From Candidatus Methanogranum gryphiswaldense (lineage in GTDB: Archaea; Thermoplasmatota; Thermoplasmata; Methanomassiliicoccales; Methanomethylophilaceae), in assembly GCA_019262145.1 (NCBI GenBank), contig CP076745.1, positions 493,093 through 557,092 of the forward strand: a stretch of DNA of 64,000 bases, given 5' to 3'. The number at the start of each line of letters is the position of its first letter. Position 1 is the stretch's first letter. Shown in pieces: positions 1 to 64,000 of the stretch. The position numbers and the translations under genes are program-made. The notes below the pieces were generated by a model. The model was not told the origin of the DNA. It was given only the letters and a program-made list of their open reading frames with translations, and did not search any database.

Positions 1-165
1 ACTGTTTCGTTCACGACTACTCACTTCTCATATTATGCCATAGCATTCACTACAGATTCAGAGTCCATATCTATTTGGATCTATGTCGCTGTAATAGTGA
101 TTGTTCTGATTTTGGTGTGCATCGTTGGATATTACTTCGGAGTTGTCAAGAAAAGGGCGATATAA
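1..165 (+). CDS. C-terminal end of a membrane-anchored surface protein (5' end outside window)
   Basis: The first 54 codons form an open frame ending in TAA at 163-165. The translation has a short Ser/Thr-rich stretch ending in YYAIAF, then a strongly hydrophobic helix of about 22 residues (WIYVAVIVIVLILVCIVGYY), then a basic tail containing KKR. A single C-terminal transmembrane anchor with a positive stop-transfer tail matches the other large surface proteins of this window, for example at 7202-10678 and 24359-25828. What the missing N-terminal part does cannot be said. It is followed directly by a hairpin terminator. Confidence 0.7.
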   Translation, partial: TVSFTTTHFSYYAIAFTTDSESISIWIYVAVIVIVLILVCIVGYYFGVVKKRAI

Positions 166-185
166 ATGGAATAAACTTATTTAAA

Positions 186-209
186 GGGCCTTCGGGCCCA
201 ACTTTTTTT
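186..209 (+). terminator. Hairpin terminator after the partial surface gene
   Basis: A 5-base-pair GC stem (GGGCC / GGCCC) closes a TTCG loop at 186-199, followed by AAC and a run of seven T. It lies 20 bases after the stop of the partial gene, between it and the convergent hisA gene. Confidence 0.65.
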
Positions 210-329
210 AAATCTTAACCAAGCAAAATGAGGAGTGCATCTTCTTTTAATATCGATTCTTGCTTGATAGTTAATGTAAATGGGATGTTATTGGTTGATG
301 TTTTTGAAGTTTGAATTTGAAAAAGAGGT

Positions 330-1043
330 TTAACTTTCCCATGGTTTTTCCCATTCCCATGGTCTGATGATATTGGTGTATATCGCAAGACCGACAATGG
401 CCGCTTCTGCGCCCGCATTGCTCAGGATTTTTACATCCTTCTCCGTTGTAACACCGCCTGAGGCGATCACATTGCATGGGCAGCGTGATATGAAATCTCT
501 GGCTTGCTTTTCGTTGATCCCTTTCTTCTGTCCTTCAACATCGACATTGGTATTGAGGACCGCAGCGAGTGGAAGGTCCTTTATGAGATTGAACATCTTT
601 TCTAAAGAAAGATCTGAATTCTCCTGCCATCCTTTGATGGCGATTTTTCCGCCTTTTGTATCAAGGCCGAGGACTATCTTGTTTGGGAATTTGTATGCCA
701 TTTCCGCAAGCCATTCAGGCTCCTTCACAGCCTTGGTGCCTAAGATGACCCTATCTACGCCTGCAGATAGTAATTCTTTGATGGTGGCTTCGGAACGGAT
801 GCCTCCTCCGACCTCTACTGGCACATCGCATTCGCGTGCTATCTTTTTGAAGACCTCGATGTTGCTGCCTTTATCGAATGCTCCGTCCAGGTCAACCAGA
901 TGCAGATATGGGGCATCCTTGTATGTCCATTCCAAAGCGGTCTCGAATGGGTCGGGAAGGACTATCTGTTGACTTCCTGGCACTCCTCCGACTAGTTGTA
1001 CTACTTTATGATCTAGCACATCAACGGCGGGTATGACTATCAT
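330..1043 (-). CDS. hisA: HisA, ProFAR isomerase
   Basis: Phosphoribosylformimino-5-aminoimidazole carboxamide ribotide isomerase, the fourth step of histidine synthesis, a cytoplasmic (beta-alpha)8 barrel. The 237 residues match the usual family length of about 240. The catalytic aspartates are visible: Asp8 in the N-terminal IPAVDV strand and Asp128 in GLDTK. Phosphate-binding glycines follow in VEVGGGIRS near residue 80 and in ASGGV near the end. The start ATG overlaps the hisH stop as ATGA (1040-1043), with GGAGG seven bases before it. It is the last gene of hisG-hisC-hisH-hisA. HisF, the paralogue that partners HisH, is not in the window, so the rest of the pathway must be encoded elsewhere. 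Confidence 0.95.
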   Translation of the reverse strand: MIVIPAVDVLDHKVVQLVGGVPGSQQIVLPDPFETALEWTYKDAPYLHLVDLDGAFDKGSNIEVFKKIARECDVPVEVGGGIRSEATIKELLSAGVDRVILGTKAVKEPEWLAEMAYKFPNKIVLGLDTKGGKIAIKGWQENSDLSLEKMFNLIKDLPLAAVLNTNVDVEGQKKGINEKQARDFISRCPCNVIASGGVTTEKDVKILSNAGAEAAIVGLAIYTNIIRPWEWEKPWES

Positions 1044-1639
1044 ATCCTGTCCTCCGCAAAGTCAATAAAATGACTGATGAACTCCAATCCGGAGTCACCG
1101 CTTTTTTCTGGGTGGAATTGTGTGCCATAGCAGTTGTTCTTTCTGAAGAATGAGGGGAACATCGTTCCTTCGTATTCGGTTCTCCCTACAATAACTGAGA
1201 GGTCCGTTGCATCACAGTAGTAGGAATGGGCGAAGTAGAAGTATTTGTCATCGATCCCGTCCATGAGGATATCGTCGGTGTCCACAAGGTTCCATCCCAT
1301 ATGAGGGACCTGTTTTGCTTTAAGTTTCACGACCTTACCAGGAAAGAATCCTAGGCCAGGAGATGTGCCTTCGCTACTCGATTCAAACAATATCTGTGTT
1401 CCGATACATATCCCGAGAGCAGGCACTCCTGCTTCCAAGCGTTCGCGTATCTGCTCACGGTAGGGAATTAATTTCTCCATGGTTTTGTCGAATGCCCCCA
1501 CACCAGGGAATACGATGCATTTCGCATCGAGGAGTTTGCTCATATCTGTTACCACGGTAACAGCTGTACCGTTCTTTTCCAGTGCTTTTTTTATGGAATG
1601 CAGGTTTCCGACCCCATAATCTGCCATTGTGATCCTCAT
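1040..1639 (-). CDS. hisH: HisH, glutaminase subunit of imidazole glycerol phosphate synthase
   Basis: Class I glutamine amidotransferase that feeds ammonia to HisF. Visible features are the N-terminal DYGVGN motif, the oxyanion segment PGVGAF, the nucleophile Cys78 in GICIGTQ, and the His176/Glu178 pair in QFHPEKSG; together they complete a Cys-His-Glu triad. I chose the ATG at 1639 (199 residues) rather than the in-frame ATG at 1645. It gives a classic ATGA overlap with the hisC stop and a GGAGG seven bases upstream, while the 1645 start would sit almost on the Shine-Dalgarno. It is translationally coupled to hisC before it and hisA after it. Confidence 0.95.
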   Translation of the reverse strand: MRITMADYGVGNLHSIKKALEKNGTAVTVVTDMSKLLDAKCIVFPGVGAFDKTMEKLIPYREQIRERLEAGVPALGICIGTQILFESSSEGTSPGLGFFPGKVVKLKAKQVPHMGWNLVDTDDILMDGIDDKYFYFAHSYYCDATDLSVIVGRTEYEGTMFPSFFRKNNCYGTQFHPEKSGDSGLEFISHFIDFAEDRI

Positions 1640-2694
1640 TTGCATTCCTCCAATACCTCAGTTATCTTACCGAGCATTATCTTGTTGAGTTCTTCTGTGC
1701 CGACGGTCATCCTCACGCAGTTCTCTGTTCTGCGTTTGCTGCCGAAATCCCTTATCAAGACGCTTTTCGCTTTAAGTTTGGAGACCATCACAGAGTGGTC
1801 TATCGGGCATTTCGCGAGTATGAAATTAGCATCAGAGTGATATGGTTCGAAGCCCAATCTCTTGAGTTCCTTTGTGAGTTTAGGTCTCTGCTCGGTTACC
1901 ATATCTACGCTTCTTTTGATGAACTCTTGGTCCTTCACAGCGGCTATCGCGGCATGTTCACATATCTTGTTCAACGAATAAGGTATCTTGACCGAGTTCA
2001 TCATGTCTGCGACATCAAGGTTGGTTGCTGCATATCCTACTCTCAATCCTGCCATCGCATATGCTTTTGAGAAGGTTCTGAGGACAATTAGATTTTCAAA
2101 TTCGTTGACCTTCTTGATCATCGAACCCTTCGGTGCGTATTCAACATACGCTTCGTCCACGATGACGATGCCTTTGAATTTAGATAGGATTTCTTCCATG
2201 TCCTTGTGTTTGAAGATGTTACCTGTGGGATTGTTAGGTGATGGCATGATGGCGATCTTTGCTTTGGATTTCAATATGCCATCGACGTCTAGTTGGAAAT
2301 CGTCAGTGAGGTCGACCTCTACGGGTTTTCCTCCGTTCATGTTGACGAAGTAGTCGTAAAGTGTGTATGAGGGGATAGGTACGACACAGTCATCACCCCA
2401 TTCGGTAAAGGTCTTGAAAGACACGTCCAGCATTTCATCTGAACCATTTCCTGCAACGAAGTTCTCGGTTTCTAGGTCGTACAATTCTGCAAGAGCAGAT
2501 CTTAGACCATCGGAATATGTGTTGGGGTATCCTTCAAGGTCCTCGTGCATTTCGGCAAGATATTTGGATGCAGCCGGATTCGAACCGAGGACGTTGGTGT
2601 TCGTGTCCATTCTGAGCTCATTGTTGAGTTTTGGATTGTAGTACTTCTGGAAACCGCGGGTTGAACTTCTCATGATTTCCCTGGATACCATCAT
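1636..2694 (-). CDS. hisC: HisC, histidinol-phosphate aminotransferase
   Basis: Fold-type I PLP aminotransferase converting imidazole acetol phosphate to histidinol phosphate. The 352 residues are the normal length. Key residues can be read: the phosphate-binding glycine region AGNGSDE (81-87), Asn155 in PNNPTG, Asp180 in VDEAY, and the Schiff-base Lys210 in TFSKAYAMAG, followed by an arginine in LRVGY. The start overlaps the hisG stop by four bases. A second ATG follows immediately (2691) and cannot be excluded. Family members also accept aromatic substrates, but the location in a his operon supports HisC. Confidence 0.95.
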   Translation of the reverse strand: MMVSREIMRSSTRGFQKYYNPKLNNELRMDTNTNVLGSNPAASKYLAEMHEDLEGYPNTYSDGLRSALAELYDLETENFVAGNGSDEMLDVSFKTFTEWGDDCVVPIPSYTLYDYFVNMNGGKPVEVDLTDDFQLDVDGILKSKAKIAIMPSPNNPTGNIFKHKDMEEILSKFKGIVIVDEAYVEYAPKGSMIKKVNEFENLIVLRTFSKAYAMAGLRVGYAATNLDVADMMNSVKIPYSLNKICEHAAIAAVKDQEFIKRSVDMVTEQRPKLTKELKRLGFEPYHSDANFILAKCPIDHSVMVSKLKAKSVLIRDFGSKRRTENCVRMTVGTEELNKIMLGKITEVLEECK

Positions 2695-3554
2695 TCCACC
2701 AGCCTGTCAATGGATACGGTGAGGATGCCGGTGGCTCCCAGTTTTTTGAGTTTGTTTATTATTACGAACATCTCGCTTGATTTGATTACTACCTGTACCG
2801 CTACCATCTTGGTGTTTCCGGAGATCTCCATTATTGTGGCCCCGTCGATGCCTGGAAGGAGCACCTGTACTTCCGGTAGTTTATTCTTCGGTACGTTGGC
2901 CATAAGGTATTTCTTGTCTTCTGCGGCGATGACACTCTTTATGGATTCGACGACATCGTCGATCTGACCTTGGACGGCAGGGTTGGTTTTCAAGGATGTG
3001 AATATGGCGGCCTGGGAGTCCAGTATCTTGCATACTTCCACCATCCTGTTGATTTTGAGTGTGGAACCCGTGGCGACAAGGTCGGAGATCATATCGGCAA
3101 CGCCGAGGTAGGGCATTATCTCTGCCGCACCAGATACTTCGACTATCTCCACTTTCTTGTGTTTGGAGTCAAAGAACTTCTTTGTCACATTCGGGAAAGA
3201 TGTCGCGATGCGCGATCCGTTAGGAATATCCTCGACACCTTTGATCCCGGAGGTCTCAGGAGCTGCAATAGAGAGACGGCAAATTCCGAATTCAAGTTCG
3301 GAGATCTTTTTCAGAGGATATCCAGCTTCTGCTACCATATCCTCTCCTGTTATTCCGAAATCGATGGCTCCAGCGCTGATGAATGCAGGTATGTCCTGTG
3401 CGCGGACGAACAGGACCTCCAGGTCCTGGTCCTTCGCGGTGACATATAGTCTCCTACCCCAATCCTCGCCTAGGTCAATTCCTGATTTTGTAAGGAGTTC
3501 TACGGCTCTTTCGTTGAGTCTTCCTTTGTTTGGGATTCCCAGTTTGACAGTCAT
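2691..3554 (-). CDS. hisG: HisG, ATP phosphoribosyltransferase, long form
   Basis: First committed step of histidine synthesis, condensing ATP with PRPP. The 287 residues and the distinct C-terminal domain (about 215-287, starting at LMANVPKNKL) mark the long, HisZ-independent form. Its ACT-like C-terminal domain normally mediates feedback inhibition by histidine. The PRPP-binding segment is near residues 165-180 (DLVATGSTLK). It is the first gene of the four-gene his cluster. The ATG at 3554 follows a TATA-like element by roughly 25 bases, so the transcript probably has a very short leader. Confidence 0.95.
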   Translation of the reverse strand: MTVKLGIPNKGRLNERAVELLTKSGIDLGEDWGRRLYVTAKDQDLEVLFVRAQDIPAFISAGAIDFGITGEDMVAEAGYPLKKISELEFGICRLSIAAPETSGIKGVEDIPNGSRIATSFPNVTKKFFDSKHKKVEIVEVSGAAEIMPYLGVADMISDLVATGSTLKINRMVEVCKILDSQAAIFTSLKTNPAVQGQIDDVVESIKSVIAAEDKKYLMANVPKNKLPEVQVLLPGIDGATIMEISGNTKMVAVQVVIKSSEMFVIINKLKKLGATGILTVSIDRLVE

Positions 3555-3574
3555 CTTTCGGCCTCTTGATAGTT

Positions 3575-3600
3575 TTTGTATAAAAGAGGGGTTTAATAAG
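3575..3600 (-). promoter_or_regulatory. Candidate TATA elements for the hisGCHA operon
   Basis: Read on the minus strand, two AT-rich boxes lie before hisG: TTATTAAA around 3593-3600 and CTTTTATAC around 3578-3586. Archaeal transcription begins about 25 bases after the TATA centre, so starts near 3572 or 3556 are expected. I cannot tell which box is used. Confidence 0.4.
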
Positions 3601-3627
3601 TTTATCCGCGCGTGAAAAACATAGATA

Positions 3628-4050
3628 TCAGTCTCTTTTCTTTGAAAGTTGAGCCATAATTTCTTTAGGTCTCATTGCTGGCACATTTGACCCTTTGAAG
3701 TCATCGACATTATTCGTCGCTATCACGTCCGCCTTTCCTTCTTCTGCCGATACCGATAGCATAGTGTCATTCAATGACATCTTGGAATTGAAGGCAGACA
3801 GGAATAGCTCTTCGTGGGGCACAGGCAATACACCTAGTATGAATGCAATTTCGGAGACAATATCCCTGGCTTTTTGAGTATCTGCGATCTCTGTTGTTAT
3901 GCGATTTATGTCGATGAAGGTAGGCAGCATGGTATATCCTTCTGCTTTTCCATCAGCTATAGCATCCAACAATTTGGATGATTCATCATATCCAGGATAT
4001 CTTTTCATGAGAACATCCATAAGCACATCCTCCGAGAATGCAATCTTCAT
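3628..4050 (-). CDS. PIN-domain RNase, toxin of a type II toxin-antitoxin pair
   Basis: The 140 residues show a PIN-like nuclease pattern. An early acidic residue lies in the first strand (FSEDVLMDVL, near 8-12), an acidic residue sits mid-protein, and a C-terminal block around residues 94-125 has SLNDTMLSVSAEEGKAD followed by IATNNVDDF, the typical position of the third and fourth metal ligands. PIN toxins cleave RNA with magnesium. It overlaps the upstream antitoxin by four bases (ATGA at 4047-4050), the standard arrangement of such pairs. The target RNA cannot be deduced. The N-terminal strand reads SED where VapC usually has an invariant Asp, so activity is not certain. Confidence 0.8.
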   Translation of the reverse strand: MKIAFSEDVLMDVLMKRYPGYDESSKLLDAIADGKAEGYTMLPTFIDINRITTEIADTQKARDIVSEIAFILGVLPVPHEELFLSAFNSKMSLNDTMLSVSAEEGKADVIATNNVDDFKGSNVPAMRPKEIMAQLSKKRD

Positions 4051-4256
4051 AATGTCTCTGTTCCTTCTTCTGTGAATTCTTTGCTATCGATGGATAATGA
4101 ACCAGATATCTTTCTCAGGGATTCTTTTTTTCCATTTACTGTTCCGCTGAGTTTGGCGAACACATCCCCATGCTTCATTATGTAAACATCTTCTTTTGCG
4201 CAAAGGTCGAGATATTTTCCAATGTTCTGTCTGAAATCGGTTGATGTGACGTACAT
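4047..4256 (-). CDS. Phd/YefM-family antitoxin
   Basis: 69 residues. The N-terminal half has the Phd/YefM pattern: TSTDFRQNIGKYLDL, an acidic linker, then VYIMKHGDVFAKLSG, in which a hydrophobic strand and a basic-Gly turn precede a small hydrophobic strand. This fold binds operator DNA as a dimer. The less ordered C-terminal third, rich in Ser, Glu and Thr, would wrap the toxin. It is translated first and coupled to the PIN gene. The upstream 170 bases contain two ATACGTAT palindromes that could be its own operator. Confidence 0.8.
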   Translation of the reverse strand: MYVTSTDFRQNIGKYLDLCAKEDVYIMKHGDVFAKLSGTVNGKKESLRKISGSLSIDSKEFTEEGTETL

Positions 4257-4285
4257 AGTGGTGTATATGTATTTTAATATTAAAA

Positions 4286-4318
4286 TTATACGTATAAATT
4301 AGATATTAAAATACGTAT
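4286..4318. promoter_or_regulatory. Paired ATACGTAT palindromes upstream of the toxin-antitoxin pair
   Basis: The perfect 8-base palindrome ATACGTAT occurs at 4288-4295, inside the 12-base palindrome TTATACGTATAA (4286-4297), and again at 4311-4318, 23 bases later. A further palindrome, TTTTAATATTAAAA, lies at 4272-4285. The block is 30-60 bases before the antitoxin start and overlaps any possible TATA box. Autoregulation by the Phd-like antitoxin is the natural reading, but it is inference. Confidence 0.45.
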
Positions 4319-4403
4319 ATTTGTATTATAAAAATATAATTGATATTGTCTGGCACATTAAACTTAAATTTTAATAAAAGTGAACAGTTTTTGAAAAGTA
4401 TGT

Positions 4404-4426
4404 GCGGCCGGAATGGTACCGGCCGC
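4404..4426 (-). terminator. Terminator hairpin of asd
   Basis: A perfect 8-base-pair GC stem (GCGGCCGG / CCGGCCGC) around a 7-base loop, placed nine bases after the asd stop codon. On the minus strand it is followed by a moderately T-rich stretch. It separates asd from the toxin-antitoxin pair. Confidence 0.65.
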
Positions 4427-4434
4427 TTTGATTT

Positions 4435-5496
4435 TTAAATGAGTTTCTTAGCTTTTGCAAGCTCTGCGTTGAGGACAGAACCTCCGGCGCCGCCTCTTAT
4501 GGTGTTGTGGGAAAGTACGAATGCTTTGTAATATCCGTTGCTTTCTCTGATCCTTCCCACTGTGGAGGCCATTCCCTTCGCCCTGTCCGGTGTTCCGGCC
4601 ATGGCATCGAATACAGGCTGAGGTCTGTTCTCTTCGCTTCTGACGATTATCGGCTGTTCAGGTGCCGACGGCAGTTTGAGCTTCTGTGGTTCTCCGCGGA
4701 AGTTCACGAGGGTCTTTTTGAAGTCCTCCAATGAGGGATGTTCCTTCATATCTAAGACAAGCGATTCGAGATGGCCGTCTATAACTGGTACTCTGGCACA
4801 GTTGGCCATGACCTTGAAGTTGGCATATTTGAACTCCCCCTTCTCGTACGTTCCGAGCATCTTTGCAAGTTCGGTCTCCATCTTTTCTTCTTCGTGGCTA
4901 ATGAACGGTATGACGTTACCCACCGCATCGAGCGACGGTACACCGGGATATCCAGCGCCAGAAAGTGCTTGGTATGTCGATACGAAGACCTGATTCAGTT
5001 CGTAGGCGTCGTTGAGCGCTTTGAGAGGTATCGCGATCCCGGTACTGGAACAGTTGGCGTTGGTGACTATGTAACCTCCGTCCTTGTATGTGTCCTGGTC
5101 CTTGACGGAATCGTACTGGGCCCAGTTTATCTCTGGAATTATTATCGGGACATGTTTATCCATTCTGTGGGAACCGGCGTTGGTGAACACAGCCACACCT
5201 TTCTGTGCTAGTTCTGTTTCTGTAGGTCCTGCGAGTTCCGACGGGATACCGGAGAACGCGATCCTGCAGTTCTTTGAGATCTTGGATAGGTCCATCGTTT
5301 CGATCTTGCTTTCCACAGTCTCTTCCTTGTAGACATGGTCCCTCACTTTCAGGACGTCGCCTAGTCTCTTTCCGTCAGATCTTTCGGAGGCGTAAAGCCC
5401 CTCTATCTCGAAATACGGATGGTCCTCGAGCATCTGGACGAATCTTTGGCCGATCATCCCGGTGGCCCCGAGCACTGCAACCTGAATCTTGCTCAT
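4435..5496 (-). CDS. asd: Aspartate-semialdehyde dehydrogenase
   Basis: Reduces aspartyl phosphate to aspartate semialdehyde with NADPH, the branch point to lysine, threonine, methionine and isoleucine. The 353 residues and motif spacing fit the archaeal/fungal type. The nucleotide-binding GATGMIGQRF is at 10-19. The catalytic Cys149 is in NANCSSTG, followed by a GYPGVPS loop. A basic/His segment VIDGHLES lies near 240. A TTTTTAATAC element about 50 bases before the ATG is a plausible TATA box. It is followed by its own hairpin and stands as a single gene. Confidence 0.95.
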   Translation of the reverse strand: MSKIQVAVLGATGMIGQRFVQMLEDHPYFEIEGLYASERSDGKRLGDVLKVRDHVYKEETVESKIETMDLSKISKNCRIAFSGIPSELAGPTETELAQKGVAVFTNAGSHRMDKHVPIIIPEINWAQYDSVKDQDTYKDGGYIVTNANCSSTGIAIPLKALNDAYELNQVFVSTYQALSGAGYPGVPSLDAVGNVIPFISHEEEKMETELAKMLGTYEKGEFKYANFKVMANCARVPVIDGHLESLVLDMKEHPSLEDFKKTLVNFRGEPQKLKLPSAPEQPIIVRSEENRPQPVFDAMAGTPDRAKGMASTVGRIRESNGYYKAFVLSHNTIRGGAGGSVLNAELAKAKKLI

Positions 5497-5733
5497 TGTC
5501 TTTTGCTCCTTTCAATTGGGTTGTTGCACGCAACGAAGGGGTAGTATTAAAAACATGGTCATGGGATTCTCAGAAAATCTACGAAATCAGGAAGGGGTTT
5601 AAAAATAAGGTTCCATAAATCGTATAGTTCGGAATCAAATGCCATTTTCTTTTGAAAGTGCGGAATCAGTAATGGATACTATTTGAAATTGAAAATATGC
5701 GCAAATGGTTTTTGGTTTAAGTGGTTTTGATGA

Positions 5734-6012
5734 TCACTGGATGCCGTAGAGGTGTTTCTGCCTTTCTTTCGAGATGTTAAGGATGACCTCTGCGATCATG
5801 CGTGCTTCTTCCTCGGAAAGACTTACCTCTTCGCAGAGTTCGTGGTATCTGTCGATGACCTCGCGCTCCTTGTCCTCGTCCCAGTATTTCTGACCTGCAT
5901 GTTTCTTTGCCTTCGCTAATTCGTCAGCGATCTCCATGCGTGTGGAGATGAGGTCGATTATCTCCTCGTCTATCTCCTCGATCTGTTCTCTGAGTTCCTT
6001 CGTGTTTGACAC
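5734..6012 (-). CDS. Monofunctional chorismate mutase, AroQ type
   Basis: Converts chorismate to prephenate in Phe/Tyr synthesis. The 92 residues form the all-helical AroQ pattern: helix 1 LREQIEEIDEEIIDLISTRM with its active-site Arg, a KAKK segment with the active-site Lys, then ERE near residue 50 of the chain. It has no fused prephenate dehydratase or dehydrogenase. Start choice: GTG at 6039, ATG at 6036 and GTG at 6012 are all in frame. A strong TATA box at 6049-6058 predicts transcription from about 6027, downstream of the first two. An AGGTG motif sits six bases before the GTG at 6012, and family members begin close to this point. I therefore take the GTG at 6012. Confidence 0.85.
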   Translation of the reverse strand: MSNTKELREQIEEIDEEIIDLISTRMEIADELAKAKKHAGQKYWDEDKEREVIDRYHELCEEVSLSEEEARMIAEVILNISKERQKHLYGIQ

Positions 6013-6048
6013 GGTTATGCACCTGTACAATGGCATCACGGCATTTTT

Positions 6049-6058
6049 GATATAAAGG
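6049..6058 (-). promoter_or_regulatory. TATA box of the chorismate mutase gene
   Basis: Minus-strand CCTTTATATC, an excellent archaeal TATA box. The same ten bases precede the tRNA-Gly gene at 63256-63265. The predicted transcript start is near 6027, which argues for the GTG start at 6012. Confidence 0.65.
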
Positions 6059-6165
6059 GTTTCCTTCCCTTGAAAGTGTTCTGTTTTTCTATATTCGAGA
6101 TGAAATAGGTGTAGAGGATAGGTTTACGGGTTCATTTTTTCGATATGTTACGGCGAATGGCCAAA

Positions 6166-6176
6166 TGATTTAAACG
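6166..6176 (+). promoter_or_regulatory. TATA-like box of the ACT-domain regulator
   Basis: ATGATTTAAAC is centred about 26 bases before the ATG at 6197, so transcription would begin at or next to the start codon. No Shine-Dalgarno is visible, which suggests a leaderless messenger. Confidence 0.45.
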
Positions 6177-6196
6177 GACAGAGCGTTCACCGGTAC

Positions 6197-6694
6197 ATGG
6201 ATCGTATCCACCAGTTGCTCAGACAGTACCCTTCGCAGGAGAAGGTGGCGATGGTGATGCTCCGCCACGGGATCAGCGTCAGAGATGGTAAGGCATACTG
6301 CGGTCCTATCGAGCAGTCGGATGCGGCTATCGCAAGGGCGGCGGATGTTGACCATAGGGTCGTCCGTTCTGCGATAACGAGGATCGATACCACGCCTGGA
6401 CTGTCGGCGATATTCTCCAAGGTCAGGCCTACGCTGTTGATGTCCGATATGGCGCCGGAGATAGGCTGTTCGACGATCGAGATAATCCCAACGGATGCTT
6501 CTAAACCTGGGATATTGGCGGAGACGATGGGCGTGATCTACAAACAGGGTCTCACTGTCAGGCAGGCTGTCATCGATGATCCTGGGAACAGGATGGAATC
6601 CCATCTCATCGTTGTGGTGGACGGGGAGATCCCTTCGTATGTGATACCGTTGATAAAGGGTTGCAGCGGTGTGGCGAGTGTAATTATCAGATGA
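6197..6694 (+). CDS. ACT-domain regulator of amino acid metabolism (COG2150-like)
   Basis: 165 residues in two parts. Residues 1-80 are helical with a helix-turn-helix look (EKVAMVMLRHGISV, then AIARAADVDHRVVRSAITRI). Residues 90-165 have the beta-alpha-beta repeat of an ACT domain (IEIIPTDASKPGILAETMGVIYKQGLTVRQAV, then HLIVVVDGEIPSYVIP). This arrangement is that of the archaeal predicted regulators of amino acid metabolism. It is divergent from chorismate mutase and close to asd and the his genes, so an amino acid ligand and a local target are plausible. The ligand cannot be deduced. Confidence 0.75.
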   Translation: MDRIHQLLRQYPSQEKVAMVMLRHGISVRDGKAYCGPIEQSDAAIARAADVDHRVVRSAITRIDTTPGLSAIFSKVRPTLLMSDMAPEIGCSTIEIIPTDASKPGILAETMGVIYKQGLTVRQAVIDDPGNRMESHLIVVVDGEIPSYVIPLIKGCSGVASVIIR

Positions 6695-7201
6695 GTGTGT
6701 GTTGATGTGTATCATGAAGATGCATTCCAGAAGACCGTATCACTTTGATGTTTACTACTATAATATAACTAAGAAATGCACTTAATCTTTTTATAGTTGC
6801 AAATCATAGACGACCTCTGTACATTGGCCATACATATGGTCAGGTATGCGTGCCTCTACGCCGACGGTACGCCGTGTTCGCACGGTCAAAGGAGATTGGT
6901 TGGGAAAAGACTGGGATAGGATGGATCAAGGTCGTTTCGGTACTTTGAGTGCCGTAGATGTGTTCCGTTCATATTTTGGTCATTTTGTCAATTATAATCC
7001 TTTGGAAGATACCTTAGGATGTGGAGGAAGGGACACTACATTGCCGTTGTCCTCGGTGCTGTGCCGAACGGTCGGATGTCGTTGCGCATGCGGAGGGGTG
7101 TGTAGAGGGTCCACGGACCCTGTACGCGCATCTTCGCGAGCGTGGTGCAAAGATCGGGATGGAGAGCATCTAGGATGGATACGGCAGGGGATGATTCCAA
7201 G
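6695..7201 (+). other. Gene-poor 507-base leader region with a possible zinc-ribbon gene remnant
   Basis: No convincing intact gene. A TATA-like CTTTTTATAG lies near 6787-6796. From the ATG at 6838 a frame runs to 6993, broken by one TAG at 6919, and ends in TAA. It encodes Cys-X7-Cys early on and a RYFECRRC segment after the TAG, reminiscent of the zinc ribbon at the start of some transposases. This may be a decayed insertion sequence. A perfect 16-base palindrome (AGGGTCC-AC-GGACCCT) is at 7106-7121. The region is more GC-rich than the surface gene that follows, and it may serve as a long 5' leader for that gene. Confidence 0.3.
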
Positions 7202-10200
7202 ATGAAAATGAAAATGAACAAAAATAAGACTATGCTCGCACTCATTGTCGTCGCGGCACTTGCACTCTGCTCTGTAGCAGTTGTTGCAAATGAAAGCGAT
7301 GATAGCAGCGCGGCAGGCACCTCTACTATTGATGCCCAGTATGTAAGTACTCAGGAAATCAACAGTAACACAGGTGCTGTAAACTATGAAGTGCGTGTAC
7401 CCTTTGATTACAAAGGCACACTTCAGATGAATGCAGATTACGAAGTTGTATTTACCATAACTTCAGATGCAAATTATTCAGGAACAATTAGTTTCGGAAC
7501 ATATGATCCCGCAACAGGAATATACATACCTGTCGCAGTGATTACACTTGATGGAGTAAGCAGTGCAACTATTACGTTCACAACCACTGGAGTGAACCAC
7601 ACAACTATCTCTGACTTAGCTGTGATAGAGACCATTCCTGGAACGAACAGCACAGCATCCACATCTGGAACAATCACTATATCTGAAGGATCTGTACAGC
7701 TTGGAGATAGCGCATATTTCAGCGGAACTGTCGTTGCTGACGAGTCAAAACTCGTATCAGTTAACACATATGGTACAGTTTTGTCATCCGATGACCTCAT
7801 TTACGGAGGAATAACCGAAGGTATTCAGCTGTATTACAATACAGATGACAAAGCGTATGAGCTTGTTGACGGAGAGCTTACTATTTACGGAACAGCTACA
7901 ATGAACAGCTTTACCGTTACTAGTGGAGAACTTATTGTTGATTCTGATGCAATTGTTACAATGCCTGCAGATTCTGCGACATATACAATAGATGATGATT
8001 TCGTTCTTACAGTAGTCGGAGCTTCAAATGGCGATCTTGTTGATGGTGCGATATATGATGCATACGGCGAAGAAATTGCGTCGGTGTCAGGCATATCTTT
8101 AACCGGTGATGAAGTTACATTCACGCTCACCGATGGACGTGTATTAGACATGAGTGGCACATACACAATGCAGCTTCTTATGATGTATACAGACTCTGGT
8201 GTTACTACGTACTACATGTACAATGGTGTTGTTACATTCTCTGTATCTAAGATAACCTCGACTACTACTTATCAGGCAAAGATTATAGTGTCTGGTTCTT
8301 CATCATATTCTACTGCAACTGTTAACAGTGGTAGCATAGTGATTGGATCTAAGGACATCGCAGGAACCAGTATAGATTCGTATAGCATAGCATACAATGT
8401 CAATACGTATAAACTTGTACAGGCAGTTGTTGGCAATTCAAATGGTGGATCAGATTCAACACTTTCTGGATATATAACGTTTGATACAAGTGTTGGGGAT
8501 GACCAGACAATAATGGTTGTGCTTATGAATAAGACCACAGGAGCATATGTTGTATTCTATGGCCTTACAGACCTTGGAGTAACTGACTTTGCGATATATT
8601 ACAACAGTAGCACCGTAAAGGCAGCTAGCATGTCTGTAACAACTTCGAGTTCATCTAGTATCATAGGACAGATTTATTCAAATGCACAAGTTGCAGTAAG
8701 TACATCGAATCTTGATATAGATGACAATAAAGTCTATACGCTCGAAGTAGACGATCAGTTGACCGTTGATGGAACATTGAATGCAATGTATTCATCTGAT
8801 TCTTCCTGCAGTATTATCGATAATAACGGTAATATCGATGTTACAGGTATCATAATGTATCAGGTCGAAAAGAATGGTACATATTCTGTACAAATCAACG
8901 ATACTATTAATGCAGTTGCATACATGGTCGCTGCAGCAAGCACATCTACACAGACATATGATTCATACTATTACACAACACTCACTAACGCAATGGCGAA
9001 CGCTTCTAACATTTATGTATACGGAGAAGTAGTCGTACTCGAGAATACAACTCTAACAGGTACGCCTGTCGGTACATCTACATCACCTAACACAATAACT
9101 GTTGTTGGAGATTTGATCATTGGGGACAACGATGAAGATTCATTAGTCACAGCAATTGTTACAGTACCTTCGACCTCTAAATTGGTCACAACAGGTACAG
9201 TCGTTGTTGAGAACGGACAATTAAAGATTGCAGGACTCACATCTGATTCTGGTTATAATGTAATCGCGGATGTGTTCATGGTAGATACTGGATATGGTGT
9301 GTACACAGACCTTGCGACAGCTCTGGGACTTGCTTCTAGCGGTGACACCGTAACAGTACGTAACTCGGGCGACATAATACTCGCTAATAGTTCGACCATT
9401 GCATCAGGTGTGACACTTGATGCATTGTCTAATACTATTATCATCAATGCTGGTGTAACATTTACTGTTTCTGGTGTAATGAAGGTCTACGCAATTGAGA
9501 TTGATCCTGCAAAGGCAGCCACGAGTACAACTTCTGCAAAGGCAGCCGGTGTCCTTGTCTTTGACAACTATGACAGTAACACCAATATTACTATTGGAAT
9601 ACTTACTGAAGGTACAGTGACATTTACTACGAACTTTGACAATACTGGTACAAGTGATAATGTATTCGATATTGGAATAATAGTAGTGAACAGTACAACT
9701 AAGGCAACATCTGCTGTATTTAATTTCAACGGTAATGTTAATCTCAGCGCAGTTTGGACATCTGATCTTTCCTCTGGAAAGGGATATGTTACCCTTAATG
9801 TGCCTGGAACACTTACCACAGAGAATGATATGAATTCTTCAGACCTTTACGCGATAGCAAACGTCTCAGGAACTCTCACAGCAGAAGCAATACTTGGTGT
9901 CAGCGAACTTACTGTCACAGGTAGTGTTTTACTTGCAAATGACATGGATTCTTCATGCTACGTATACGCTGATGTGAGTCTGGTTGTAGGAACAGCATCA
10001 ACAACTGCCACAGCAACCACGAACAATGCAAAGGCTACAGTCGTAATAGGTGGATATGCCATTGTGTACGGAACACCTGCGACAGATGCCGTATCTATAT
10101 ACAATGATACTGGTGTTTTGGTTACATCGACAACTGCATACTATTTGAATACAGACGTTCTCTACGCTACAGCATATAGTGTTGATAGCTACAAGATTAC

Positions 10201-10678
10201 AACAGTATCTAACCCTGTAATCACGGGCCAGGTATTCTACGGATGGTATGAGGAAGCAACATTCCAGACATTGGTTATCAACGATACAATTGGTAGCCTT
10301 GACAGTGTCTACGGAAAGCTTGTCACACAGACAATATCCATAACCCTGACGTATGTGCAGAATGGATACTGGATGGTCAACGGCAATGTATACGCAGGTA
10401 ACACTGTAACCATCGACTGGGCAAGCAGTTATAGCATCTCGTTCGTAGCCGACAGCGGTTACGAGTTGAAGGACTACGCTGTATACGTGAACGGCAGTGC
10501 TATGCCATTAGGCTACACTCCGACCGCAGGCGATGTCCTCACGTTCAATGGTACCGTCGAAGCAAAGACGATATCCGAGGATACCAGCATGGAGATAACA
10601 ACGATTCTCCTGATCATTATCACAATCGTGATCATAATCATGGCAATCGTCATTGTCCTTAGACTGATGAGAAGCTGA
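7202..10678 (+). CDS. Large Ser/Thr-rich membrane-anchored surface protein (adhesin-like)
   Basis: About 1158 residues. A basic N-terminus (MKMKMNKNK) and a hydrophobic core (LALIVVAALALCSVAVVA) form a signal peptide. Then follow more than 1000 residues of Thr/Ser/Asn/Val-rich beta-strand sequence with recurrent GT-rich strands, as in extracellular beta-solenoid adhesins. A FYGWYEE segment near residue 1010 resembles an InlB-type repeat, and the C-terminus is a helix (about 1128-1152, ILLIIITIVIIIMAIVIV) with a basic tail. I start at 7202 because the signal peptide begins there and an AGGGGA motif lies about ten bases upstream. The frame extends to 7142, but that extension is not secretory. 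It is paralogous to the next gene. It is probably a cell-surface structure; the ligand is unknown. Confidence 0.85.
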   Translation: MKMKMNKNKTMLALIVVAALALCSVAVVANESDDSSAAGTSTIDAQYVSTQEINSNTGAVNYEVRVPFDYKGTLQMNADYEVVFTITSDANYSGTISFGTYDPATGIYIPVAVITLDGVSSATITFTTTGVNHTTISDLAVIETIPGTNSTASTSGTITISEGSVQLGDSAYFSGTVVADESKLVSVNTYGTVLSSDDLIYGGITEGIQLYYNTDDKAYELVDGELTIYGTATMNSFTVTSGELIVDSDAIVTMPADSATYTIDDDFVLTVVGASNGDLVDGAIYDAYGEEIASVSGISLTGDEVTFTLTDGRVLDMSGTYTMQLLMMYTDSGVTTYYMYNGVVTFSVSKITSTTTYQAKIIVSGSSSYSTATVNSGSIVIGSKDIAGTSIDSYSIAYNVNTYKLVQAVVGNSNGGSDSTLSGYITFDTSVGDDQTIMVVLMNKTTGAYVVFYGLTDLGVTDFAIYYNSSTVKAASMSVTTSSSSSIIGQIYSNAQVAVSTSNLDIDDNKVYTLEVDDQLTVDGTLNAMYSSDSSCSIIDNNGNIDVTGIIMYQVEKNGTYSVQINDTINAVAYMVAAASTSTQTYDSYYYTTLTNAMANASNIYVYGEVVVLENTTLTGTPVGTSTSPNTITVVGDLIIGDNDEDSLVTAIVTVPSTSKLVTTGTVVVENGQLKIAGLTSDSGYNVIADVFMVDTGYGVYTDLATALGLASSGDTVTVRNSGDIILANSSTIASGVTLDALSNTIIINAGVTFTVSGVMKVYAIEIDPAKAATSTTSAKAAGVLVFDNYDSNTNITIGILTEGTVTFTTNFDNTGTSDNVFDIGIIVVNSTTKATSAVFNFNGNVNLSAVWTSDLSSGKGYVTLNVPGTLTTENDMNSSDLYAIANVSGTLTAEAILGVSELTVTGSVLLANDMDSSCYVYADVSLVVGTASTTATATTNNAKATVVIGGYAIVYGTPATDAVSIYNDTGVLVTSTTAYYLNTDVLYATAYSVDSYKITTVSNPVITGQVFYGWYEEATFQTLVINDTIGSLDSVYGKLVTQTISITLTYVQNGYWMVNGNVYAGNTVTIDWASSYSISFVADSGYELKDYAVYVNGSAMPLGYTPTAGDVLTFNGTVEAKTISEDTSMEITTILLIIITIVIIIMAIVIVLRLMRS

Positions 10679-10725
10679 TCTGTGAAAGTAGTGAGATGGA
10701 ATCATCCTTGAACAGAATATAAACC

Positions 10726-10754
10726 GGGGCGAAAGCCCCTTCTTAATTACTTTT
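10726..10754 (+). terminator. Hairpin terminator
   Basis: GGGGC-GAAA-GCCCC (10726-10739) followed by a T-rich tail (TTCTTAATTACTTTT). It lies 47 bases after the stop of the surface gene. Confidence 0.65.
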
Positions 10755-10832
10755 AATATTGTCTCTTTTAAATAGTGTAAGAATAAAGGTGCATGTGATT
10801 CTTAGCATCTCTTTTACAATTAAATACTTACA

Positions 10833-10842
10833 AATTATATAC
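10833..10842 (+). promoter_or_regulatory. TATA box of the second surface gene
   Basis: AATTATATAC is centred about 25 bases before the ATG at 10863. This predicts a leaderless or nearly leaderless transcript. Confidence 0.5.
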
Positions 10843-10862
10843 TAAATATCTCGCATCCTGAG

Positions 10863-13544
10863 ATGGTCCATATGATTTTGATGAAGAAAAAGAAAAGTAT
10901 TGTGATTTTAACAATATTGATGGCAGCAGTCCTGTCATTCACTGTATTGTCAGTGCATGACGATGAGCGGTCTTCGGATGGTGCCGTCGTGGTCGATACA
11001 TTGAAGATTGTCAAAGGGGAGACACAGAATTTGGATGTCGATATAACCAACTCCCTTATTGTTGAAGGGACATATTCAGGTACTGTTGAACTTGTGTCCA
11101 GTAGTAGCACAGTATACTCCAAACTTACATTTTCTACTGTATCTGGATTTGAACTTTATGTTAATTCAGGCGATCCCTATATCATCGGAGATATAACCGG
11201 CGGTTCAACAACATATTTCACGATAATCTCAGGATCGGTTACGTTAGGAAATGATAACGATACATTCACAGGTTATGTACATGGCGGTGATGGTTCCATA
11301 GGTTTTAATGGAATTATAGGTACTGTAGTTACCATTTATGGGTCCGATATAGTATTATCAGGAGAAACCAATGGATATTCTGATATTGGGTTCTCTGTGA
11401 TATCATCCGTTACAGTCACATCATCGAATACATATACCAGTGATGAAGATGTTACTGTATCCGGTATACTCAGCAATGAATTGTTGAGTAACAGCATAGC
11501 AGTCACAGAGAGATCGGATGGATCATATCTTCTGATTGGTAGTCTTGCATACATAGATAGGAATGGTTCCTCATCAATAGGCACATTTTTCGATTTGATC
11601 GTTGGAGATAAGAATGATTGTACACATGCTGTGATCATAGGAACATCTCAAGAGGTTGTCACATCTAATGATATCATTGCATTAGGAGGAGGAAAATATC
11701 TCGTGTGTCTTTCATCCAGTGTATCATCGATGGATATCGGCGGCGTGACAGTGAATTTTTCAGGATTGAGTATGGCTTCGGAAGGTAACAAAGTTACGCC
11801 TTCCCTTACTGGTGTGACTGCCAAGATATCTCTGAGCGGGAATGTGACAATAGAAGATCTGATTGTTGGTCCAAGTGTTAATATGGTGGTCCAAGATGGG
11901 GCATTCGTGTCAACCACTTCCTCATCTGATCTAACAATTGAGGGAAGTCTTTCTGTGATCGGCACTGCGGATTTCACCTTCATATCCACATTTTCAACGA
12001 ATTCTGAGATAGGGGACGGAACAATATCTGTGACTGGTGTATTGATGGCAACCACCGGCGCATCCAGTGATGTGAATATACATTCCATGTATTATGTATC
12101 CGGATTCGATCGTGTATACGCTTCCTTAGCATATGTTCTGGAGAACGGTAACGGACATGTTTACGTTTCAAATTCTTACATCATAAATTCTTCTACGACC
12201 ATATCATCATCGACGATTCTAGACAACTCAGGGACATTGTATCTTTCAGAGGCTGTCACATTGACCAACAATGGTTCAATCATCAATGACGGAGGGGTCA
12301 TCATATCCGATTCCAGCCAATTCTATAATGTCAACGGAACATTGGACAACAACAGTTTCATCATGGCATATGGATTGTTCACCAATAAAGGCTCATTTTC
12401 AACCAAGTTTTATGCGGACGTCAGTTATTACAACAATACGACCACGAAATTCGCCAGTATACCCGTGATGTTGGAGAATGCATCTTCAGGCGATAGTCTG
12501 ATCCTTAGGAGAAATGTGACAATGACCACTGATTCCACACTTTTGAGCGGGGTCACATTGTCAACCAATAACTGGAAATTAACAGTGGTGGATGGAGTAA
12601 TATTCAATGTATACGGTACAATGAACGTAATAAGTGATACAGACGTGAATGGTGTGATGATCGTTTCCGGTACAACGAATGTTGGTATTGGCTGTACACT
12701 GTACGTGTCTGGAACACTGTCTGTATCCGGGATATTGAATGTCAGTGGGAATGTATCTGCGGATACAGTGATACTTACTGGTACAACTACGATCACTGGA
12801 AACATGACCGTTACCAATGTCATAAAGGTTGGAAAGGACCCCTCATCCCTTCCGTATGACAATCAAACCTTCATAGACGGGGGGATATCGTTGGCAGACG
12901 GAGCCATGGCAATAGTGTATGGTGATGCTTCCAATTTCGACCCATTGGATGTTTTCAGATATACAGAGTACACGGTATTCACAATATCCGATGATACATA
13001 TGCTTACGAGTACGCATCTTCGAGTGAGGTTAAGCTGGATCTCTTGGTACCTAAGATAAGCGGTATTGGTTTCGCTCAATGGTTGGACGTAAACGGCAAC
13101 AGTATAACTGGCATTCATTATGTCGGTGATTACGGTATCCTCATAGCAGATACGACCACAGAGACCTTTGATGTCACATTGACCTATAATGAAGGTATCA
13201 TTTGGATAGTGGATGGTTATGATGTACAGCAAGGAGGAGGACAAGTGACTATTCCTTATGGGGAGCATTATGTCGAGATACAGGTGGTCGAGGGATATAC
13301 TGGAAGTCCCGTAATCTGGTTGACGATAGGTCTTAGCACTGTCCAAATATCTCCTGGTGAGGATATAATGATCATACAGGACTGTACGTTCAAGGTCACA
13401 GGTATATACAAGAGCGGAGGAACATCCCAGGACAACAGCCTTGTAACAATATTATCGATAGTAATTGTGATAACAATCGCGCTTATCGCAGTCATGTTAG
13501 TCCTTCTGATGAGGAAGAATAAGAATAAAGATAAGTCTCAGTGA
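10863..13544 (+). CDS. Membrane-anchored surface protein, beta-solenoid type
   Basis: 893 residues. The signal peptide follows KKKKS (IVILTILMAAVLSFTVL). A long region consists of short Val/Ile/Ser/Thr/Gly strands, many containing VSGTL, ITGNMTV or TNNGSIINDGG-like turns, which suggests a right-handed beta-helix. The C-terminal domain (about 770-860) matches that of the preceding gene in pattern (EGIIWIVDGYDV versus NGYWMVNGNVY), so the two are paralogues. A transmembrane helix (TILSIVIVITIALIAVMLVLL) and a lysine-rich tail end the protein. In-frame ATGs at 10872 and 10881 are alternative starts. The TATA position favours 10863. Function beyond surface display is unknown. Confidence 0.85.
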   Translation: MVHMILMKKKKSIVILTILMAAVLSFTVLSVHDDERSSDGAVVVDTLKIVKGETQNLDVDITNSLIVEGTYSGTVELVSSSSTVYSKLTFSTVSGFELYVNSGDPYIIGDITGGSTTYFTIISGSVTLGNDNDTFTGYVHGGDGSIGFNGIIGTVVTIYGSDIVLSGETNGYSDIGFSVISSVTVTSSNTYTSDEDVTVSGILSNELLSNSIAVTERSDGSYLLIGSLAYIDRNGSSSIGTFFDLIVGDKNDCTHAVIIGTSQEVVTSNDIIALGGGKYLVCLSSSVSSMDIGGVTVNFSGLSMASEGNKVTPSLTGVTAKISLSGNVTIEDLIVGPSVNMVVQDGAFVSTTSSSDLTIEGSLSVIGTADFTFISTFSTNSEIGDGTISVTGVLMATTGASSDVNIHSMYYVSGFDRVYASLAYVLENGNGHVYVSNSYIINSSTTISSSTILDNSGTLYLSEAVTLTNNGSIINDGGVIISDSSQFYNVNGTLDNNSFIMAYGLFTNKGSFSTKFYADVSYYNNTTTKFASIPVMLENASSGDSLILRRNVTMTTDSTLLSGVTLSTNNWKLTVVDGVIFNVYGTMNVISDTDVNGVMIVSGTTNVGIGCTLYVSGTLSVSGILNVSGNVSADTVILTGTTTITGNMTVTNVIKVGKDPSSLPYDNQTFIDGGISLADGAMAIVYGDASNFDPLDVFRYTEYTVFTISDDTYAYEYASSSEVKLDLLVPKISGIGFAQWLDVNGNSITGIHYVGDYGILIADTTTETFDVTLTYNEGIIWIVDGYDVQQGGGQVTIPYGEHYVEIQVVEGYTGSPVIWLTIGLSTVQISPGEDIMIIQDCTFKVTGIYKSGGTSQDNSLVTILSIVIVITIALIAVMLVLLMRKNKNKDKSQ

Positions 13545-13706
13545 AATATTTTAAAAACATTTTCCTTTTTATTCTAATAAAAAACTAGACCACTCTGTAT
13601 GAATCACAATGTGTTCTTCATCGCATTAGTAATATTGGGTAGTATGAATTCAGAATCACCACAGATAATCAGTGAGTATCAAATATACTAATACCATGTC
13701 CGTGAC

Positions 13707-15521
13707 ATGCTCTTCAAGGCACAGGCAATATCCAAGTCATTCGGACCGGCAAAGGTCCTCAAGGATGTCAATATACAGATTGACGAAGGTGCCAGCATAG
13801 GTCTCATTGGTGTTAACGGTGCAGGGAAGAGCACATTTCTTAAGATACTCCTAGGTCAGGAGAAACCTGATACGGGAGAACTAATTGTAAATACGAATCG
13901 TGTAGGTTATCTGGAACAGTTCGCAGAATCTTCTCCTGACGTTACCGTAAGGGACGTTCTCGGTCGCCCTTACGGCCATATAGAGAACATCCGTAAAAGG
14001 ATGAGAGAGATCGAGGAACTGATGGCCTCCGGTGCAGAGATGGATTGGAATTCCATAGCATCAGAATACTCTCAATTGGAGAAGGATATAGCACAGAGCG
14101 ATATGAAGGATGAGAAGAATCTCATCAAAGCATTGAAGAAAGTAGGTCTCTCAGAGGAGATGATGGACCGTTCCATGGAATCTCTCTCCGGAGGAGAGAG
14201 GACCAAGGTTATGCTCTCACGCATACTTGTTCAGGCTGACGAGTGCGACATACTCATAATGGATGAACCCACGTCCCATCTCGATATCGATACCGTCGAA
14301 TGGTTGGAGGATTATCTTTTGAAGACACATTGTTCTGTCCTCGTCATTAGCCATGACAGATATTTCCTTGACAAGATAGCCACTCGTATGGTCGAGATAG
14401 ACCACGGCAACACGAGGGAATATAAAGGGAATTATACTGATTTCATCACCAAGAAGATGCTTGACCTCGACCGCATGGAAAAGGAGTACAAGAAGTACTC
14501 GGCACAGAAGAGGAAGCAGGAGGAGATCGCAGATCAACTCCATAGGGACCAGTGGTACCTGACCACTCATAAGACCCGCGAGAAACTCATCGCCAAGATG
14601 GAAGAGAAGGAAAAACCCGATAAGAACAAGGAGATAACGGTCAAGATACAGGCGGCTCCCAAGTCTGGTAAGAATGTCATCACGACCAAAGATCTTTCTG
14701 TAGAATTGGGAGGAAAGATCATACTGGAACATGTGGATCTGGACATCCATAAGGGCGATAAGATCGGTATGTTCGGCGGGAACGGTCAAGGAAAATCGAC
14801 ATTGATAAAGGCGATATTGGAAGAGATACCGTGCAAAGGAGAACTTTGGGTCGCCCCTGGGGCCAAGATAGGTTATTATTCCCAGCATCACGACGGTCTC
14901 GATCTCAGATTGACGGCAGAGGAACAGCTGCTGATGATAATAGGGAAGGATAGGAGAGGCGATGCAAGACAGATGCTCGCAAGGATGCTCTTGATGGGGG
15001 AGGATGTCGAGAAACCCATGAAGATGCTGTCAGGTGGACAGAGGGCCCGCGTAGCTCTCTGCTTGATGCTTCTGGAGGAGACTAACCTTCTCATATTGGA
15101 CGAGCCCACCAATTATCTGGACATTCCTGCCAAGCATGCGGTCGAGGAAGCATTGACCGAATATGACGGCACGATAATGGTGGTCACCCACGACAGATAT
15201 TTCCTAGATACAGTGTGCAACAAGACCATTGAGGTCAAGAATAAGTCGGCCATCATGCGTCCAGGAACATATTCCGAGGCTAAAGGCAGGCCCAACGTCA
15301 AGGAAGTGGTCATGGATGCTGATGAGTACAGAGTGATATCGCCTTTTACAAATTGGACTCTAGGAAGGAAATTTGTCAAGGGAGATCGCGTACTTATCAC
15401 TCCCGCCGAGGTTGCGAGTTATCAATGGGCTCTGGATCAAGATAAACTTAAAAAGACAGGTGGACGTCAGAGAAAGAAGGTTCAAGTTTCTGATGAAGAT
15501 GAAGATGCAGACGATGAATGA
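13707..15521 (+). CDS. ABC-F family ATPase
   Basis: 604 residues with two complete ATP-binding cassettes in one chain and no membrane segments. The first has Walker A GVNGAGKST (35-43), signature LSGGERTKV and Walker B DILIMDEPTSHLD. The second has GGNGQGKST, LSGGQRARV and NLLILDEPTNYLD. A charged, helical linker of about 80 residues (rich in KEYKKYSAQKRKQ) joins them, as in ribosome-associated ABC-F proteins that act at the E site. The acidic C-terminus (DEDEDADDE) is distinctive. Members act in translation or antibiotic protection; which applies here is unknown. It has its own AT-rich promoter region (TCAAATATACTAATACC about 25 bases before the ATG). Confidence 0.9.
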   Translation: MLFKAQAISKSFGPAKVLKDVNIQIDEGASIGLIGVNGAGKSTFLKILLGQEKPDTGELIVNTNRVGYLEQFAESSPDVTVRDVLGRPYGHIENIRKRMREIEELMASGAEMDWNSIASEYSQLEKDIAQSDMKDEKNLIKALKKVGLSEEMMDRSMESLSGGERTKVMLSRILVQADECDILIMDEPTSHLDIDTVEWLEDYLLKTHCSVLVISHDRYFLDKIATRMVEIDHGNTREYKGNYTDFITKKMLDLDRMEKEYKKYSAQKRKQEEIADQLHRDQWYLTTHKTREKLIAKMEEKEKPDKNKEITVKIQAAPKSGKNVITTKDLSVELGGKIILEHVDLDIHKGDKIGMFGGNGQGKSTLIKAILEEIPCKGELWVAPGAKIGYYSQHHDGLDLRLTAEEQLLMIIGKDRRGDARQMLARMLLMGEDVEKPMKMLSGGQRARVALCLMLLEETNLLILDEPTNYLDIPAKHAVEEALTEYDGTIMVVTHDRYFLDTVCNKTIEVKNKSAIMRPGTYSEAKGRPNVKEVVMDADEYRVISPFTNWTLGRKFVKGDRVLITPAEVASYQWALDQDKLKKTGGRQRKKVQVSDEDEDADDE

Positions 15522-15618
15522 GGCCATTGTTCGATTGTGCTGAATATTTGTTTTTTGTTATTGATTCAATACCTTTTTTTACTATTAGCGTAATTATCGT
15601 CGGGGGCGCCAGAGAAGA

Positions 15619-17346
15619 ATGGAAGAGTTAGTTTTGCTTTTGAACATGACGTTGATTCTTTCTCTAGCTGCCGTTTGTACTGTTATATTTAAAAAACTAA
15701 AAATGCCGACGATCATTGGTTATCTCGCGGCGGGAATAATTTTAGCTAGTTATTGGGCCACCCAGTCAGAGGATACACAACTTATTGTCACTATACTTGC
15801 CGATCTGGGTCTAGTATTCCTTATGTTCTGTATTGGCCTGGAACTTAACATCAAAAAGCTCCGTAAGTCCGGAATGTTCGCACTCATGGTGGTGATGATC
15901 CAGGTACCAATAATGATCTTCGGCGGGTACATCTTCGGAATGATGATGGGATGGGATTCCCTCCAATGCATATTCTTCGGTGCGATAATATCAGGTTCGA
16001 GTACTGCTGTCGTCACTGCCGTACTTGCAGAATCCGATAAGCTCAGCAGGGAAGATGCAGAGACAATAATCCTCATAACTGTAATTGAGGATGTGGCACA
16101 GGTATTGATCCTGTCCATGACATCTCCTTTGCTCGTAGGTTCTTCTATGAGTCTAGGCTCTGCCATGTGGATGCTGCTGATCATAGCAATATTCATGGCA
16201 GGTTCCATGGTGTTAGGATTGATCTTCATACCGAAGATCCTCGACTGGATCGGTGAAAAGATGCCAGAAGAGGTATTGCTGGTATCTGCACTGGCCATGT
16301 GTTTTGCATTGGCGTTATTATCTGTGTATGTGGGAATGTCCATGGCCATCGGTGCATTCCTCATGGGAGTCATAGTTTCGCAGTCGCATACTGCCAAGTC
16401 TATTGAGCACGACGTTGTTCCGATGAGGGATATCTTCATGGCGATGTTCTTCATATCTATAGGGCTGAAGATATTCCCTGGCAGTATAATACAGAATATA
16501 GGATTGATAGTGCTTTTTGTCATCGTATATGGATTCTTGAAGACTTTGAGTGTGTTCATCGCATATTTCATTGGCAACAAGTCGATGCGTTTGGGATTCA
16601 TATCGTCCGTGAGTCTTGTGGCCATGGGTGAGTTTGCGTTCATCATATCTAAAGAGGCTTATGATGCAGGAGTCATCTCTCAAGATATCTACACATCCGT
16701 CATAGGTGCGGCCCTTCTATCGATGGTATTATTGCCGATATTCTCGAAATATTCCAACACAATATGCGACAAAGTCGAGGAGTATAGCCCAAGCTTTCTC
16801 TATAATATATTCAGGAAGGCTGAGAAGTTCAGAAGTGACCAATATGCTAAGATGGCCTTGTCTTCTAAGGTCACGGCAGCTAAGTTCAAGAGGAATTTGA
16901 CATTAGCATACTTGGAGATATTGATACTCGCGATCCTACTCCTTGTGTTCTACGTTACAACACCTGGCATGGCGCAGTTCCTGTACGATGCCGTGGAATC
17001 ATTCACGTACAACGATTGTTACACGCTGATACTCATGATGGAGTTCATAGCCCTCATGTTGCCTCTGTATCTGATCGTTAAGAATGTCAAATTTGCAGAG
17101 AAGGTTATGCTTGATATGGAAAGAAGGGCCGTCACCATAGGAATGGGGGATCTTGACAGCAGGGTATCCAGATTTTACAAGGAGATGGTCAAGGTCAACA
17201 CATGGATGATAGTGTTCTTCATCGATTTCCTGTTCTTGTTCATAATCCCGACCAATGTGGACTTCTTGACACACGTGTTCGTTGTAATGTTCGGTGCAGG
17301 ATGCATAATATTCATCTATTTCATCAAATACTGGAGAAGGAACTGA
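15619..17346 (+). CDS. CPA2-family (Kef-type) cation/proton antiporter
   Basis: 575 residues. Residues 1-380 contain about 12 hydrophobic helices, with the family's LKMPTIIGYLAAGIIL start, SGSSTAVVTAVLAES in the middle (the STAxV region) and VAMGEFAFIIS in a late helix, typical of KefB/KefC-like sodium or potassium/proton exchangers. Instead of a TrkA-N nucleotide-binding domain, the C-terminal 200 residues hold a basic cytoplasmic stretch and three or four further hydrophobic segments. The transported ion cannot be told from sequence. It is transcribed alone and converges on the homocitrate-synthase-family gene. Confidence 0.88.
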   Translation: MEELVLLLNMTLILSLAAVCTVIFKKLKMPTIIGYLAAGIILASYWATQSEDTQLIVTILADLGLVFLMFCIGLELNIKKLRKSGMFALMVVMIQVPIMIFGGYIFGMMMGWDSLQCIFFGAIISGSSTAVVTAVLAESDKLSREDAETIILITVIEDVAQVLILSMTSPLLVGSSMSLGSAMWMLLIIAIFMAGSMVLGLIFIPKILDWIGEKMPEEVLLVSALAMCFALALLSVYVGMSMAIGAFLMGVIVSQSHTAKSIEHDVVPMRDIFMAMFFISIGLKIFPGSIIQNIGLIVLFVIVYGFLKTLSVFIAYFIGNKSMRLGFISSVSLVAMGEFAFIISKEAYDAGVISQDIYTSVIGAALLSMVLLPIFSKYSNTICDKVEEYSPSFLYNIFRKAEKFRSDQYAKMALSSKVTAAKFKRNLTLAYLEILILAILLLVFYVTTPGMAQFLYDAVESFTYNDCYTLILMMEFIALMLPLYLIVKNVKFAEKVMLDMERRAVTIGMGDLDSRVSRFYKEMVKVNTWMIVFFIDFLFLFIIPTNVDFLTHVFVVMFGAGCIIFIYFIKYWRRN

Positions 17347-17403
17347 GGCTCTGTCATTTCGGTATTGTTTTTCTCAGTAGATCAATATTAAAAATGGTGT
17401 TGG

Positions 17404-17420
17404 ACGGTCGTTTAGACCGT
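17404..17420. terminator. Hairpin between convergent genes
   Basis: A 6-base-pair stem ACGGTC / GACCGT around GTTTA. A T-rich stretch follows on the minus strand only after about 20 bases and A-rich sequence flanks it on the plus strand, so it could end either neighbour. Confidence 0.4.
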
Positions 17421-17428
17421 AAAAAGTT

Positions 17429-18616
17429 TCAGAATTCTTTTTCATCATCGAACGGGTCGTCGCCTGTTTTTAGATTATTGTAGATGACGACAAGTTCGTC
17501 CTCGGATATGCTGCGGTGAAGTTTCACTGCATATCTTCTGACCCAATCAAGGAGAGTTATGGCATCCTCGTCGCTGAGGGCTATTCCTCTTTCTTTGAGC
17601 TTGGTTACTAAAGTGTTCCTTCCGGAATGCTTCCCGATGACGATCTTCCTCTCGAGTCCCATCTCTTCGGGGTCGTAAGGCTCGTAGTTCTTTGCGTCCT
17701 TGATGATGCCGTCCGCATGTATTCCTGCTTCGTGAGCGAAGCAGTTGGTGCCTAGGAAGGGCTTGGAGACTGGTATCGGCCTGTTGGCGGCTACAGAGAC
17801 GAACTCTGCTAACGGCTTGAGTTTCAAAGGTTCTATTCCGAAGTCCTTTCCGTAAAGGTGCTTAGCAGCCATCACGACCTCTTCGAGCGGTGCGTTACCG
17901 GATCTCTCTCCGATTCCCATGACAGTAGTACTGGCGAATTTGGCTCCCGCCATCATACCAGCCAAGCAGTTGGCCGTTGCCATCCCGAAATCGTCGTGGG
18001 TGTGCATCTCGACATCGATACCTACGGTGTCGATGATCTTCTTCACTCTTTCGTAACAATTGAACGGGGTCTCCCTTCCGATGGTGTCGCAGTATCTGAA
18101 CCTGTCAGCGCCCGCATCCTTTGCGGCCTGAGCGAACTGTATGAGGAAATCTATGTCCGCACGGGAGGCGTCCTCTCCGTTGCATGAGACATACAATCCG
18201 TGTTCTTTCGCATGTTCTACACTAGTGACGACCTTCTCAAGGACCCATTCTCTGCTCTTTTTGAGCTTGTGTTCGATATGGATGTCAGAGGAGGACATCG
18301 AAATAGCGACGGAGTCGACTTCGCATTCGATACTTGTGTCGATGTCGTGTATATCTGCTCTGTTCCATCCCAGGATAGAGGCATTCAGTCCCATGTGGGC
18401 GATGTGCCTTACAGCCTTCTTTTCGTCGGAACCCATAGTGGGGATACCGGCTTCGATCTGCTGTACGCCTGCTTCGTCCATAAGTTGGGCGATTCTGTAT
18501 TTCTCCACATTAGAGAATACGATGCCCGCGGTTTGCTCTCCGTCCCTAAGGGTGGTATCGCAAGCCACGAGCTCATATTTGTTCAGGATCTTGTTGACCT
18601 CATTGTAGCTTTTCAT
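17429..18616 (-). CDS. Homocitrate synthase-family enzyme (AksA/NifV-like)
   Basis: 395 residues of the DRE-TIM metallolyase superfamily, which condense acetyl-CoA with a 2-oxo acid. The metal/substrate motif CDTTLRDGEQ is at 19-28, the HTHDDFG metal-binding motif is near 205, and the GERSGN loop and the N-CFAHEAGIHADG block (near 290) follow. The ILGWNRA strand near residue 85 is closer to NifV/AksA homocitrate synthases than to long LeuA or CimA proteins. The regulatory C-terminal LeuA dimer domain is also absent. In methanogens, AksA supplies the oxo-acid chain of coenzyme B; that role is likely but inferred. LeuA or citramalate synthase activity remains possible. Confidence 0.8.
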   Translation of the reverse strand: MKSYNEVNKILNKYELVACDTTLRDGEQTAGIVFSNVEKYRIAQLMDEAGVQQIEAGIPTMGSDEKKAVRHIAHMGLNASILGWNRADIHDIDTSIECEVDSVAISMSSSDIHIEHKLKKSREWVLEKVVTSVEHAKEHGLYVSCNGEDASRADIDFLIQFAQAAKDAGADRFRYCDTIGRETPFNCYERVKKIIDTVGIDVEMHTHDDFGMATANCLAGMMAGAKFASTTVMGIGERSGNAPLEEVVMAAKHLYGKDFGIEPLKLKPLAEFVSVAANRPIPVSKPFLGTNCFAHEAGIHADGIIKDAKNYEPYDPEEMGLERKIVIGKHSGRNTLVTKLKERGIALSDEDAITLLDWVRRYAVKLHRSISEDELVVIYNNLKTGDDPFDDEKEF

Positions 18617-18757
18617 TTATATTCCTCATTTTTAGTCCCTGGCGGGACCGAAAACGTTCTCACAAACTAAACAGACCTTATTGTTAAATATCATTCTTAA
18701 ACGTTTTCCTGAAAACAGTGTTCAATTGTCTAGTGAGTCTTCTTATACTGTGGTCAA

Positions 18758-19795
18758 TCAGACCTTATAGCGTAAAATAGCACCCATTCCCCCTAGTGCG
18801 GCAAGTTCTCTTCCGCCGTCGTGTTGTTCCGAGACAACTATTATATTCCCTTTTTGGGATTCGACGGCCCTCACTATGTGATCTAGGTCCTGTACCCTTA
18901 GTTTGGAATCCAATATCAGGAGCGTTTCCACGGCTCCGGATTGTGCGGCATTCTCTATCTCCTTGGGTCCGTATGTAGCGAGACCGTCCTTTCCGATCTC
19001 CGCCATGAGCTTCTCCACAGCTTCCATCTCTGCTCCGACAGCTGATTCCCGGAGTATATCGGCACCCATGCCTGTCTTTATGAGTTCGTTCACTCCGGCC
19101 ATTCCGCATTGACCGGTGTGATAGACATGCACGCTTTTGAATTCCGGAAGATTGAGTCTTTTAAGGTCATCTATCAGGGATTCCTTCTCGAATCCGGGAC
19201 CGAGCAATACCAATGGCATGTTCGGTTCCATCAAAGGTTTTACTTTGTCAATGATCTCGCCATGGTAGTTGTCGATCTTTCCTTTCTCTTCATATTGTTT
19301 TCCGGACCTTCCGGAACGTAGAGTGGTCACTTCCTTCAGTCCGTATTGTCTCAATACAGCTATCGTCGCATCGTCTTGATCTAGAGATATGAAGACTATC
19401 CGTGGTTTCTTAGTATCGTTCACGGCCCTGTCTAATCTCTCGAGCTGTGTCTCCCTCCAGCGATCTTTCTTTATTGTAAGATTATCTCCTATCTCGAATA
19501 TGAGAGTGTGATGTTGTCCGATATCCTGAGGTCCCGTTTCTATGATGCCTAGGATCCTCAGTCTGAGGTCGTCCTCCGAGAATTCGACCTTTTCTGTGCG
19601 TATGCCAAGCGTCATCCGCTTCTTTTCCATTTTCTCCGCTCTGATCTTGTCAGCGGATTTCTCCTCTCTTCGGGTGGTGGATGCAGTGACAAGGTCCCCT
19701 GTTTCTATGACGTTGTACAGGTGCCACATGTCCTCATCGGCCTCAAGCATCAAAGAGATGCTGCCAGTTCCTGGATCCTTCCCGAGAATGCGCAT
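18758..19795 (-). CDS. pelA: Pelota (Dom34), no-go decay and ribosome rescue factor
   Basis: 345 residues in the archaeal pelota arrangement. The N-terminal Sm-like domain starts MRILGKD and contains LWHLYNVIETGD-type sequence near 25-40. The central eRF1-like domain has ATIAVLRQYG near 150. The C-terminal domain of the L7Ae-like fold includes LLILDSKLRV. Pelota dissociates stalled ribosomes together with an ABCE1-type ATPase. An ATG at 19828 would add eleven residues. I use 19795 because other archaeal pelotas begin with MRI/MKI followed by this strand. A TTTATAAAA box at 19865-19874 is divergent from the carA promoter. Confidence 0.92.
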   Translation of the reverse strand: MRILGKDPGTGSISLMLEADEDMWHLYNVIETGDLVTASTTRREEKSADKIRAEKMEKKRMTLGIRTEKVEFSEDDLRLRILGIIETGPQDIGQHHTLIFEIGDNLTIKKDRWRETQLERLDRAVNDTKKPRIVFISLDQDDATIAVLRQYGLKEVTTLRSGRSGKQYEEKGKIDNYHGEIIDKVKPLMEPNMPLVLLGPGFEKESLIDDLKRLNLPEFKSVHVYHTGQCGMAGVNELIKTGMGADILRESAVGAEMEAVEKLMAEIGKDGLATYGPKEIENAAQSGAVETLLILDSKLRVQDLDHIVRAVESQKGNIIVVSEQHDGGRELAALGGMGAILRYKV

Positions 19796-19864
19796 GTCAG
19801 TACTAATGGCATCAACCGATAATAACATTCACATTTGCTTCGATTTTCTGCCGTCAGCACACTG

Positions 19865-19874
19865 TTTTATAAAC
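19865..19874 (-). promoter_or_regulatory. TATA box of pelota
   Basis: Minus-strand GTTTATAAAA, centred about 26 bases before a predicted transcript start near 19843. Both candidate ATGs lie downstream of that point. Confidence 0.5.
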
Positions 19875-19947
19875 CTCAGTACAAAATAAGAGGGGTTGTC
19901 TAATTCTAGACATCGATTCTGATGGGTTGTTCTGAACAAACCCAATC

Positions 19948-19957
19948 CATTAAATAC
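19948..19957 (+). promoter_or_regulatory. TATA box of carAB
   Basis: CATTAAATAC is centred about 30 bases before the carA ATG, and no Shine-Dalgarno precedes that ATG. A very short or absent leader is predicted. Confidence 0.45.
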
Positions 19958-19982
19958 ATTCCCCAACTTAGAATTATTCTCA

Positions 19983-21068
19983 ATGGCACGCAGTTATTTG
20001 GTCCTTGAGGACGGGAGCATATACGAAGGAGAGCCCTTCGGATATCAGACTCCCGCATTCGGTGAGGTAGTATTCTCAACCGGAATGTGTGGTTATCAGG
20101 AAAGTTTAACAGATCCTTCGTTCCAGGGGCAGATACTCGTTATGACCTATCCTTTGATCGGTAATTACGGTATCAGCGACGCATTCTATCAGTCAGAGTC
20201 GATACATGCTCGCGCACTTGTCGTCAGGGAATACTGCAAGGAACCTTCCAAGATGTACGGCGGTAGGACACTCGACGACTTCCTTAAAAAATTCAAGATA
20301 CCCGGCATATCGGGCATAGACACCAGGGACCTGGTCATAAAGATCAGAACGATGGGAACCCTGAAAGGTGCCATCACTCAGGATAAGGACGGCATCGAAG
20401 CCCTGATAAAAGAGCTCAAGAGGATGCCTGCGCCTTCCGAGAGCAACCTCGTCGGAGAGGTCTCCTGCAAGGAGATAAAGAAATGCGGCACCAATAAAGC
20501 GATCACAGTAGGCCTTTTGGATTGCGGAGAGAAATCAGGTATCCTGAGAGACCTTTCATCCAGGTACAATGTGGTGGTGTTCCCTTACGACACTCCGGCC
20601 GACGTCATTGTAGAGTCAAAAGTGAAAGGGGTGCTCCTTTCCAATGGACCCGGGGACCCGGCTCACCCTGCCATACTTAACACCACGGCAAAGACCGTCA
20701 GAGATCTATCCACACAGCTTCCGCTCTTCGGTATATGCTTCGGCAACCAGGTCGTGGCGCTTGCTCTGGGAGGGAACACATACAAATTGAAGTTCGGTCA
20801 CCGCGGATGCAACCAGCCTGTCAAGTACGAGGGCAGAGTGTACATAACATCCCAGAACCACGGATTTGCGGTGGACGAAAATAGTCTGGAAGGTACCGGA
20901 CTTGTTGTAGACCAGGTGAACGTGAACGATAAGACCGTAGAAGGTTTGAAACACACCGACCTCCCTATATTCACTGCTCAGTATCATCCGGAGGCGTCGC
21001 CAGGTCCATGGGACACATCGTTCCTGTTCGATAGATTCGGAAAGGTCATCAAGGAGGGACATCTGTGA
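19983..21068 (+). CDS. carA: Carbamoyl-phosphate synthase, small (glutaminase) subunit
   Basis: 361 residues. The N-terminal CarA domain (FGEVVFSTGMCGYQE, 26-40) is followed by a class I amidotransferase domain from about 175. Nucleophile Cys252 is in FGICFGNQ and His335/Glu337 are in QYHPEASPGP. It releases ammonia from glutamine for carB, making carbamoyl phosphate for pyrimidines and arginine. It overlaps carB by four bases (GTGA at 21065-21068), so both subunits are translated as a coupled pair. Confidence 0.96.
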   Translation: MARSYLVLEDGSIYEGEPFGYQTPAFGEVVFSTGMCGYQESLTDPSFQGQILVMTYPLIGNYGISDAFYQSESIHARALVVREYCKEPSKMYGGRTLDDFLKKFKIPGISGIDTRDLVIKIRTMGTLKGAITQDKDGIEALIKELKRMPAPSESNLVGEVSCKEIKKCGTNKAITVGLLDCGEKSGILRDLSSRYNVVVFPYDTPADVIVESKVKGVLLSNGPGDPAHPAILNTTAKTVRDLSTQLPLFGICFGNQVVALALGGNTYKLKFGHRGCNQPVKYEGRVYITSQNHGFAVDENSLEGTGLVVDQVNVNDKTVEGLKHTDLPIFTAQYHPEASPGPWDTSFLFDRFGKVIKEGHL

Positions 21069-24000
21069 GAAAGGATTACAAGAAGCTCATGGTCATAGGT
21101 TCTGGACCGATAATCATCGGACAGGCTGCAGAGTTCGATTTCTCTGGAACACAGGCATGCCGTTCTCTTCGTGAGGAGGGTTACAAGACGGTACTTGTTA
21201 ACTCTAATCCTGCGACCATTCAGACGGATGCCGACACAGCAGACAGCGTTTATATAGAGCCGCTTCAGGCCGATATTGTGGTCAAGATCATAGAGAAAGA
21301 AGGTGTCGATGGAATAGTATCCGGTATGGGTGGACAAACCGCTTTGAACATCTGTTCAGAATTGGCAGAGTCAGGAGAACTGGCTAGACTCGGAGTGAAA
21401 CTCGTAGGTACCCAGCCCGACGCTATCGAGATGTCGGAGGATCGTGACCTCTTCAAGAAGACGATGGAGAGGATCGGGGAGCCAGTCCCTCTGAGCAGAA
21501 GTGTTCATACGATACAGGAGGCATTGGAGGCTGTCAAGGTCATAGGAAAGTACCCTGTCCTTGTGCGTCCTGCCTTTACCCTTGGAGGTACCGGAGGAGG
21601 TATCGCATACAGCGAGGGAGAGCTCATGGAGATATGTGCCAGAGGTCTGGCTTATTCCCGTATCCATCAGGTCCTCATCGAGGAGAGCGTCCTTGGATGG
21701 AAGGAATTGGAATACGAGGTAATGAGGGATTCCGTGGACAATTGCATCATCGTGTGTAACATGGAGAACCTCGATGCGATGGGGATACACACTGGCGAAT
21801 CCATAGTTGTGGCACCTTTGCTCACGATATCGGACAGGGACCATCAACGTCTAAGGACAGCTTCACTGAAGATAATCCGTGCCCTCGGAATAGAGGGAGG
21901 ATGCAATGTGCAGTACGCATTGAATCCTGAGAACAGCGAATACAGGGTCATCGAGGTCAATCCCCGTGTGTCACGTTCATCTGCACTTGCATCCAAGGCG
22001 ACCGGATATCCGATTGCACGTGTCGCAACGAAGATCGCCGTAGGATACACACTTGACGAGATACCGAACAAGATCACAGGAACTACATATGCGGCGTTTG
22101 AACCTGCCCTTGATTATGTGGTGGTCAAGATACCCCGCTGGCCATTTGACAAGTTCCGCACTGTCGACAGACACCTCGGTACCCAGATGAAGTCCACCGG
22201 AGAGATGATGTCCATAGGACGTACATTCGAGGAGGCACTGCTCAAAGGACTCAGGTCTTTGGAGATCGGCGTAAAAGGTCTCGACCGTATCGAGATGAGT
22301 GACGAGGAGCTCATGGACGAGCTCAAACATGCCACGGATAGGCGCATCTTCGCCATAGGAGAGGCCATCAGGAAAGGATGGAGGATCGAGAAGATAGCGG
22401 AGCTCGCCCAGTGGGATGAGTTCTTCGTAAGGAAGCTAAAGAATATCATTGACATGGAGAACAGACTTGCCAAAGAGGAACTCACAAAGGACCTCATGGA
22501 GAGTGCCAAACGCATGGGATTTTCCGATGATACTATCGGCGACCTAGTAAAGAAGAACTGCATGGAGGTCCGTAAGATCAGGAAGAGCATGGGAATTGTC
22601 CCAGTCTACAAAATGGTGGACACATGTGCGGCTGAGTTCAAAGCAGAGACACCATACTTCTATTCAACATACGCAAAGAGCAGCGAGGCTGTGAAGCACA
22701 CGGGTAAGAAGAAGGTCGTGCTGATTGGCAGTGGTCCGATAAGGATCGGCCAAGGAATAGAGTTCGACTATTGTTGCGTCCATGGTGTGATGGCCCTTCA
22801 GGAAGAAGGTGTCGATGCCATTATAATCAACAATAATCCAGAGACAGTATCGACAGATTACGATATATCGGATCGTCTTTATTTCGACCCGCTGGATCTC
22901 GAAGATGTATTGAATGTCATAGAGGCCGAGGATGCCGATGGAGTGATATGCCAGTACGGCGGACAGACCAGTGTCAATCTCGCGGTCGATCTGGAGAAAG
23001 CATTGGTTGGAACGAAGACCAAGATACTCGGTACCTCGCCGGACCAGATGGATGTCGCAGAGGACAGGAGAAGGTTCTCAAAGCTAATGGACGACCTTGG
23101 AATAAGACAGCCCAGGTCGGGTACTGGTTATTCTTTCGAGGAGGCCAAGGCCATAGCGGAGGAGATCGGATACCCTGTCTTAGTAAGACCTTCCTATGTA
23201 TTGGGAGGCCGTGCCATGGAGATAGTATATTCCACTGAGGAATTGAAGATCTACGTGGCCACCGCCGTCAAAGTATCCAGGCATCACCCCATATTGATCG
23301 ATAAATATCTGACGGAAGCGATAGAGATCGATATCGATGCGGTGTGCGATCAGACCGATGTGTACATCGGTGGCATAATGGAGCATGTGGAATATGCAGG
23401 ATGTCACTCCGGAGATGCGACTATGGTCCTTCCTCCGTTCACATTGGGAAGGGACATCATCGACAAGATGGTGGACATAACCAAACAGGTCGCGCTGGCA
23501 CTTAAGATCAAAGGTCTGATGAACCTGCAGCTTGCTGTGAAAGGTAACGAGGTCTACATGATAGAGGCCAATCCAAGAGCTTCACGTACTGTGCCTTTCA
23601 TATCCAAAGCAACAGGGATACCTCTTGCGAAGATCGGTGTCAAGCTCATGTTGGGAAAGACCTTGAAGGACTTCGGACTTTCAGGATATAGGCCGATAGA
23701 CCATTTCGCTGTCAAGGCATCTGTGTTCCCATTCCTGAAATTACCCGGTGTCGATTCCATTCTCACTCCCGAGATGAAGTCCACCGGAGAGGTAATGGGT
23801 ATCGACGAGGACTTCGACATAGCATGTTACAAAGCGCTCACCGCCGCAGGCAACTGTCTTCCTACCGAGGGTGGAGTCTATATCACGGTCAACAACGCAG
23901 ATAAGGAGCGCGTTCTGCCAATCGCGAAGGAACTCATACAGATGGGATTCACCATATATGCCACAAAGGGAACTTCAACATACCTTAGGGAGCATGGTGT

Positions 24001-24274
24001 GGAGACCATGACCGTCTTCAAGATAGACGATAACATGAGTCCAAATGCGATAGGATTGATGAGAGCAGACAAGATCAACCTTGTCATCAATACCCCATCG
24101 GAGAAGTCGGGACCTGTCCGTGACGGTCACAAGATGCGCAGACTCGCCGTTGAGTTGGAGATACCGTTCCTCACCACGATACAGGGTGCCGATGCAGCTG
24201 TCGGTGCCATCAAGGTCGCGAGAGACAAGAAGTTCTCCGTCAAGTCGACGAAGGAGTTCCATCTTCTCAGGTAA
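21065..24274 (+). CDS. carB: Carbamoyl-phosphate synthase, large subunit
   Basis: 1069 residues, full length, with the internal duplication of the family. The first ATP-grasp half opens KKLMVIGSGPIIIGQAAEFD and the second opens KKVVLIGSGPIRIGQGIEFD near residue 550. Each half contains a P(V/A)LVRP(A/S) nucleotide-binding strand and an (E)(V/A)NPR(V/A)SR metal-binding block. An MGS-like allosteric domain (about 935-1069) closes the chain. The start codon is GTG, inside the carA stop overlap. A 10-base-pair terminator follows. Confidence 0.97.
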   Translation: MRKDYKKLMVIGSGPIIIGQAAEFDFSGTQACRSLREEGYKTVLVNSNPATIQTDADTADSVYIEPLQADIVVKIIEKEGVDGIVSGMGGQTALNICSELAESGELARLGVKLVGTQPDAIEMSEDRDLFKKTMERIGEPVPLSRSVHTIQEALEAVKVIGKYPVLVRPAFTLGGTGGGIAYSEGELMEICARGLAYSRIHQVLIEESVLGWKELEYEVMRDSVDNCIIVCNMENLDAMGIHTGESIVVAPLLTISDRDHQRLRTASLKIIRALGIEGGCNVQYALNPENSEYRVIEVNPRVSRSSALASKATGYPIARVATKIAVGYTLDEIPNKITGTTYAAFEPALDYVVVKIPRWPFDKFRTVDRHLGTQMKSTGEMMSIGRTFEEALLKGLRSLEIGVKGLDRIEMSDEELMDELKHATDRRIFAIGEAIRKGWRIEKIAELAQWDEFFVRKLKNIIDMENRLAKEELTKDLMESAKRMGFSDDTIGDLVKKNCMEVRKIRKSMGIVPVYKMVDTCAAEFKAETPYFYSTYAKSSEAVKHTGKKKVVLIGSGPIRIGQGIEFDYCCVHGVMALQEEGVDAIIINNNPETVSTDYDISDRLYFDPLDLEDVLNVIEAEDADGVICQYGGQTSVNLAVDLEKALVGTKTKILGTSPDQMDVAEDRRRFSKLMDDLGIRQPRSGTGYSFEEAKAIAEEIGYPVLVRPSYVLGGRAMEIVYSTEELKIYVATAVKVSRHHPILIDKYLTEAIEIDIDAVCDQTDVYIGGIMEHVEYAGCHSGDATMVLPPFTLGRDIIDKMVDITKQVALALKIKGLMNLQLAVKGNEVYMIEANPRASRTVPFISKATGIPLAKIGVKLMLGKTLKDFGLSGYRPIDHFAVKASVFPFLKLPGVDSILTPEMKSTGEVMGIDEDFDIACYKALTAAGNCLPTEGGVYITVNNADKERVLPIAKELIQMGFTIYATKGTSTYLREHGVETMTVFKIDDNMSPNAIGLMRADKINLVINTPSEKSGPVRDGHKMRRLAVELEIPFLTTIQGADAAVGAIKVARDKKFSVKSTKEFHLLR

Positions 24275-24303
24275 ATCTTTTAATTCTTTATCATTAAAAT
24301 ATC

Positions 24304-24335
24304 ACTCCACTCGGGAAATCTCGAGTGGAGTTTTT
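24304..24335 (+). terminator. Strong terminator of carAB
   Basis: A perfect 10-base-pair inverted repeat (ACTCCACTCG / CGAGTGGAGT) with an 8-base loop at 24304-24331, followed by TTTTT. It lies 30 bases after the carB stop. Confidence 0.8.
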
Positions 24336-24358
24336 ATGGTATTTATGGAGCAGTGTCC

Positions 24359-25828
24359 TCATCTTCTTTTCATATATGCCCAAGCCGCCAGTACCAGAAG
24401 TATGATGATAACCGCCACAATTATTATTACAATATAGGATTGGTCCTCATCGTTCCCATCATAGGATGAGTTAATGGTCACCGATGTTTTACTGCTGTAT
24501 GTAGAGTCGAAATCATCAGACGAAAGTGATGTATCTATCGTCAGACCTGTTTCACATTGAGTATCGAAACAGTATGTGCCCAATGACATGCTCGAGGTCC
24601 TTTCGATATATATGTAGCTGAGGAGTGAGCAGTATTGGAAGGCATAATCCCCAATGGAATCGACACTGTTTGGTATAGTGATCGAAGTCAGAGAGTAACC
24701 GTATTCGAATGCATAATCTCCTATCGTCTCAACACTATCTGGAATCGTGATCGATGTCAAAGCATAGCATTTGCAGAAAGTGTACTCTCCTATCGATTCA
24801 ATATCATCTGACAGGGTGATCGATGTAAGTGAATAACACTTGTAGAACGCGCGGTCCCCTATGGATTCAACACTATCTGGAATCGTAATGGATATCAGAG
24901 CAGAGCACGTACAGAAAGCATATTCTCCGATCGTTTCCGTATTGCTTGAGATGGTTATCGATGTAAGTGCAGAGCAGTTGAAGAATGCATAATCCCCTAT
25001 GGATTCAACGCTATCTGGAATTGTTATTGTTGTGAGTGAGGAGCAATTGTAGAATGTGCTGTCTCCGATGGCCTCAATATTATCCGATAAGGTTATTGAT
25101 ATGAGTGAAGAACAGCTATAGAATGCATAATCCCCAATGGATTCAACGCTGTCGGGTATCGTTATGGATGTGAGTGAGGAGCAGTTGCTGAAAGCATAGT
25201 CTCCGATCGATGTGACACTATCAGGTATCGTTATGGATGTGAGTGCAGAGCAATTATAGAACGCATAACTTCTTATTGATTCGATATTGGCAGATAATGT
25301 TATCGTTTTAAGTGCGGAACAGCCTTGAAAAGTGAATTTTTCGATGGATGTGACGTTGTCAGGTATAGTGATCGATGTAAGTGCAGAGCAATTATAGAAC
25401 GCATAATTTCCTATGGATTCAACATTGTCAGATATCGTTATCGATGTTAAGCTGGAACAATTGTAGAACGCGCGGTCCCCTATGGCGATCACAGTGTAAG
25501 TGACGCCATCGTAGCTCACAGTTGAAGGTATCGTCAAGGTAACGCTCGTGGACGTATCGATGGCAGCACTGTAACCGTTACCTACCTGGACCGTAGCTTC
25601 AGAGTCAGATATGATGTAGTATGTGACCTCTATCCCACCGGTCGTCACTGTAAATGTCGTGTCTGCTGCAGCAGAGTCGTTCGTATCGTTCAAAACAGTT
25701 ACGGCCATTATGATGCACATCACGATAGATACGATCGCCAGTATCATCGACAAATGTCCATGTCTGTGTGTTTTGACATGATCGGAATTCAATTTTGAAT
25801 CTTCTTTGTTTTTTTGGTTTGAATCCAT
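24359..25828 (-). CDS. BspA-like leucine-rich-repeat surface protein
   Basis: 489 residues. A charged 27-residue N-terminal tail precedes a hydrophobic helix (MILAIVSIVMCIIMAVTVL). After a short lead, about 14 copies of a 23-residue LRR_5 (Treponema pallidum/BspA) repeat run from about 95 to 430, with consensus SITIPDSVESIGDYAFYNCS. A short globular part and a C-terminal transmembrane helix with a KRR tail (about 462-489) follow. The repeats form a curved solenoid exposed outside the cell. In gut organisms such proteins serve adhesion; the ligand here is unknown. GGTGATG ten bases before the ATG is a good Shine-Dalgarno. The repeats are less uniform at DNA level than in the 39563-43165 gene. 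Confidence 0.9.
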   Translation of the reverse strand: MDSNQKNKEDSKLNSDHVKTHRHGHLSMILAIVSIVMCIIMAVTVLNDTNDSAAADTTFTVTTGGIEVTYYIISDSEATVQVGNGYSAAIDTSTSVTLTIPSTVSYDGVTYTVIAIGDRAFYNCSSLTSITISDNVESIGNYAFYNCSALTSITIPDNVTSIEKFTFQGCSALKTITLSANIESIRSYAFYNCSALTSITIPDSVTSIGDYAFSNCSSLTSITIPDSVESIGDYAFYSCSSLISITLSDNIEAIGDSTFYNCSSLTTITIPDSVESIGDYAFFNCSALTSITISSNTETIGEYAFCTCSALISITIPDSVESIGDRAFYKCYSLTSITLSDDIESIGEYTFCKCYALTSITIPDSVETIGDYAFEYGYSLTSITIPNSVDSIGDYAFQYCSLLSYIYIERTSSMSLGTYCFDTQCETGLTIDTSLSSDDFDSTYSSKTSVTINSSYDGNDEDQSYIVIIIVAVIIILLVLAAWAYMKRR

Positions 25829-26175
25829 GCGGTCATCACCATTGACTTCGTGGCCGTCTAGAAATTAGAATTATTTAATGATATTCGTTAAATTATATTC
25901 ATATATCAATATAATTTGAAATCATATATCAATGAGTCGTCAAATTATCATTTGTAATTGTTTAATCACCTAATGAATTAAATAAAAGATTTTTGTGTGT
26001 TTGCATTTTATTTTTGATTGTAAAAGTTGTCGTTATTCAGTTTTTATCCTTATCAGATAATATACTGATTTCAATCAAAAATAATGATATATTTAAATAC
26101 GCTAAAGAATCAGCTTAAATAAAAGGTGTTGTTATTGTATCTTGTTTCAATTATCGATTGATAGGAGAATTATAT
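25829..26175. promoter_or_regulatory. 347-base AT-rich divergent promoter region
   Basis: No gene is seen. On the minus strand ATTAAATAA (25872-25880) lies about 45 bases before the LRR gene. On the plus strand GATATATTTAAATAC (26086-26100) lies about 80 bases before the next gene, giving a leader of about 60 bases. In the middle, a short ATATATCAATAT-like sequence occurs twice (near 25900 and 25926). Confidence 0.4.
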
Positions 26176-29031
26176 TTGAAAACACGCATTATATCAGGTA
26201 CGTTCGTATTTGTGATAATCACATTCAGCTTATTTGCAGCGGTCGTTTCTTCACCCGTTTCTGCTGAAGTCGATTATGGATCGACAGATTCGAAAGTACT
26301 TGAAAACCCAAACGTCGTGATAAGAGGAACGTCAGACTCAGATGAAACGACCGTGGCTACTTTGTTGAACACATTGACTTTTTCAGACAATGTTAGTCAT
26401 TGGTACATAGTTTATCCAGATTTAGCATCGGCAACAACAGATGGTGTAGCTGCTGGGCAAGTGATATCCGTCACATATGAGGGTAATATGTATTCTAGTG
26501 TCACCGTATTCGTAGGCAATCAGTTTGATGGGACAGGCGGAATCAGTACTATAATAGCGGACAATACTACTATATTTTTCAAGCCTGGGGATTATTCAGT
26601 ATCAGCGGGATGCGCTTCTACCGGTTATTTTTCTTTTAATAATCTATCCTTAATTGGATTGGGAGCCACCTCAGATTTAGTGGAATTCGACATGGGATAT
26701 TATTCATATGGAGGTACGGATTACAACCTCCGCAATATACTGTGGAGTAATTTTTACGCCTCAAATATAACTTTTAATGCTCAAGATCGCAGCATGTTCT
26801 ACAAGAGTACGGGTCAACATTATTTTCATATGACCGGTCAGTCAAATAATGTTTTTAATAATGTAGTCATTACCAATCTTAATCTTGTCAGTAGTAGTGC
26901 TGAGAATAATAGAAATGTTGCAATCAATGTATTGAATTCAGATTATATAATATTCAATAATGTTACATTGGAAGATTGGACATCAATATCGGGGTGTGGG
27001 CCAATTCAGGTGAATAACTCATCATCAAATGTCTATTTCAACAATCTCACTCTGAATAATGTGCATGATACCCAAGGATTCATCAAGGTGGAGGATGGAA
27101 CTAGTGGCAATCCTCTTACTGTTACTTCAATTTTTATTACTGGAACCTTATCATTTGTTGGTATGACAGAAATTGAGAAGACGATCTTTGTGGAGAGTTA
27201 TTATTATGATACTGTGGCATTTCCAAGTAGTCTCTACAGGTATGCACAGGTAAACAATCAGAACGGGTCTTTTAATCCTTCAATCCCTTATATCTTATTG
27301 TCAACTACTTTGCCTGACTCCATAGAGGGATATGCGATATTCGATCTCAAAGATAATACATTCATTGTAAAGGATGGAGATACTTTGATTACGCAGGAAC
27401 AGCAGATCCAGAATATAGTGGATGCCGTTGCATTCATTCAAATGATCAAAGGCATGACCGTTGCTACGTCATATAATGTAAAATACTGTGTCGGAGAAAG
27501 TTTGGGGACGATCACTCTTCCAGAGGTCGCGACTTCAATTTCAAATTACGATGGATATTGGGAGAATATGGGATTGAACATAATACCGGTTAGTGCGATA
27601 GATAATGTTATAACGACAAAAGAGGTAGTCGTATTCAATTCTGGTTCATCAATTTCTCTTCCTGCGAGCAATAATAGGTACACTTTGTTCAACATAGATT
27701 TCAACGAGGTAGAGGGGTGCACTCTGCAGGAGGTCATCGAAGGGGTAACGCCATTGTCTTCTGCGTTAGATCCATACGAGTATCTTTATGGGACCTCCAA
27801 TGGTCTGACATATACGGAGTACAGCTCTTCCAAATCACCTCTCGTTCCCAATGCAACAGACGAGACATTTCAGAGTTGCGTTTTTACATCTTTGGTCAAC
27901 AACATAGAGATAAGCAGTGCCTCTCTTACATGGTATGTAGGTGATGAAAAATACCTTACTGCCACTTTGACTGATACAAATGATAATTCTTTTACCTATG
28001 GGAGTATAACTCAAGAGGATCTTAACAAAGATACTGCTAATGATGAAGTACCCATCATCAAATGGTTCTCTACAGATACTTCTGTTGCTACTGTTGATAT
28101 GGATACGGGGAAGGTAACCGCCGTAGGTATAGGAACAGTTACAATAGTTGCCAAGGCCGCTGACGAGTATAATGATGGGGAGATAGAAAAGCCATGGGCC
28201 GCATATACTTTAGTTTCAAATCCAGGAACATATACGGTAACATTCGATTCTAATGGGGGTATTGCGGCCGATCCGACTACAATTCAAGTTACATACGGTT
28301 CTCAATATGGTACTTTGGCCACCACATCAAGGGAAGGATATACTTTTGATGGATGGTATACAACTGTATCCGGCGGTACTAAAATAGAAGCATCTTCGAT
28401 AGTTAACATAACATATCCTACTACGCTGTTCGCGGTCTGGACACTTAATGATTACACCGTGACCCTGATCTATGACAGTGAGTTCATATCCGTCGACGGG
28501 GTCCCGTCAGGTGGGATCGTCTCCGCAGGTGACGGCATATCCGTCTCTGTCACGGGGAGCATCCTCGTCGAAGAGGTCTATGTTACGGTCACCATGGGCG
28601 GGAACACGGTCGACGTATTCCAGTATTCGAGCGGTTCCCTCACTGCAGGCACGGTATCGATAGATCACGTCACGGGAGACGTCACCATCACTGTGGATTA
28701 CAAAGAAGTCCAGATCGTATCGCCATCCTCCGAAAAGAGCTTCTCGTGGTGGATACTCATCGCAATCGTCCTGATATTGCTATTAGTATTCTTCCTGTTC
28801 TACAGAAGAAGGAAAGTAGTATTCGAGAACGACAGCGTTACCGTCACCATCGACGGGAACCCGATCGACAGTGGATCGAAGATACGCAAAGGGGACATAC
28901 TGACGATCCAGATCAAAGCGAATGGGTACAGATATACAGTGTCCAACGCCACTGGTTCTGATGGAACATACACTGTGGACGGAAGAAGAGGAAACGTCGT
29001 CATAACCTCGGAAATAGATACTGTCCAGTGA
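26176..29031 (+). CDS. Surface protein with beta-helix, Big2 and InlB-type repeats and an intracellular tail
   Basis: 951 residues from a TTG start at 26176, chosen because AGGAG lies eight bases upstream; a TTG at 26158 is in frame but poorer. The signal peptide ends at PVSA. Order: an Asn-rich parallel beta-helix (about 90-400), a Big2-like domain (about 575-675, ending SVATVDMDTGKVTAVGIGTVTIVA), an InlB B-repeat (VTFDSNGG to FDGWYTT, about 680-755), a further beta domain, a transmembrane helix (about 855-877) and an 80-residue cytoplasmic domain. The cytoplasmic domain after the anchor is unlike its paralogues. Base composition changes sharply at about 28440: AT-rich before, GC-rich after. 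Confidence 0.85.
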   Translation: MKTRIISGTFVFVIITFSLFAAVVSSPVSAEVDYGSTDSKVLENPNVVIRGTSDSDETTVATLLNTLTFSDNVSHWYIVYPDLASATTDGVAAGQVISVTYEGNMYSSVTVFVGNQFDGTGGISTIIADNTTIFFKPGDYSVSAGCASTGYFSFNNLSLIGLGATSDLVEFDMGYYSYGGTDYNLRNILWSNFYASNITFNAQDRSMFYKSTGQHYFHMTGQSNNVFNNVVITNLNLVSSSAENNRNVAINVLNSDYIIFNNVTLEDWTSISGCGPIQVNNSSSNVYFNNLTLNNVHDTQGFIKVEDGTSGNPLTVTSIFITGTLSFVGMTEIEKTIFVESYYYDTVAFPSSLYRYAQVNNQNGSFNPSIPYILLSTTLPDSIEGYAIFDLKDNTFIVKDGDTLITQEQQIQNIVDAVAFIQMIKGMTVATSYNVKYCVGESLGTITLPEVATSISNYDGYWENMGLNIIPVSAIDNVITTKEVVVFNSGSSISLPASNNRYTLFNIDFNEVEGCTLQEVIEGVTPLSSALDPYEYLYGTSNGLTYTEYSSSKSPLVPNATDETFQSCVFTSLVNNIEISSASLTWYVGDEKYLTATLTDTNDNSFTYGSITQEDLNKDTANDEVPIIKWFSTDTSVATVDMDTGKVTAVGIGTVTIVAKAADEYNDGEIEKPWAAYTLVSNPGTYTVTFDSNGGIAADPTTIQVTYGSQYGTLATTSREGYTFDGWYTTVSGGTKIEASSIVNITYPTTLFAVWTLNDYTVTLIYDSEFISVDGVPSGGIVSAGDGISVSVTGSILVEEVYVTVTMGGNTVDVFQYSSGSLTAGTVSIDHVTGDVTITVDYKEVQIVSPSSEKSFSWWILIAIVLILLLVFFLFYRRRKVVFENDSVTVTIDGNPIDSGSKIRKGDILTIQIKANGYRYTVSNATGSDGTYTVDGRRGNVVITSEIDTVQ

Positions 29032-29058
29032 TACCGTTCGGTCTTTGAAACCTTTTAA

Positions 29059-29115
29059 AACCTTAACTCTGCAAACAGGGAATATATTCATTCCTAATTT
29101 TGCGGAGTTAAGGTT
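29059..29115 (+). terminator. Long 17-base-pair hairpin after the surface gene
   Basis: Inverted repeats at 29059-29075 and 29099-29115 (AACCTTAACTCTGCAAA / TTTGCGGAGTTAAGGTT) pair over 17 positions with a single G-T pair and a 23-base loop. A T-rich stretch (ATAATTTTTT) follows. It begins 28 bases after the stop. A second, 7-base-pair hairpin lies at 29152-29173. Confidence 0.65.
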
Positions 29116-29269
29116 GATAAATAATTTTTTAAAAAAATCAGATAAAATAAAATATGAGTCAATTTTCTCATATGGTGCTATAAGTTTCGGATTCAATCTT
29201 CATTCATAGAAAGTCAACATATCTGGTGACATGTAGTTTATCAATTATCAATATAGAATTTTTGCGAGT

Positions 29270-30400
29270 TTAGATATTGGTCGCATTAACTCCTTTTATT
29301 TTTCTCAATCTTATAGTGAATATTGTCATTCCTAGTGATATCATTGTTATTGACATCAACACCATCGTGAAAAGGATCATTGTACTGTCGAATACCCCTG
29401 GTATTAGAAGGTTAATCCCGAATAATATTGCGGTCATACTGGTGACAGTAATTCTTAATTTGACCTTTTGAATCTCTTTTTCTCTCATCACAAGCATCTT
29501 CAATAGTCTAATTCCCTCTACTAGATTCAAAAGACCTAGTGTGTAGGACATTACTGAATGAAGAACATCAGATGGCACGATCACAGCTATCATGCTTATG
29601 GTCATGCAGATGATACCTATGATCACAGCTAAGTTCGACCTTCCGATATTTCCAAACGGAGAATCCCCATCGGATATCAATCTCAATGCCAGTATCATGA
29701 GGAAGACTGCCATCATTCCTCTTAGTGATATCTTTATGTTTCCGGCGGTGACCATCATGACCACGATAGCTATTACGTTGCATAGCATGACGATTCCCGT
29801 AAAGAACAGTATTAGAGACATGATAGGGAATTCATCTTTTTTGTGAATAGGAAAATTAGTTCTTGTATATGCCATGCCCGTCATCGTCAGACCCATGGCG
29901 ACCATTACGATCGAGTAAGGAAGGCAATCTTCGAAGTCAAAGATATTTGCCATATCAAATATCATGAAGATCAATAGTAGGCCAAATATCATGCAAAGGG
30001 ACCTCAGGACGATCCCATTTTTCTCGCGTCCCCTTATTGCCCATACGATGCACATCGCGGAGTAGATGGCCAGTATGATCATTGTTATGACTTGTATCAA
30101 TTCTGTGAAAGCATAAGGTAGAAGCAGATCGAACACTCCGATAATGATACCTATCGAACCAAGTATGGATAGGTGGATGGAGCGGCGGTATGTTCCGAAC
30201 GGAGTATCACCGCTCATTATCCTCAGCGATATTAGCAGGATCAGTAATCCTTCGACAGAATCAACATCATCACTACCAATATTGTATTGATGGAATCCAT
30301 AGGTGCCTGCGATCAGGAACAGAAGTCCCATTAGATACATGAGTATCCTTTCGCTAGGGATGGTTGACGTTCTCGTTAGTTTGTCAATGACATCATTCAA
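29270..30400 (-). CDS. Polytopic membrane protein with an internal duplication
   Basis: 376 residues with about ten hydrophobic helices and no large soluble domain. The two halves are related. LRIMSGDTPFGTYRRS near residue 60 recurs as LRLISDGDSPFGNIGRS near 240, each followed by two helices of similar pattern. This resembles an HdeD/DUF308-like tandem membrane protein, but I do not recognise it firmly and assign no function. The start is TTG at 30400 with AAGGAG ten bases before it. It is divergent from the AGCS symporter. Confidence 0.75.
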   Translation of the reverse strand: MNDVIDKLTRTSTIPSERILMYLMGLLFLIAGTYGFHQYNIGSDDVDSVEGLLILLISLRIMSGDTPFGTYRRSIHLSILGSIGIIIGVFDLLLPYAFTELIQVITMIILAIYSAMCIVWAIRGREKNGIVLRSLCMIFGLLLIFMIFDMANIFDFEDCLPYSIVMVAMGLTMTGMAYTRTNFPIHKKDEFPIMSLILFFTGIVMLCNVIAIVVMMVTAGNIKISLRGMMAVFLMILALRLISDGDSPFGNIGRSNLAVIIGIICMTISMIAVIVPSDVLHSVMSYTLGLLNLVEGIRLLKMLVMREKEIQKVKLRITVTSMTAILFGINLLIPGVFDSTMILFTMVLMSITMISLGMTIFTIRLRKIKGVNATNI

Positions 30401-30543
30401 TCTGAGAACGCTCCTTGTAACATTAGAGTATGATCTCTATTTGAATTTAATGTGAGTGCACATCTTTTTGTGAAGCAGGACCTTGTTTGGGAATCAAATG
30501 AAGGTCAAGTTTAAATGCACTCAAAGCGTCTTTAATTCGCAGT

Positions 30544-31986
30544 TTGAAAGGTTGTGTAATAATTACTGTTCTCGAAAATTTGGATTCATTCATCAATAAT
30601 TACATAGACCAATATTTGTGGTATGTAGCTTTTGTATTGTTGGTCGGTTTTGGGATATATTTCACGATCAAACTGAAAGGTGTCCAGATCTTCAAGCTGA
30701 GAGAAGAGAATCGATTGGCATTCAAGGCAGATAAGAGTGAAAAGGGCAAGGCCATCTCTTCTTTCGAAGCATTCTGCATAGGTCTGGGTGCACGTGTTGG
30801 AATAGGGAACATCGCAGGTGTGGCAACGGCCATAATGCTCGGTGGGCCTGGAGCCATATTCTGGATGTGGACATTTGCTATAATAGGTGCAGCCAGCAGT
30901 TTCATGGAATGCACTCTTGGACAGATGTTCAAAGAGAAACACGGCGAGTTCGGTTTTATCGGCGGACCTGCATATTACATAACGAACGGACTTAAAAAAC
31001 CTAAATTTGCGGTATTTATGGCCATGATAACAATATGTGCATATTGTGGCATAGCAGGTGTCGAATCTGCAAATGCGACCGATGCGTTCATCGGAGCGTT
31101 TGATTTCAATTATGCTGCCTTGATATTTGCGATATTGCTTGCTCTTGTTGCGGGCATCGTTATATTCGGCGGTATAGGTCGTGTAGCCAGAGCATCATAC
31201 TATATTGTGCCTCAGATGGCATTATTGTGGATGGTCATAGCTTTTGTAACAGTGATCATAAACTTCACGGCCTTGCCCGGGGTATTACATGCCATAATCG
31301 CAGGGGCATTCAATCTTGATGCTGCAGTAGGTGCGACGATAGGTACTGCATTGATGTGGGGGTTGAGAAGAGGGGTCTTCTCCAACGAGGCAGGAGTGGG
31401 TTCGATACCGAACGTTTCGTCTGCAGCTTATGTGAAACATCCGGTAAAGCAGGGCCTAGTGCAATCTTTGGGTGTTTTCATCGATACATTGGTTGTCTGT
31501 TCCGGTACAGCATTCATTATTCTCACATACGGTGATTACTCATCCTTAGGTCTTACTGGTGCGCCTCTGGTACAGAGCATCCTCAGTGCAGGTTTCTTGG
31601 GTGTTGCAGCACCAGCCATACTTGCGTTCTTTATGACGATATTTGCTTTTACAAATCTTATTGCATGCTATTCAATAACTGAGACCAATGTGAAATTCAT
31701 ATCCAAAAAGAACAGGTATCTGGTTTACATGCGTATCGTCACTGTATTCGTGGTCTTCGTATCGTGTTTGCTTCCTCTCAGCCTTGTATGGGATGTTTGC
31801 GATGTATTCATGGCCTGCATGGGCATATTCAATATCATCGCAGTCATGTTGTTGTCCAAATATGCATTTGCTGCTTACAAAGATTACAGGGATCAAGTGA
31901 GTGCCGGTGTGAAAGACCCCATATTCAGAAAGAGTTCACTCGGAGATATGGACAAGAGCGGTATAACGACGTGGGGAGACGATTGA
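30544..31986 (+). CDS. Sodium:alanine/glycine symporter (AGCS family)
   Basis: 480 residues, about 11 transmembrane helices. Family signatures are present: GVQIFKLRE after the first helix, FEAFCIGLGARVGIGNIAGVATAI (the N-A-G rich signature, near 75-98), and RRGVFSNEAGVGSIPN (near 280). It imports alanine or glycine with sodium. The start codon appears to be TTG at 30544; a TTTAAATG box near 30510 fits a short leader. In a methanogen, alanine uptake would save biosynthesis; the substrate is inferred from the family. Confidence 0.9.
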   Translation: MKGCVIITVLENLDSFINNYIDQYLWYVAFVLLVGFGIYFTIKLKGVQIFKLREENRLAFKADKSEKGKAISSFEAFCIGLGARVGIGNIAGVATAIMLGGPGAIFWMWTFAIIGAASSFMECTLGQMFKEKHGEFGFIGGPAYYITNGLKKPKFAVFMAMITICAYCGIAGVESANATDAFIGAFDFNYAALIFAILLALVAGIVIFGGIGRVARASYYIVPQMALLWMVIAFVTVIINFTALPGVLHAIIAGAFNLDAAVGATIGTALMWGLRRGVFSNEAGVGSIPNVSSAAYVKHPVKQGLVQSLGVFIDTLVVCSGTAFIILTYGDYSSLGLTGAPLVQSILSAGFLGVAAPAILAFFMTIFAFTNLIACYSITETNVKFISKKNRYLVYMRIVTVFVVFVSCLLPLSLVWDVCDVFMACMGIFNIIAVMLLSKYAFAAYKDYRDQVSAGVKDPIFRKSSLGDMDKSGITTWGDD

Positions 31987-32107
31987 AGATAGAGTAACAT
32001 CCGGTAATTTATTCTATATTCGATTTTTCTACACCATGTTGTTTTGTTGAATTGATTGTATAGGTCATAGTTATTTTATGAGGTATGGAACAACAAAAAA
32101 TAGAAAA

Positions 32108-32126
32108 CTGGGGGATTTACCCCCAG
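32108..32126 (-). terminator. Terminator of the first MMPL gene
   Basis: Perfect 7-base-pair stem CTGGGGG / CCCCCAG with a 5-base loop. Read on the minus strand it follows the MMPL stop by five bases and is followed by TTTTCTATTTTTTG. It could also stop the convergent AGCS transcript. Confidence 0.75.
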
Positions 32127-32131
32127 GGAGT

Positions 32132-34699
32132 TTATGGGGTTTTAGGTATTTCTTCCGTCGGATGTTCTTTCTTCTTCAGGAACTTAGGACCTTTCCAGCA
32201 CCATTCGCCCATCAGGTGCATGACCGCAGGTACGATGTAAGTACGCACGATCAAAGCATCCACGATTATGGCGAATGCTAATGCGAATCCGAACTGCTGT
32301 AGCATGACCATGTTGGAGATCATGAGAGTACCGAAAGCACCACCCATGATCAGACCGCAGATCGTGATCACAGATCCAGAGCTTATCACAGCTTCTGTGA
32401 TTGCGTCATCATTCGACATGCCCCTATGCAGATGATTTTCTTTGATACGCGTCGTCAGCAGGATATCGTAATCCATTCCCAGTCCAAGACATATCACGAC
32501 CAGCACAATAGGTATTAGCCAGATCAAACCAATGTCTGAGAATACCAGATGTGTTATTGCGATGGTCCATACGACACTCATGAGAATGGTAACGATCGAA
32601 CGCAACGGTGTCAAGTAAGATTTAATGACAAAGAACAATAGTATGAAGATCAGGATGACCGCAAGTGCTATGATCTTAGCAAATTCTCCATTTACTTCTT
32701 CAGACACTTCGTACATGACTGCTGCAGAACCTGTCAACCAGGCTTGGGTAAACTCTTCATTGTTTTCCAGGAAACTACTGACCTCTGCATGAATGGTGTG
32801 CAGAGAATCCATGGATTTGTCAGACATTGACTGTTCATTTGTGATTATTGTCATTTTCACATATGTTACAGATATGGTGTTATCGGCATTGGTGATTCCA
32901 CCCACAATGCCAGTCGTGTAATTCATCGTACCGTCTACCATTGCACCATATGTTGTATTATCGTACGATAATTCCTCTCCTTCTGCTATTGCTGCAGCGG
33001 TTAGAAGATATATGGTTTCCATATAGATGTTCAGGGAAGATGGGATTATTGTAGTATCATCCAGTATGCCTGTTTTTTCATTGTTGGTATAGAGTCTTAG
33101 TAGATATTCAGAATCTGTTTCTCCTGTTTCTTGGGGGCCTACAGATTCTATTGCGGCATCAGCTATGTTAGCCCATACTTGGAGACTGTATGCTTCTCCG
33201 ATATTGCTGTCGTTACTCGATATTGTACTAGATAGTTCTGTTAGTTTGTCATAGTATGTGGTATAATTGCTGTTCCATGTTAGCAAATATACTGTTTGCC
33301 CTGATATTGTAGTGGTAGTTATGGTGGCGATGCTGTCCTCTAGTTCCAATACCTCATAGTCAGGCATTATCAATCCGCCATACGTGTATTCCTCTATGAC
33401 ATCTAGACCTTCCTGTGACTCTCCAGTCAGCATAGTGCCCACCATGTCGTAGGATGTTTCCGCGGTTGCTACCACATACACCATCGGAACGGTGAAAAGT
33501 ATGGCTGCTACGACGATCGCTTTTGCGTGAGCCAGTGAGAATTTGACAGATTTATGGAAGTATTTATTTCCGAATCTGGCACATTTCCCGTACCATCCGT
33601 TCATCGCTTTGCTACCTTCCTGATATGATTCTATCTTGGAAGGCCAGAAAATCCTTTCTCCGAGAAGGTTAAGTATGGAGGTTATCAGTGTGAGTGCTGC
33701 CAATAGAGCGATTGCGATACCGATGGCCAACATCACTCCCATTCCGCTTATGAGCGACAATGAACATATTGACATGGCACCGAATCCGATCATGACCGCG
33801 ATTCCAGATGTGGTTATGGATTCTCCTGCCCACACGATCGCTTCATGTATCGCCGTGTCGTGGTCTGCACCCTTTCTGCGTTCTTCTCTGTATCTGGATA
33901 CTATGAATATACAATAGTCACAACCAGCACCCAGCATGGATACGATAATGAACATCTCTGTGATGAAGAATATGTCCATCACACTTCCGACAAAGAACAA
34001 TCCAAGGAATGCAATGGCAATTGCGACACCGATCGTGATCGGAGGCAATGCAGATGCAAATACGGATCTGAAGAACAGACCTACAAGGATAAGGATCAAA
34101 GCTATCGAGAAGATATCGATATGGGAGATATCTTCTGTAGAACCGGTCATTATGTCATATGATATGGCGGGGTTACCAGTCACATATGTGGATAGGGCAG
34201 CATCATTTTCTTTTTCAGCTTTTTCTGTGTATGTCGCGATCCATTCCCTGAGTTCTTTAGTATCATCTGTATAACTTCCATCTGATACCGCTTGATCCGA
34301 GAAGATGATAGCGATCATTCTCATGCCTGAGCCGTCCGCATTACTGTAATCTTCATAGGGTATGATGATCTTCAAGGCCCCATCCATAAATTCACTATAA
34401 TTAAGAACTAGTTCGGCTTCGACTTCTTCCGATGCCGTTTTTCCTGCTTCGTCATCATAAGTTATGATTAGAAGGTCGGTCGAATTGGATTCTCCACTAC
34501 TGCTTACGAAGTAGTCTGCGATTATCTGAGCCCCTACGCTCGATTCCGAATTGGAATCTGCCATGTCATCTGAATTATAGTTGAGTGTATCGACCGCTTT
34601 GCTGAAAAAAGGCACTGCGATGATAAGAGCTATGATCCAAATAGCGATAATCAGCTTGGAATGCTTTGTGATTCCGTTAGCTAATTTTTGAAATATCAT
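32132..34699 (-). CDS. MMPL/RND-type membrane exporter 1
   Basis: 855 residues with the RND duplication: one N-terminal helix, a large extracytoplasmic loop (about 40-190), five helices, a second loop (about 430-640), and the final helices. Each half carries the family's Gly-Asp-Tyr motif, LGAGCDYCIFIVSRYREER near 270 and LGLGMDYDILLTTRIKEN near 765, where the Asp relays protons. MMPL proteins export lipids, hopanoids or drugs; the substrate here is unknown. I take the ATG at 34699 rather than 34711, because a TATA box centred near 34725 predicts transcription beginning at 34699. It is paralogous to the next gene. Confidence 0.9.
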   Translation of the reverse strand: MIFQKLANGITKHSKLIIAIWIIALIIAVPFFSKAVDTLNYNSDDMADSNSESSVGAQIIADYFVSSSGESNSTDLLIITYDDEAGKTASEEVEAELVLNYSEFMDGALKIIIPYEDYSNADGSGMRMIAIIFSDQAVSDGSYTDDTKELREWIATYTEKAEKENDAALSTYVTGNPAISYDIMTGSTEDISHIDIFSIALILILVGLFFRSVFASALPPITIGVAIAIAFLGLFFVGSVMDIFFITEMFIIVSMLGAGCDYCIFIVSRYREERRKGADHDTAIHEAIVWAGESITTSGIAVMIGFGAMSICSLSLISGMGVMLAIGIAIALLAALTLITSILNLLGERIFWPSKIESYQEGSKAMNGWYGKCARFGNKYFHKSVKFSLAHAKAIVVAAILFTVPMVYVVATAETSYDMVGTMLTGESQEGLDVIEEYTYGGLIMPDYEVLELEDSIATITTTTISGQTVYLLTWNSNYTTYYDKLTELSSTISSNDSNIGEAYSLQVWANIADAAIESVGPQETGETDSEYLLRLYTNNEKTGILDDTTIIPSSLNIYMETIYLLTAAAIAEGEELSYDNTTYGAMVDGTMNYTTGIVGGITNADNTISVTYVKMTIITNEQSMSDKSMDSLHTIHAEVSSFLENNEEFTQAWLTGSAAVMYEVSEEVNGEFAKIIALAVILIFILLFFVIKSYLTPLRSIVTILMSVVWTIAITHLVFSDIGLIWLIPIVLVVICLGLGMDYDILLTTRIKENHLHRGMSNDDAITEAVISSGSVITICGLIMGGAFGTLMISNMVMLQQFGFALAFAIIVDALIVRTYIVPAVMHLMGEWCWKGPKFLKKKEHPTEEIPKTP

Positions 34700-34719
34700 A
34701 GATATTAGCATCCAGTACG

Positions 34720-34753
34720 AATTTATAATATTGTTCGTTCAAGAACGTTCACC
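34720..34753 (-). promoter_or_regulatory. TATA box and overlapping palindromes before MMPL 1
   Basis: Minus-strand TATTATAAAT at about 34721-34731 is the TATA box. Immediately upstream, 34731-34753 holds nested palindromes (GTTC-AA-GAAC at 34737-34746, GAACGTTC at 34743-34750). On the minus strand this region contains TTGAACG, close to the TTGAGCG half-site of the TetR operators at 37361-37411. A related regulator may bind here. Confidence 0.45.
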
Positions 34754-34791
34754 AATGGTGGCAGTCTTTGATATCAGTATGGAATATGTAC

Positions 34792-34813
34792 CCCGTGTCG
34801 TTAACGACACGGG
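34792..34813. repeat. Perfect 22-base palindrome between the two MMPL genes
   Basis: CCCGTGTCGTT / AACGACACGGG, an uninterrupted inverted repeat; as RNA it would form a 9-base-pair stem with a TTAA loop. It lies 36 bases after the MMPL 2 stop. No T-run follows on the minus strand, so it is either an atypical terminator or a protein-binding site. Confidence 0.6.
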
Positions 34814-34849
34814 TAAAGGATTTGATTTAAATTGTTTCAGGGACCCTTA

Positions 34850-37351
34850 TCACTGGTTCCTTTTTTGGAGGAACTTCGGACCTTTCCAGCTCCAATCTCC
34901 CATGAGGTGCATCAATGCAGGCACCACATAGGGGATTATGACCAGCGAGTCCACCAGTATGGCGAATCCCAGAGCGAATCCGAATTCCTGCAAGAGCGGG
35001 GATGAGGAGACCAACAATGTCAGGAATGTTCCACCCATGATAAGTCCGCAAAGTGTGATGACAGATCCGGATTTTACCAGTGCTGCATCTATCGCATCAT
35101 CATTGGACATTCCCTTCTTCTTGTTCTCTCTTATACGTGTCGTCAGCAGGATATCGTAATCCATTCCGAGTCCTAAACACACCACGAACAGCACTATCGG
35201 GACCACCCATGTTACAGGTATTCCCAAGATCATGGTGAACACTATGTGTGTAAGTGCCACGGTCCATGTTATTCCCATGAGTATGGTGATCAACGAACGC
35301 AGTGGCGTTAGATATGATCCCAACACGAAGAACAACAATACGAAGATCAGTACTATGACGCATATCTTGATCCAATCGAACTGAGAATTGACTGTCTCAG
35401 ATATCTCTCCGAGGGACACTACCGCACCTGCGACCCATGTCTCTGATGTGATATCGCTGTATTCCTCATCGTATGTACCGTGTACCAACGAGTCTATGGC
35501 ATTTATGGAATCCATTGATTCCTGGGACATGGGCTCATCGATCAATATTACAGTAAGTTTAACGTATGTTCCGTCAGTTGATACTGTTCCTCCGACATAG
35601 TTCACAATGTAATCTATGTATGGTGCGACAGTTGATGCACTGGTATTCCATCCCATCTGATCGAATACGGCCGATATGTAGGGTTGGAGCAATTCAGGCA
35701 ATTGTTGCACTGCGAGTTCATTGATGCCCTCTGTGCCATAGTTCGCGGATATGTAGGCGGCGACCATCTCTGGCGTCACATTACCTTCTCCGAGCTGTGC
35801 CACAAGGGCCTCGTAGACCTGTTCGTATACCGCTGCGTATGTCTGGCTGTATATACTCGTCCAAGGAGTGGGGCCTAGTACATAATCGACATTACTTGTG
35901 TCGTTGGCCACAATTCCTTCCGAGATCGTATTCGTCATCTGTAGGTATTCAGTGGCATCGCTCGTCCAAGTAAGCGTATGGTTTGTTGTATCCACCGTTG
36001 CTATTGAACTGTTAAGCTGGATGACAACGTAGGTGGGCATGATCATACCGCCGTCGGTATAATCGATTATTGTGTTGATACCTTCTTTTCCCTCACTGTC
36101 CGGCATGACGCTGATCATATCGAACGAGTCCTCTTCTGTCTCCATGACATAGATGGCAGGTAGGGAGATCAATATCGCAGCGATGACGATCGGTAAAGCA
36201 TGTTTCTTGGATATTCTTGCTGCCTTGGTGAAATGTTTCTTTCCGAAGTTGGCAAATTTACCCCAGATACCTTCCCTTGCCTTTCCACCGGCACTATAGG
36301 ATTCTATCTTGGAAGGCCAGAAGACCTTGTCCCCGATGAGTGCCAGGATAGCAGGTATGAATGTTAGTGCCGCTATCATTGCAAGAACGATACCTAGCGC
36401 TAGTATGATTCCCATGGATCTTATCATTGAGAAGGAGCACAGGCTCATAACACCGAAACCGATGATGACCGCGAGTCCAGACGTGGCAACGGATTCTCCG
36501 GCCCATTTGATGGATTCCGTGAGTGCATCATCTTTCTCTTTTCCTCCCTTACGTTCCTCTCTATATCTCGAGATTATGAATATGGAGTAGTCGCATCCTG
36601 CACCGAGCATGGACACCAGGACTATGGTCGTGGTTATGTAGAATATGTCGAGTACCCCTCCGATAAAGAATACAAGTGCCAGAACAGTACCGTATGCCAT
36701 TCCGACCACTGCCGGAGGTATTATTGCGGTGGTTATAGCGTAGAAGAACAGACCAAGCAGTATGATGATGAGAAGGATCGAGAATGGATCGATCTTTTCG
36801 ACATCGGTCATAGCACCATTCTCAGTATCGTATTCTATAGCATCTGTACCTGTGACATATGTCGTAAGTTCGATACCTGTATCGGTCTTGGCTGAGGAAA
36901 CAAGGTCCCTCATATTCTGGACCTCATTGGACCCCGTGATACCATCGCCATATTGTATGGCGATCATGTAAATACCGCTCTGGGTCTTATCTCCGTCCTT
37001 GTTGTACGAACCTAAAAGTGCCAATGAGGCATCGGTACCGTACGTATTGGTCAATTGGTCGGACAGTCCACCACTATCATAAATGAAATCTGAGATCTCA
37101 GCGAGTTCCTCTGAGGTATCGTATTCGATTACGATTATAGTTCCTGTCGATGTAGTTTCTGCAAATTGGTCCTCTATTATTGATAGCCCCTGATTCGATT
37201 CCGAATCGCTGCTAACCATGGATGTGATGTCGTAATTCAGGACATCCCTGTATTGTACAGCGAAAGGTACCGCGATAAGGAGTGCGACCAGCCAGATGGC
37301 TATGATAGCCTTCGGGTGTTTTATTATGGTCTTTGCCATTTTATCGAACAT
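34850..37351 (-). CDS. MMPL/RND-type membrane exporter 2
   Basis: 833 residues, same architecture as exporter 1: first helix at about 15-33, extracytoplasmic loops at about 35-185 and 425-625, and two five-helix bundles. The motifs LGAGCDYSIFIISRYREER (near 265) and LGLGMDYDILLTTRIREN (near 740) are intact. The ATG is preceded by AGGTGA. Its promoter is bracketed by two near-identical TetR-type operators, and a TetR gene is divergently transcribed from the same region. This is the classic layout of a repressor-controlled efflux pump. The substrate, and therefore the inducer, is unknown. Confidence 0.92.
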   Translation of the reverse strand: MFDKMAKTIIKHPKAIIAIWLVALLIAVPFAVQYRDVLNYDITSMVSSDSESNQGLSIIEDQFAETTSTGTIIVIEYDTSEELAEISDFIYDSGGLSDQLTNTYGTDASLALLGSYNKDGDKTQSGIYMIAIQYGDGITGSNEVQNMRDLVSSAKTDTGIELTTYVTGTDAIEYDTENGAMTDVEKIDPFSILLIIILLGLFFYAITTAIIPPAVVGMAYGTVLALVFFIGGVLDIFYITTTIVLVSMLGAGCDYSIFIISRYREERKGGKEKDDALTESIKWAGESVATSGLAVIIGFGVMSLCSFSMIRSMGIILALGIVLAMIAALTFIPAILALIGDKVFWPSKIESYSAGGKAREGIWGKFANFGKKHFTKAARISKKHALPIVIAAILISLPAIYVMETEEDSFDMISVMPDSEGKEGINTIIDYTDGGMIMPTYVVIQLNSSIATVDTTNHTLTWTSDATEYLQMTNTISEGIVANDTSNVDYVLGPTPWTSIYSQTYAAVYEQVYEALVAQLGEGNVTPEMVAAYISANYGTEGINELAVQQLPELLQPYISAVFDQMGWNTSASTVAPYIDYIVNYVGGTVSTDGTYVKLTVILIDEPMSQESMDSINAIDSLVHGTYDEEYSDITSETWVAGAVVSLGEISETVNSQFDWIKICVIVLIFVLLFFVLGSYLTPLRSLITILMGITWTVALTHIVFTMILGIPVTWVVPIVLFVVCLGLGMDYDILLTTRIRENKKKGMSNDDAIDAALVKSGSVITLCGLIMGGTFLTLLVSSSPLLQEFGFALGFAILVDSLVIIPYVVPALMHLMGDWSWKGPKFLQKRNQ

Positions 37352-37360
37352 GGTTCACCT

Positions 37361-37411
37361 TTGAGCGTGCTCAATTACGATATCGTATATAATTTTATTG
37401 AGCGCGCTCAA
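37361..37411 (-). promoter_or_regulatory. Two TetR-type operators flanking the MMPL 2 TATA box
   Basis: TTGAGCGTGCTCAA (37361-37374) and the perfect palindrome TTGAGCGCGCTCAA (37398-37411) share the half-site TTGAGC/GCTCAA. Between them, on the minus strand, AAAATTATATAC (37386-37397) is the TATA box. The predicted transcript start falls in the first operator. A repressor bound at both sites would block TBP/TFB and RNA polymerase. Confidence 0.75.
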
Positions 37412-37504
37412 TGAATATATGGATGATAAATGCTTTATACAGGTATTTTTTGTCGGGCAATTATTAAATAAGGATGTAAACCATTGATTATTTGTTTAAT
37501 TTAT

Positions 37505-37540
37505 TTGAGCATAATCAAGACATGGGCACCGTTATATAAA
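37505..37540 (+). promoter_or_regulatory. TetR operator-like site and TATA box before the TetR gene
   Basis: TTGAGCATAATCAA (37505-37518) keeps one TTGAGC half-site and a degenerate partner. It lies just upstream of TTATATAAA (37532-37540), which predicts transcription from about 37560, at or next to the TetR start. Weak autorepression is a reasonable inference. Confidence 0.55.
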
Positions 37541-37556
37541 AAAAGAGAAAGATCAT

Positions 37557-38249
37557 ATGGAAATCATGGACGGAGGGGGGATCGGAAGTTCGGTCGTTCG
37601 CGATCTGAGGAACAGACGCGAGGATTCAAGGGACAGGATAATCCGAGCTTCCGCAAGTCTCTTTTTCGAACAAGGTTATGAAAAGACCACCACTCGCCAG
37701 ATAATACAGCGTTCCGGTGTCCTCAATGGAAGTCTATATCATGCGTTCAGGAACAAGGATGAGATCTTCAAAGAGATAGTCATGGAGGCATTGGAAGATG
37801 TCCTTCATGAGTCCGAGGAACAGTTGAAAAGGAATTTCAATCCTCTGGTGGCCATAGTGTATCCGGCGGCCATCGAGCTCTATACAGCATCCAATTCAAA
37901 GAACGTTGCTGATCTTCTCTATCACGCCCATCAGTCTTGGAGTGTGATGAACGGGTTCATCGAGGTCACCCACAAATGGGTATCTGAACAATTGATCAGA
38001 CTCAATATCGATGTGAATCTCGATAACTATGAGAGGAATGTACTTGCATTGATGGGGTGTGTCGGTTCCTATATCGAAGAGTATCATCTTACAGACAACA
38101 ATGTTCCATATAAGGATAATCTAAAGGCCGTGATCATCGTCGTCTGTGCGCTTTTCGGCTTGCAGATATTTGATGTCAACAAGATCGTCAACGAGATATG
38201 CAAACATTTGGAATCCGAGAGGGTATCTGTATTAGGATTGACCATCTGA
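37557..38249 (+). CDS. TetR/AcrR-family repressor
   Basis: 230 residues. The N-terminal DNA-binding domain is canonical: DRIIRASASLFFEQGYEKTTTRQIIQRSGVLNGSLYHAFRNKDEIFKEI, helix-turn-helix at about 45-64. The C-terminal 160 residues are a helical ligand-binding and dimer domain with no recognisable ligand type. The ATG at 37557 is used; an ATG at 37566 is nearer the predicted transcript start. It is divergent from MMPL 2 and shares the operator region, so it most likely represses that exporter and itself. Confidence 0.9.
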   Translation: MEIMDGGGIGSSVVRDLRNRREDSRDRIIRASASLFFEQGYEKTTTRQIIQRSGVLNGSLYHAFRNKDEIFKEIVMEALEDVLHESEEQLKRNFNPLVAIVYPAAIELYTASNSKNVADLLYHAHQSWSVMNGFIEVTHKWVSEQLIRLNIDVNLDNYERNVLALMGCVGSYIEEYHLTDNNVPYKDNLKAVIIVVCALFGLQIFDVNKIVNEICKHLESERVSVLGLTI

Positions 38250-38301
38250 TTCACAACTAATTATAAAAGTGAAGTAAACATACGTTCGCCAAGTGATCTA
38301 C

Positions 38302-39522
38302 ATGGTAGACGAGAAAGCAATTCAGGTTGCGAAAGAGAAGTACGGCGAACTTCTGAAACAGCAATTAGAAAGGGTCGAAAGGCTCAAGAAAGAAGGCGAT
38401 TGGACCGATTATTCCAAACTTGATAAGCTCATCATCGGTGTTTGCGGAGGGGATGGTATAGGTCCCTACATATGTGCATCCGCACAGAAGGTCATGGAAT
38501 TCCTTTTGGCCGATAAGATCAAGTCAGGAAAGGTCGAGATCAGGCAGATCGAAGGACTCACCATCGAGAGACGTGTGGAGGTCATGAAGGCCATCCCTGA
38601 TGATACTCTTGCAGATCTGAAGAAATGTCACGTCATCCTCAAAGGACCAACGACGACACCGAAGAAAGGAGACTCTTGGCCAAACATCGAGAGTGCCAAT
38701 GTCGCTATGAGGAAAGAGTTGGATCTTTTCGCAAATGTCAGACCGGTATCGGTCCCTGAACTTGGTATCAACTGGACATTCTACAGGGAGAACACCGAGG
38801 GAAGCTACGCACTTGGAAGCAATGGAATCAATGTAACCGATGACCTTGCGATGGATTTCTGCGTGGCCACGACACAGGGTACAGAGAGGATCATCCGTGC
38901 CGGTTTCGAGCATGCCAAAAAGACAGGTCAGAATTACGTTTCCGTGGTCACCAAGGCCAATATCATAAAGACCACTGACGGTAAGTTCCTTGCGCTCACG
39001 GAAAAGATAGCGAAGGAATATCCTGGTGTTAAATGGGATGATTGGTTCATCGATATCGCGACCGCAAAGTTGATCGATCCAGCAAGGAGAAGCGACTTCC
39101 GTGTGTTCGTGCTACCCAATCTTTACGGAGATATAATCACCGATGAGGCTGCCCAGATACAGGGCGGTGTTGGAACTGCCGGAAGTGCGAATCTCGGAAA
39201 GAGATACGCAATGTTCGAGGCCATACACGGTTCTGCACCCAGGATGGTCACAGAGGGAAGGGCACAGTATGCTGATCCTTGCAGTATGATCAAAGCAGTG
39301 GCCATGCTTATGGAGCACATCGGAGAGGTAGAGAAAGGCAACAAGCTCAACATGGCGCTAGATGTCTGTGTTCAGTTCGAGAGGAAGCTCGTAATGACTG
39401 GAAGGAGTACAGGTGCCACCGGGGATGAGTTCGCACAGTATGTCATGGATACAATTCAGAGGCGCGACCTTGAAAAGGTCTGGCAAGAATATGTCCATGC
39501 TGCAAAAGCAAAGAATGCTTGA
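38302..39522 (+). CDS. Isocitrate/isopropylmalate/homoisocitrate dehydrogenase-family enzyme
   Basis: 406 residues of the beta-decarboxylating dehydrogenase family. GGDGIGPYI near 45 opens the fold, and the substrate-binding loop reads SANVAMRKELDLFANVRPV (near 135-150) with RENTEGSYA (near 167). The metal-binding DEAAQIQGG and the cofactor loop EAIHGSAPRM follow later. The length suits isocitrate dehydrogenase better than LeuB (about 350), but the YALGSNG substitution after the RENTEG motif is unusual. In methanogens a homoisocitrate dehydrogenase (AksF) works with AksA; which substrate applies is undecided. I start at ATG 38302 rather than GTG 38293. AATTATAAAAG (38259-38269) is the TATA box. 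Confidence 0.85.
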   Translation: MVDEKAIQVAKEKYGELLKQQLERVERLKKEGDWTDYSKLDKLIIGVCGGDGIGPYICASAQKVMEFLLADKIKSGKVEIRQIEGLTIERRVEVMKAIPDDTLADLKKCHVILKGPTTTPKKGDSWPNIESANVAMRKELDLFANVRPVSVPELGINWTFYRENTEGSYALGSNGINVTDDLAMDFCVATTQGTERIIRAGFEHAKKTGQNYVSVVTKANIIKTTDGKFLALTEKIAKEYPGVKWDDWFIDIATAKLIDPARRSDFRVFVLPNLYGDIITDEAAQIQGGVGTAGSANLGKRYAMFEAIHGSAPRMVTEGRAQYADPCSMIKAVAMLMEHIGEVEKGNKLNMALDVCVQFERKLVMTGRSTGATGDEFAQYVMDTIQRRDLEKVWQEYVHAAKAKNA

Positions 39523-39548
39523 TTAAACTCTTTTTTAATCTTTATTTT
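39521..39548 (+). terminator. A/T-rich hairpin terminator
   Basis: GATTAAA / TTTAATC (39521-39540) overlaps the stop codon of the dehydrogenase gene and is followed by TTTATTTTTG. Confidence 0.45.
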
Positions 39549-39562
39549 TGAGACAATATGCA

Positions 39563-42500
39563 TCATGGTGATTGATCATCATCTTGTTCGTCTCTTTTTT
39601 CTATCAAGCGAGGTCTGACATATTTGCGGTATATGATGTAACCAAGGAATATCAGGAAAATAAAGAACAATATCAGTATGATGCGTACGACATTATTACT
39701 CAAATCAATGTCACTATTTGTTGGTGTGTTGCTCAAGAGTTCTATGGTAATGTTGTCCGTCACTGTGATCGTGAAAGTACCTGTAATGACACCGTCGGCA
39801 TCGGTGTCTGTGAAAGTGCCCTGATAGATTATAGTGTTAGTACTGTCGCGTACTGTTATGGTCAGACTCGTGCAATCTGTGGTTGATTCGACGGTAAAGG
39901 ATTCTACTGTTCCCTCGTCCAAGGTGTTTGGGTCTGGAGTAATGGAGACCGAGGACGGGTTTATGTATGATATTTCACATTCTTTGACGCTCGGGTCTTT
40001 GATAATAGTGTATGATACCGTGGTATCGCTTGCAGGCATCGTGAATGTCAAGGAGTTTGATGTTTGTGATAGGACCACTGCACCGTCTGCATTCCATTGT
40101 TCTATTATGTAATGTTGGGAACCGGTTGTGAAATCAATCGTCACCGTATCTCCAACTTGGTATATGCCAGCACCAGAGAATAGACCATATGTGGAGGAGG
40201 ATATTGAAACAGTATAGCTTCTGAGAGTTGAATCGAAAGTGGCAGTATAGGTAATATTGCCAGTTACAGCAGATATGGCAGGCGACCATCCGGAGAACTC
40301 ATAGTAATATGAACTTGTGGCATTTTTCTGTGGTGTTGATCCGCTGTATACAGGAATATTTCCATAATCAACGGAATCTGTTTTTAAAATTGTACCATTA
40401 TAATTTTCCCAAGTCACGATATAAGAATCTAGATCAAGAGTAATATTTTCATTAAATGCATCTCCGCTCACAGATATCGATAATACTGCATTTTGATGAT
40501 AATGTTCGATGTTTGCAACAATGTTTCCAGATGTTCCGTAAGGTACGTTATTAAGAATATATTTTCCCTCAGAATCAGTGATCGCAGTGTACGTATCAGA
40601 TCCAGATGTTAACACAACCGATATTCCAACAGGAGATAATCCGTTACTTATTGTCAATGTTCCAGATATGGAATATAGATTTGGTGACAAATCGTAAGTT
40701 ATGATTGTTATTTCATTTACAATATCTGTTGCATGTATTGTATACACATTGTCGACATTTGTAAGATTTGTATATGTGGTACCACCAATTAGAACGGTTA
40801 CCAAAGGTGTGCTATGGTCGTATCCAGTGTTAGAATTTACTGTGAACGAATAATCGTTTCCATATTGAGCATCAGTTCCAGAGAGATTAATTGTTGTGCC
40901 TGTCCCCTCATTAGTAGTTACTGTGTATTTGTTGGCAGTCCACATGGCATAAAGTGTAAGATTAGATGTTATTGGATCGTTAAAGTTATATACTGTTGAT
41001 AGTGAAGAGTCTGTGAACCATCCAGAAAGACTGTAGCCAGTCATTGTTGATGATGGTAAAGTTGCACAGGTGTTTTCACAGATCAATTGATTTGGTACGC
41101 TACTTCCACCATTGCTGTCAAATGTAACTGTGTAAAGTAGACCGAAATTAAGAATGCTACTTTTGGTTACATCTGAGTCGAATATAGTGGAATTTGCCCA
41201 ACTTGTACTCCAAATTGTGCATTTATTGTTTGTATTTACGTAAAAAGAAGAATCCTCAATATTTGAAGGTTGACTAAAGAATATGACTGAAATGAGTCCG
41301 CTGCAACCGGAGAATGCACTATTGCCTATTGAAGTGACACTAGATGGAATTGTTATTGATGTTAGATTACTGCATAATTGGAATGTATAATCTTCAATAG
41401 ATGTTACGCCAGATGGGATTGTAATAGAAGTTAGTTTACTGCAACTGTAGAATGCACCACTACCTATTGAAGTGACACTAGATGGGATTGTAATAGAAGT
41501 TAGTTTACTGCAACCGTAGAATGCACAAGTGCCTATTGAAGTGACACTAGATGGAATTGTTATTGATGCTAGATTACTGCATAATTGGAATGTATAATCT
41601 TCAATAGATGTTACGCCAGATGGGATTGTAATAGAAGTTAGTTTACTGCAACTGTAGAATGCACAAGTGCCTATTGAAGTGACACTAGATGGAATTGTTA
41701 TTGATGTTAGATTACCACAATAAAAAGCACCGCTTGCTATTGTTTTGACAGTTGAGGGAATTTCAAATGACCCTGATTTGGAAGTAGGGCAATATATTAG
41801 CATTGTTGAATCTTCATTATATAAAATGGATGAAAAACTAGAGCAACGTCCAAATACAGTTTTACCAATAGAAATGTTACTGGAAGGAACTGAGATAGAT
41901 TTAAGGGCTGTGCAATAGTAAAAAGCGCTATCACCAATGGAAGTTACGCTAGTCGGAAGTATAACAGTTTTGAGACTAGTACAATACTGGAATGCATAAT
42001 CACCAATTGAAATAACCCCGTTGCAGATGTATACATCAATTAATGAACTACAACCATTGAAAGCACTGCTTTTTACGTATGTTACATTTGATCCGATAGT
42101 TAGATGTAATAGTCCTGTACACGATTGAAATGCGCTAGATTCAATTGAACCAGATTGAATATCTATTGAAGTTAACCCTCTGCAGGAACTAAATGCAGAA
42201 TTGCCGATATATGTTACACTTGATGGAAAGGTAAATGAGGTAAGTTTGTTACAATTGTTGAAGGCATAATCACCGATATATGTTACACTTGATGGGATGC
42301 CGACAGTTGTTAATCCAGTACAATAGTCGAAAGCATGATTGCCGATAGACGTTACACTTGAAGGAATGCTGACCGTTGTTAGATTATAACAGTAATAAAA
42401 TGCATAATCACCGATATATGTTACACTTGATGGGATGCCGACAGTTGTTAATCCAGTACAATAGTCGAAAGCATGATTGCCGATAGACGTTACACTTGAA

Positions 42501-43165
42501 GGAATGCTGACCGTTGTTAGATTATAACAGTAATAAAATGCATAATTTCCAATTGATTGTACTCCGGTGGGTATCGTTACAGATGTTAGTTTACTACAAC
42601 CACTAAATGCAGAATCTCCGATCGATAATATTCCTGAGGGTAATGTTACAGATGTTAGCACACTACAACCACTAAATGCATAATTTCCAATTGATTGTAC
42701 TCCGGTGGGTATCGTTACAGATGTTAGTTTACTACAACCACTAAATGCATAATTTCCAATTGATTGTACTCCGGTGGGTATCGTTACAGATGCTAGTTTA
42801 CTACAACCACTAAATGCAGAATCTCCGATCGAGATAATTTTCGATCCAATTATCATCGATGTAATTCCTGTGCTACCCTTAAATCCATCTGCATTTATTG
42901 CGACTATGTCATACGTTATACCATTGTTTACAACAGTAGAAGGTATGGTTATTGAGTTATATAGAAAAGATGATGATCTAGAGATACTAACCGTGCCCTT
43001 GGACGTCGATATGTCTTCTGTTTGGACAGTATATTTAAAATAACCATCGGAGCTGTTAAAGGTATTACCAATGGATGCATCAGAATCATCAGATGTGACT
43101 ATTGCTAAGGATGATACAAGGAACGATATCATTAATACCGTAATCAGTAGTTTTTTCCTATTCAT
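39563..43165 (-). CDS. Very large BspA-type LRR / InlB-repeat surface protein
   Basis: 1200 residues. Signal peptide (KKLLITVLMISFLVSSLAIV), a short lead domain, then about 25 LRR_5 repeats of 23 residues (about 75-660; consensus SITIPSSVTSIGNSAFSGCS). An InlB B-repeat (VTFDSNGG, about 675-740) follows, then a carboxypeptidase-regulatory-like domain (near 855, GISVVLTSGSD with SEGKYILNNVPYG), further beta domains, and a C-terminal helix near 1150-1175 with a basic then acidic tail. The LRR DNA is made of near-identical 69-base units in higher-order blocks, so copy number probably varies between strains. The codon third positions are AT-rich compared with the housekeeping genes. Confidence 0.9.
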   Translation of the reverse strand: MNRKKLLITVLMISFLVSSLAIVTSDDSDASIGNTFNSSDGYFKYTVQTEDISTSKGTVSISRSSSFLYNSITIPSTVVNNGITYDIVAINADGFKGSTGITSMIIGSKIISIGDSAFSGCSKLASVTIPTGVQSIGNYAFSGCSKLTSVTIPTGVQSIGNYAFSGCSVLTSVTLPSGILSIGDSAFSGCSKLTSVTIPTGVQSIGNYAFYYCYNLTTVSIPSSVTSIGNHAFDYCTGLTTVGIPSSVTYIGDYAFYYCYNLTTVSIPSSVTSIGNHAFDYCTGLTTVGIPSSVTYIGDYAFNNCNKLTSFTFPSSVTYIGNSAFSSCRGLTSIDIQSGSIESSAFQSCTGLLHLTIGSNVTYVKSSAFNGCSSLIDVYICNGVISIGDYAFQYCTSLKTVILPTSVTSIGDSAFYYCTALKSISVPSSNISIGKTVFGRCSSFSSILYNEDSTMLIYCPTSKSGSFEIPSTVKTIASGAFYCGNLTSITIPSSVTSIGTCAFYSCSKLTSITIPSGVTSIEDYTFQLCSNLASITIPSSVTSIGTCAFYGCSKLTSITIPSSVTSIGSGAFYSCSKLTSITIPSGVTSIEDYTFQLCSNLTSITIPSSVTSIGNSAFSGCSGLISVIFFSQPSNIEDSSFYVNTNNKCTIWSTSWANSTIFDSDVTKSSILNFGLLYTVTFDSNGGSSVPNQLICENTCATLPSSTMTGYSLSGWFTDSSLSTVYNFNDPITSNLTLYAMWTANKYTVTTNEGTGTTINLSGTDAQYGNDYSFTVNSNTGYDHSTPLVTVLIGGTTYTNLTNVDNVYTIHATDIVNEITIITYDLSPNLYSISGTLTISNGLSPVGISVVLTSGSDTYTAITDSEGKYILNNVPYGTSGNIVANIEHYHQNAVLSISVSGDAFNENITLDLDSYIVTWENYNGTILKTDSVDYGNIPVYSGSTPQKNATSSYYYEFSGWSPAISAVTGNITYTATFDSTLRSYTVSISSSTYGLFSGAGIYQVGDTVTIDFTTGSQHYIIEQWNADGAVVLSQTSNSLTFTMPASDTTVSYTIIKDPSVKECEISYINPSSVSITPDPNTLDEGTVESFTVESTTDCTSLTITVRDSTNTIIYQGTFTDTDADGVITGTFTITVTDNITIELLSNTPTNSDIDLSNNVVRIILILFFIFLIFLGYIIYRKYVRPRLIEKRDEQDDDQSP
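41324..41705 (-). repeat. 207-base higher-order tandem repeat inside the LRR gene
   Basis: Blocks of three 69-base LRR units recur with a period of 207 bases. For example, TGCATAATTGGAATGTATAATC begins at 41371 and again at 41578, and the surrounding sequence is nearly identical over about 170 bases. Confidence 0.8.
42264..42543 (-). repeat. 138-base tandem duplication inside the LRR gene
   Basis: Two adjacent 138-base copies, each two LRR units, are identical as far as I can compare; CACCGATATATG begins at 42271 and again at 42409. Such a recent in-frame duplication changes the protein by 46 residues. Confidence 0.85.
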
Positions 43166-43630
43166 ATTGATATATCTATCGATTTTTATTGAATATTTTA
43201 TTTTTTGAGTTCGATTTACAAATCATAAAAATTAGTCGTTATCTAACTAATTTAAAATCATCATCAATTATATTTTTCCCCGATTGGTAACTTCTATTAG
43301 CCTGGGGACGATAGAAGATATATATAAAGTTAGTTTTAGGTTTGTAACGCGATACTTCATTTTTTATATTGGTTATTTTAGCATCATTTTAAGTTATATT
43401 TTGATAAATTGCATTGAATTTTGAATAATATAATCTATGAGTTACAATAAAAAGCAATTTTATTTAGAAATTTTGTAGAGTTTAAAGAAATTTTAAAATT
43501 GAAATATATGATATTATTATATATGATATTCTATACTTTTTTATGGAATAAATCATATTTGTATCTTGTTATAATTGTGGTATTCAGGACGATCTTAATT
43601 CATTACTTTTTGGAATATCTCTCTTTTAGG
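43166..43630. other. 465-base AT-rich intergenic region
   Basis: I see no gene. A self-complementary GATATATATAAAG (43317-43329) could be a TATA box on either strand. On the minus strand it would give the LRR gene a leader of about 130 bases. The rest is A/T homopolymer-rich. Confidence 0.35.
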
Positions 43631-45265
43631 TCAATTATATTCTTCCAATGAAACGATCTCATCTGCTATGCATCTGAAACGCGAATCGTGACTGGTTAGA
43701 ATTATTATTCTTTCCTTCTTAAGAGTTAAAAGACAGTTGAGCAGACAGCTTATGCTGTGATCGTCGAGACCTGTGGACGGTTCGTCCATTATCAATACAT
43801 TGGATCCTTTTCCAAGGACCTTCAGGAGGACGATCCTCTGTTTCTCCCCTCCGGACATGACGTTCATCTTCGTGTTCCAATGTTCGTTTATGTCGAAGTT
43901 CTTATCGAGATACATTCCTTCCAGCCCCATTATACTGATCATGTTCAGGATCTCGTCCGTCCCTTCAAGGGACAGGGCATCGTCAAGGTATTCTTCGACT
44001 GTGGCATCCGGAATATCGACCCTTTGAAGCATGGTGGCGATCTCATCTTTGCGAGCAGTGTAGAGATCCACATTCGAAGTGTCCAATCCATTGTACTCAA
44101 CGTTACCTTCCTTCAGATTCTGGAGTATTCCAAGCATTATGTTGATAAGTGTCGTTTTGCCCACTCCATTGGGGCCGGTTATCAGGTATATCTTATCCTT
44201 CTCGAAACATACTGACAGTCCTTTGATGAGGTCAGGACCGGATTCGGCATGGGAATATGTGACGTTCTTGATCTCCACCGAGTTGATATCCCGGATGACG
44301 GTGCTGCCGTTCCTTTCTTCTTTTATGTCGAATATCTCCCTCATGCGTGCATAAGAGGAATTGCTGTCCTGATACGATTTTCCCAGATTGAAATAATATT
44401 TCACTATGGTTATCAGTATGTAGAAATAGGCTATGACGATGGTGAATTCCCCGACTGTCATCTGTCCGTTTATTATCTGCAGTCCACCAACGATAAGGGC
44501 GCCGGATTGGAAGCATATGGATATCGTGGTGTCCAATGACGTGAACACATAGGATGCATGGCTGAAAGATATCATGGACCTTAGATATTTCTTGAAATTC
44601 CGTTCCATGTTGTTCTTGCTTTTATCGAACGCGGCCTCGATCTTTATTTCCTGTATGCCATTCAGCTGTTCGAAGAGTACCTTTGAATAATGGCTTTGGC
44701 TTTCTTTCATTTCTCTGCTTCTTTTGAAGAGAGGTTTTCTGAGCACCATATAACATAAAAGATAGACTGGCAGGAATGCAATGGCGAGAAGGAATATGCT
44801 AATGTTTATCTCGGCGATTAGCACGATTATGATCACGAACGTTATTCCGTTCAGGAATACCATGATGAAATTGCCGATCACAAAGGATACGAGCGTGTTA
44901 ACGTCAGTGCCTATCCTCTGTACCAAATATGCAGGGTTGAATTTTCTGGTGTATGTATCATACGGGATCTTTTGGATGTGTGATATCGTATCTCTCATCA
45001 GGTCGAAACTCGCTTTGGTCGTCAGTTTGACCGTGGTCATGCTGTTGAAATATGATGCAACAGCCCCCATTACACCAACAAATATGATGATGAGCGCATA
45101 ATCGAAAACAGTTTTCTCAGATGCAGTGGTTATCAAAGCGTCAATGAATATGCCAGTATAGTACGGGACGATCAAAGTCGATGCCGTGCCTATGATTGAA
45201 AAGGATACAAGCAGGATAACATAGAATTTGTATTTCGACAGATATCCCGTGATGAATCGTATCAT
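43631..45265 (-). CDS. ABC exporter, permease-ATPase half transporter
   Basis: 544 residues. A six-helix ABC transmembrane domain (about 10-310) is followed by an ATPase domain with Walker A GPNGVGKTT, signature MSGGEKQRIVL, Walker B NVLIMDEPSTGLDD and the H-loop TSHD. It works as a dimer. No N-terminal C39 peptidase domain is present, so it cannot itself cleave a leader. I start at ATG 45265, where a GGGTG Shine-Dalgarno lies seven bases upstream; the longer frame from 45367 adds a non-hydrophobic, unlikely extension. The gene 207 bases upstream on the same strand encodes a four-cysteine peptide, so export of that peptide is the obvious hypothesis. Confidence 0.9.
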   Translation of the reverse strand: MIRFITGYLSKYKFYVILLVSFSIIGTASTLIVPYYTGIFIDALITTASEKTVFDYALIIIFVGVMGAVASYFNSMTTVKLTTKASFDLMRDTISHIQKIPYDTYTRKFNPAYLVQRIGTDVNTLVSFVIGNFIMVFLNGITFVIIIVLIAEINISIFLLAIAFLPVYLLCYMVLRKPLFKRSREMKESQSHYSKVLFEQLNGIQEIKIEAAFDKSKNNMERNFKKYLRSMISFSHASYVFTSLDTTISICFQSGALIVGGLQIINGQMTVGEFTIVIAYFYILITIVKYYFNLGKSYQDSNSSYARMREIFDIKEERNGSTVIRDINSVEIKNVTYSHAESGPDLIKGLSVCFEKDKIYLITGPNGVGKTTLINIMLGILQNLKEGNVEYNGLDTSNVDLYTARKDEIATMLQRVDIPDATVEEYLDDALSLEGTDEILNMISIMGLEGMYLDKNFDINEHWNTKMNVMSGGEKQRIVLLKVLGKGSNVLIMDEPSTGLDDHSISCLLNCLLTLKKERIIILTSHDSRFRCIADEIVSLEEYN

Positions 45266-45472
45266 TTTGGCACCCTTAATGAATCTATGGCAGGCATGTA
45301 TTGACATAATACATAGACTGCTGGAGATATGTCGTTTCTTGTCGATGTTGCGCATCAATGTATGCATACAAATGATTTAGCAATATTATGCAGACACATG
45401 GATATGAGTTAAATCATTGGAAGATGTTTGTTAATCAACGACTTTTGAAGTTATACTGTTCATTCAATGAGT

Positions 45473-45637
45473 TTACCACCCAGTGAACGGACACCACCAT
45501 TTGCCGTATGATGGACAATCTGTTCTGTCGCACAATGCACTACTTACTCCAACAGTTGCGCTTGCGCTTGAGCACGGACCCTGGGCCATCTGTTGATTAT
45601 CGGTCATCAGTTCTATATTTATCAAGGACTTAGCCAT
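45473..45637 (-). CDS. Small four-cysteine peptide, candidate exported or modified peptide precursor
   Basis: 54 residues. GAGGTGA lies seven bases before the ATG, the best ribosome-binding site in the neighbourhood. The first 20 residues (from MAKSLINIEL to MAQG) are polar and leader-like. The rest is small-residue and Cys rich: Cys22, Cys36, Cys41 and Cys49, a SSASATVGVSSA segment (23-34), and an aromatic end with YGKWWCPFTGW. There is no signal peptide. It lies directly upstream of an ABC exporter on the same strand and divergent from the LuxE/LuxC operon. This profile fits a bacteriocin-like or ribosomally made, modified peptide; no known family is recognised. No lanthipeptide, YcaO or radical SAM maturase is adjacent. 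Confidence 0.6.
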   Translation of the reverse strand: MAKSLINIELMTDNQQMAQGPCSSASATVGVSSALCDRTDCPSYGKWWCPFTGW

Positions 45638-45644
45638 TTTTATT

Positions 45645-45691
45645 TCACCTCGTTTATTTTTCTTTACTATAGTTCAATAGATTTTATGCAT
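45645..45691 (-). promoter_or_regulatory. Ribosome-binding site and candidate TATA box of the small peptide gene
   Basis: On the minus strand GAGGTGA (45645-45651) is the Shine-Dalgarno. CATAAAATC around 45682-45690 would place the transcript start near 45660, leaving a leader of about 23 bases. Confidence 0.5.
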
Positions 45692-45887
45692 CAATATGAA
45701 CCATTGAAATCATCTGAGAGTACATTATTTATAACTTGTTAAGGAAATCGATGTATTGTGATATAATGTTATAACAATCAAAAAATAGATCGTAATTGGT
45801 TAAAGGAAAACTGAGATATCTAGACGATTTGGACCGTAATTCATTTTTTTCTAATGTGGGATGTCAATGATTTTGTTCTTACATTAT

Positions 45888-45917
45888 CATTATAAAGAAT
45901 TCTTCTGATTAGGAGGG
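45888..45917 (+). promoter_or_regulatory. TATA box and Shine-Dalgarno of the five-gene operon
   Basis: CATTATAAAG (45888-45897) is a good TATA box, and AGGAGGG (45911-45917) is a strong Shine-Dalgarno two or three bases before the ATG at 45920. If transcription starts the usual distance after the box, the Shine-Dalgarno would be partly or wholly excluded. The messenger start therefore deserves mapping. Confidence 0.5.
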
Positions 45918-45919
45918 CC

Positions 45920-46213
45920 ATGAGGACACAACTCAGCAGCGGCACCCTCACATTGATGCCGGAAGGTAGGTTGGATACCTTCACGGCTCAAAGATTTCTA
46001 AACGATGTAGAACCACTGTTGGCAGATGCGGACAGGGTTGTTATAGACCTCAAGGATCTTCAGTATATATCCAGTGCCGGTCTTCGGGCGATACTTGCCA
46101 TACAGAAGCGTATCGGTCCTAAAGGTGGCAGCGTGAGAATAGAGAATGCCTGTGATTTCGTAGCGGAAGTACTTTCTATGACTGGATTTCAGGAACTCAT
46201 AGGATCGGAATGA
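45920..46213 (+). CDS. STAS-domain protein, anti-anti-sigma-factor (RsbV) type
   Basis: 97 residues forming a single STAS domain. It has the strand LTLMPEGRLDTFTAQRF, the strand RVVIDLKDLQYISSAGLR (39-56), and a final helix with VLSMTGFQELI. Ser51/Ser52 in YISSAGLR occupy the phosphorylation site of SpoIIAA/RsbV proteins. In bacteria, an RsbW-type kinase phosphorylates this serine and an RsbU/SpoIIE-type phosphatase removes the phosphate. Here both partner types are present within 9 kb. It is the first gene of the operon; the next starts four bases after its stop. Archaea lack sigma factors, so its ultimate target must differ from the bacterial one. Confidence 0.9.
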   Translation: MRTQLSSGTLTLMPEGRLDTFTAQRFLNDVEPLLADADRVVIDLKDLQYISSAGLRAILAIQKRIGPKGGSVRIENACDFVAEVLSMTGFQELIGSE

Positions 46214-46217
46214 TGTT

Positions 46218-47645
46218 ATGAGGATATTGGACATCCGCGTTAGGACCGAAGCAAGGTCCGTAACATATGTGCAGTCTTGCGTATCCGCTATTGCAAAGGA
46301 ATACGGCCTCAAAGATCTGGATGCCAGTAAGTTGTGTGTTGCAGTGGAGGAGGCGATGATGAATGTCATCGAGAACGCGCCTCCGAAATCAGATGCGGAC
46401 GCTTGGTTCGACATAGGCATTGACATTGGTGATATGGACATAGAGCTGTCAATAAAGGACAGGGGCCGTCCTTTGGACCTTCAGACGATAAGAGAGGATG
46501 ACGACTCTGAATGTATGAACTTAAAGTTGATGAGAGGCCTTACAGACGGAGTGGCCCTCAGCAATCTGGGGGGTGCAGGAAGAGAGCAGAGGATAATCAA
46601 ACGCTTCGAATCTCTTCCGTCCTATGAGAGAAGGGCTCCTGAAGATCGCGCAGAATTTTCAGAGAACATCGAGTTCCGTTTCCATGATCTCAGAGAGAAC
46701 GATGCCATCGAGGTCGCCCAGTGTGTTTACGATGAGTTCGGGTACACATATCAGAACGACACGGTCTACTATCCTGACAAGTTCTACGCCGCATGTACTC
46801 GCAAAGACTACTGTTCCATGGTAGCTTCGGCGCCCAATGGTGAGGTCGCCGGTCATCTGGCCTTGATATTCGATAAGAGACTTCCAGGAATTGCTGAGAT
46901 GGGCATCGGCGTAGTGAAGCACAAATATCGCAATTATTCTGTTATGAAGAATCTTACATCTTCCATACTTAAGCGCGGTGAGGAGGATTACGATCTTAAT
47001 GCTGTCTTTGCGCAATGTTTGATGTGGCACACCATAACTCAAAAGATTAGTCTGAAGAATGGTTTGGTACCTTGTGGGTTCTTCTTTCAATACTGCAGTG
47101 ATGAGATGCGGAACAATTTCAATGGCAGCAATACCCGTGGAAATGTTGCACTCGCCATAAGATCATTACACGACATCGTAAGGGATGATCATGTTCCAGA
47201 AGAGATACATGATATATTTTCTACAGTTATCGAGGGTCTGGGCCTTAATAGGGCAGTCCTTCCCGGGATCGAACCGGCTCAGAATACAACCAGTGAGATA
47301 TACTCGGTCACAAACCGTAATCTGCGTGTAGGGAAGATCTTCATTGACAATGTGGGCTCAGACCTGGAATACAAGATCAAGGACTCTATGCGTATGATAA
47401 AAAAAGAGGGGTGTGCGGTTTGCGAGATGTATATCTGCATGTCGGATCCAGGTGCCATATACGCATATCATTGTGCCAAGGATTCAGATTTCTTTTGTAC
47501 TGGCATATTGCCATGTACGGAGAAAGGCGACATGATAATAATGGAATGTCTGTTCAGTCAGGTTCCGGACTATGGTGCAATGGAAACCATAGGTGCTTTC
47601 ACAGAATTATTGGATAAAGTGAAGAAATTAGACCCATACGGATGA
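46218..47645 (+). CDS. RsbW-like ATPase/kinase domain fused to a GNAT-like domain
   Basis: 475 residues. Residues 1-140 are a GHKL ATPase domain of the anti-sigma-factor kinase type: N-box AVEEAMMNVIENA (about 42-54) and G1 box IKDRGRPLD (about 77-85). The region where the G2 glycines are expected (ECMNLKLMRGL) is poorly conserved. Residues about 150-310 resemble a GNAT acyltransferase (DAIEVAQCVYDEFG, EVAGHLALIF, MGIGVVKHKYRNYSVMKNL). The C-terminal 150 residues are unassigned. It follows the STAS gene by four bases and precedes luxE by four. A link between STAS binding and acyl transfer is suggested but not shown. Confidence 0.8.
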   Translation: MRILDIRVRTEARSVTYVQSCVSAIAKEYGLKDLDASKLCVAVEEAMMNVIENAPPKSDADAWFDIGIDIGDMDIELSIKDRGRPLDLQTIREDDDSECMNLKLMRGLTDGVALSNLGGAGREQRIIKRFESLPSYERRAPEDRAEFSENIEFRFHDLRENDAIEVAQCVYDEFGYTYQNDTVYYPDKFYAACTRKDYCSMVASAPNGEVAGHLALIFDKRLPGIAEMGIGVVKHKYRNYSVMKNLTSSILKRGEEDYDLNAVFAQCLMWHTITQKISLKNGLVPCGFFFQYCSDEMRNNFNGSNTRGNVALAIRSLHDIVRDDHVPEEIHDIFSTVIEGLGLNRAVLPGIEPAQNTTSEIYSVTNRNLRVGKIFIDNVGSDLEYKIKDSMRMIKKEGCAVCEMYICMSDPGAIYAYHCAKDSDFFCTGILPCTEKGDMIIMECLFSQVPDYGAMETIGAFTELLDKVKKLDPYG

Positions 47646-47649
47646 TAAC

Positions 47650-48822
47650 ATGGACTATCACATAAGGAATTTAAACGATCCGGATCCGAAGGTTCCAGAT
47701 GATTCTCTCAATGCCTTACAGTGTCTTTGGGCTTCATCAGACCCGTTCGATCATGATTCGACGGATGATATATTTTTAGAGGCTGTTAAAGAATCTATTA
47801 TCTGGCATATGTCCAATAGTGGATATTTCAGGGATTGGATGGACCGCGATGGATTCAACATCGGATCTTTGAGGACATCTGCAGACCTATGCAAGATACC
47901 ATTCCTGCATGCCAATTTCTATAAGACCCACATAGTTAAAGATCGCGAGGATGATGATTATCTGTTAACGTTGACATCATCAGGGACCACAGGACAGAAA
48001 AGTCAGATGTTCTTTGATAAATGGACACTTCCTGCAATGGATAAGACCTCCGATATCGAGAATCAATATTATGGATACATAACCAATGAACCAGTCAATT
48101 TCATGATGTATGCCTATGAGCCGGTGGAAGGGTTCAATGTCGGGACCTTAAGGACCAGATTGGCAATGATGAGGTATGCCAAGGCCAACGAGACGTTCTA
48201 CGCCTTAAGGTATACAGGCTCTGGACACGAGTTCGACCCATTCGGAAGCATAGATGCTTTGCTGAGGTTCGAAAAGGAAGGACTGCCAGTCCGCATATTG
48301 GGATTCCCAGCATTCCTATATTTCACTTTAGAGATGATGGAGAAGATGGGATACCCACCTTTGAAATTGAATGAAAGGTCGATGGTCGTCGCCGGAGGCG
48401 GATGGAAAGGATTCACGGACAAACAGATGGACCCAGAGAAGTTCCGCAATTATATCGGGGCAAGATTGGGTATACCGGAATCAAGATGTATAGAAAGCTA
48501 CGGGGCAGTCGAACACGGTGTGGCGTACATACAATGTCCAAACCATCATTTTCATGTTCCGATATACAGTCGTGTAATAATCCGTGATACTGAGACCTTG
48601 GAACCGCTTCCTTTTGGGAAGATTGGATTCCTCAATGTGATATCTCCTATGAATACGGGGGTACCGGTGGTCAGTCTTCTCATGGGCGATCTTGCGATAC
48701 TACACGAGGGTTGTGAATGCGGATGTGGGACGAATGCACCCTGGTTCGAGATAATAGGCAGAGCCGGAACATCCAAGAATCGTAGCTGTGCAGTGGCCGC
48801 TGCGGAACTCTTGAGGAGATGA
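47650..48822 (+). CDS. LuxE-like acyl-protein synthetase (adenylate-forming)
   Basis: 390 residues of the LuxE family, which activates a carboxylic acid with ATP and transfers the acyl group to its own cysteine for reduction by LuxC. The AMP-binding P-loop is TSSGTTGQKSQ (109-119). VVAGGGWKG and ESYGAVEHG follow, the latter in the position of the adenylate-binding core. A CECGCG knot and a Cys ten residues from the C-terminus (NRSCAVAAAELL) occupy the end, where the acyl-accepting Cys of luminous-bacterial LuxE lies. It directly precedes a LuxC-containing gene. The substrate acid is unknown, and no luxAB genes are present, so light emission is not implied. Confidence 0.88.
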   Translation: MDYHIRNLNDPDPKVPDDSLNALQCLWASSDPFDHDSTDDIFLEAVKESIIWHMSNSGYFRDWMDRDGFNIGSLRTSADLCKIPFLHANFYKTHIVKDREDDDYLLTLTSSGTTGQKSQMFFDKWTLPAMDKTSDIENQYYGYITNEPVNFMMYAYEPVEGFNVGTLRTRLAMMRYAKANETFYALRYTGSGHEFDPFGSIDALLRFEKEGLPVRILGFPAFLYFTLEMMEKMGYPPLKLNERSMVVAGGGWKGFTDKQMDPEKFRNYIGARLGIPESRCIESYGAVEHGVAYIQCPNHHFHVPIYSRVIIRDTETLEPLPFGKIGFLNVISPMNTGVPVVSLLMGDLAILHEGCECGCGTNAPWFEIIGRAGTSKNRSCAVAAAELLRR

Positions 48823-48826
48823 TGAT

Positions 48827-51283
48827 ATGACCCACATATGGAAAGGTGTCGAGATAGGTGACAATGAGTTGGAGCAACATATCAACGGATTGACCGAGGA
48901 TCTTATCAACTCAATGTCCGAAGTATTGTGCACCGAAGATGTTCTAGATGCGTGTGATCGCATGTCCCATATCCTCAAAGAGCGTAGAAAGGAGATGTTT
49001 GATGCTCTGGAGGAGGACGACTGTATAGACCCAGATGGTGTTTTACAAACTCTTTCTATTGCACTTGCCAGAGATTCTCTTGAAACAAAACTGATCGTAG
49101 AATTAGGGACCGAGAAGCCCGCAGATCCGAGACGTGTAAATTATCGTGAGCAGAAATATGAATGCTGGGCCCCGATGGGCGTAATAGTGCACATAACAGC
49201 CGGAAACTCATTGGTGGTCGCCCCCATGGCTTCAGTGGAGGGGCTTCTGACCGGTAATGTGAATATAATGAAAGTGGCCAAAGGTACAGGGAGTTTTGCC
49301 TCTTGGTTCCTGAGGACATTATCCGAGTTCTCCAATCTGTCCAAATTCATCTACCTTCTTCGCATATCGTCCTCTCGCAAGGACATAATGGAAAAGGTCA
49401 TTGGACATGCCGATTGCGTCAGCGTATGGGGAGGAGAGGACGCAGTAAGATCGGTCAAGGATATGACGCCGGCCAACATACCGGTCGTCGTCTGGGGCCA
49501 TAAGATAAGTTTTGCGTATGTCACTCCTTCGGAGATGAACAATGATACCGTAGAAGGCATAGCTCATTCTGTCTGTAGGAACCATCAGCAATCCTGTTCC
49601 AGTCCTCAATGTGTTCTTGTGGACACGAACGACAGGGAAGAGGTATTGAGATTCTCAGAGATGTTGGCCGATGCCCTAGAACAGGTCGGAATGGCATACC
49701 CTATTCCAGATCCGGACATTGCTCAGAAAGCTGAGATCTCTTCAGTGGTCCATCTTCATAGAGCGGATCTGTATTTTAATGACGGGACAGTGATAGAGAG
49801 GAAGGACTGCCGTGTTTTGGTAAGTTATTCTTCAAAATTCTTGCCTTCTCCTTTGTTCCGCACAATATGGGTATCGCCAATGCCTCATGCAGATATAGTA
49901 AGGGGGCTCAACGGAATGAGGGCGTATCTTCAGACAGCCGGTCTTGCATGTGCCAAAGAAGAGATGTACGACATTGTGTCGATTCTTTATCGTGTCGGGG
50001 TCACCCGTATAACTCCAGTAGGTTCCATGAGCGTGTCCTACACAGGAGAGCCGCATGACGGTATGTTCGCGCTATCCAGATTTATGAAGAGGGTCTCTTT
50101 CCGTACGGAAGAGGATATGTGCGGCATAGTGAGCCTATCCGAGATGCACAGGCTTGAAATTAAAAAAACATCTGGGCCGATACAGGTCAAGAAGGATTAT
50201 CCATCAGTACCAGAGAATGGTACCAGGACGATCATGAAGAGCGGGGGAACGACAGGGGTCCCACTTTATTGCAGTTACACTGACAAGGATTACAGACAAT
50301 ACATCATAATGCCTGCGGCCCAGAGTTTCATGGCGGCAGGTCTGGACCCCGAAAAGGATGTCGTGGCGGACCTGTTGAAAGCAGGCCATATGTACGGGGG
50401 AATGAATTGTTTCATATCAGTATTTGATGAACTAGGTGCCCCGCATCTCAACATCGGCGGACTCATAGATAGTCTGGAGCAGACCGCGGACTATATGGTA
50501 AGAGGGAAGGCGAATGCCGTTCTGGGAGCACCCAGTTTCATAACTAGGCTGTTCAGGGCGAATGAGAAAAAATTGAAGGATTACGGAAAGATAAAGAAGG
50601 TCTTCTGCAGCGGAGAGCACATTTCCGAAGGCCAGATAAGATATCTCAAAGAGGAGTTCGGCATAGAGCAGATATCATCGTTCATGTACGGCAGTAATGA
50701 GAACGGGACAATAGGATTCGCATGTAAATGCTGTAGACCGGGGATGTTCCATCTCTGTTCTGACATCCAAAGGATGGAGATAGTCAAGATGGACAGGGAT
50801 GAGCCCGTAGGTCCGGATGAAGAGGGCAGGATACTGATTACAGGTTTCATGAGAGAGAACGGCCATACGGAACGTTACGAGATCGGGGATATCGGCAAGT
50901 GGGTCCATGACGATTGCGAATGTGGCAGGGGAACCCCCAGATTCACACTTGTCGGAAGGTACGGAGATGTTATCCGTATCGGAGGGACGTTCTTCAACTA
51001 TCATAAGATCGCCAGCATATTGTCCGACGATATCGGATATAGAGGACGTCTTCAGCTTCTTTTAGAACGGAGAGGTCTATCCGAAGTGATGGTCTTCTGC
51101 ATGGAGGACACGGATATAACTCCCGAGATGCTCAAGACTACGTTCTTGAACAGCGGGTACGAGCCATTTCAGAGGACAATGCCCAATGATCTATTCCTTC
51201 TCGATGTGAAGATGATGTTCCACGATGAGTTCATACAGAACGAAACGAGCATAAAGTTGCGTTCGGTGGTGGACCGTCGTTGA
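48827..51283 (+). CDS. Fusion: LuxC-like acyl reductase with PaaK/LuxE-like adenylating domain
   Basis: 818 residues in two enzymes. Residues 1 to about 435 are a LuxC-type acyl-CoA/acyl-protein reductase of the aldehyde dehydrogenase superfamily. VHITAGNSLVVAPM lies near 121-134 and the catalytic Cys257 in NHQQSCSSPQ. Residues about 440-818 are a phenylacetate-CoA ligase-like adenylating domain with P-loop KSGGTTGVP (471-479), a VFCSGEHIS strand, YGSNENGTIGFACKCC, and a C-terminal GDIGKW plus GRYGD hinge. The chain can therefore activate and reduce an acid to an aldehyde. It follows luxE by four bases and overlaps the MATE gene by four. The fusion plus a separate LuxE gives two activating domains, possibly for two substrates. 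Confidence 0.88.
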   Translation: MTHIWKGVEIGDNELEQHINGLTEDLINSMSEVLCTEDVLDACDRMSHILKERRKEMFDALEEDDCIDPDGVLQTLSIALARDSLETKLIVELGTEKPADPRRVNYREQKYECWAPMGVIVHITAGNSLVVAPMASVEGLLTGNVNIMKVAKGTGSFASWFLRTLSEFSNLSKFIYLLRISSSRKDIMEKVIGHADCVSVWGGEDAVRSVKDMTPANIPVVVWGHKISFAYVTPSEMNNDTVEGIAHSVCRNHQQSCSSPQCVLVDTNDREEVLRFSEMLADALEQVGMAYPIPDPDIAQKAEISSVVHLHRADLYFNDGTVIERKDCRVLVSYSSKFLPSPLFRTIWVSPMPHADIVRGLNGMRAYLQTAGLACAKEEMYDIVSILYRVGVTRITPVGSMSVSYTGEPHDGMFALSRFMKRVSFRTEEDMCGIVSLSEMHRLEIKKTSGPIQVKKDYPSVPENGTRTIMKSGGTTGVPLYCSYTDKDYRQYIIMPAAQSFMAAGLDPEKDVVADLLKAGHMYGGMNCFISVFDELGAPHLNIGGLIDSLEQTADYMVRGKANAVLGAPSFITRLFRANEKKLKDYGKIKKVFCSGEHISEGQIRYLKEEFGIEQISSFMYGSNENGTIGFACKCCRPGMFHLCSDIQRMEIVKMDRDEPVGPDEEGRILITGFMRENGHTERYEIGDIGKWVHDDCECGRGTPRFTLVGRYGDVIRIGGTFFNYHKIASILSDDIGYRGRLQLLLERRGLSEVMVFCMEDTDITPEMLKTTFLNSGYEPFQRTMPNDLFLLDVKMMFHDEFIQNETSIKLRSVVDRR

Positions 51284-53016
51284 AAGATCAGGAGATGCAA
51301 CGTAACCCATATCTTATGAATCGGGCCTTCAGAGTGTATCTTCTAGCTACGATCCTGTCCACAATGGCCGTTGCCCTTGGAAGTGTGTTCAACGGTATAG
51401 TCGTGGGCAATCTGATCGGTCCGGATGCATTGAGCGCGGTCAATCTTTGTTCTCCGTTGTTACAGATGCTCAATGCGATCTCTGCATTGATAAACATAGG
51501 TGGGGCCACATTGGCGGCAACCTATCTTGGACGTGGGAGACGTGATGATTACAGACGGATATTCAGATTATCTTTCCATATGAGCATAGTCGCGGGCATA
51601 TTGCTTATGATCGCAGGTCTGTTCTTTTTGGATCAGATATCCTCCGTTCTATGCAGTGACAGTTCCCTGCTACCTATGGTAAAGGAATATACATTTGTGA
51701 TATTGATGAGCGGGGTCCTTGCCATAATGTTGCCTGGAATGTGCGCATTCGTAAGGACAGACGGCAATCCCAAGCTCTCGACGTATGCCTTGATAACATT
51801 CTGTCTTACGAATATAATCCTGGATATTGTTTTCATATCGGGTCTTGGAATGGGCATCGGAGGGTCTGCGATCGCTACAGCTTGCGGTTACGTTACTGGA
51901 TTGATAGTCCTGTCTTTGCATCGCAGACATCCCATGAGAATGATATCATTCTCAGGAAAAGGAGGGTCTGTCAGCAGGGTAGCGATCCTTCAGATGGGAG
52001 CCCCTGTTGCGATCGCATCTCTTCTGATGACCGTTCGGATCCTGGGCCTAAACATACTGGTTCTCGGTTCGTTGGGGTCAGAAGGGGCCAGTGTAATGGC
52101 GGTCTGCATCAATCTAATGGTATTATCATCTGTATTCATCGGAGGGACGTCTCAGACGATGCAACCTGTATGCGGTGTCCTGTATGGCTCTGAGGATCAT
52201 ACAGGAATGGATATGGTGATCAAAAGAGCGTTAACGATCCTGATGTTGTCTTTGATCGTCATCACCATCATCATATTCATCTTCCCGTCGGATATAGCGT
52301 CGATCTTCGGCATAAGGGATGATTCGGTATTGTCATATTCAGACACGGCCTTGCGTATGTTCGCATTGAGTCTTCCACTCTATGGAATAAACTACTTCCT
52401 GATGATAATATACCAGATAAGCGGGAGGAAGGCATTGGCATCGGTGGTGTCAGCTCTGCAGTCGTTGGTGGTACTCGTGGTCGCGGCGATCTTTGTGTTC
52501 GATGGATATTCGGACATGATATGGGCTGCATTCGCTGTAGGGGAATCAATTGTGTTCCTAGTTATATTGGTCATGTCGGTGATAATGAGGTTCCGTTCAG
52601 GCACAAAGATGTTGACACTGATTAAGCGTCATGTGGCAAAGGGTGATGAATTGGAGATGTCCGTTAAGAATAACGGAGAGGACATGTCTTTGTTGATGGA
52701 TTCGATGGATTCTTTTTTGGAAAGGAACGGTGCAGGAAAACAGCTTCGTACACATGTACGTCTATGTTGTGAAGAACTCGTTATCAACATAATGGAGCAC
52801 GGTAGTTCCGGAAATAAAGGGTACATTGATGTGACCATAAGGATGTCCGATGGCAATTCGGCGGTATTGTGTCTCAGAGATGATTCCTTCCCGTTCGATC
52901 CGATAAATTATGACAAGGATGGGCGTGGGCTTATGATGGTCAAGCGGATATGCACTTCTTTGCAGTATTCCAGAGTGATAGGTCAAAATGTAGTGGTGGC
53001 CAAACTTTCAGGTTGA
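51280..53016 (+). CDS. Fusion: MATE-family exporter with C-terminal RsbW-like ATPase domain
   Basis: 578 residues. Residues about 10-445 form twelve helices of a MATE multidrug/organic cation exporter. Residues about 455-578 are a GHKL domain of the anti-sigma-kinase type, with N-box CCEELVINIMEHG, G1 LRDDSFPFDP and G2 DGRGLMMVKRI all intact. A transporter carrying its own STAS-binding kinase domain suggests direct gating of export by the STAS protein; this is inference. The frame starts at TTG 51280, overlapping the previous stop; ATG 51295 is the alternative. Its end overlaps the convergent phosphatase gene by nine bases. Confidence 0.88.
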   Translation: MKDQEMQRNPYLMNRAFRVYLLATILSTMAVALGSVFNGIVVGNLIGPDALSAVNLCSPLLQMLNAISALINIGGATLAATYLGRGRRDDYRRIFRLSFHMSIVAGILLMIAGLFFLDQISSVLCSDSSLLPMVKEYTFVILMSGVLAIMLPGMCAFVRTDGNPKLSTYALITFCLTNIILDIVFISGLGMGIGGSAIATACGYVTGLIVLSLHRRHPMRMISFSGKGGSVSRVAILQMGAPVAIASLLMTVRILGLNILVLGSLGSEGASVMAVCINLMVLSSVFIGGTSQTMQPVCGVLYGSEDHTGMDMVIKRALTILMLSLIVITIIIFIFPSDIASIFGIRDDSVLSYSDTALRMFALSLPLYGINYFLMIIYQISGRKALASVVSALQSLVVLVVAAIFVFDGYSDMIWAAFAVGESIVFLVILVMSVIMRFRSGTKMLTLIKRHVAKGDELEMSVKNNGEDMSLLMDSMDSFLERNGAGKQLRTHVRLCCEELVINIMEHGSSGNKGYIDVTIRMSDGNSAVLCLRDDSFPFDPINYDKDGRGLMMVKRICTSLQYSRVIGQNVVVAKLSG

Positions 53017-54825
53017 TTGTTCGATTTCGATCTCAGTTGTGGTTCTGTTCATATCCTTCACCCTCAGATATGTGAACTTGCGCGATATTTTGTTTACAAG
53101 CAATATCCCATTGCCCCCAAGTTCTCTGTTCTCCAGATCCTGGTCCGGACATTGTCTTTTATGACAGGTTGGATCGAATTCCGGGCCATCATCTTCGAAT
53201 ATCAATACGACAAGGTCATGTCCAGAATATATTTCGAATGAGATATCATTGCGTGCTCCGGAATGTTCTGATATGTTCATGAACAATTCTTCTGCCACCA
53301 ATACTATAGGTTCGATCACAGGTATGTCTTTACAGACCTCTCTTATTGTAGATACAATGATGTGCAGGCTTTCCTTTTCGGGAGGTACAAAAACTGCAAT
53401 GCTCCGTCCTTCACGTTTTATAGCAAGCATGGACAGATCATCGGATTGCGGACATTCTTTCGTGAATTCTTCTAATGCGAAACGTACTTCCGATACAAGT
53501 CCTGTCGAAGATTCTGAGTTCGATATTTCCAGGGCATTCTTGAGTCTGGCCTCTCCGAACATGTTCTCCGTCTGATCCGTAGCTTCTGTCACTCCGTCAG
53601 TATAGAGGAAGATGGTTTGTCCAGGATGCATGACGACCTCCGAATCATGATATTTTCTTTCAGCTATACCAAGGAAGGGTTCCGCCCGTACCTGAAGTCT
53701 CTCGTATTTCCCTCTTGTACCGAGGAGCGGTGGGTTATGTCCAGCGCATGAGTACTTGACAGTTCCCGATCCCATATCCAATAATCCGAAGAATACTGTA
53801 ACGAACATGCACGTGTCGTTATCTCTCATTAGTTCTTTGTTTGCTTCCTCCAAGACCTTGGAAGGCTGCAGTCCGGAGATAGCCTTCTCTCTTATGATGG
53901 CCTTGGATCTCATCATGAACAAAGCAGCAGGTATCCCCTTGTCAGATACATCGGCCATTACAATGGCGAGTTTTCCATTATCCATGATGAAGAAATCATA
54001 GAAATCCCCTCCGATCGTCCTTGCAGGTGACATGTATGCGCTGACATCTATCCTTTTGTCAGGGGGACAGGATTTAGGGAGTACTGAACACTGTATCATT
54101 TTTGCCGCATAAAGTTCTGCAGCGGCTTTAGATTCCTCTGAAACAGCTGCGACCTCTTTGAACAGCAAATAGAGCATCAGTAGGTAGAGTATCAGAACTG
54201 TAATAGTGTTTATTTGAAATCCGATGGAGTATGCTTCGATTTCCTGAGTGGAATACCATGCAGAATAATCTACTATTATCAATGCTAGAACTATGGCCAG
54301 CGCAGTAGAGAGCTCTCCAACACTTTTTCCAGCATCGTCGATCATCCGTTTGATATTATGTTTGAAAAGTGCAATGTAGATGATGATCACGGCGACATTC
54401 AGAGAAAATTGAATGCTCAGATAGCCTAGGTCCCCGTAAGGTTTTCCGAGTTGGAAGAACAAGGTGTCGCATATGAAGCCGTTGACGATTATCTGCATGG
54501 ATAGGGTCAACATCACGGAGAATAATCTGACCGTTTTTGATTCAGAGTAGATGATGGTGGTTCCAGAGTAGACTGCTAACAAGATAACGATTAGCTCAAT
54601 CATTTCTGAGCCGGATTCTGATATTAAATTATCATCGTAAAGTAATGTATATGATATCAAGAATACGGCGATAAAGAGGGCAACGAATATCAGAAGCCAC
54701 GTTATTATTGTTTTTTTGTAATCATGCTTTCTTTTCAAGATCGAATCAGTCATTATTGCGCAGAATATACCCACGATCAATATGGAGGCGGCTTGGAATA
54801 ATGTAGAGAGGAAATCGAATTGCAT
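53008..54825 (-). CDS. Membrane SpoIIE/RsbU-type PP2C phosphatase with C-terminal RsbW-like domain
   Basis: 605 residues. About seven transmembrane helices (10-225) resemble a sensory membrane module. A PP2C/SpoIIE phosphatase domain follows (about 240-460) with the metal motif GGDFYD (272-277), MADVSDKGIPAALFM and a DDLSML end. A GHKL domain (about 470-605) has EELFMNISEHSG and FEDDGPEFDP. In bacteria such phosphatases dephosphorylate an RsbV-type STAS protein, releasing it to trap RsbW. The only STAS protein in sight is the one at 45920. It converges on the operon with a 9-base overlap and lies downstream of two five-helix sensor genes on the same strand. Confidence 0.9.
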   Translation of the reverse strand: MQFDFLSTLFQAASILIVGIFCAIMTDSILKRKHDYKKTIITWLLIFVALFIAVFLISYTLLYDDNLISESGSEMIELIVILLAVYSGTTIIYSESKTVRLFSVMLTLSMQIIVNGFICDTLFFQLGKPYGDLGYLSIQFSLNVAVIIIYIALFKHNIKRMIDDAGKSVGELSTALAIVLALIIVDYSAWYSTQEIEAYSIGFQINTITVLILYLLMLYLLFKEVAAVSEESKAAAELYAAKMIQCSVLPKSCPPDKRIDVSAYMSPARTIGGDFYDFFIMDNGKLAIVMADVSDKGIPAALFMMRSKAIIREKAISGLQPSKVLEEANKELMRDNDTCMFVTVFFGLLDMGSGTVKYSCAGHNPPLLGTRGKYERLQVRAEPFLGIAERKYHDSEVVMHPGQTIFLYTDGVTEATDQTENMFGEARLKNALEISNSESSTGLVSEVRFALEEFTKECPQSDDLSMLAIKREGRSIAVFVPPEKESLHIIVSTIREVCKDIPVIEPIVLVAEELFMNISEHSGARNDISFEIYSGHDLVVLIFEDDGPEFDPTCHKRQCPDQDLENRELGGNGILLVNKISRKFTYLRVKDMNRTTTEIEIEQST

Positions 54826-55004
54826 GAGGACGGTATGTTCATCTTCCGAGGAATATAACTTTTTATTGTAGCAAGGGAAACAGATCCTGGGATCTTTTTG
54901 CTTAATTGGCCATTCTCTTAATGTATTTTGAAAATCAAGAATATAGGTCGTTTGTCGTAAAAGATGAATTAATCTTGATCATAGGTCATATCGGTAAATG
55001 AAAA

Positions 55005-55625
55005 TTACCATTCGAGAGGTTTATGTCTGATATAATGTAAGTAGATCGACGAGTATATCAGTGCAGACAATGCAGCAAGACACAGCATAAGGATGACGTT
55101 ATCCCTTACGAATTCTTGGTTCGATGGTGAGGCTATCCAAAGCAGAAAAAGCTGCACAGATTCTGCACATACAGCGGCGATAAGTGTCCAACTTATTCTG
55201 GGGTATTTCATTCCCGCCATCCATCTTATCATTCCGCCGATGACTCCTGCGATCACAGCAGAGACCGCACATGCGATCTGTGGATCTGCGCCTGAGAGTA
55301 TGCCTTCGGCGCCAATTATAGCTCCTGCGATCACCCCTACGCGTGGCCCTCCTGCCAAACCTGCGAGAGTAGCAACGAAGATGACGGTATTCACGTAATA
55401 ACCGTCGAGATCATAGGAAAAGAAATGTGTTGTGATCACTCCCACGAATCCAAATGATAGGATCTTCACTATTGCATTCCTAACATCATAATCTCCATTA
55501 TTGTCAAAGCTCCGCATGTGGTCTGATTTATGGAGGTAAAAGGCAAGTAGCAACAAGATAAAAACGACGATTATCATGTTCAAGAAGATGCTTTTGTACG
55601 AGACGATGTCCAGCATCACTATCAT
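55005..55625 (-). CDS. LytS-type five-helix (5TMR-LYT-like) membrane sensor B
   Basis: 206 residues, about six hydrophobic helices and no soluble output domain. The core has the 5TMR-LYT pattern of glycine-rich turns: GLAGGPRVGVIAGAIIGAEGILSG near 95-118, then AGVIGGMIRWMAG. In bacteria this module is fused to a histidine kinase (LytS), GGDEF or SpoIIE output. Here it stands alone and its start overlaps the stop of its paralogue by four bases. The SpoIIE-type phosphatase follows 180 bases downstream on the same strand. Joint sensing upstream of the phosphatase is inferred. Confidence 0.75.
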   Translation of the reverse strand: MIVMLDIVSYKSIFLNMIIVVFILLLLAFYLHKSDHMRSFDNNGDYDVRNAIVKILSFGFVGVITTHFFSYDLDGYYVNTVIFVATLAGLAGGPRVGVIAGAIIGAEGILSGADPQIACAVSAVIAGVIGGMIRWMAGMKYPRISWTLIAAVCAESVQLFLLWIASPSNQEFVRDNVILMLCLAALSALIYSSIYLHYIRHKPLEW

Positions 55626-56245
55626 ATGATCTTCTCCTTGTCCTCGAGGATATATTTATGGTAAATATACGAAGCGACAACCATGCATATCGTGTTCCCT
55701 ATGATCATCACAGGACCGATTATCGAAATTATATCGTATCCGTCATCGATAAAAAGTGCGATGAGACACATGTTTATCGTTTCTGTTGCGAATATGAGTA
55801 TCACGGCGTTGAGTACGGTTGGGAATTTCTTTCCGGAAAAATACCAGAGTAAGCCTCCCAATGCGCCTGCGATGATAGTGCCCAACATAGAAGGGACCGC
55901 TGTGGTGCCCCCAGATAAAAATCCTTCTACGCCGACCACGATCCCTGTCGGGATACCTACCATAGGTCCTCCAAGCATTCCTGCAAACATAACAGGGAAA
56001 TCCCTTATGTTGATCAAGATACCGTTTTCAATGGATATCGTCAGATATTCAGTTGTTATAATGCCGATGATTGAGAATACAACAGTTGCTTTTAGGACAT
56101 TTTTCCAGGATATTGCGCATCTATCGTTTATTACGGATTTATTCGTCTTTTTGTAGATATATGCGACCAGCATTATGGTGAAGACCTCTGCAATCATGAT
56201 AAGGATGAATGTGTAATATTCGTAGAGATCCATTCCAGACACCAT
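55622..56245 (-). CDS. LytS-type five-helix membrane sensor A
   Basis: 207 residues, paralogous to the next gene along its whole length: GMLGGPMVGIPTGIVVGVEGFLSGG matches the glycine-rich block of the partner, and both have a VxGVITT or IIGIITTEY segment near residue 60. It is the first gene of a probable three-gene transcript (A, B, phosphatase). No ligand is deducible. In LytS proteins this region detects membrane or small-metabolite signals such as pyruvate; I do not extend that to this protein. Confidence 0.75.
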   Translation of the reverse strand: MVSGMDLYEYYTFILIMIAEVFTIMLVAYIYKKTNKSVINDRCAISWKNVLKATVVFSIIGIITTEYLTISIENGILINIRDFPVMFAGMLGGPMVGIPTGIVVGVEGFLSGGTTAVPSMLGTIIAGALGGLLWYFSGKKFPTVLNAVILIFATETINMCLIALFIDDGYDIISIIGPVMIIGNTICMVVASYIYHKYILEDKEKII

Positions 56246-56363
56246 ACTTAAGCGAGCTAAGTACGTCCTAGTAAATATAAATAAGATTTCGAGTGATTAG
56301 ATATAACTGTACCATGTTCCAATTTTTTTAAAATGAAAAGGCTTGAAAAGGTTTGATGCACAA

Positions 56364-56903
56364 TCAATTTTCAATTGTGACTTTAAGGGATTTGAATCTC
56401 CATCCGTTAATGGCCAACAGACATCCTGTAATGATCAACAATGCACCGAATATCCACATTGCGGCTTTGATCGTCTGATCAGGGAATATCATGATGATAA
56501 TGGCCAATAACACGAATATAATGCCGATGACCAAGGATACGGTCTTGTTATTAGATACGGGCATCCCTATGTCGGCTATCTGAATGATACCAATCAATAT
56601 CAGAAGTATCGCGAACATGTATGCTGCGACCTCGGCCATGAAATGAGGTACTATTGCAAGTGCCAGACCGATAAGGATGTACAGAGCATAGATTATTGTC
56701 ATCGTTGTGTCTGTGCCTGCACTTTTTACGACACCGATTATACCTACAACCATTATGATGATACCAAGTATCAATAGACCGATCTCCAGTGTAGCATTAG
56801 GCCATATTATCATGATTATTCCCAATATGGCTGCTAGTATACCTGCGATCAGCATGGTCCATCCTGTCATCTCAGGGAGCGATTCGTTATTTGTTTTTTT
56901 CAA
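56364..56903 (-). CDS. HdeD/DUF308-like small membrane protein
   Basis: 179 residues with six helices arranged as three hairpins, with the GxxxxxxGxxxxxWP pattern (IAGILAAILGIIMIIWPNATLEIG) repeated later as VLLAIIIMIFPDQTIKAAMW. This is the HdeD (acid-resistance membrane protein) pattern; function in archaea is unknown. The frame extends upstream to a TTG at 56960, but I use the TTG at 56903. There AGGTG lies five bases before the codon, and the hydrophobic protein begins soon after. Confidence 0.7.
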   Translation of the reverse strand: MKKTNNESLPEMTGWTMLIAGILAAILGIIMIIWPNATLEIGLLILGIIIMVVGIIGVVKSAGTDTTMTIIYALYILIGLALAIVPHFMAEVAAYMFAILLILIGIIQIADIGMPVSNNKTVSLVIGIIFVLLAIIIMIFPDQTIKAAMWIFGALLIITGCLLAINGWRFKSLKVTIEN

Positions 56904-57004
56904 ATTTACACCTAATGGGTAATACGTTGGAGGATACTTAATGAATCTCCAATCATTCAATGGAAATCATTGTATGGGTTATTTTTTTGAATAGAGTATT
57001 CGCA

Positions 57005-57910
57005 TCAATCTTTTCTGACGATGTCATCACGGAAAGAATCAAATTTCACCACAGTGTCAAAATTTTGATTTTTCATACGTTCTGTTTCTTTCTTTTTTAT
57101 TGACGATATCAGGATGAATTCCATTTTCTTATGGGATAGAAAATGTTTATTCATTGACCTTAGACACAAATATGCCCAATAAATGGAGAATATCCCAAGC
57201 GTCATAAGACTGTATCTCCGCATTTTATTGTAATCCATATAATTTATCGTAGGTGAGAAATCGTTCAGTTCGATCCCTATTTCAGAGAACGAACTTTTGG
57301 AGATTTCATAGAATTCAATGAAATGTCTTTCGTGTTTGTAAGGCATTAAGGTTATTGATGGGAACGCAACTATGCCGATGAATAGGAATTCAATGATAAG
57401 GACATAGGATACCTCTCCGAGATGTTCACTCAGCGGGAATACTGACCAACAGAACAAACTGACAGCAATACCCAGTATCATGAGATAAATGATTTTCCAA
57501 GGGGAAGAAGGATGCTCATCACGACGTATACTGTCATCTATTTCCATCATCTTTTCTAGGCGGTCCTTCAGAGTCATTGCATCCTTTTGGCAGGCATCCA
57601 AGTAGTCTATGATCGCTGCTCTCAGTTCTTCTTCTCTCTTCGAATGCCATTTGTTTCTGATCAGTAGCACGGCCGAGATGATAAGCGGCATGAAGCTGGC
57701 TATTATCACAAGTATGAACACTGTAAAAGAAAAAAGGAAGGGAAGGTTCGCATATCCCTGAATATCATGGACGATGACCATGTAATATACCGAGAACACA
57801 ATGAAAGCAAATATCACGATGAGAGCCATCAAAGGATTCAGAACCAGGTCCGTTCTGTCTCCGCGACATACTGCTTTTATGACACGGTTACCTGCCTCTC
57901 TCGTATCCAT
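57005..57910 (-). CDS. Unknown membrane protein with a DUF4234-like C-terminal segment
   Basis: 301 residues. Two N-terminal helices (about 28-85), a charged cytoplasmic coil (about 90-135, KREEELRAAIIDYLDACQKD), two central helices (about 142-195), and a segment YSLMTLGIFSIYWAYLCLRS (about 238-257) that resembles the tryptophan-containing helix of DUF4234 proteins. The tail is basic and soluble. I do not recognise a family with confidence and assign no role. It is divergent from the next gene, with 41 bases between the starts. Confidence 0.65.
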   Translation of the reverse strand: MDTREAGNRVIKAVCRGDRTDLVLNPLMALIVIFAFIVFSVYYMVIVHDIQGYANLPFLFSFTVFILVIIASFMPLIISAVLLIRNKWHSKREEELRAAIIDYLDACQKDAMTLKDRLEKMMEIDDSIRRDEHPSSPWKIIYLMILGIAVSLFCWSVFPLSEHLGEVSYVLIIEFLFIGIVAFPSITLMPYKHERHFIEFYEISKSSFSEIGIELNDFSPTINYMDYNKMRRYSLMTLGIFSIYWAYLCLRSMNKHFLSHKKMEFILISSIKKKETERMKNQNFDTVVKFDSFRDDIVRKD

Positions 57911-57951
57911 ACAGGAAAGTAGTATTATAGGTATAAATCATTCTTTGCTCC

Positions 57952-58455
57952 ATGGAAGAGGAAACCCCTGATAATAAAGCGCCTCTTTATTTGTGGGTGC
58001 TGGGTCCATTGGCATTTGCCTTTACCACATTTTATTTTGTCAGGATATTCTCATACCTTTCCATTGCTTTCAATTTTAATGATCTCGGATATTCCGCGGT
58101 AGTATTCGTTTTCATGCTGTTGTTGTTCGTTTTGTTTGTAAATTATTTGCTGGCACTGTCAAGGATGATGACTGCAAACAGACGGGCATGGGCATCTTTG
58201 GTAAGACAGTCATGTCTCTATATTCTGCTAGTTGTTTTGGACCTGATAAGAATAGATGTGGTCAAAGGTGATGTGTTCGGTATAGGTCCCATTCCTATGT
58301 TGTTGTGTATGATACTTATGGTCGTAGTCCTTATTTCCAGGCCGGTCCGTCGTTATTATACGCCAATATATTCTGAAGAACTTCCATTTAGGGATTGGGT
58401 GTTATTGGCATTTGGATCGGATCCATTTCGGTGTGGTAAGATAAAATCCATATGA
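57952..58455 (+). CDS. Unknown four-helix membrane protein
   Basis: 167 residues with four hydrophobic helices, centred near residues 25, 60, 88 and 115, and a basic C-terminus. No motif is recognised. It begins 41 bases from the divergent 57005-57910 gene, so the two probably share a regulatory region. Confidence 0.6.
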   Translation: MEEETPDNKAPLYLWVLGPLAFAFTTFYFVRIFSYLSIAFNFNDLGYSAVVFVFMLLLFVLFVNYLLALSRMMTANRRAWASLVRQSCLYILLVVLDLIRIDVVKGDVFGIGPIPMLLCMILMVVVLISRPVRRYYTPIYSEELPFRDWVLLAFGSDPFRCGKIKSI

Positions 58456-58663
58456 GATCAAAATAAAAAGAAATAACGATTTTTGTTGCATTATTATCAA
58501 TCAATTCAAATTTGTGCTATTTTTTTAAAACAGTATATAATCTTTAACGGATAGAAGTACTATTATATTGTAACGTACTTACATTATGTGAGGTGTTAGA
58601 CTAAAAATCAATGATGGGTATCAATTACACATCATTATACTTCAAGTACGGAAAAGATGAAAA

Positions 58664-59131
58664 ATGATTGAAAATAATGAGTCAGCTCCAATTTATTGGA
58701 TTGTAGTTTTAATTATGTCTGTGGTCGGAATCGTTACAGTATTTATGTCTTGGATGGACACAACTATTATAGGATTTGATAATTCATATAATGCCATGGA
58801 CTTTGCGACATCAGATGTGTTCAAAGACGGTGGTCTGTTTGAAAATCTCAATTCCCCAGGTAAGTACATTCCTATTTCCATAGGTGTATTATCTTTAATT
58901 GAGGTCCTCCTTGCTATTCGTAGCAGAACCAATGCAGTTGCGGCGGCGGTTGTCGGGTTTGTGATATTTGTTCTCGCAATATACTTCTATACTTTTGTTG
59001 ATCCAATGTCCAATGGTTCAGTTATCTATGACAGACAGGTCGGTATAGCTGTTTGGGTCGCAATGGCGGTAGGTTTGGTCAGTATGATCGCCGCAGCAAT
59101 CCAGTATAGTGCGCTTAGGAAGAGCAATTAA
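58664..59131 (+). CDS. Unknown four-helix membrane protein
   Basis: 155 residues. An acidic N-terminus (MIENNESAP) is followed by a helix, an extracytoplasmic loop (about 32-68) with several Asp, then three more helices. No family is recognised. A 208-base AT-rich gap precedes it, containing AGTATATAATC (58531-58541) and an AAGTAC/GTACTT inverted repeat around 58556-58583. A hairpin terminator follows. Confidence 0.6.
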   Translation: MIENNESAPIYWIVVLIMSVVGIVTVFMSWMDTTIIGFDNSYNAMDFATSDVFKDGGLFENLNSPGKYIPISIGVLSLIEVLLAIRSRTNAVAAAVVGFVIFVLAIYFYTFVDPMSNGSVIYDRQVGIAVWVAMAVGLVSMIAAAIQYSALRKSN

Positions 59132-59138
59132 TCTTTTA

Positions 59139-59165
59139 AGGGGATTTTCCCCTATGATTTTTTTA
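59139..59165 (+). terminator. Hairpin terminator
   Basis: AGGGGA-TTT-TCCCCT (59139-59153), then ATGATTTTTTTATTT. It begins eight bases after the preceding stop. Confidence 0.75.
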
Positions 59166-59264
59166 TTTGTAAAGTTGTTTCGAGCATCGAAAATCTCAGT
59201 TTCAATATTTTGAATGTCAAGTTTATAGGATATCATTATACCCCATCACTACGTAGTAGACCAT

Positions 59265-60896
59265 ATGACCGCAACGATGCAGAATTATGCGATTGAAAAA
59301 GGACTACCGAAGAGAACGAGTTCGGTCTGTCCCGAATGCGGAAAAATTCTTGAAGCCACCCTTTTTCAAAAAGATGGTAAGGTCTACATGGAAAAGGAAT
59401 GTCACGAGCATGGAAAGTTTTGCGATCTTTATTGGTCGGACGTTGAGATGTATCTTAAAGCTGAAAAATATGCTCATGACGGAATAGGTCTCCGTAATCC
59501 TATGGACCCTAATCTGGGAAAGGACGAGAACGTACACATTTTTGTTGACAATATGAGGGTTGACATGCTCACGTGTACAGCTCTTGCAATGGTAGATCTT
59601 ACCAACAGATGTAATATGAACTGTCCCATATGTTTCGCAAATGCGAATCAACAAGGATACATCTACGAGCCAGATCTTGAAACCGTATGCAAGATGCTTG
59701 ATGCTCTCAGAGCGGAGGAACCCATCAAGTGCGCGGCGGTTCAATTCTCTGGAGGAGAACCGACCATTCATCCTCAGTTCTTGGAAATCATAAAAGCAGC
59801 TAAAGAAAGGAAATTTTCCCAGGTGATGGTTGCTACCAACGGTATCGAGTTCTCAAAGAGATATGATTTTTTCAAAGCAGCATCACAAGCAGGACTCAAC
59901 ACAGTATACCTGTCATTTGATGGTGTCACGGATGATGTTTACTTGCAGGCAAGGGACAGGAAGATGCTCAATGTCAAACTTCAGGTCATTGCCAATTGTA
60001 GAAAATTGAAAGAAGAGACAGGCAAATGCCCGTCCATTGTTCTTGTTCCCACGCTTGTCAGAGGTGTTAACGATCATCAGATCGGAGACATAGCCCGTTT
60101 TGCATTTGAAAATGCAGATGTTGTTCGCGGTGTCAATTTCCAGCCTGTAGCATTTACTGGTAGGATAACCCGTGAAGAAGTTTCCAAGGGAAGATTCACA
60201 CTCGCGGACCTTGTGACCTCGTTCGGAGAACAGACAGGATTCACAAATAAGGATGATTGGTATTCTGTTCCTGTGATCGCACCGATCTCTAATTTTGCTT
60301 CCATCATTCTCAATGAGAGTAAGGTAACATTCACAACGCATCCCCATTGTGGTCTTGGAACTTACATATTCATGAATGACAAGGGTAAAGCGGTGGCGAT
60401 CCCCGAATTCATGGATGTAGATAAGTTCTCGAAAGGTCTCAATGAGATATGCATAAAAGCAGAAAAGGCCAGATTCAAAAAGATCTATGTGCTTAAACTT
60501 CTGCAGCTTTTGAATAATTCGATAATTGAGGAAAAATTACCGGAAGGAATGAGTAAAAAACAGTTTGTTTCTATGATAAAGAATATCATGAGTACAAATA
60601 CAAAGTCAAATATTGCGGCATTTTCATGGAAGATGATGTATTTTGGAGGAATGCATTTCTTAGACCCATATAATTATGATATTGAGAGGGTCAAACGTTG
60701 CGGTGTCCATTATGTGACACCTGACTGTCAGGTAATTCCGTTCTGTGCTTACAATGGGGGGCCAGAATATCGTGTGGAGGTTGAAAAGAAATTCTCTGTG
60801 CCTATCGAGATATGGAAACAAAAGAATAAGGAAGAGGCCTTGAAACTCGAGGAGGCACTCATTATCCCGGAGGATCAGAGACCAGATTATTCATAA
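59265..60896 (+). CDS. tes: Radical SAM enzyme of the tetraether lipid synthase (Tes/MJ0619) type
   Basis: 543 residues. An N-terminal metal-binding region has CPEC (22-25) and a later CHEHG. The radical SAM domain contains Cys116-X3-Cys120-X2-Cys123 (CNMNCPIC), followed by FSGGEPTIHPQF, the SAM-binding glycine motif. Additional cysteines late in the chain (HCGLG, RCGVHYVTPDCQVIPFC) could bind further iron-sulfur clusters. This layout is that of Tes, which couples two archaeol chains into glycerol dialkyl glycerol tetraethers. The assignment rests on overall architecture and is not exact. It has a TTTATAGG TATA box about 45 bases before the ATG and a hairpin after the stop. Confidence 0.8.
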   Translation: MTATMQNYAIEKGLPKRTSSVCPECGKILEATLFQKDGKVYMEKECHEHGKFCDLYWSDVEMYLKAEKYAHDGIGLRNPMDPNLGKDENVHIFVDNMRVDMLTCTALAMVDLTNRCNMNCPICFANANQQGYIYEPDLETVCKMLDALRAEEPIKCAAVQFSGGEPTIHPQFLEIIKAAKERKFSQVMVATNGIEFSKRYDFFKAASQAGLNTVYLSFDGVTDDVYLQARDRKMLNVKLQVIANCRKLKEETGKCPSIVLVPTLVRGVNDHQIGDIARFAFENADVVRGVNFQPVAFTGRITREEVSKGRFTLADLVTSFGEQTGFTNKDDWYSVPVIAPISNFASIILNESKVTFTTHPHCGLGTYIFMNDKGKAVAIPEFMDVDKFSKGLNEICIKAEKARFKKIYVLKLLQLLNNSIIEEKLPEGMSKKQFVSMIKNIMSTNTKSNIAAFSWKMMYFGGMHFLDPYNYDIERVKRCGVHYVTPDCQVIPFCAYNGGPEYRVEVEKKFSVPIEIWKQKNKEEALKLEEALIIPEDQRPDYS

Positions 60897-60922
60897 AGAC
60901 ATGATCTAATTGAAAAATACTT

Positions 60923-60978
60923 GGTGTCTAGGCCTATTTAAATTCATGCCTAGATGCCATACTCTTTGAATTTTTTTT
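60923..60978 (+). terminator. Terminator of the radical SAM gene
   Basis: GGTGTCTAGGC (60923-60933) pairs with GCCTAGATGCC (60948-60958) over 11 positions, including two G-T pairs. A run of eight T follows near 60971-60978. Confidence 0.65.
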
Positions 60979-61892
60979 AGGTTCAGTTCTGTTTTTTCAA
61001 TGTATTTCAGGACTCATTTTTTAGGTGTACATATGGGGGTTTCTTTAAAACCTGAGTTCGACGGTGTGTCATACTTCTGTATGATTTCATCTGTACGTTT
61101 GACCATGCGTTTGATCATGCGATGGCTTTCCTTCCAGATGTTTGACGCGCTCTTGAACTCTGGAATTTCAGCTACTTCCCGCACCCCATACGAAGAAGTT
61201 ATTTCTCAGCCGATACGATATGATTGTGCAGATAAACAGAAATAGGGAGTTTCCCCGTTTCGACCTGTTTAAAACACGGTCGATCTTAATTTTGTTAGAT
61301 ACATCTCACGAAGGTGATGGTACTATTTGGTATTGATCAATTTCATTCGGCTCTAGGACGAACGTCCTGAGCTTAAAATGGTTTTGTGTCACAATGGAGT
61401 ATCGTTGTTCAGGACACTTTTATTTTTTTCCTAGCTTCAGTATTAATCGATTCTTTGCATCAGATCCTATCGAATTTAGGAGTCATACAATCGATCATGC
61501 ACTGTTCTTGATTTTGGTTGCACTCAAAAATTCAAAGTACTTATATAGTGTTGAAAAACATACATTTTCGAGTAAGGACTTGGGTGTTGATTTGTATAAG
61601 GCAGTTAAATGAAAAACAAGCATCTGTTTCATTATTTTCAGTGGACAAATATGGTTGTGGTGTGGTTCATTTTCTATGTCGTCCACATTACTATTTCGTA
61701 TTGTGTCTTTTTTCAATCCCAATATACGAATCAAATTCGAATCCTGTTATTATCAATCTGGAAGTCTTTCAAAAATCTGAATCGGAATATCATGCTTCCA
61801 AAGCAATGGTATTTGCAGAATTGAAAAGACCTCTATTTTTTGTAAATCGTACATTAAAACTGATTTAAGATTAGATGTTGGAGTATATGATC
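60979..61892. other. 914-base region without a convincing gene
   Basis: Several small frames exist but none has strong support. On the minus strand 61014-61184 encodes a 56-residue charged, helical fragment (GTG start, containing SNIWKESHRMIKRMVKRTDE) that looks protein-like and may be the tail of a decayed gene. On the plus strand a frame at 61609-61824 encodes a 71-residue peptide with one hydrophobic stretch and a TATA-like CTTATATAG about 70 bases upstream. A near-palindrome CGACC...GGTCG lies at 61260-61281 and a strong hairpin (GCTCTAGGACG-AA-CGTCCTGAGC) at about 61350-61372. T-rich sequence at 61424-61437 could end a small RNA. Confidence 0.3.
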
Positions 61893-62831
61893 ATGAAAAT
61901 AAAAAAATACGGCAATTGTCTTCTTTTTGCATCTATCGTTGTTGTCTTGGCATCGGTGGCTGTGATAGGGGTAGTTACTTCAGACAATGATATGTCTATG
62001 AATACCTCGGATGAGACTACGGCTCCATCTGTTTTTGGAGCACCGGTCTACTATGACTATAACCATACGATAACCGCCAGTGCTGGTTTTGGAGGTTCTA
62101 TATCGCCTTCGTCCGCGACAGTTTACAGCGGTGGGTCTCAGACCTTCACCATCACTGCGTCGGCAGGTTATACGATATCCGATGTAAAGGTTGATGGCGT
62201 GAGCGTAGGCGTTGTCTCGACATACACATTCACCAATGTCACAAGCAATCATACGATATCTGCGACATTCTCGGGTGGACAATTCACGATAACTGCCAGT
62301 GCTGGTTATGGAGGTTGGATATCACCGTCATCTGCAACGGTCTCTCAGGGGGGGTCTAAGACCTTCAATATAACCACATTTTCAGGGTACACAATATCGA
62401 ATGTAATTGTCGATGGTGCCAGCGTGGGTTCGGTCTCGACATACACATTCACCAATGTCACCAGGGATCATACGATATCTGTGGAATTCTTAACACAACA
62501 TTACACGATAACCGTCAATGCGTATTATGGAGGTTCGATATCTCCAGGAATTTCGATGTCAGTTTATTCGGGGGCGTATACGACCTTCAAAATAACCGCT
62601 TGGGATGGATATGAAATAGATAATGTAATCGTCGATGGTGTAAGCATGGGTGGGATCTCGACCTATACTTTTAATAATGTGACTTCAAACCATACTATTT
62701 CAGCAACATTCTATGAAACTGCTGAAGACAACGCTATTAATTTTGGTTTATTGTTTGCGGCAATTCTTGCATTTCTCGTACTTCTGTTTATGATCATAAT
62801 GTATATGATGAGCATGAATACGAAAAAATAA
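61893..62831 (+). CDS. Repeat-containing membrane-anchored surface protein
   Basis: 312 residues. Signal peptide after KIKKYGNC, then three repeats of about 70 residues. Each is built as ITASAGYGGSISPSSATV..GGSQTF, a GYTISDVKVDGVSVG strand, STYTFTNVTSNHTISATF, and a linker. This is the divergent InlB B-repeat/Bacterial repeat pattern. A C-terminal helix (FGLLFAAILAFLVLLFMIIMYM) anchors it. ATGs at 61875 and 61887 are also in frame. I take 61893 because GGAG lies nine bases upstream and the basic N-terminus of the signal peptide begins there. It is the shortest of the surface proteins in the window. Confidence 0.85.
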   Translation: MKIKKYGNCLLFASIVVVLASVAVIGVVTSDNDMSMNTSDETTAPSVFGAPVYYDYNHTITASAGFGGSISPSSATVYSGGSQTFTITASAGYTISDVKVDGVSVGVVSTYTFTNVTSNHTISATFSGGQFTITASAGYGGWISPSSATVSQGGSKTFNITTFSGYTISNVIVDGASVGSVSTYTFTNVTRDHTISVEFLTQHYTITVNAYYGGSISPGISMSVYSGAYTTFKITAWDGYEIDNVIVDGVSMGGISTYTFNNVTSNHTISATFYETAEDNAINFGLLFAAILAFLVLLFMIIMYMMSMNTKK

Positions 62832-62859
62832 GTATTGTATTTTTGATCGATGTAGGTAA

Positions 62860-62895
62860 ACAGGGTGTAAAGGCACCTGTCTTAACTCGTTTTTA
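62860..62895 (+). terminator. Hairpin terminator
   Basis: ACAGGGTG / CACCTGT (62860-62880) with one bulged base, followed by CTTAACTCGTTTTT. It lies 28 bases after the repeat-protein stop. Confidence 0.5.
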
Positions 62896-62955
62896 ATTCT
62901 AGTATGACAACAGATGTAAACGCGTCGTCTTGGGTCGATCTTTTTCGAGGTTTTT

Positions 62956-63108
62956 ATGATAGCTTTTTGCGATGATGATGTCGACATAGAGTCCGTAAGC
63001 ATATCCATGGGGCATCATTCGACCAAGACGACAGAGGGATATTACTGCAGGAAGAATGAGAAGAAAGCAATCAAATCTATAACAGAAGCATGGGAGGGGG
63101 GATTATGA
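62956..63108 (+). pseudogene. C-terminal remnant of a tyrosine recombinase (integrase)
   Basis: A 50-residue frame (ATG 62956, TGA 63106-63108). VDIESVSISMGHHSTKTTEGYYCRKNEKKAIKSITEAW is split here into two recognisable parts. SMGHHSTKTTE matches the LGHxSxxTT block with the second catalytic His, and EGYYCRKNE carries the position of the nucleophilic Tyr. The Arg-His N-terminal half is missing and stops lie upstream, so this is a fossil. It ends 45 bases from the 3' end of tRNA-Gly, the classic integration site for archaeal mobile elements. An attachment-site duplicate was not found in the window. Confidence 0.7.
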
Positions 63109-63152
63109 ATCCCACTCCCCTTCACCACCCTCTGTATCTGGATAGCAAGGAG

Positions 63153-63228
63153 TGGTGCGGGCGCCGGGATTCGAACCCGAGTTCTAACCTTGGCAAGGTT
63201 AAGTGATAACCAGCTACACCACGCCCGC
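63153..63228 (-). tRNA. tRNA-Gly (anticodon GCC)
   Basis: 76 bases including an encoded CCA. The acceptor stem pairs GCGGGCG with CGCCCGC, discriminator A. The anticodon stem AACCT/AGGTT encloses the loop with GCC. The T arm contains GGTTCGAATC. A CCTTTATATC box is centred 32 bases before the 5' end. The frame on the other strand around it is a shadow. Confidence 0.95.
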
Positions 63229-63255
63229 ACTTTAAATCTAGGGATTATATCTTTC

Positions 63256-63265
63256 GATATAAAGG
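63256..63265 (-). promoter_or_regulatory. TATA box of tRNA-Gly
   Basis: Minus-strand CCTTTATATC, identical over ten bases to the chorismate mutase TATA box at 6049-6058, at the distance expected for a transcript start a few bases before the tRNA. Confidence 0.7.
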
Positions 63266-63284
63266 TATCGTCATATTACTGGCG

Positions 63285-64000
63285 TTAGTTTATTTGACCT
63301 TGAAAAAGATGGTTTCCTTGGTATCTTGGTTCACATGTCACGTTGAGCTTCAGCTTGTTCAAAATGGCCATATCTGTCTGCGACAGTATCACAGATGAAT
63401 GTACCTCACATCCTTTGAGATCGGATAGATGTGAAAGCGCTCTGGCAGCCATTTCATCATTTCTTGCGCATACTGCGAGTGCGACCAACATCTCGTCCGC
63501 ATGCAGTCTGGGATTATCGTTTCCAAGGTTCTCCACCTTTAGTTTCTGCACAGGGCCCAGTATGTCAGATGAGATGAGTGGTATCGAATCATCTATGTCT
63601 GCGAGGGTTTTCATTGCATTCAACAGCATAGCGGATGTTGCGCATAGCAGAGGCGAATCCTTTCCTGTGACGATCCTGCCGTCATACAATTCTACACCAG
63701 TGATCGGAACTTTTGAAATCTCAGCCTTTTGTCTAACAGCAGGTATGACCTTTCTGATGTCTGGATCGATATTCCCATTTTGGAGAAGGAGTTTCAATCT
63801 TTTTACCACATCTTCTTTTACAAGGCCTTGTCTGTTGTCGCAAAGTCCTCTGTAATATCTTCTTATGATCTCCATCGTAGCAGCATGGGAAACAACTGCA
63901 TCGTCAATTATACAGAATCCAGCCATGTTAACGCCCATATCGGTCGGTGATCTGTAAGGTGATGTGCCAGATATCTTCTCTAATATGGCATTAAGGACGG
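63285..64000 (-). CDS. DUF1846/UPF0371 family protein, C-terminal part (5' end outside window)
   Basis: The frame stays open to the window edge, giving about 238 C-terminal residues of a family whose members are about 500 long. Family blocks are clear: EKISGTSPYRSPTDMGVN at the start (upstream of the internal ATG at 63938), SHAATMEIIRRYYRGLCD, DGRIVTGKDSPLLCATSAMLLNA, KVENLGNDNPRLHADEML, and CEVHSSVILSQTD near the end. The biochemical role of DUF1846 proteins is not established; they are found in many anaerobes. The ATG at 63938 is not the true start. Confidence 0.9.
   Translation of the reverse strand, partial: VLNAILEKISGTSPYRSPTDMGVNMAGFCIIDDAVVSHAATMEIIRRYYRGLCDNRQGLVKEDVVKRLKLLLQNGNIDPDIRKVIPAVRQKAEISKVPITGVELYDGRIVTGKDSPLLCATSAMLLNAMKTLADIDDSIPLISSDILGPVQKLKVENLGNDNPRLHADEMLVALAVCARNDEMAARALSHLSDLKGCEVHSSVILSQTDMAILNKLKLNVTCEPRYQGNHLFQGQIN

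Follow-up and report, generated by a model that had tools for sequence, protein, structure and literature searches.

A partner-switch locus with RsbW-like domains fused to an acyltransferase and an exporter in Candidatus Methanogranum gryphiswaldense

Results

A complete partner-switch set at one locus

The DNA analysed here, called the window throughout, is a stretch of 64,000 nucleotides (positions 493093-557092) from a genome assembled as a single contig of 1,516,968 bases (1.52 Mb) and 99.9% complete; since the window lies within this contig, contamination was ruled out as the origin of the locus. A plus-strand operon of five genes (45920-53016) encodes a STAS protein, a HATPase-GNAT protein, LuxE, LuxC-PaaK and a MATE-HATPase protein, with 4-base gaps or a small overlap between genes. 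A minus-strand group converges on it tail to tail and comprises a SpoIIE-HATPase gene (53008-54825) and the genes of two 5TMR_LYT proteins (55005-56245). The genes were found where the initial annotation had placed them, and the reading frames of all window genes are intact. Across the whole genome, Pfam detected one STAS domain, three HATPase_c_2 domains, one SpoIIE domain and two 5TMR_LYT domains, all within this locus, which confirms the complete partner-switch set that had been proposed from the DNA letters. The accompanying claim that there is no sigma factor also held, as sigma-70 region 2 (Sigma70_r2) had no match anywhere in the genome in a search that was positive in 10 bacterial controls.

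The first gene of the operon (45920..46213, plus strand) encodes a 97-aa STAS protein of the RsbV/SpoIIAA type (Pfam STAS, 4.5e-16), which aligns with RsbV (6m36_B) and SpoIIAA (1auz/1th8). Its predicted phospho-serine, Ser52 (codon 46073-46075, motif Y-I-S-S-A-G-L), aligns with the RsbV/SpoIIAA site, and the equivalent serine is kept in 26/26 STAS domains from related loci. One relative, G060, carries a natural STAS-HATP-GNAT fusion of 590 aa; in its predicted structure the STAS part is of low confidence (pLDDT ~50), too low to judge docking, the underlying alignment having had no STAS-only rows.

The SpoIIE-HATPase protein begins with a membrane region, followed in the same polypeptide by the SpoIIE/RsbU PP2C phosphatase domain (53413..53979, minus strand; Pfam SpoIIE, 3.8e-46) and a HATPase_c_2 domain; a receiver (REC) domain had no Pfam match in it. 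The metal-binding and catalytic motifs GGDFYD, DVSDKG and DDLS are present. The adjoining proteins a (55005..55625, minus strand; 7.8e-18) and b (55622..56245, minus strand; 7.3e-27) match Pfam 5TM-5TMR_LYT and had been described as two LytS-type sensors; the membrane domains of that description are there, but they make up the whole of both proteins, which have neither a GAF nor a kinase part. As a relative (G117, locus L145) has a 5TMR_LYT domain of the protein b family joined to SpoIIE without a break, with RsbW and STAS next in order, a role for the window proteins as phosphatase sensors is supported, and they are likely the signal input to SpoIIE.

One kinase-like domain and two probably derived relatives

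Three RsbW-like GHKL domains are encoded in the window. HATP_1 forms the N-terminus of the GNAT protein (46218..46637, plus strand; HATPase_c_2, 1.4e-9), HATP_2 the C-terminus of the MATE protein (52636..53016, plus strand; 1.1e-11), and HATP_3, the likely kinase, the C-terminus of the phosphatase (53011..53358, minus strand; 1.3e-7), so that the fusion of kinase-like domains to an enzyme and a transporter described in the initial annotation is borne out by Pfam. The motif table comprises 43 domains taken from related loci, together with the three of the window and, as a reference, a partial RsbW; class counts were made by hand. HATP_3 has intact E, N, DxG and GxG motifs, complete N, G1 and G2 boxes and a complete ATP lid of 19 residues; among SpoIIE-linked HATPases the N-box Asn is present in 21/21 and the lid is exactly 19 residues long in 19/21. 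HATP_2 keeps E, the N box and GxG, has Ser in place of one G1 glycine, and has a lid of only 7 residues. The seven MATE-fused copies from archaea and Bacteroidales all retain Asn and GxG, and in all seven the lid is 7-8 residues long. HATP_1 keeps E, N and DxG but has lost the G2 glycines (C-M-N) and has a lid of ~11 residues. The Asn is present in only two of the six archaeal GNAT-fused copies (the window and f6), and the G2 box is largely lost among the six; several bacterial copies are intact. By comparison with known structures, HATP_1 matches RsbW (6m36_A) weakly; for HATP_2 and HATP_3, searches of PDB sequences returned chance matches only.

Judged by these motifs, the full kinase signature is confined to HATP_3 among the three window domains. 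The initial annotation's 'three RsbW' domains thus stand as three HATPase_c_2 matches but appear better read as one kinase and two derived HATPase domains; the ATP-binding residues on which that reading turned are partly lost, clearly so in the GNAT-fused domain only. The simplest reading is that HATP_3 would be the kinase and HATP_1 and HATP_2 derived binding domains, probably serving as docking tags. Because the N-box Asn (HATP_1 of the window and f6) or most motifs (HATP_2) are kept, either domain may have retained ATP binding or use. An alternative, implied in the initial annotation, is that all three HATPases are active STAS kinases and that STAS acts upstream, releasing or inhibiting each fused kinase in the manner of RsbV and RsbW, each kinase having the enzyme fused to it as an output of its own. 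The E, N and GxG motifs of HATP_2 and HATP_3, the E, N and DxG of HATP_1 in the window and the intact bacterial HATP_1 copies would agree with this, whereas the short lid of every MATE-fused copy, set against the 19 residues of SpoIIE-linked kinases, the loss of the Asn from four of six archaeal HATP_1 copies and the missing G2 glycines of the window copy argue against it, and we consider it unlikely.

Enzymes and exporter of the operon

Downstream of HATP_1, the same protein contains a double GNAT-fold acyltransferase part (46653..47645, plus strand), recognised by Foldseek matches to GNATs and a model of a homologue. By sequence the fold falls below the Pfam threshold, but it is clear from the predicted structure of the G060 homologue (Foldseek, 1e-7); the glycines of the CoA loop are altered within the archaeal clade. 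The next gene encodes a LuxE-like acyl-protein synthetase (47650..48822, plus strand; Pfam LuxE, 5e-30) that keeps the C-terminal Cys motif R-S-C-A-V-A-A-A-E-L found in all relatives. It is followed by a LuxC acyl-CoA reductase fused to an AMP-binding domain of the PaaK/F390-synthetase type (48827..51283, plus strand; LuxC 4e-83, AMP-binding 6e-11). The catalytic Cys257 of LuxC (Q-Q-S-C-S-S-P-Q) is kept in the window, is invariant in the LuxC-PaaK alignment and is present in nearly all relatives. The NCBIfam equivalog cut-offs for LuxC and LuxE were not reached, and the conserved operon includes neither a LuxD acyl-transferase nor the luciferase LuxAB. The last protein is a MATE-family exporter (51280..52614, plus strand; MatE, 3.4e-32), whose predicted structure matches the P. 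furiosus MATE (3wbn/4mlb, E 3e-14); its start may be the ATG at 51295 instead of the TTG at 51280, because relatives begin at about that point.

We infer that LuxE and LuxC-PaaK activate and reduce an acyl group, that the GNAT transfers an acyl group and that the MATE protein exports the product. Import genes adjoin bacterial versions of the operon, namely a Trp/Tyr permease in Sulfurimonas and an amino-acid ABC importer in Fibrimonas, which hints at an amino-acid-derived product.

Distribution among archaea

HATP-GNAT searches were run over 151 relatives, and the stretches found were re-annotated. The set of SpoIIE(-HATP), STAS, HATP-GNAT, LuxE, LuxC-PaaK and MATE-HATP recurs in five other Methanomassiliicoccales genomes, four of them from one genus (g4; G005, G056, G060 and G067) and one from another family of the order (G095), in keeping with the conserved gene order that the initial annotation had suggested looking for. 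Depending on the carrier, SpoIIE adjoins the operon or lies elsewhere in the genome. It was not found beside the operon genes in G060, where it lies away from the operon, or in a Bacteroidales genome described below; at locus L020 the operon SpoIIE (474 aa) is without a HATPase, and the kinase of that genome with a 19-residue lid is encoded at another locus, L140. By profile search, full-length fused LuxC-PaaK occurs in exactly 6/390 genomes of the phylum. A full HATP-GNAT of the type encoded in this operon is found in the same six, and SpoIIE is present in 6/6 of these vs 29/390 genomes of the phylum overall. A more distant archaeon, G136, has HATP-GNAT, STAS, SpoIIE and a separate RsbW on a 12-kb contig (L025) that gave no LuxE or LuxC-PaaK match. 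In related archaea, switches of this kind also neighbour gene sets for NRPS, GH3 and ABC exporters.

Might the locus be a decaying, laterally acquired cassette of little function in this archaeon? Its patchy distribution, including its absence from both same-genus genomes, and the degeneration of HATP_1 point that way. Against this, the window reading frames are all intact, and the LuxC Cys, the LuxE Cys and the STAS Ser are kept in all archaeal operon copies at 30-67% identity, which makes purifying selection likely; we regard decay as highly improbable. In the relatives checked, the genes of the outer flanks lie on different contigs or ~150 kb apart, and no empty insertion site could be read.

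Bacterial relatives and transfer between domains

We scanned 84,980 species genomes and annotated the loci found. Related sets occur in Aequorivita, Sphingobacterium, Azonexus, Dokdonella/Lysobacterales, Candidatus Contendobacter, Sulfurimonas and Fibrimonas, and a separate RsbW-like protein and SpoIIE adjoin most of them, the exceptions being Contendobacter and Fibrimonas within the stretch examined. The closest bacterial relative, a Bacteroidales genome, has most of the set, distributed on three contigs. On the first, STAS and HATP-GNAT (41% identity with the window) adjoin murC-ftsA-ftsZ-trxB; the second carries LuxE (64%) and LuxC-PaaK (57%), and on the third MATE-HATP (43%) adjoins lolA and ftsK. 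The flanking MurC, FtsA, FtsZ, thioredoxin reductase, LolA and FtsK rule out mis-binned archaeal contigs as the source, a verdict that applies to this genome and not to the short 'Eubacteriales' contig L035. In trees, the six archaea, the Bacteroidales genome and the Eubacteriales contig form one clade among bacterial sequences; monophyly of the archaea is not rejected (AU p 0.46 for LuxC-PaaK, 0.29 for HATP-GNAT), nor do the trees support it.

The idea that the system is peculiar to archaea was not supported: the same genes occur in Bacteroidota, Campylobacterota, Fibrobacterota and Proteobacteria, and sigma-independent switches are known in bacteria. Because the Bacteroidales genome has most of the set and there are variants in four bacterial groups besides Bacteroidales, the module does not appear to be an archaeal invention. 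The bacterial sets and the placement of the clade among bacterial sequences indicate that it is found mostly in bacteria and has crossed between domains, from bacteria to archaea or the reverse.

Acyltransferases with and without a HATPase

The enzyme core of LuxE and LuxC-PaaK also occurs with a GNAT that has no HATPase, in ~57 bacterial loci, mostly from Streptomyces. By hhalign, one HATPase-free GNAT from a Streptomyces locus matches the HATP-GNAT family across its GNAT part with a probability of 96%, and a Bacteriovorax GNAT does so more weakly (72%). No STAS gene was detected in these ~57 loci, and 5 of them have a gene of the SpoIIE type within the stretch; by comparison, 8/10 bacterial loci in which the GNAT carries a HATPase have SpoIIE within the stretch. 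HATPase tags on the GNAT therefore correlate with the switch, in species that are not independent of one another. A HATPase domain (E 2e-4) also forms the end of a Fibrimonas ABC ATPase, which is encoded next to the operon and adjoins an amino-acid-type binding protein and permease.

Discussion

Based on these observations, we think that the locus is probably a horizontally spread, bacterial-type, sigma-independent partner switch in which protein contact controls an operon for small-molecule synthesis and export. The sequences supply the gene set, its conservation, the motifs of kinase, phosphatase and phospho-site, the degeneration of HATP_1, the STAS fusion of G060 and the correlation between tag and switch; from these we infer phosphorylation, docking, the direction of control, the chemistry and the input signal. 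First, the two 5TMR proteins would feed a signal to the membrane SpoIIE-HATP_3 protein, which would be both kinase (HATP_3) and phosphatase (PP2C) for Ser52 of STAS. A signal favouring dephosphorylation would then allow unphosphorylated STAS to dock on HATP_1 of the GNAT protein and HATP_2 of the MATE protein, and this docking would switch acyl transfer and export together. LuxE and LuxC-PaaK would provide the activated or reduced (aldehyde-level) acyl intermediate. Several observations count against this model: the motifs kept by HATP_1 and HATP_2, the operon SpoIIE of L020 that has no HATPase, the lack of a SpoIIE found next to the operon genes of G060 and the Bacteroidales genome, and the altered CoA-loop glycines of the archaeal GNATs. 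The suggestion in the initial annotation that STAS acts directly on enzyme and transporter is, to this extent, supported as an interpretation.

Most known partner switches end in gene expression (PMC8256260), and it could be argued that the target is a transcription factor elsewhere, on which STAS in its free form or a HATPase protein would act, the fusions serving only to localise the switch. Given that the genome has no sigma factor and that no transcription factor was recognised in the conserved set, in the archaeal or the bacterial loci examined, we find a transcriptional output distinctly improbable. A bolder version of the direct-contact model that we favour is that RsbW-like HATPases are a portable 'STAS-docking tag', carried by the GNAT, the MATE exporter and the Fibrimonas ABC ATPase, through which a single STAS phospho-switch would govern an entire specialised-metabolite pathway post-translationally, with neither a sigma factor nor a DNA-binding protein; this is plausible, though we would not quite expect it to hold. 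If the direct-contact model is true, the RsbV/RsbW/RsbU switch, which is generally presented as a device for sigma factors, has been connected directly to a biosynthetic enzyme and its exporter, and it can operate in archaea, which have no sigma factors. Degenerate HATPase tags would then help to recognise directly controlled clients from their sequence, and pathway pairs with and without the HATPase would offer a clean test. In the titles and abstracts of the literature searched, whose coverage was incomplete, we found no description of an archaeal partner switch or of client proteins with their own RsbW-like domain.

Sigma-independent partner switches are known in bacteria, for example, SypA/SypE (PMC10120452), SiaABCD (PMC7647112) and BtrUVW. 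In Vibrio fischeri, SypE unites in one protein a serine kinase of the RsbW type with a phosphatase of the PP2C type, both for the single-domain STAS protein SypA, which is a downstream effector and not an anti-sigma antagonist (PMC10120452); no target of SypA is known. The window locus likewise has kinase and phosphatase in one polypeptide and STAS as the proposed effector. In contrast, SypE has an N-terminal kinase and a central REC domain, whereas the window protein has its membrane region first, its kinase at the C-terminus and no REC domain that we could find; moreover, the candidate targets in the window carry HATPase tags. In SiaABCD of Pseudomonas, the phosphatase, kinase and phospho-protein are encoded in an operon with the enzyme that the unphosphorylated protein controls directly, and no sigma factor is involved (PMC7647112). 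Here too, the switch genes share a locus with a candidate client enzyme and lack a sigma factor. The client of SiaABCD is a diguanylate cyclase and the phospho-residue is Thr68 of SiaC, while in the window the corresponding elements would be an acyltransferase and exporter and a Ser in a classical STAS domain; GGDEF had no match among the Pfam-scanned operon proteins.

With the Lux fatty-acid reductase (LuxCDE), the window shares the catalytic parts LuxC and LuxE but, in the conserved operon, not LuxD or LuxAB. The LuxE/LuxC-PaaK/GNAT/MFS clusters of Streptomyces and Bacteriovorax have the same enzyme core, with the GNAT just before LuxE, but their GNAT is without a HATPase, no STAS was detected, and the exporter is MFS and not MATE where checked. 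Finally, RsbU-RsbV-RsbW and SpoIIE-SpoIIAA-SpoIIAB use the three protein families seen here, and the catalytic motifs are conserved; unlike them, the window has no sigma factor, and its kinase-like domains are fused to an enzyme, a transporter and a phosphatase. The locus is best read as a new variant on sigma-independent partner switching, distinguished by the direct fusion of kinase-like domains to an enzyme and an exporter.

The R-x-x-G-x-G/A CoA-binding loop of the GNAT fold reads R-N-Y-S-V-M in the window GNAT (window 46911-46955) and is similar across the archaeal/Bacteroidales clade. Because the loop is altered in this way, use of CoA by the window GNAT is not assured. In archaea of the genus g7, a homologue of this GNAT without the HATPase (RsbW-like GHKL) domain lies next to two ABC half-exporters (L023:7334-14295; L024), the former locus additionally encoding a short-chain dehydrogenase and a heliorhodopsin.

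The HATPase domain also occurs, in degenerate form, at the C-terminus of an ABC transporter ATPase of Fibrimonas termitidis (L073:1813-2886), which adjoins a LuxE, LuxC-PaaK, MATE-HATPase and HATPase-GNAT operon. The Sulfurimonas version of the cluster contains a Trp/Tyr permease gene (L083:10165-11352), which hints at a product derived from an aromatic amino acid. Large, repeat-rich surface-type proteins lie close to the window locus (window 39563-43165 and 61875-62831), one BspA/LRR-like and one a repeat protein with a C-terminal hydrophobic stretch.

An archaeon of the same order as the window organism encodes a SpoIIE phosphatase directly fused to a 5TMR_LYT membrane domain, followed by RsbW and STAS (L145:8062-10254). 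Two more archaeal partner-switch sets comprise ABC exporters, STAS, a GH3-family amido synthetase, RsbW and SpoIIE (L140:2556-10524), and a pair of peptidase-C39 ABC exporters with STAS and SpoIIE-HATPase (L141:3600-10153). Finally, in related Methanomethylophilaceae of genus g4, a large NRPS precedes SpoIIE-HATPase and STAS (L142:251-10159; L143:8076-18001; L144:2-10035), with a 4'-phosphopantetheinyl transferase between NRPS and SpoIIE-HATPase in L144 at least. The NRPS of L142 is dimodular and ends in a thioester-reductase domain, a peptide-aldehyde type. These NRPS sets are a second biosynthetic set adjoining a partner switch.
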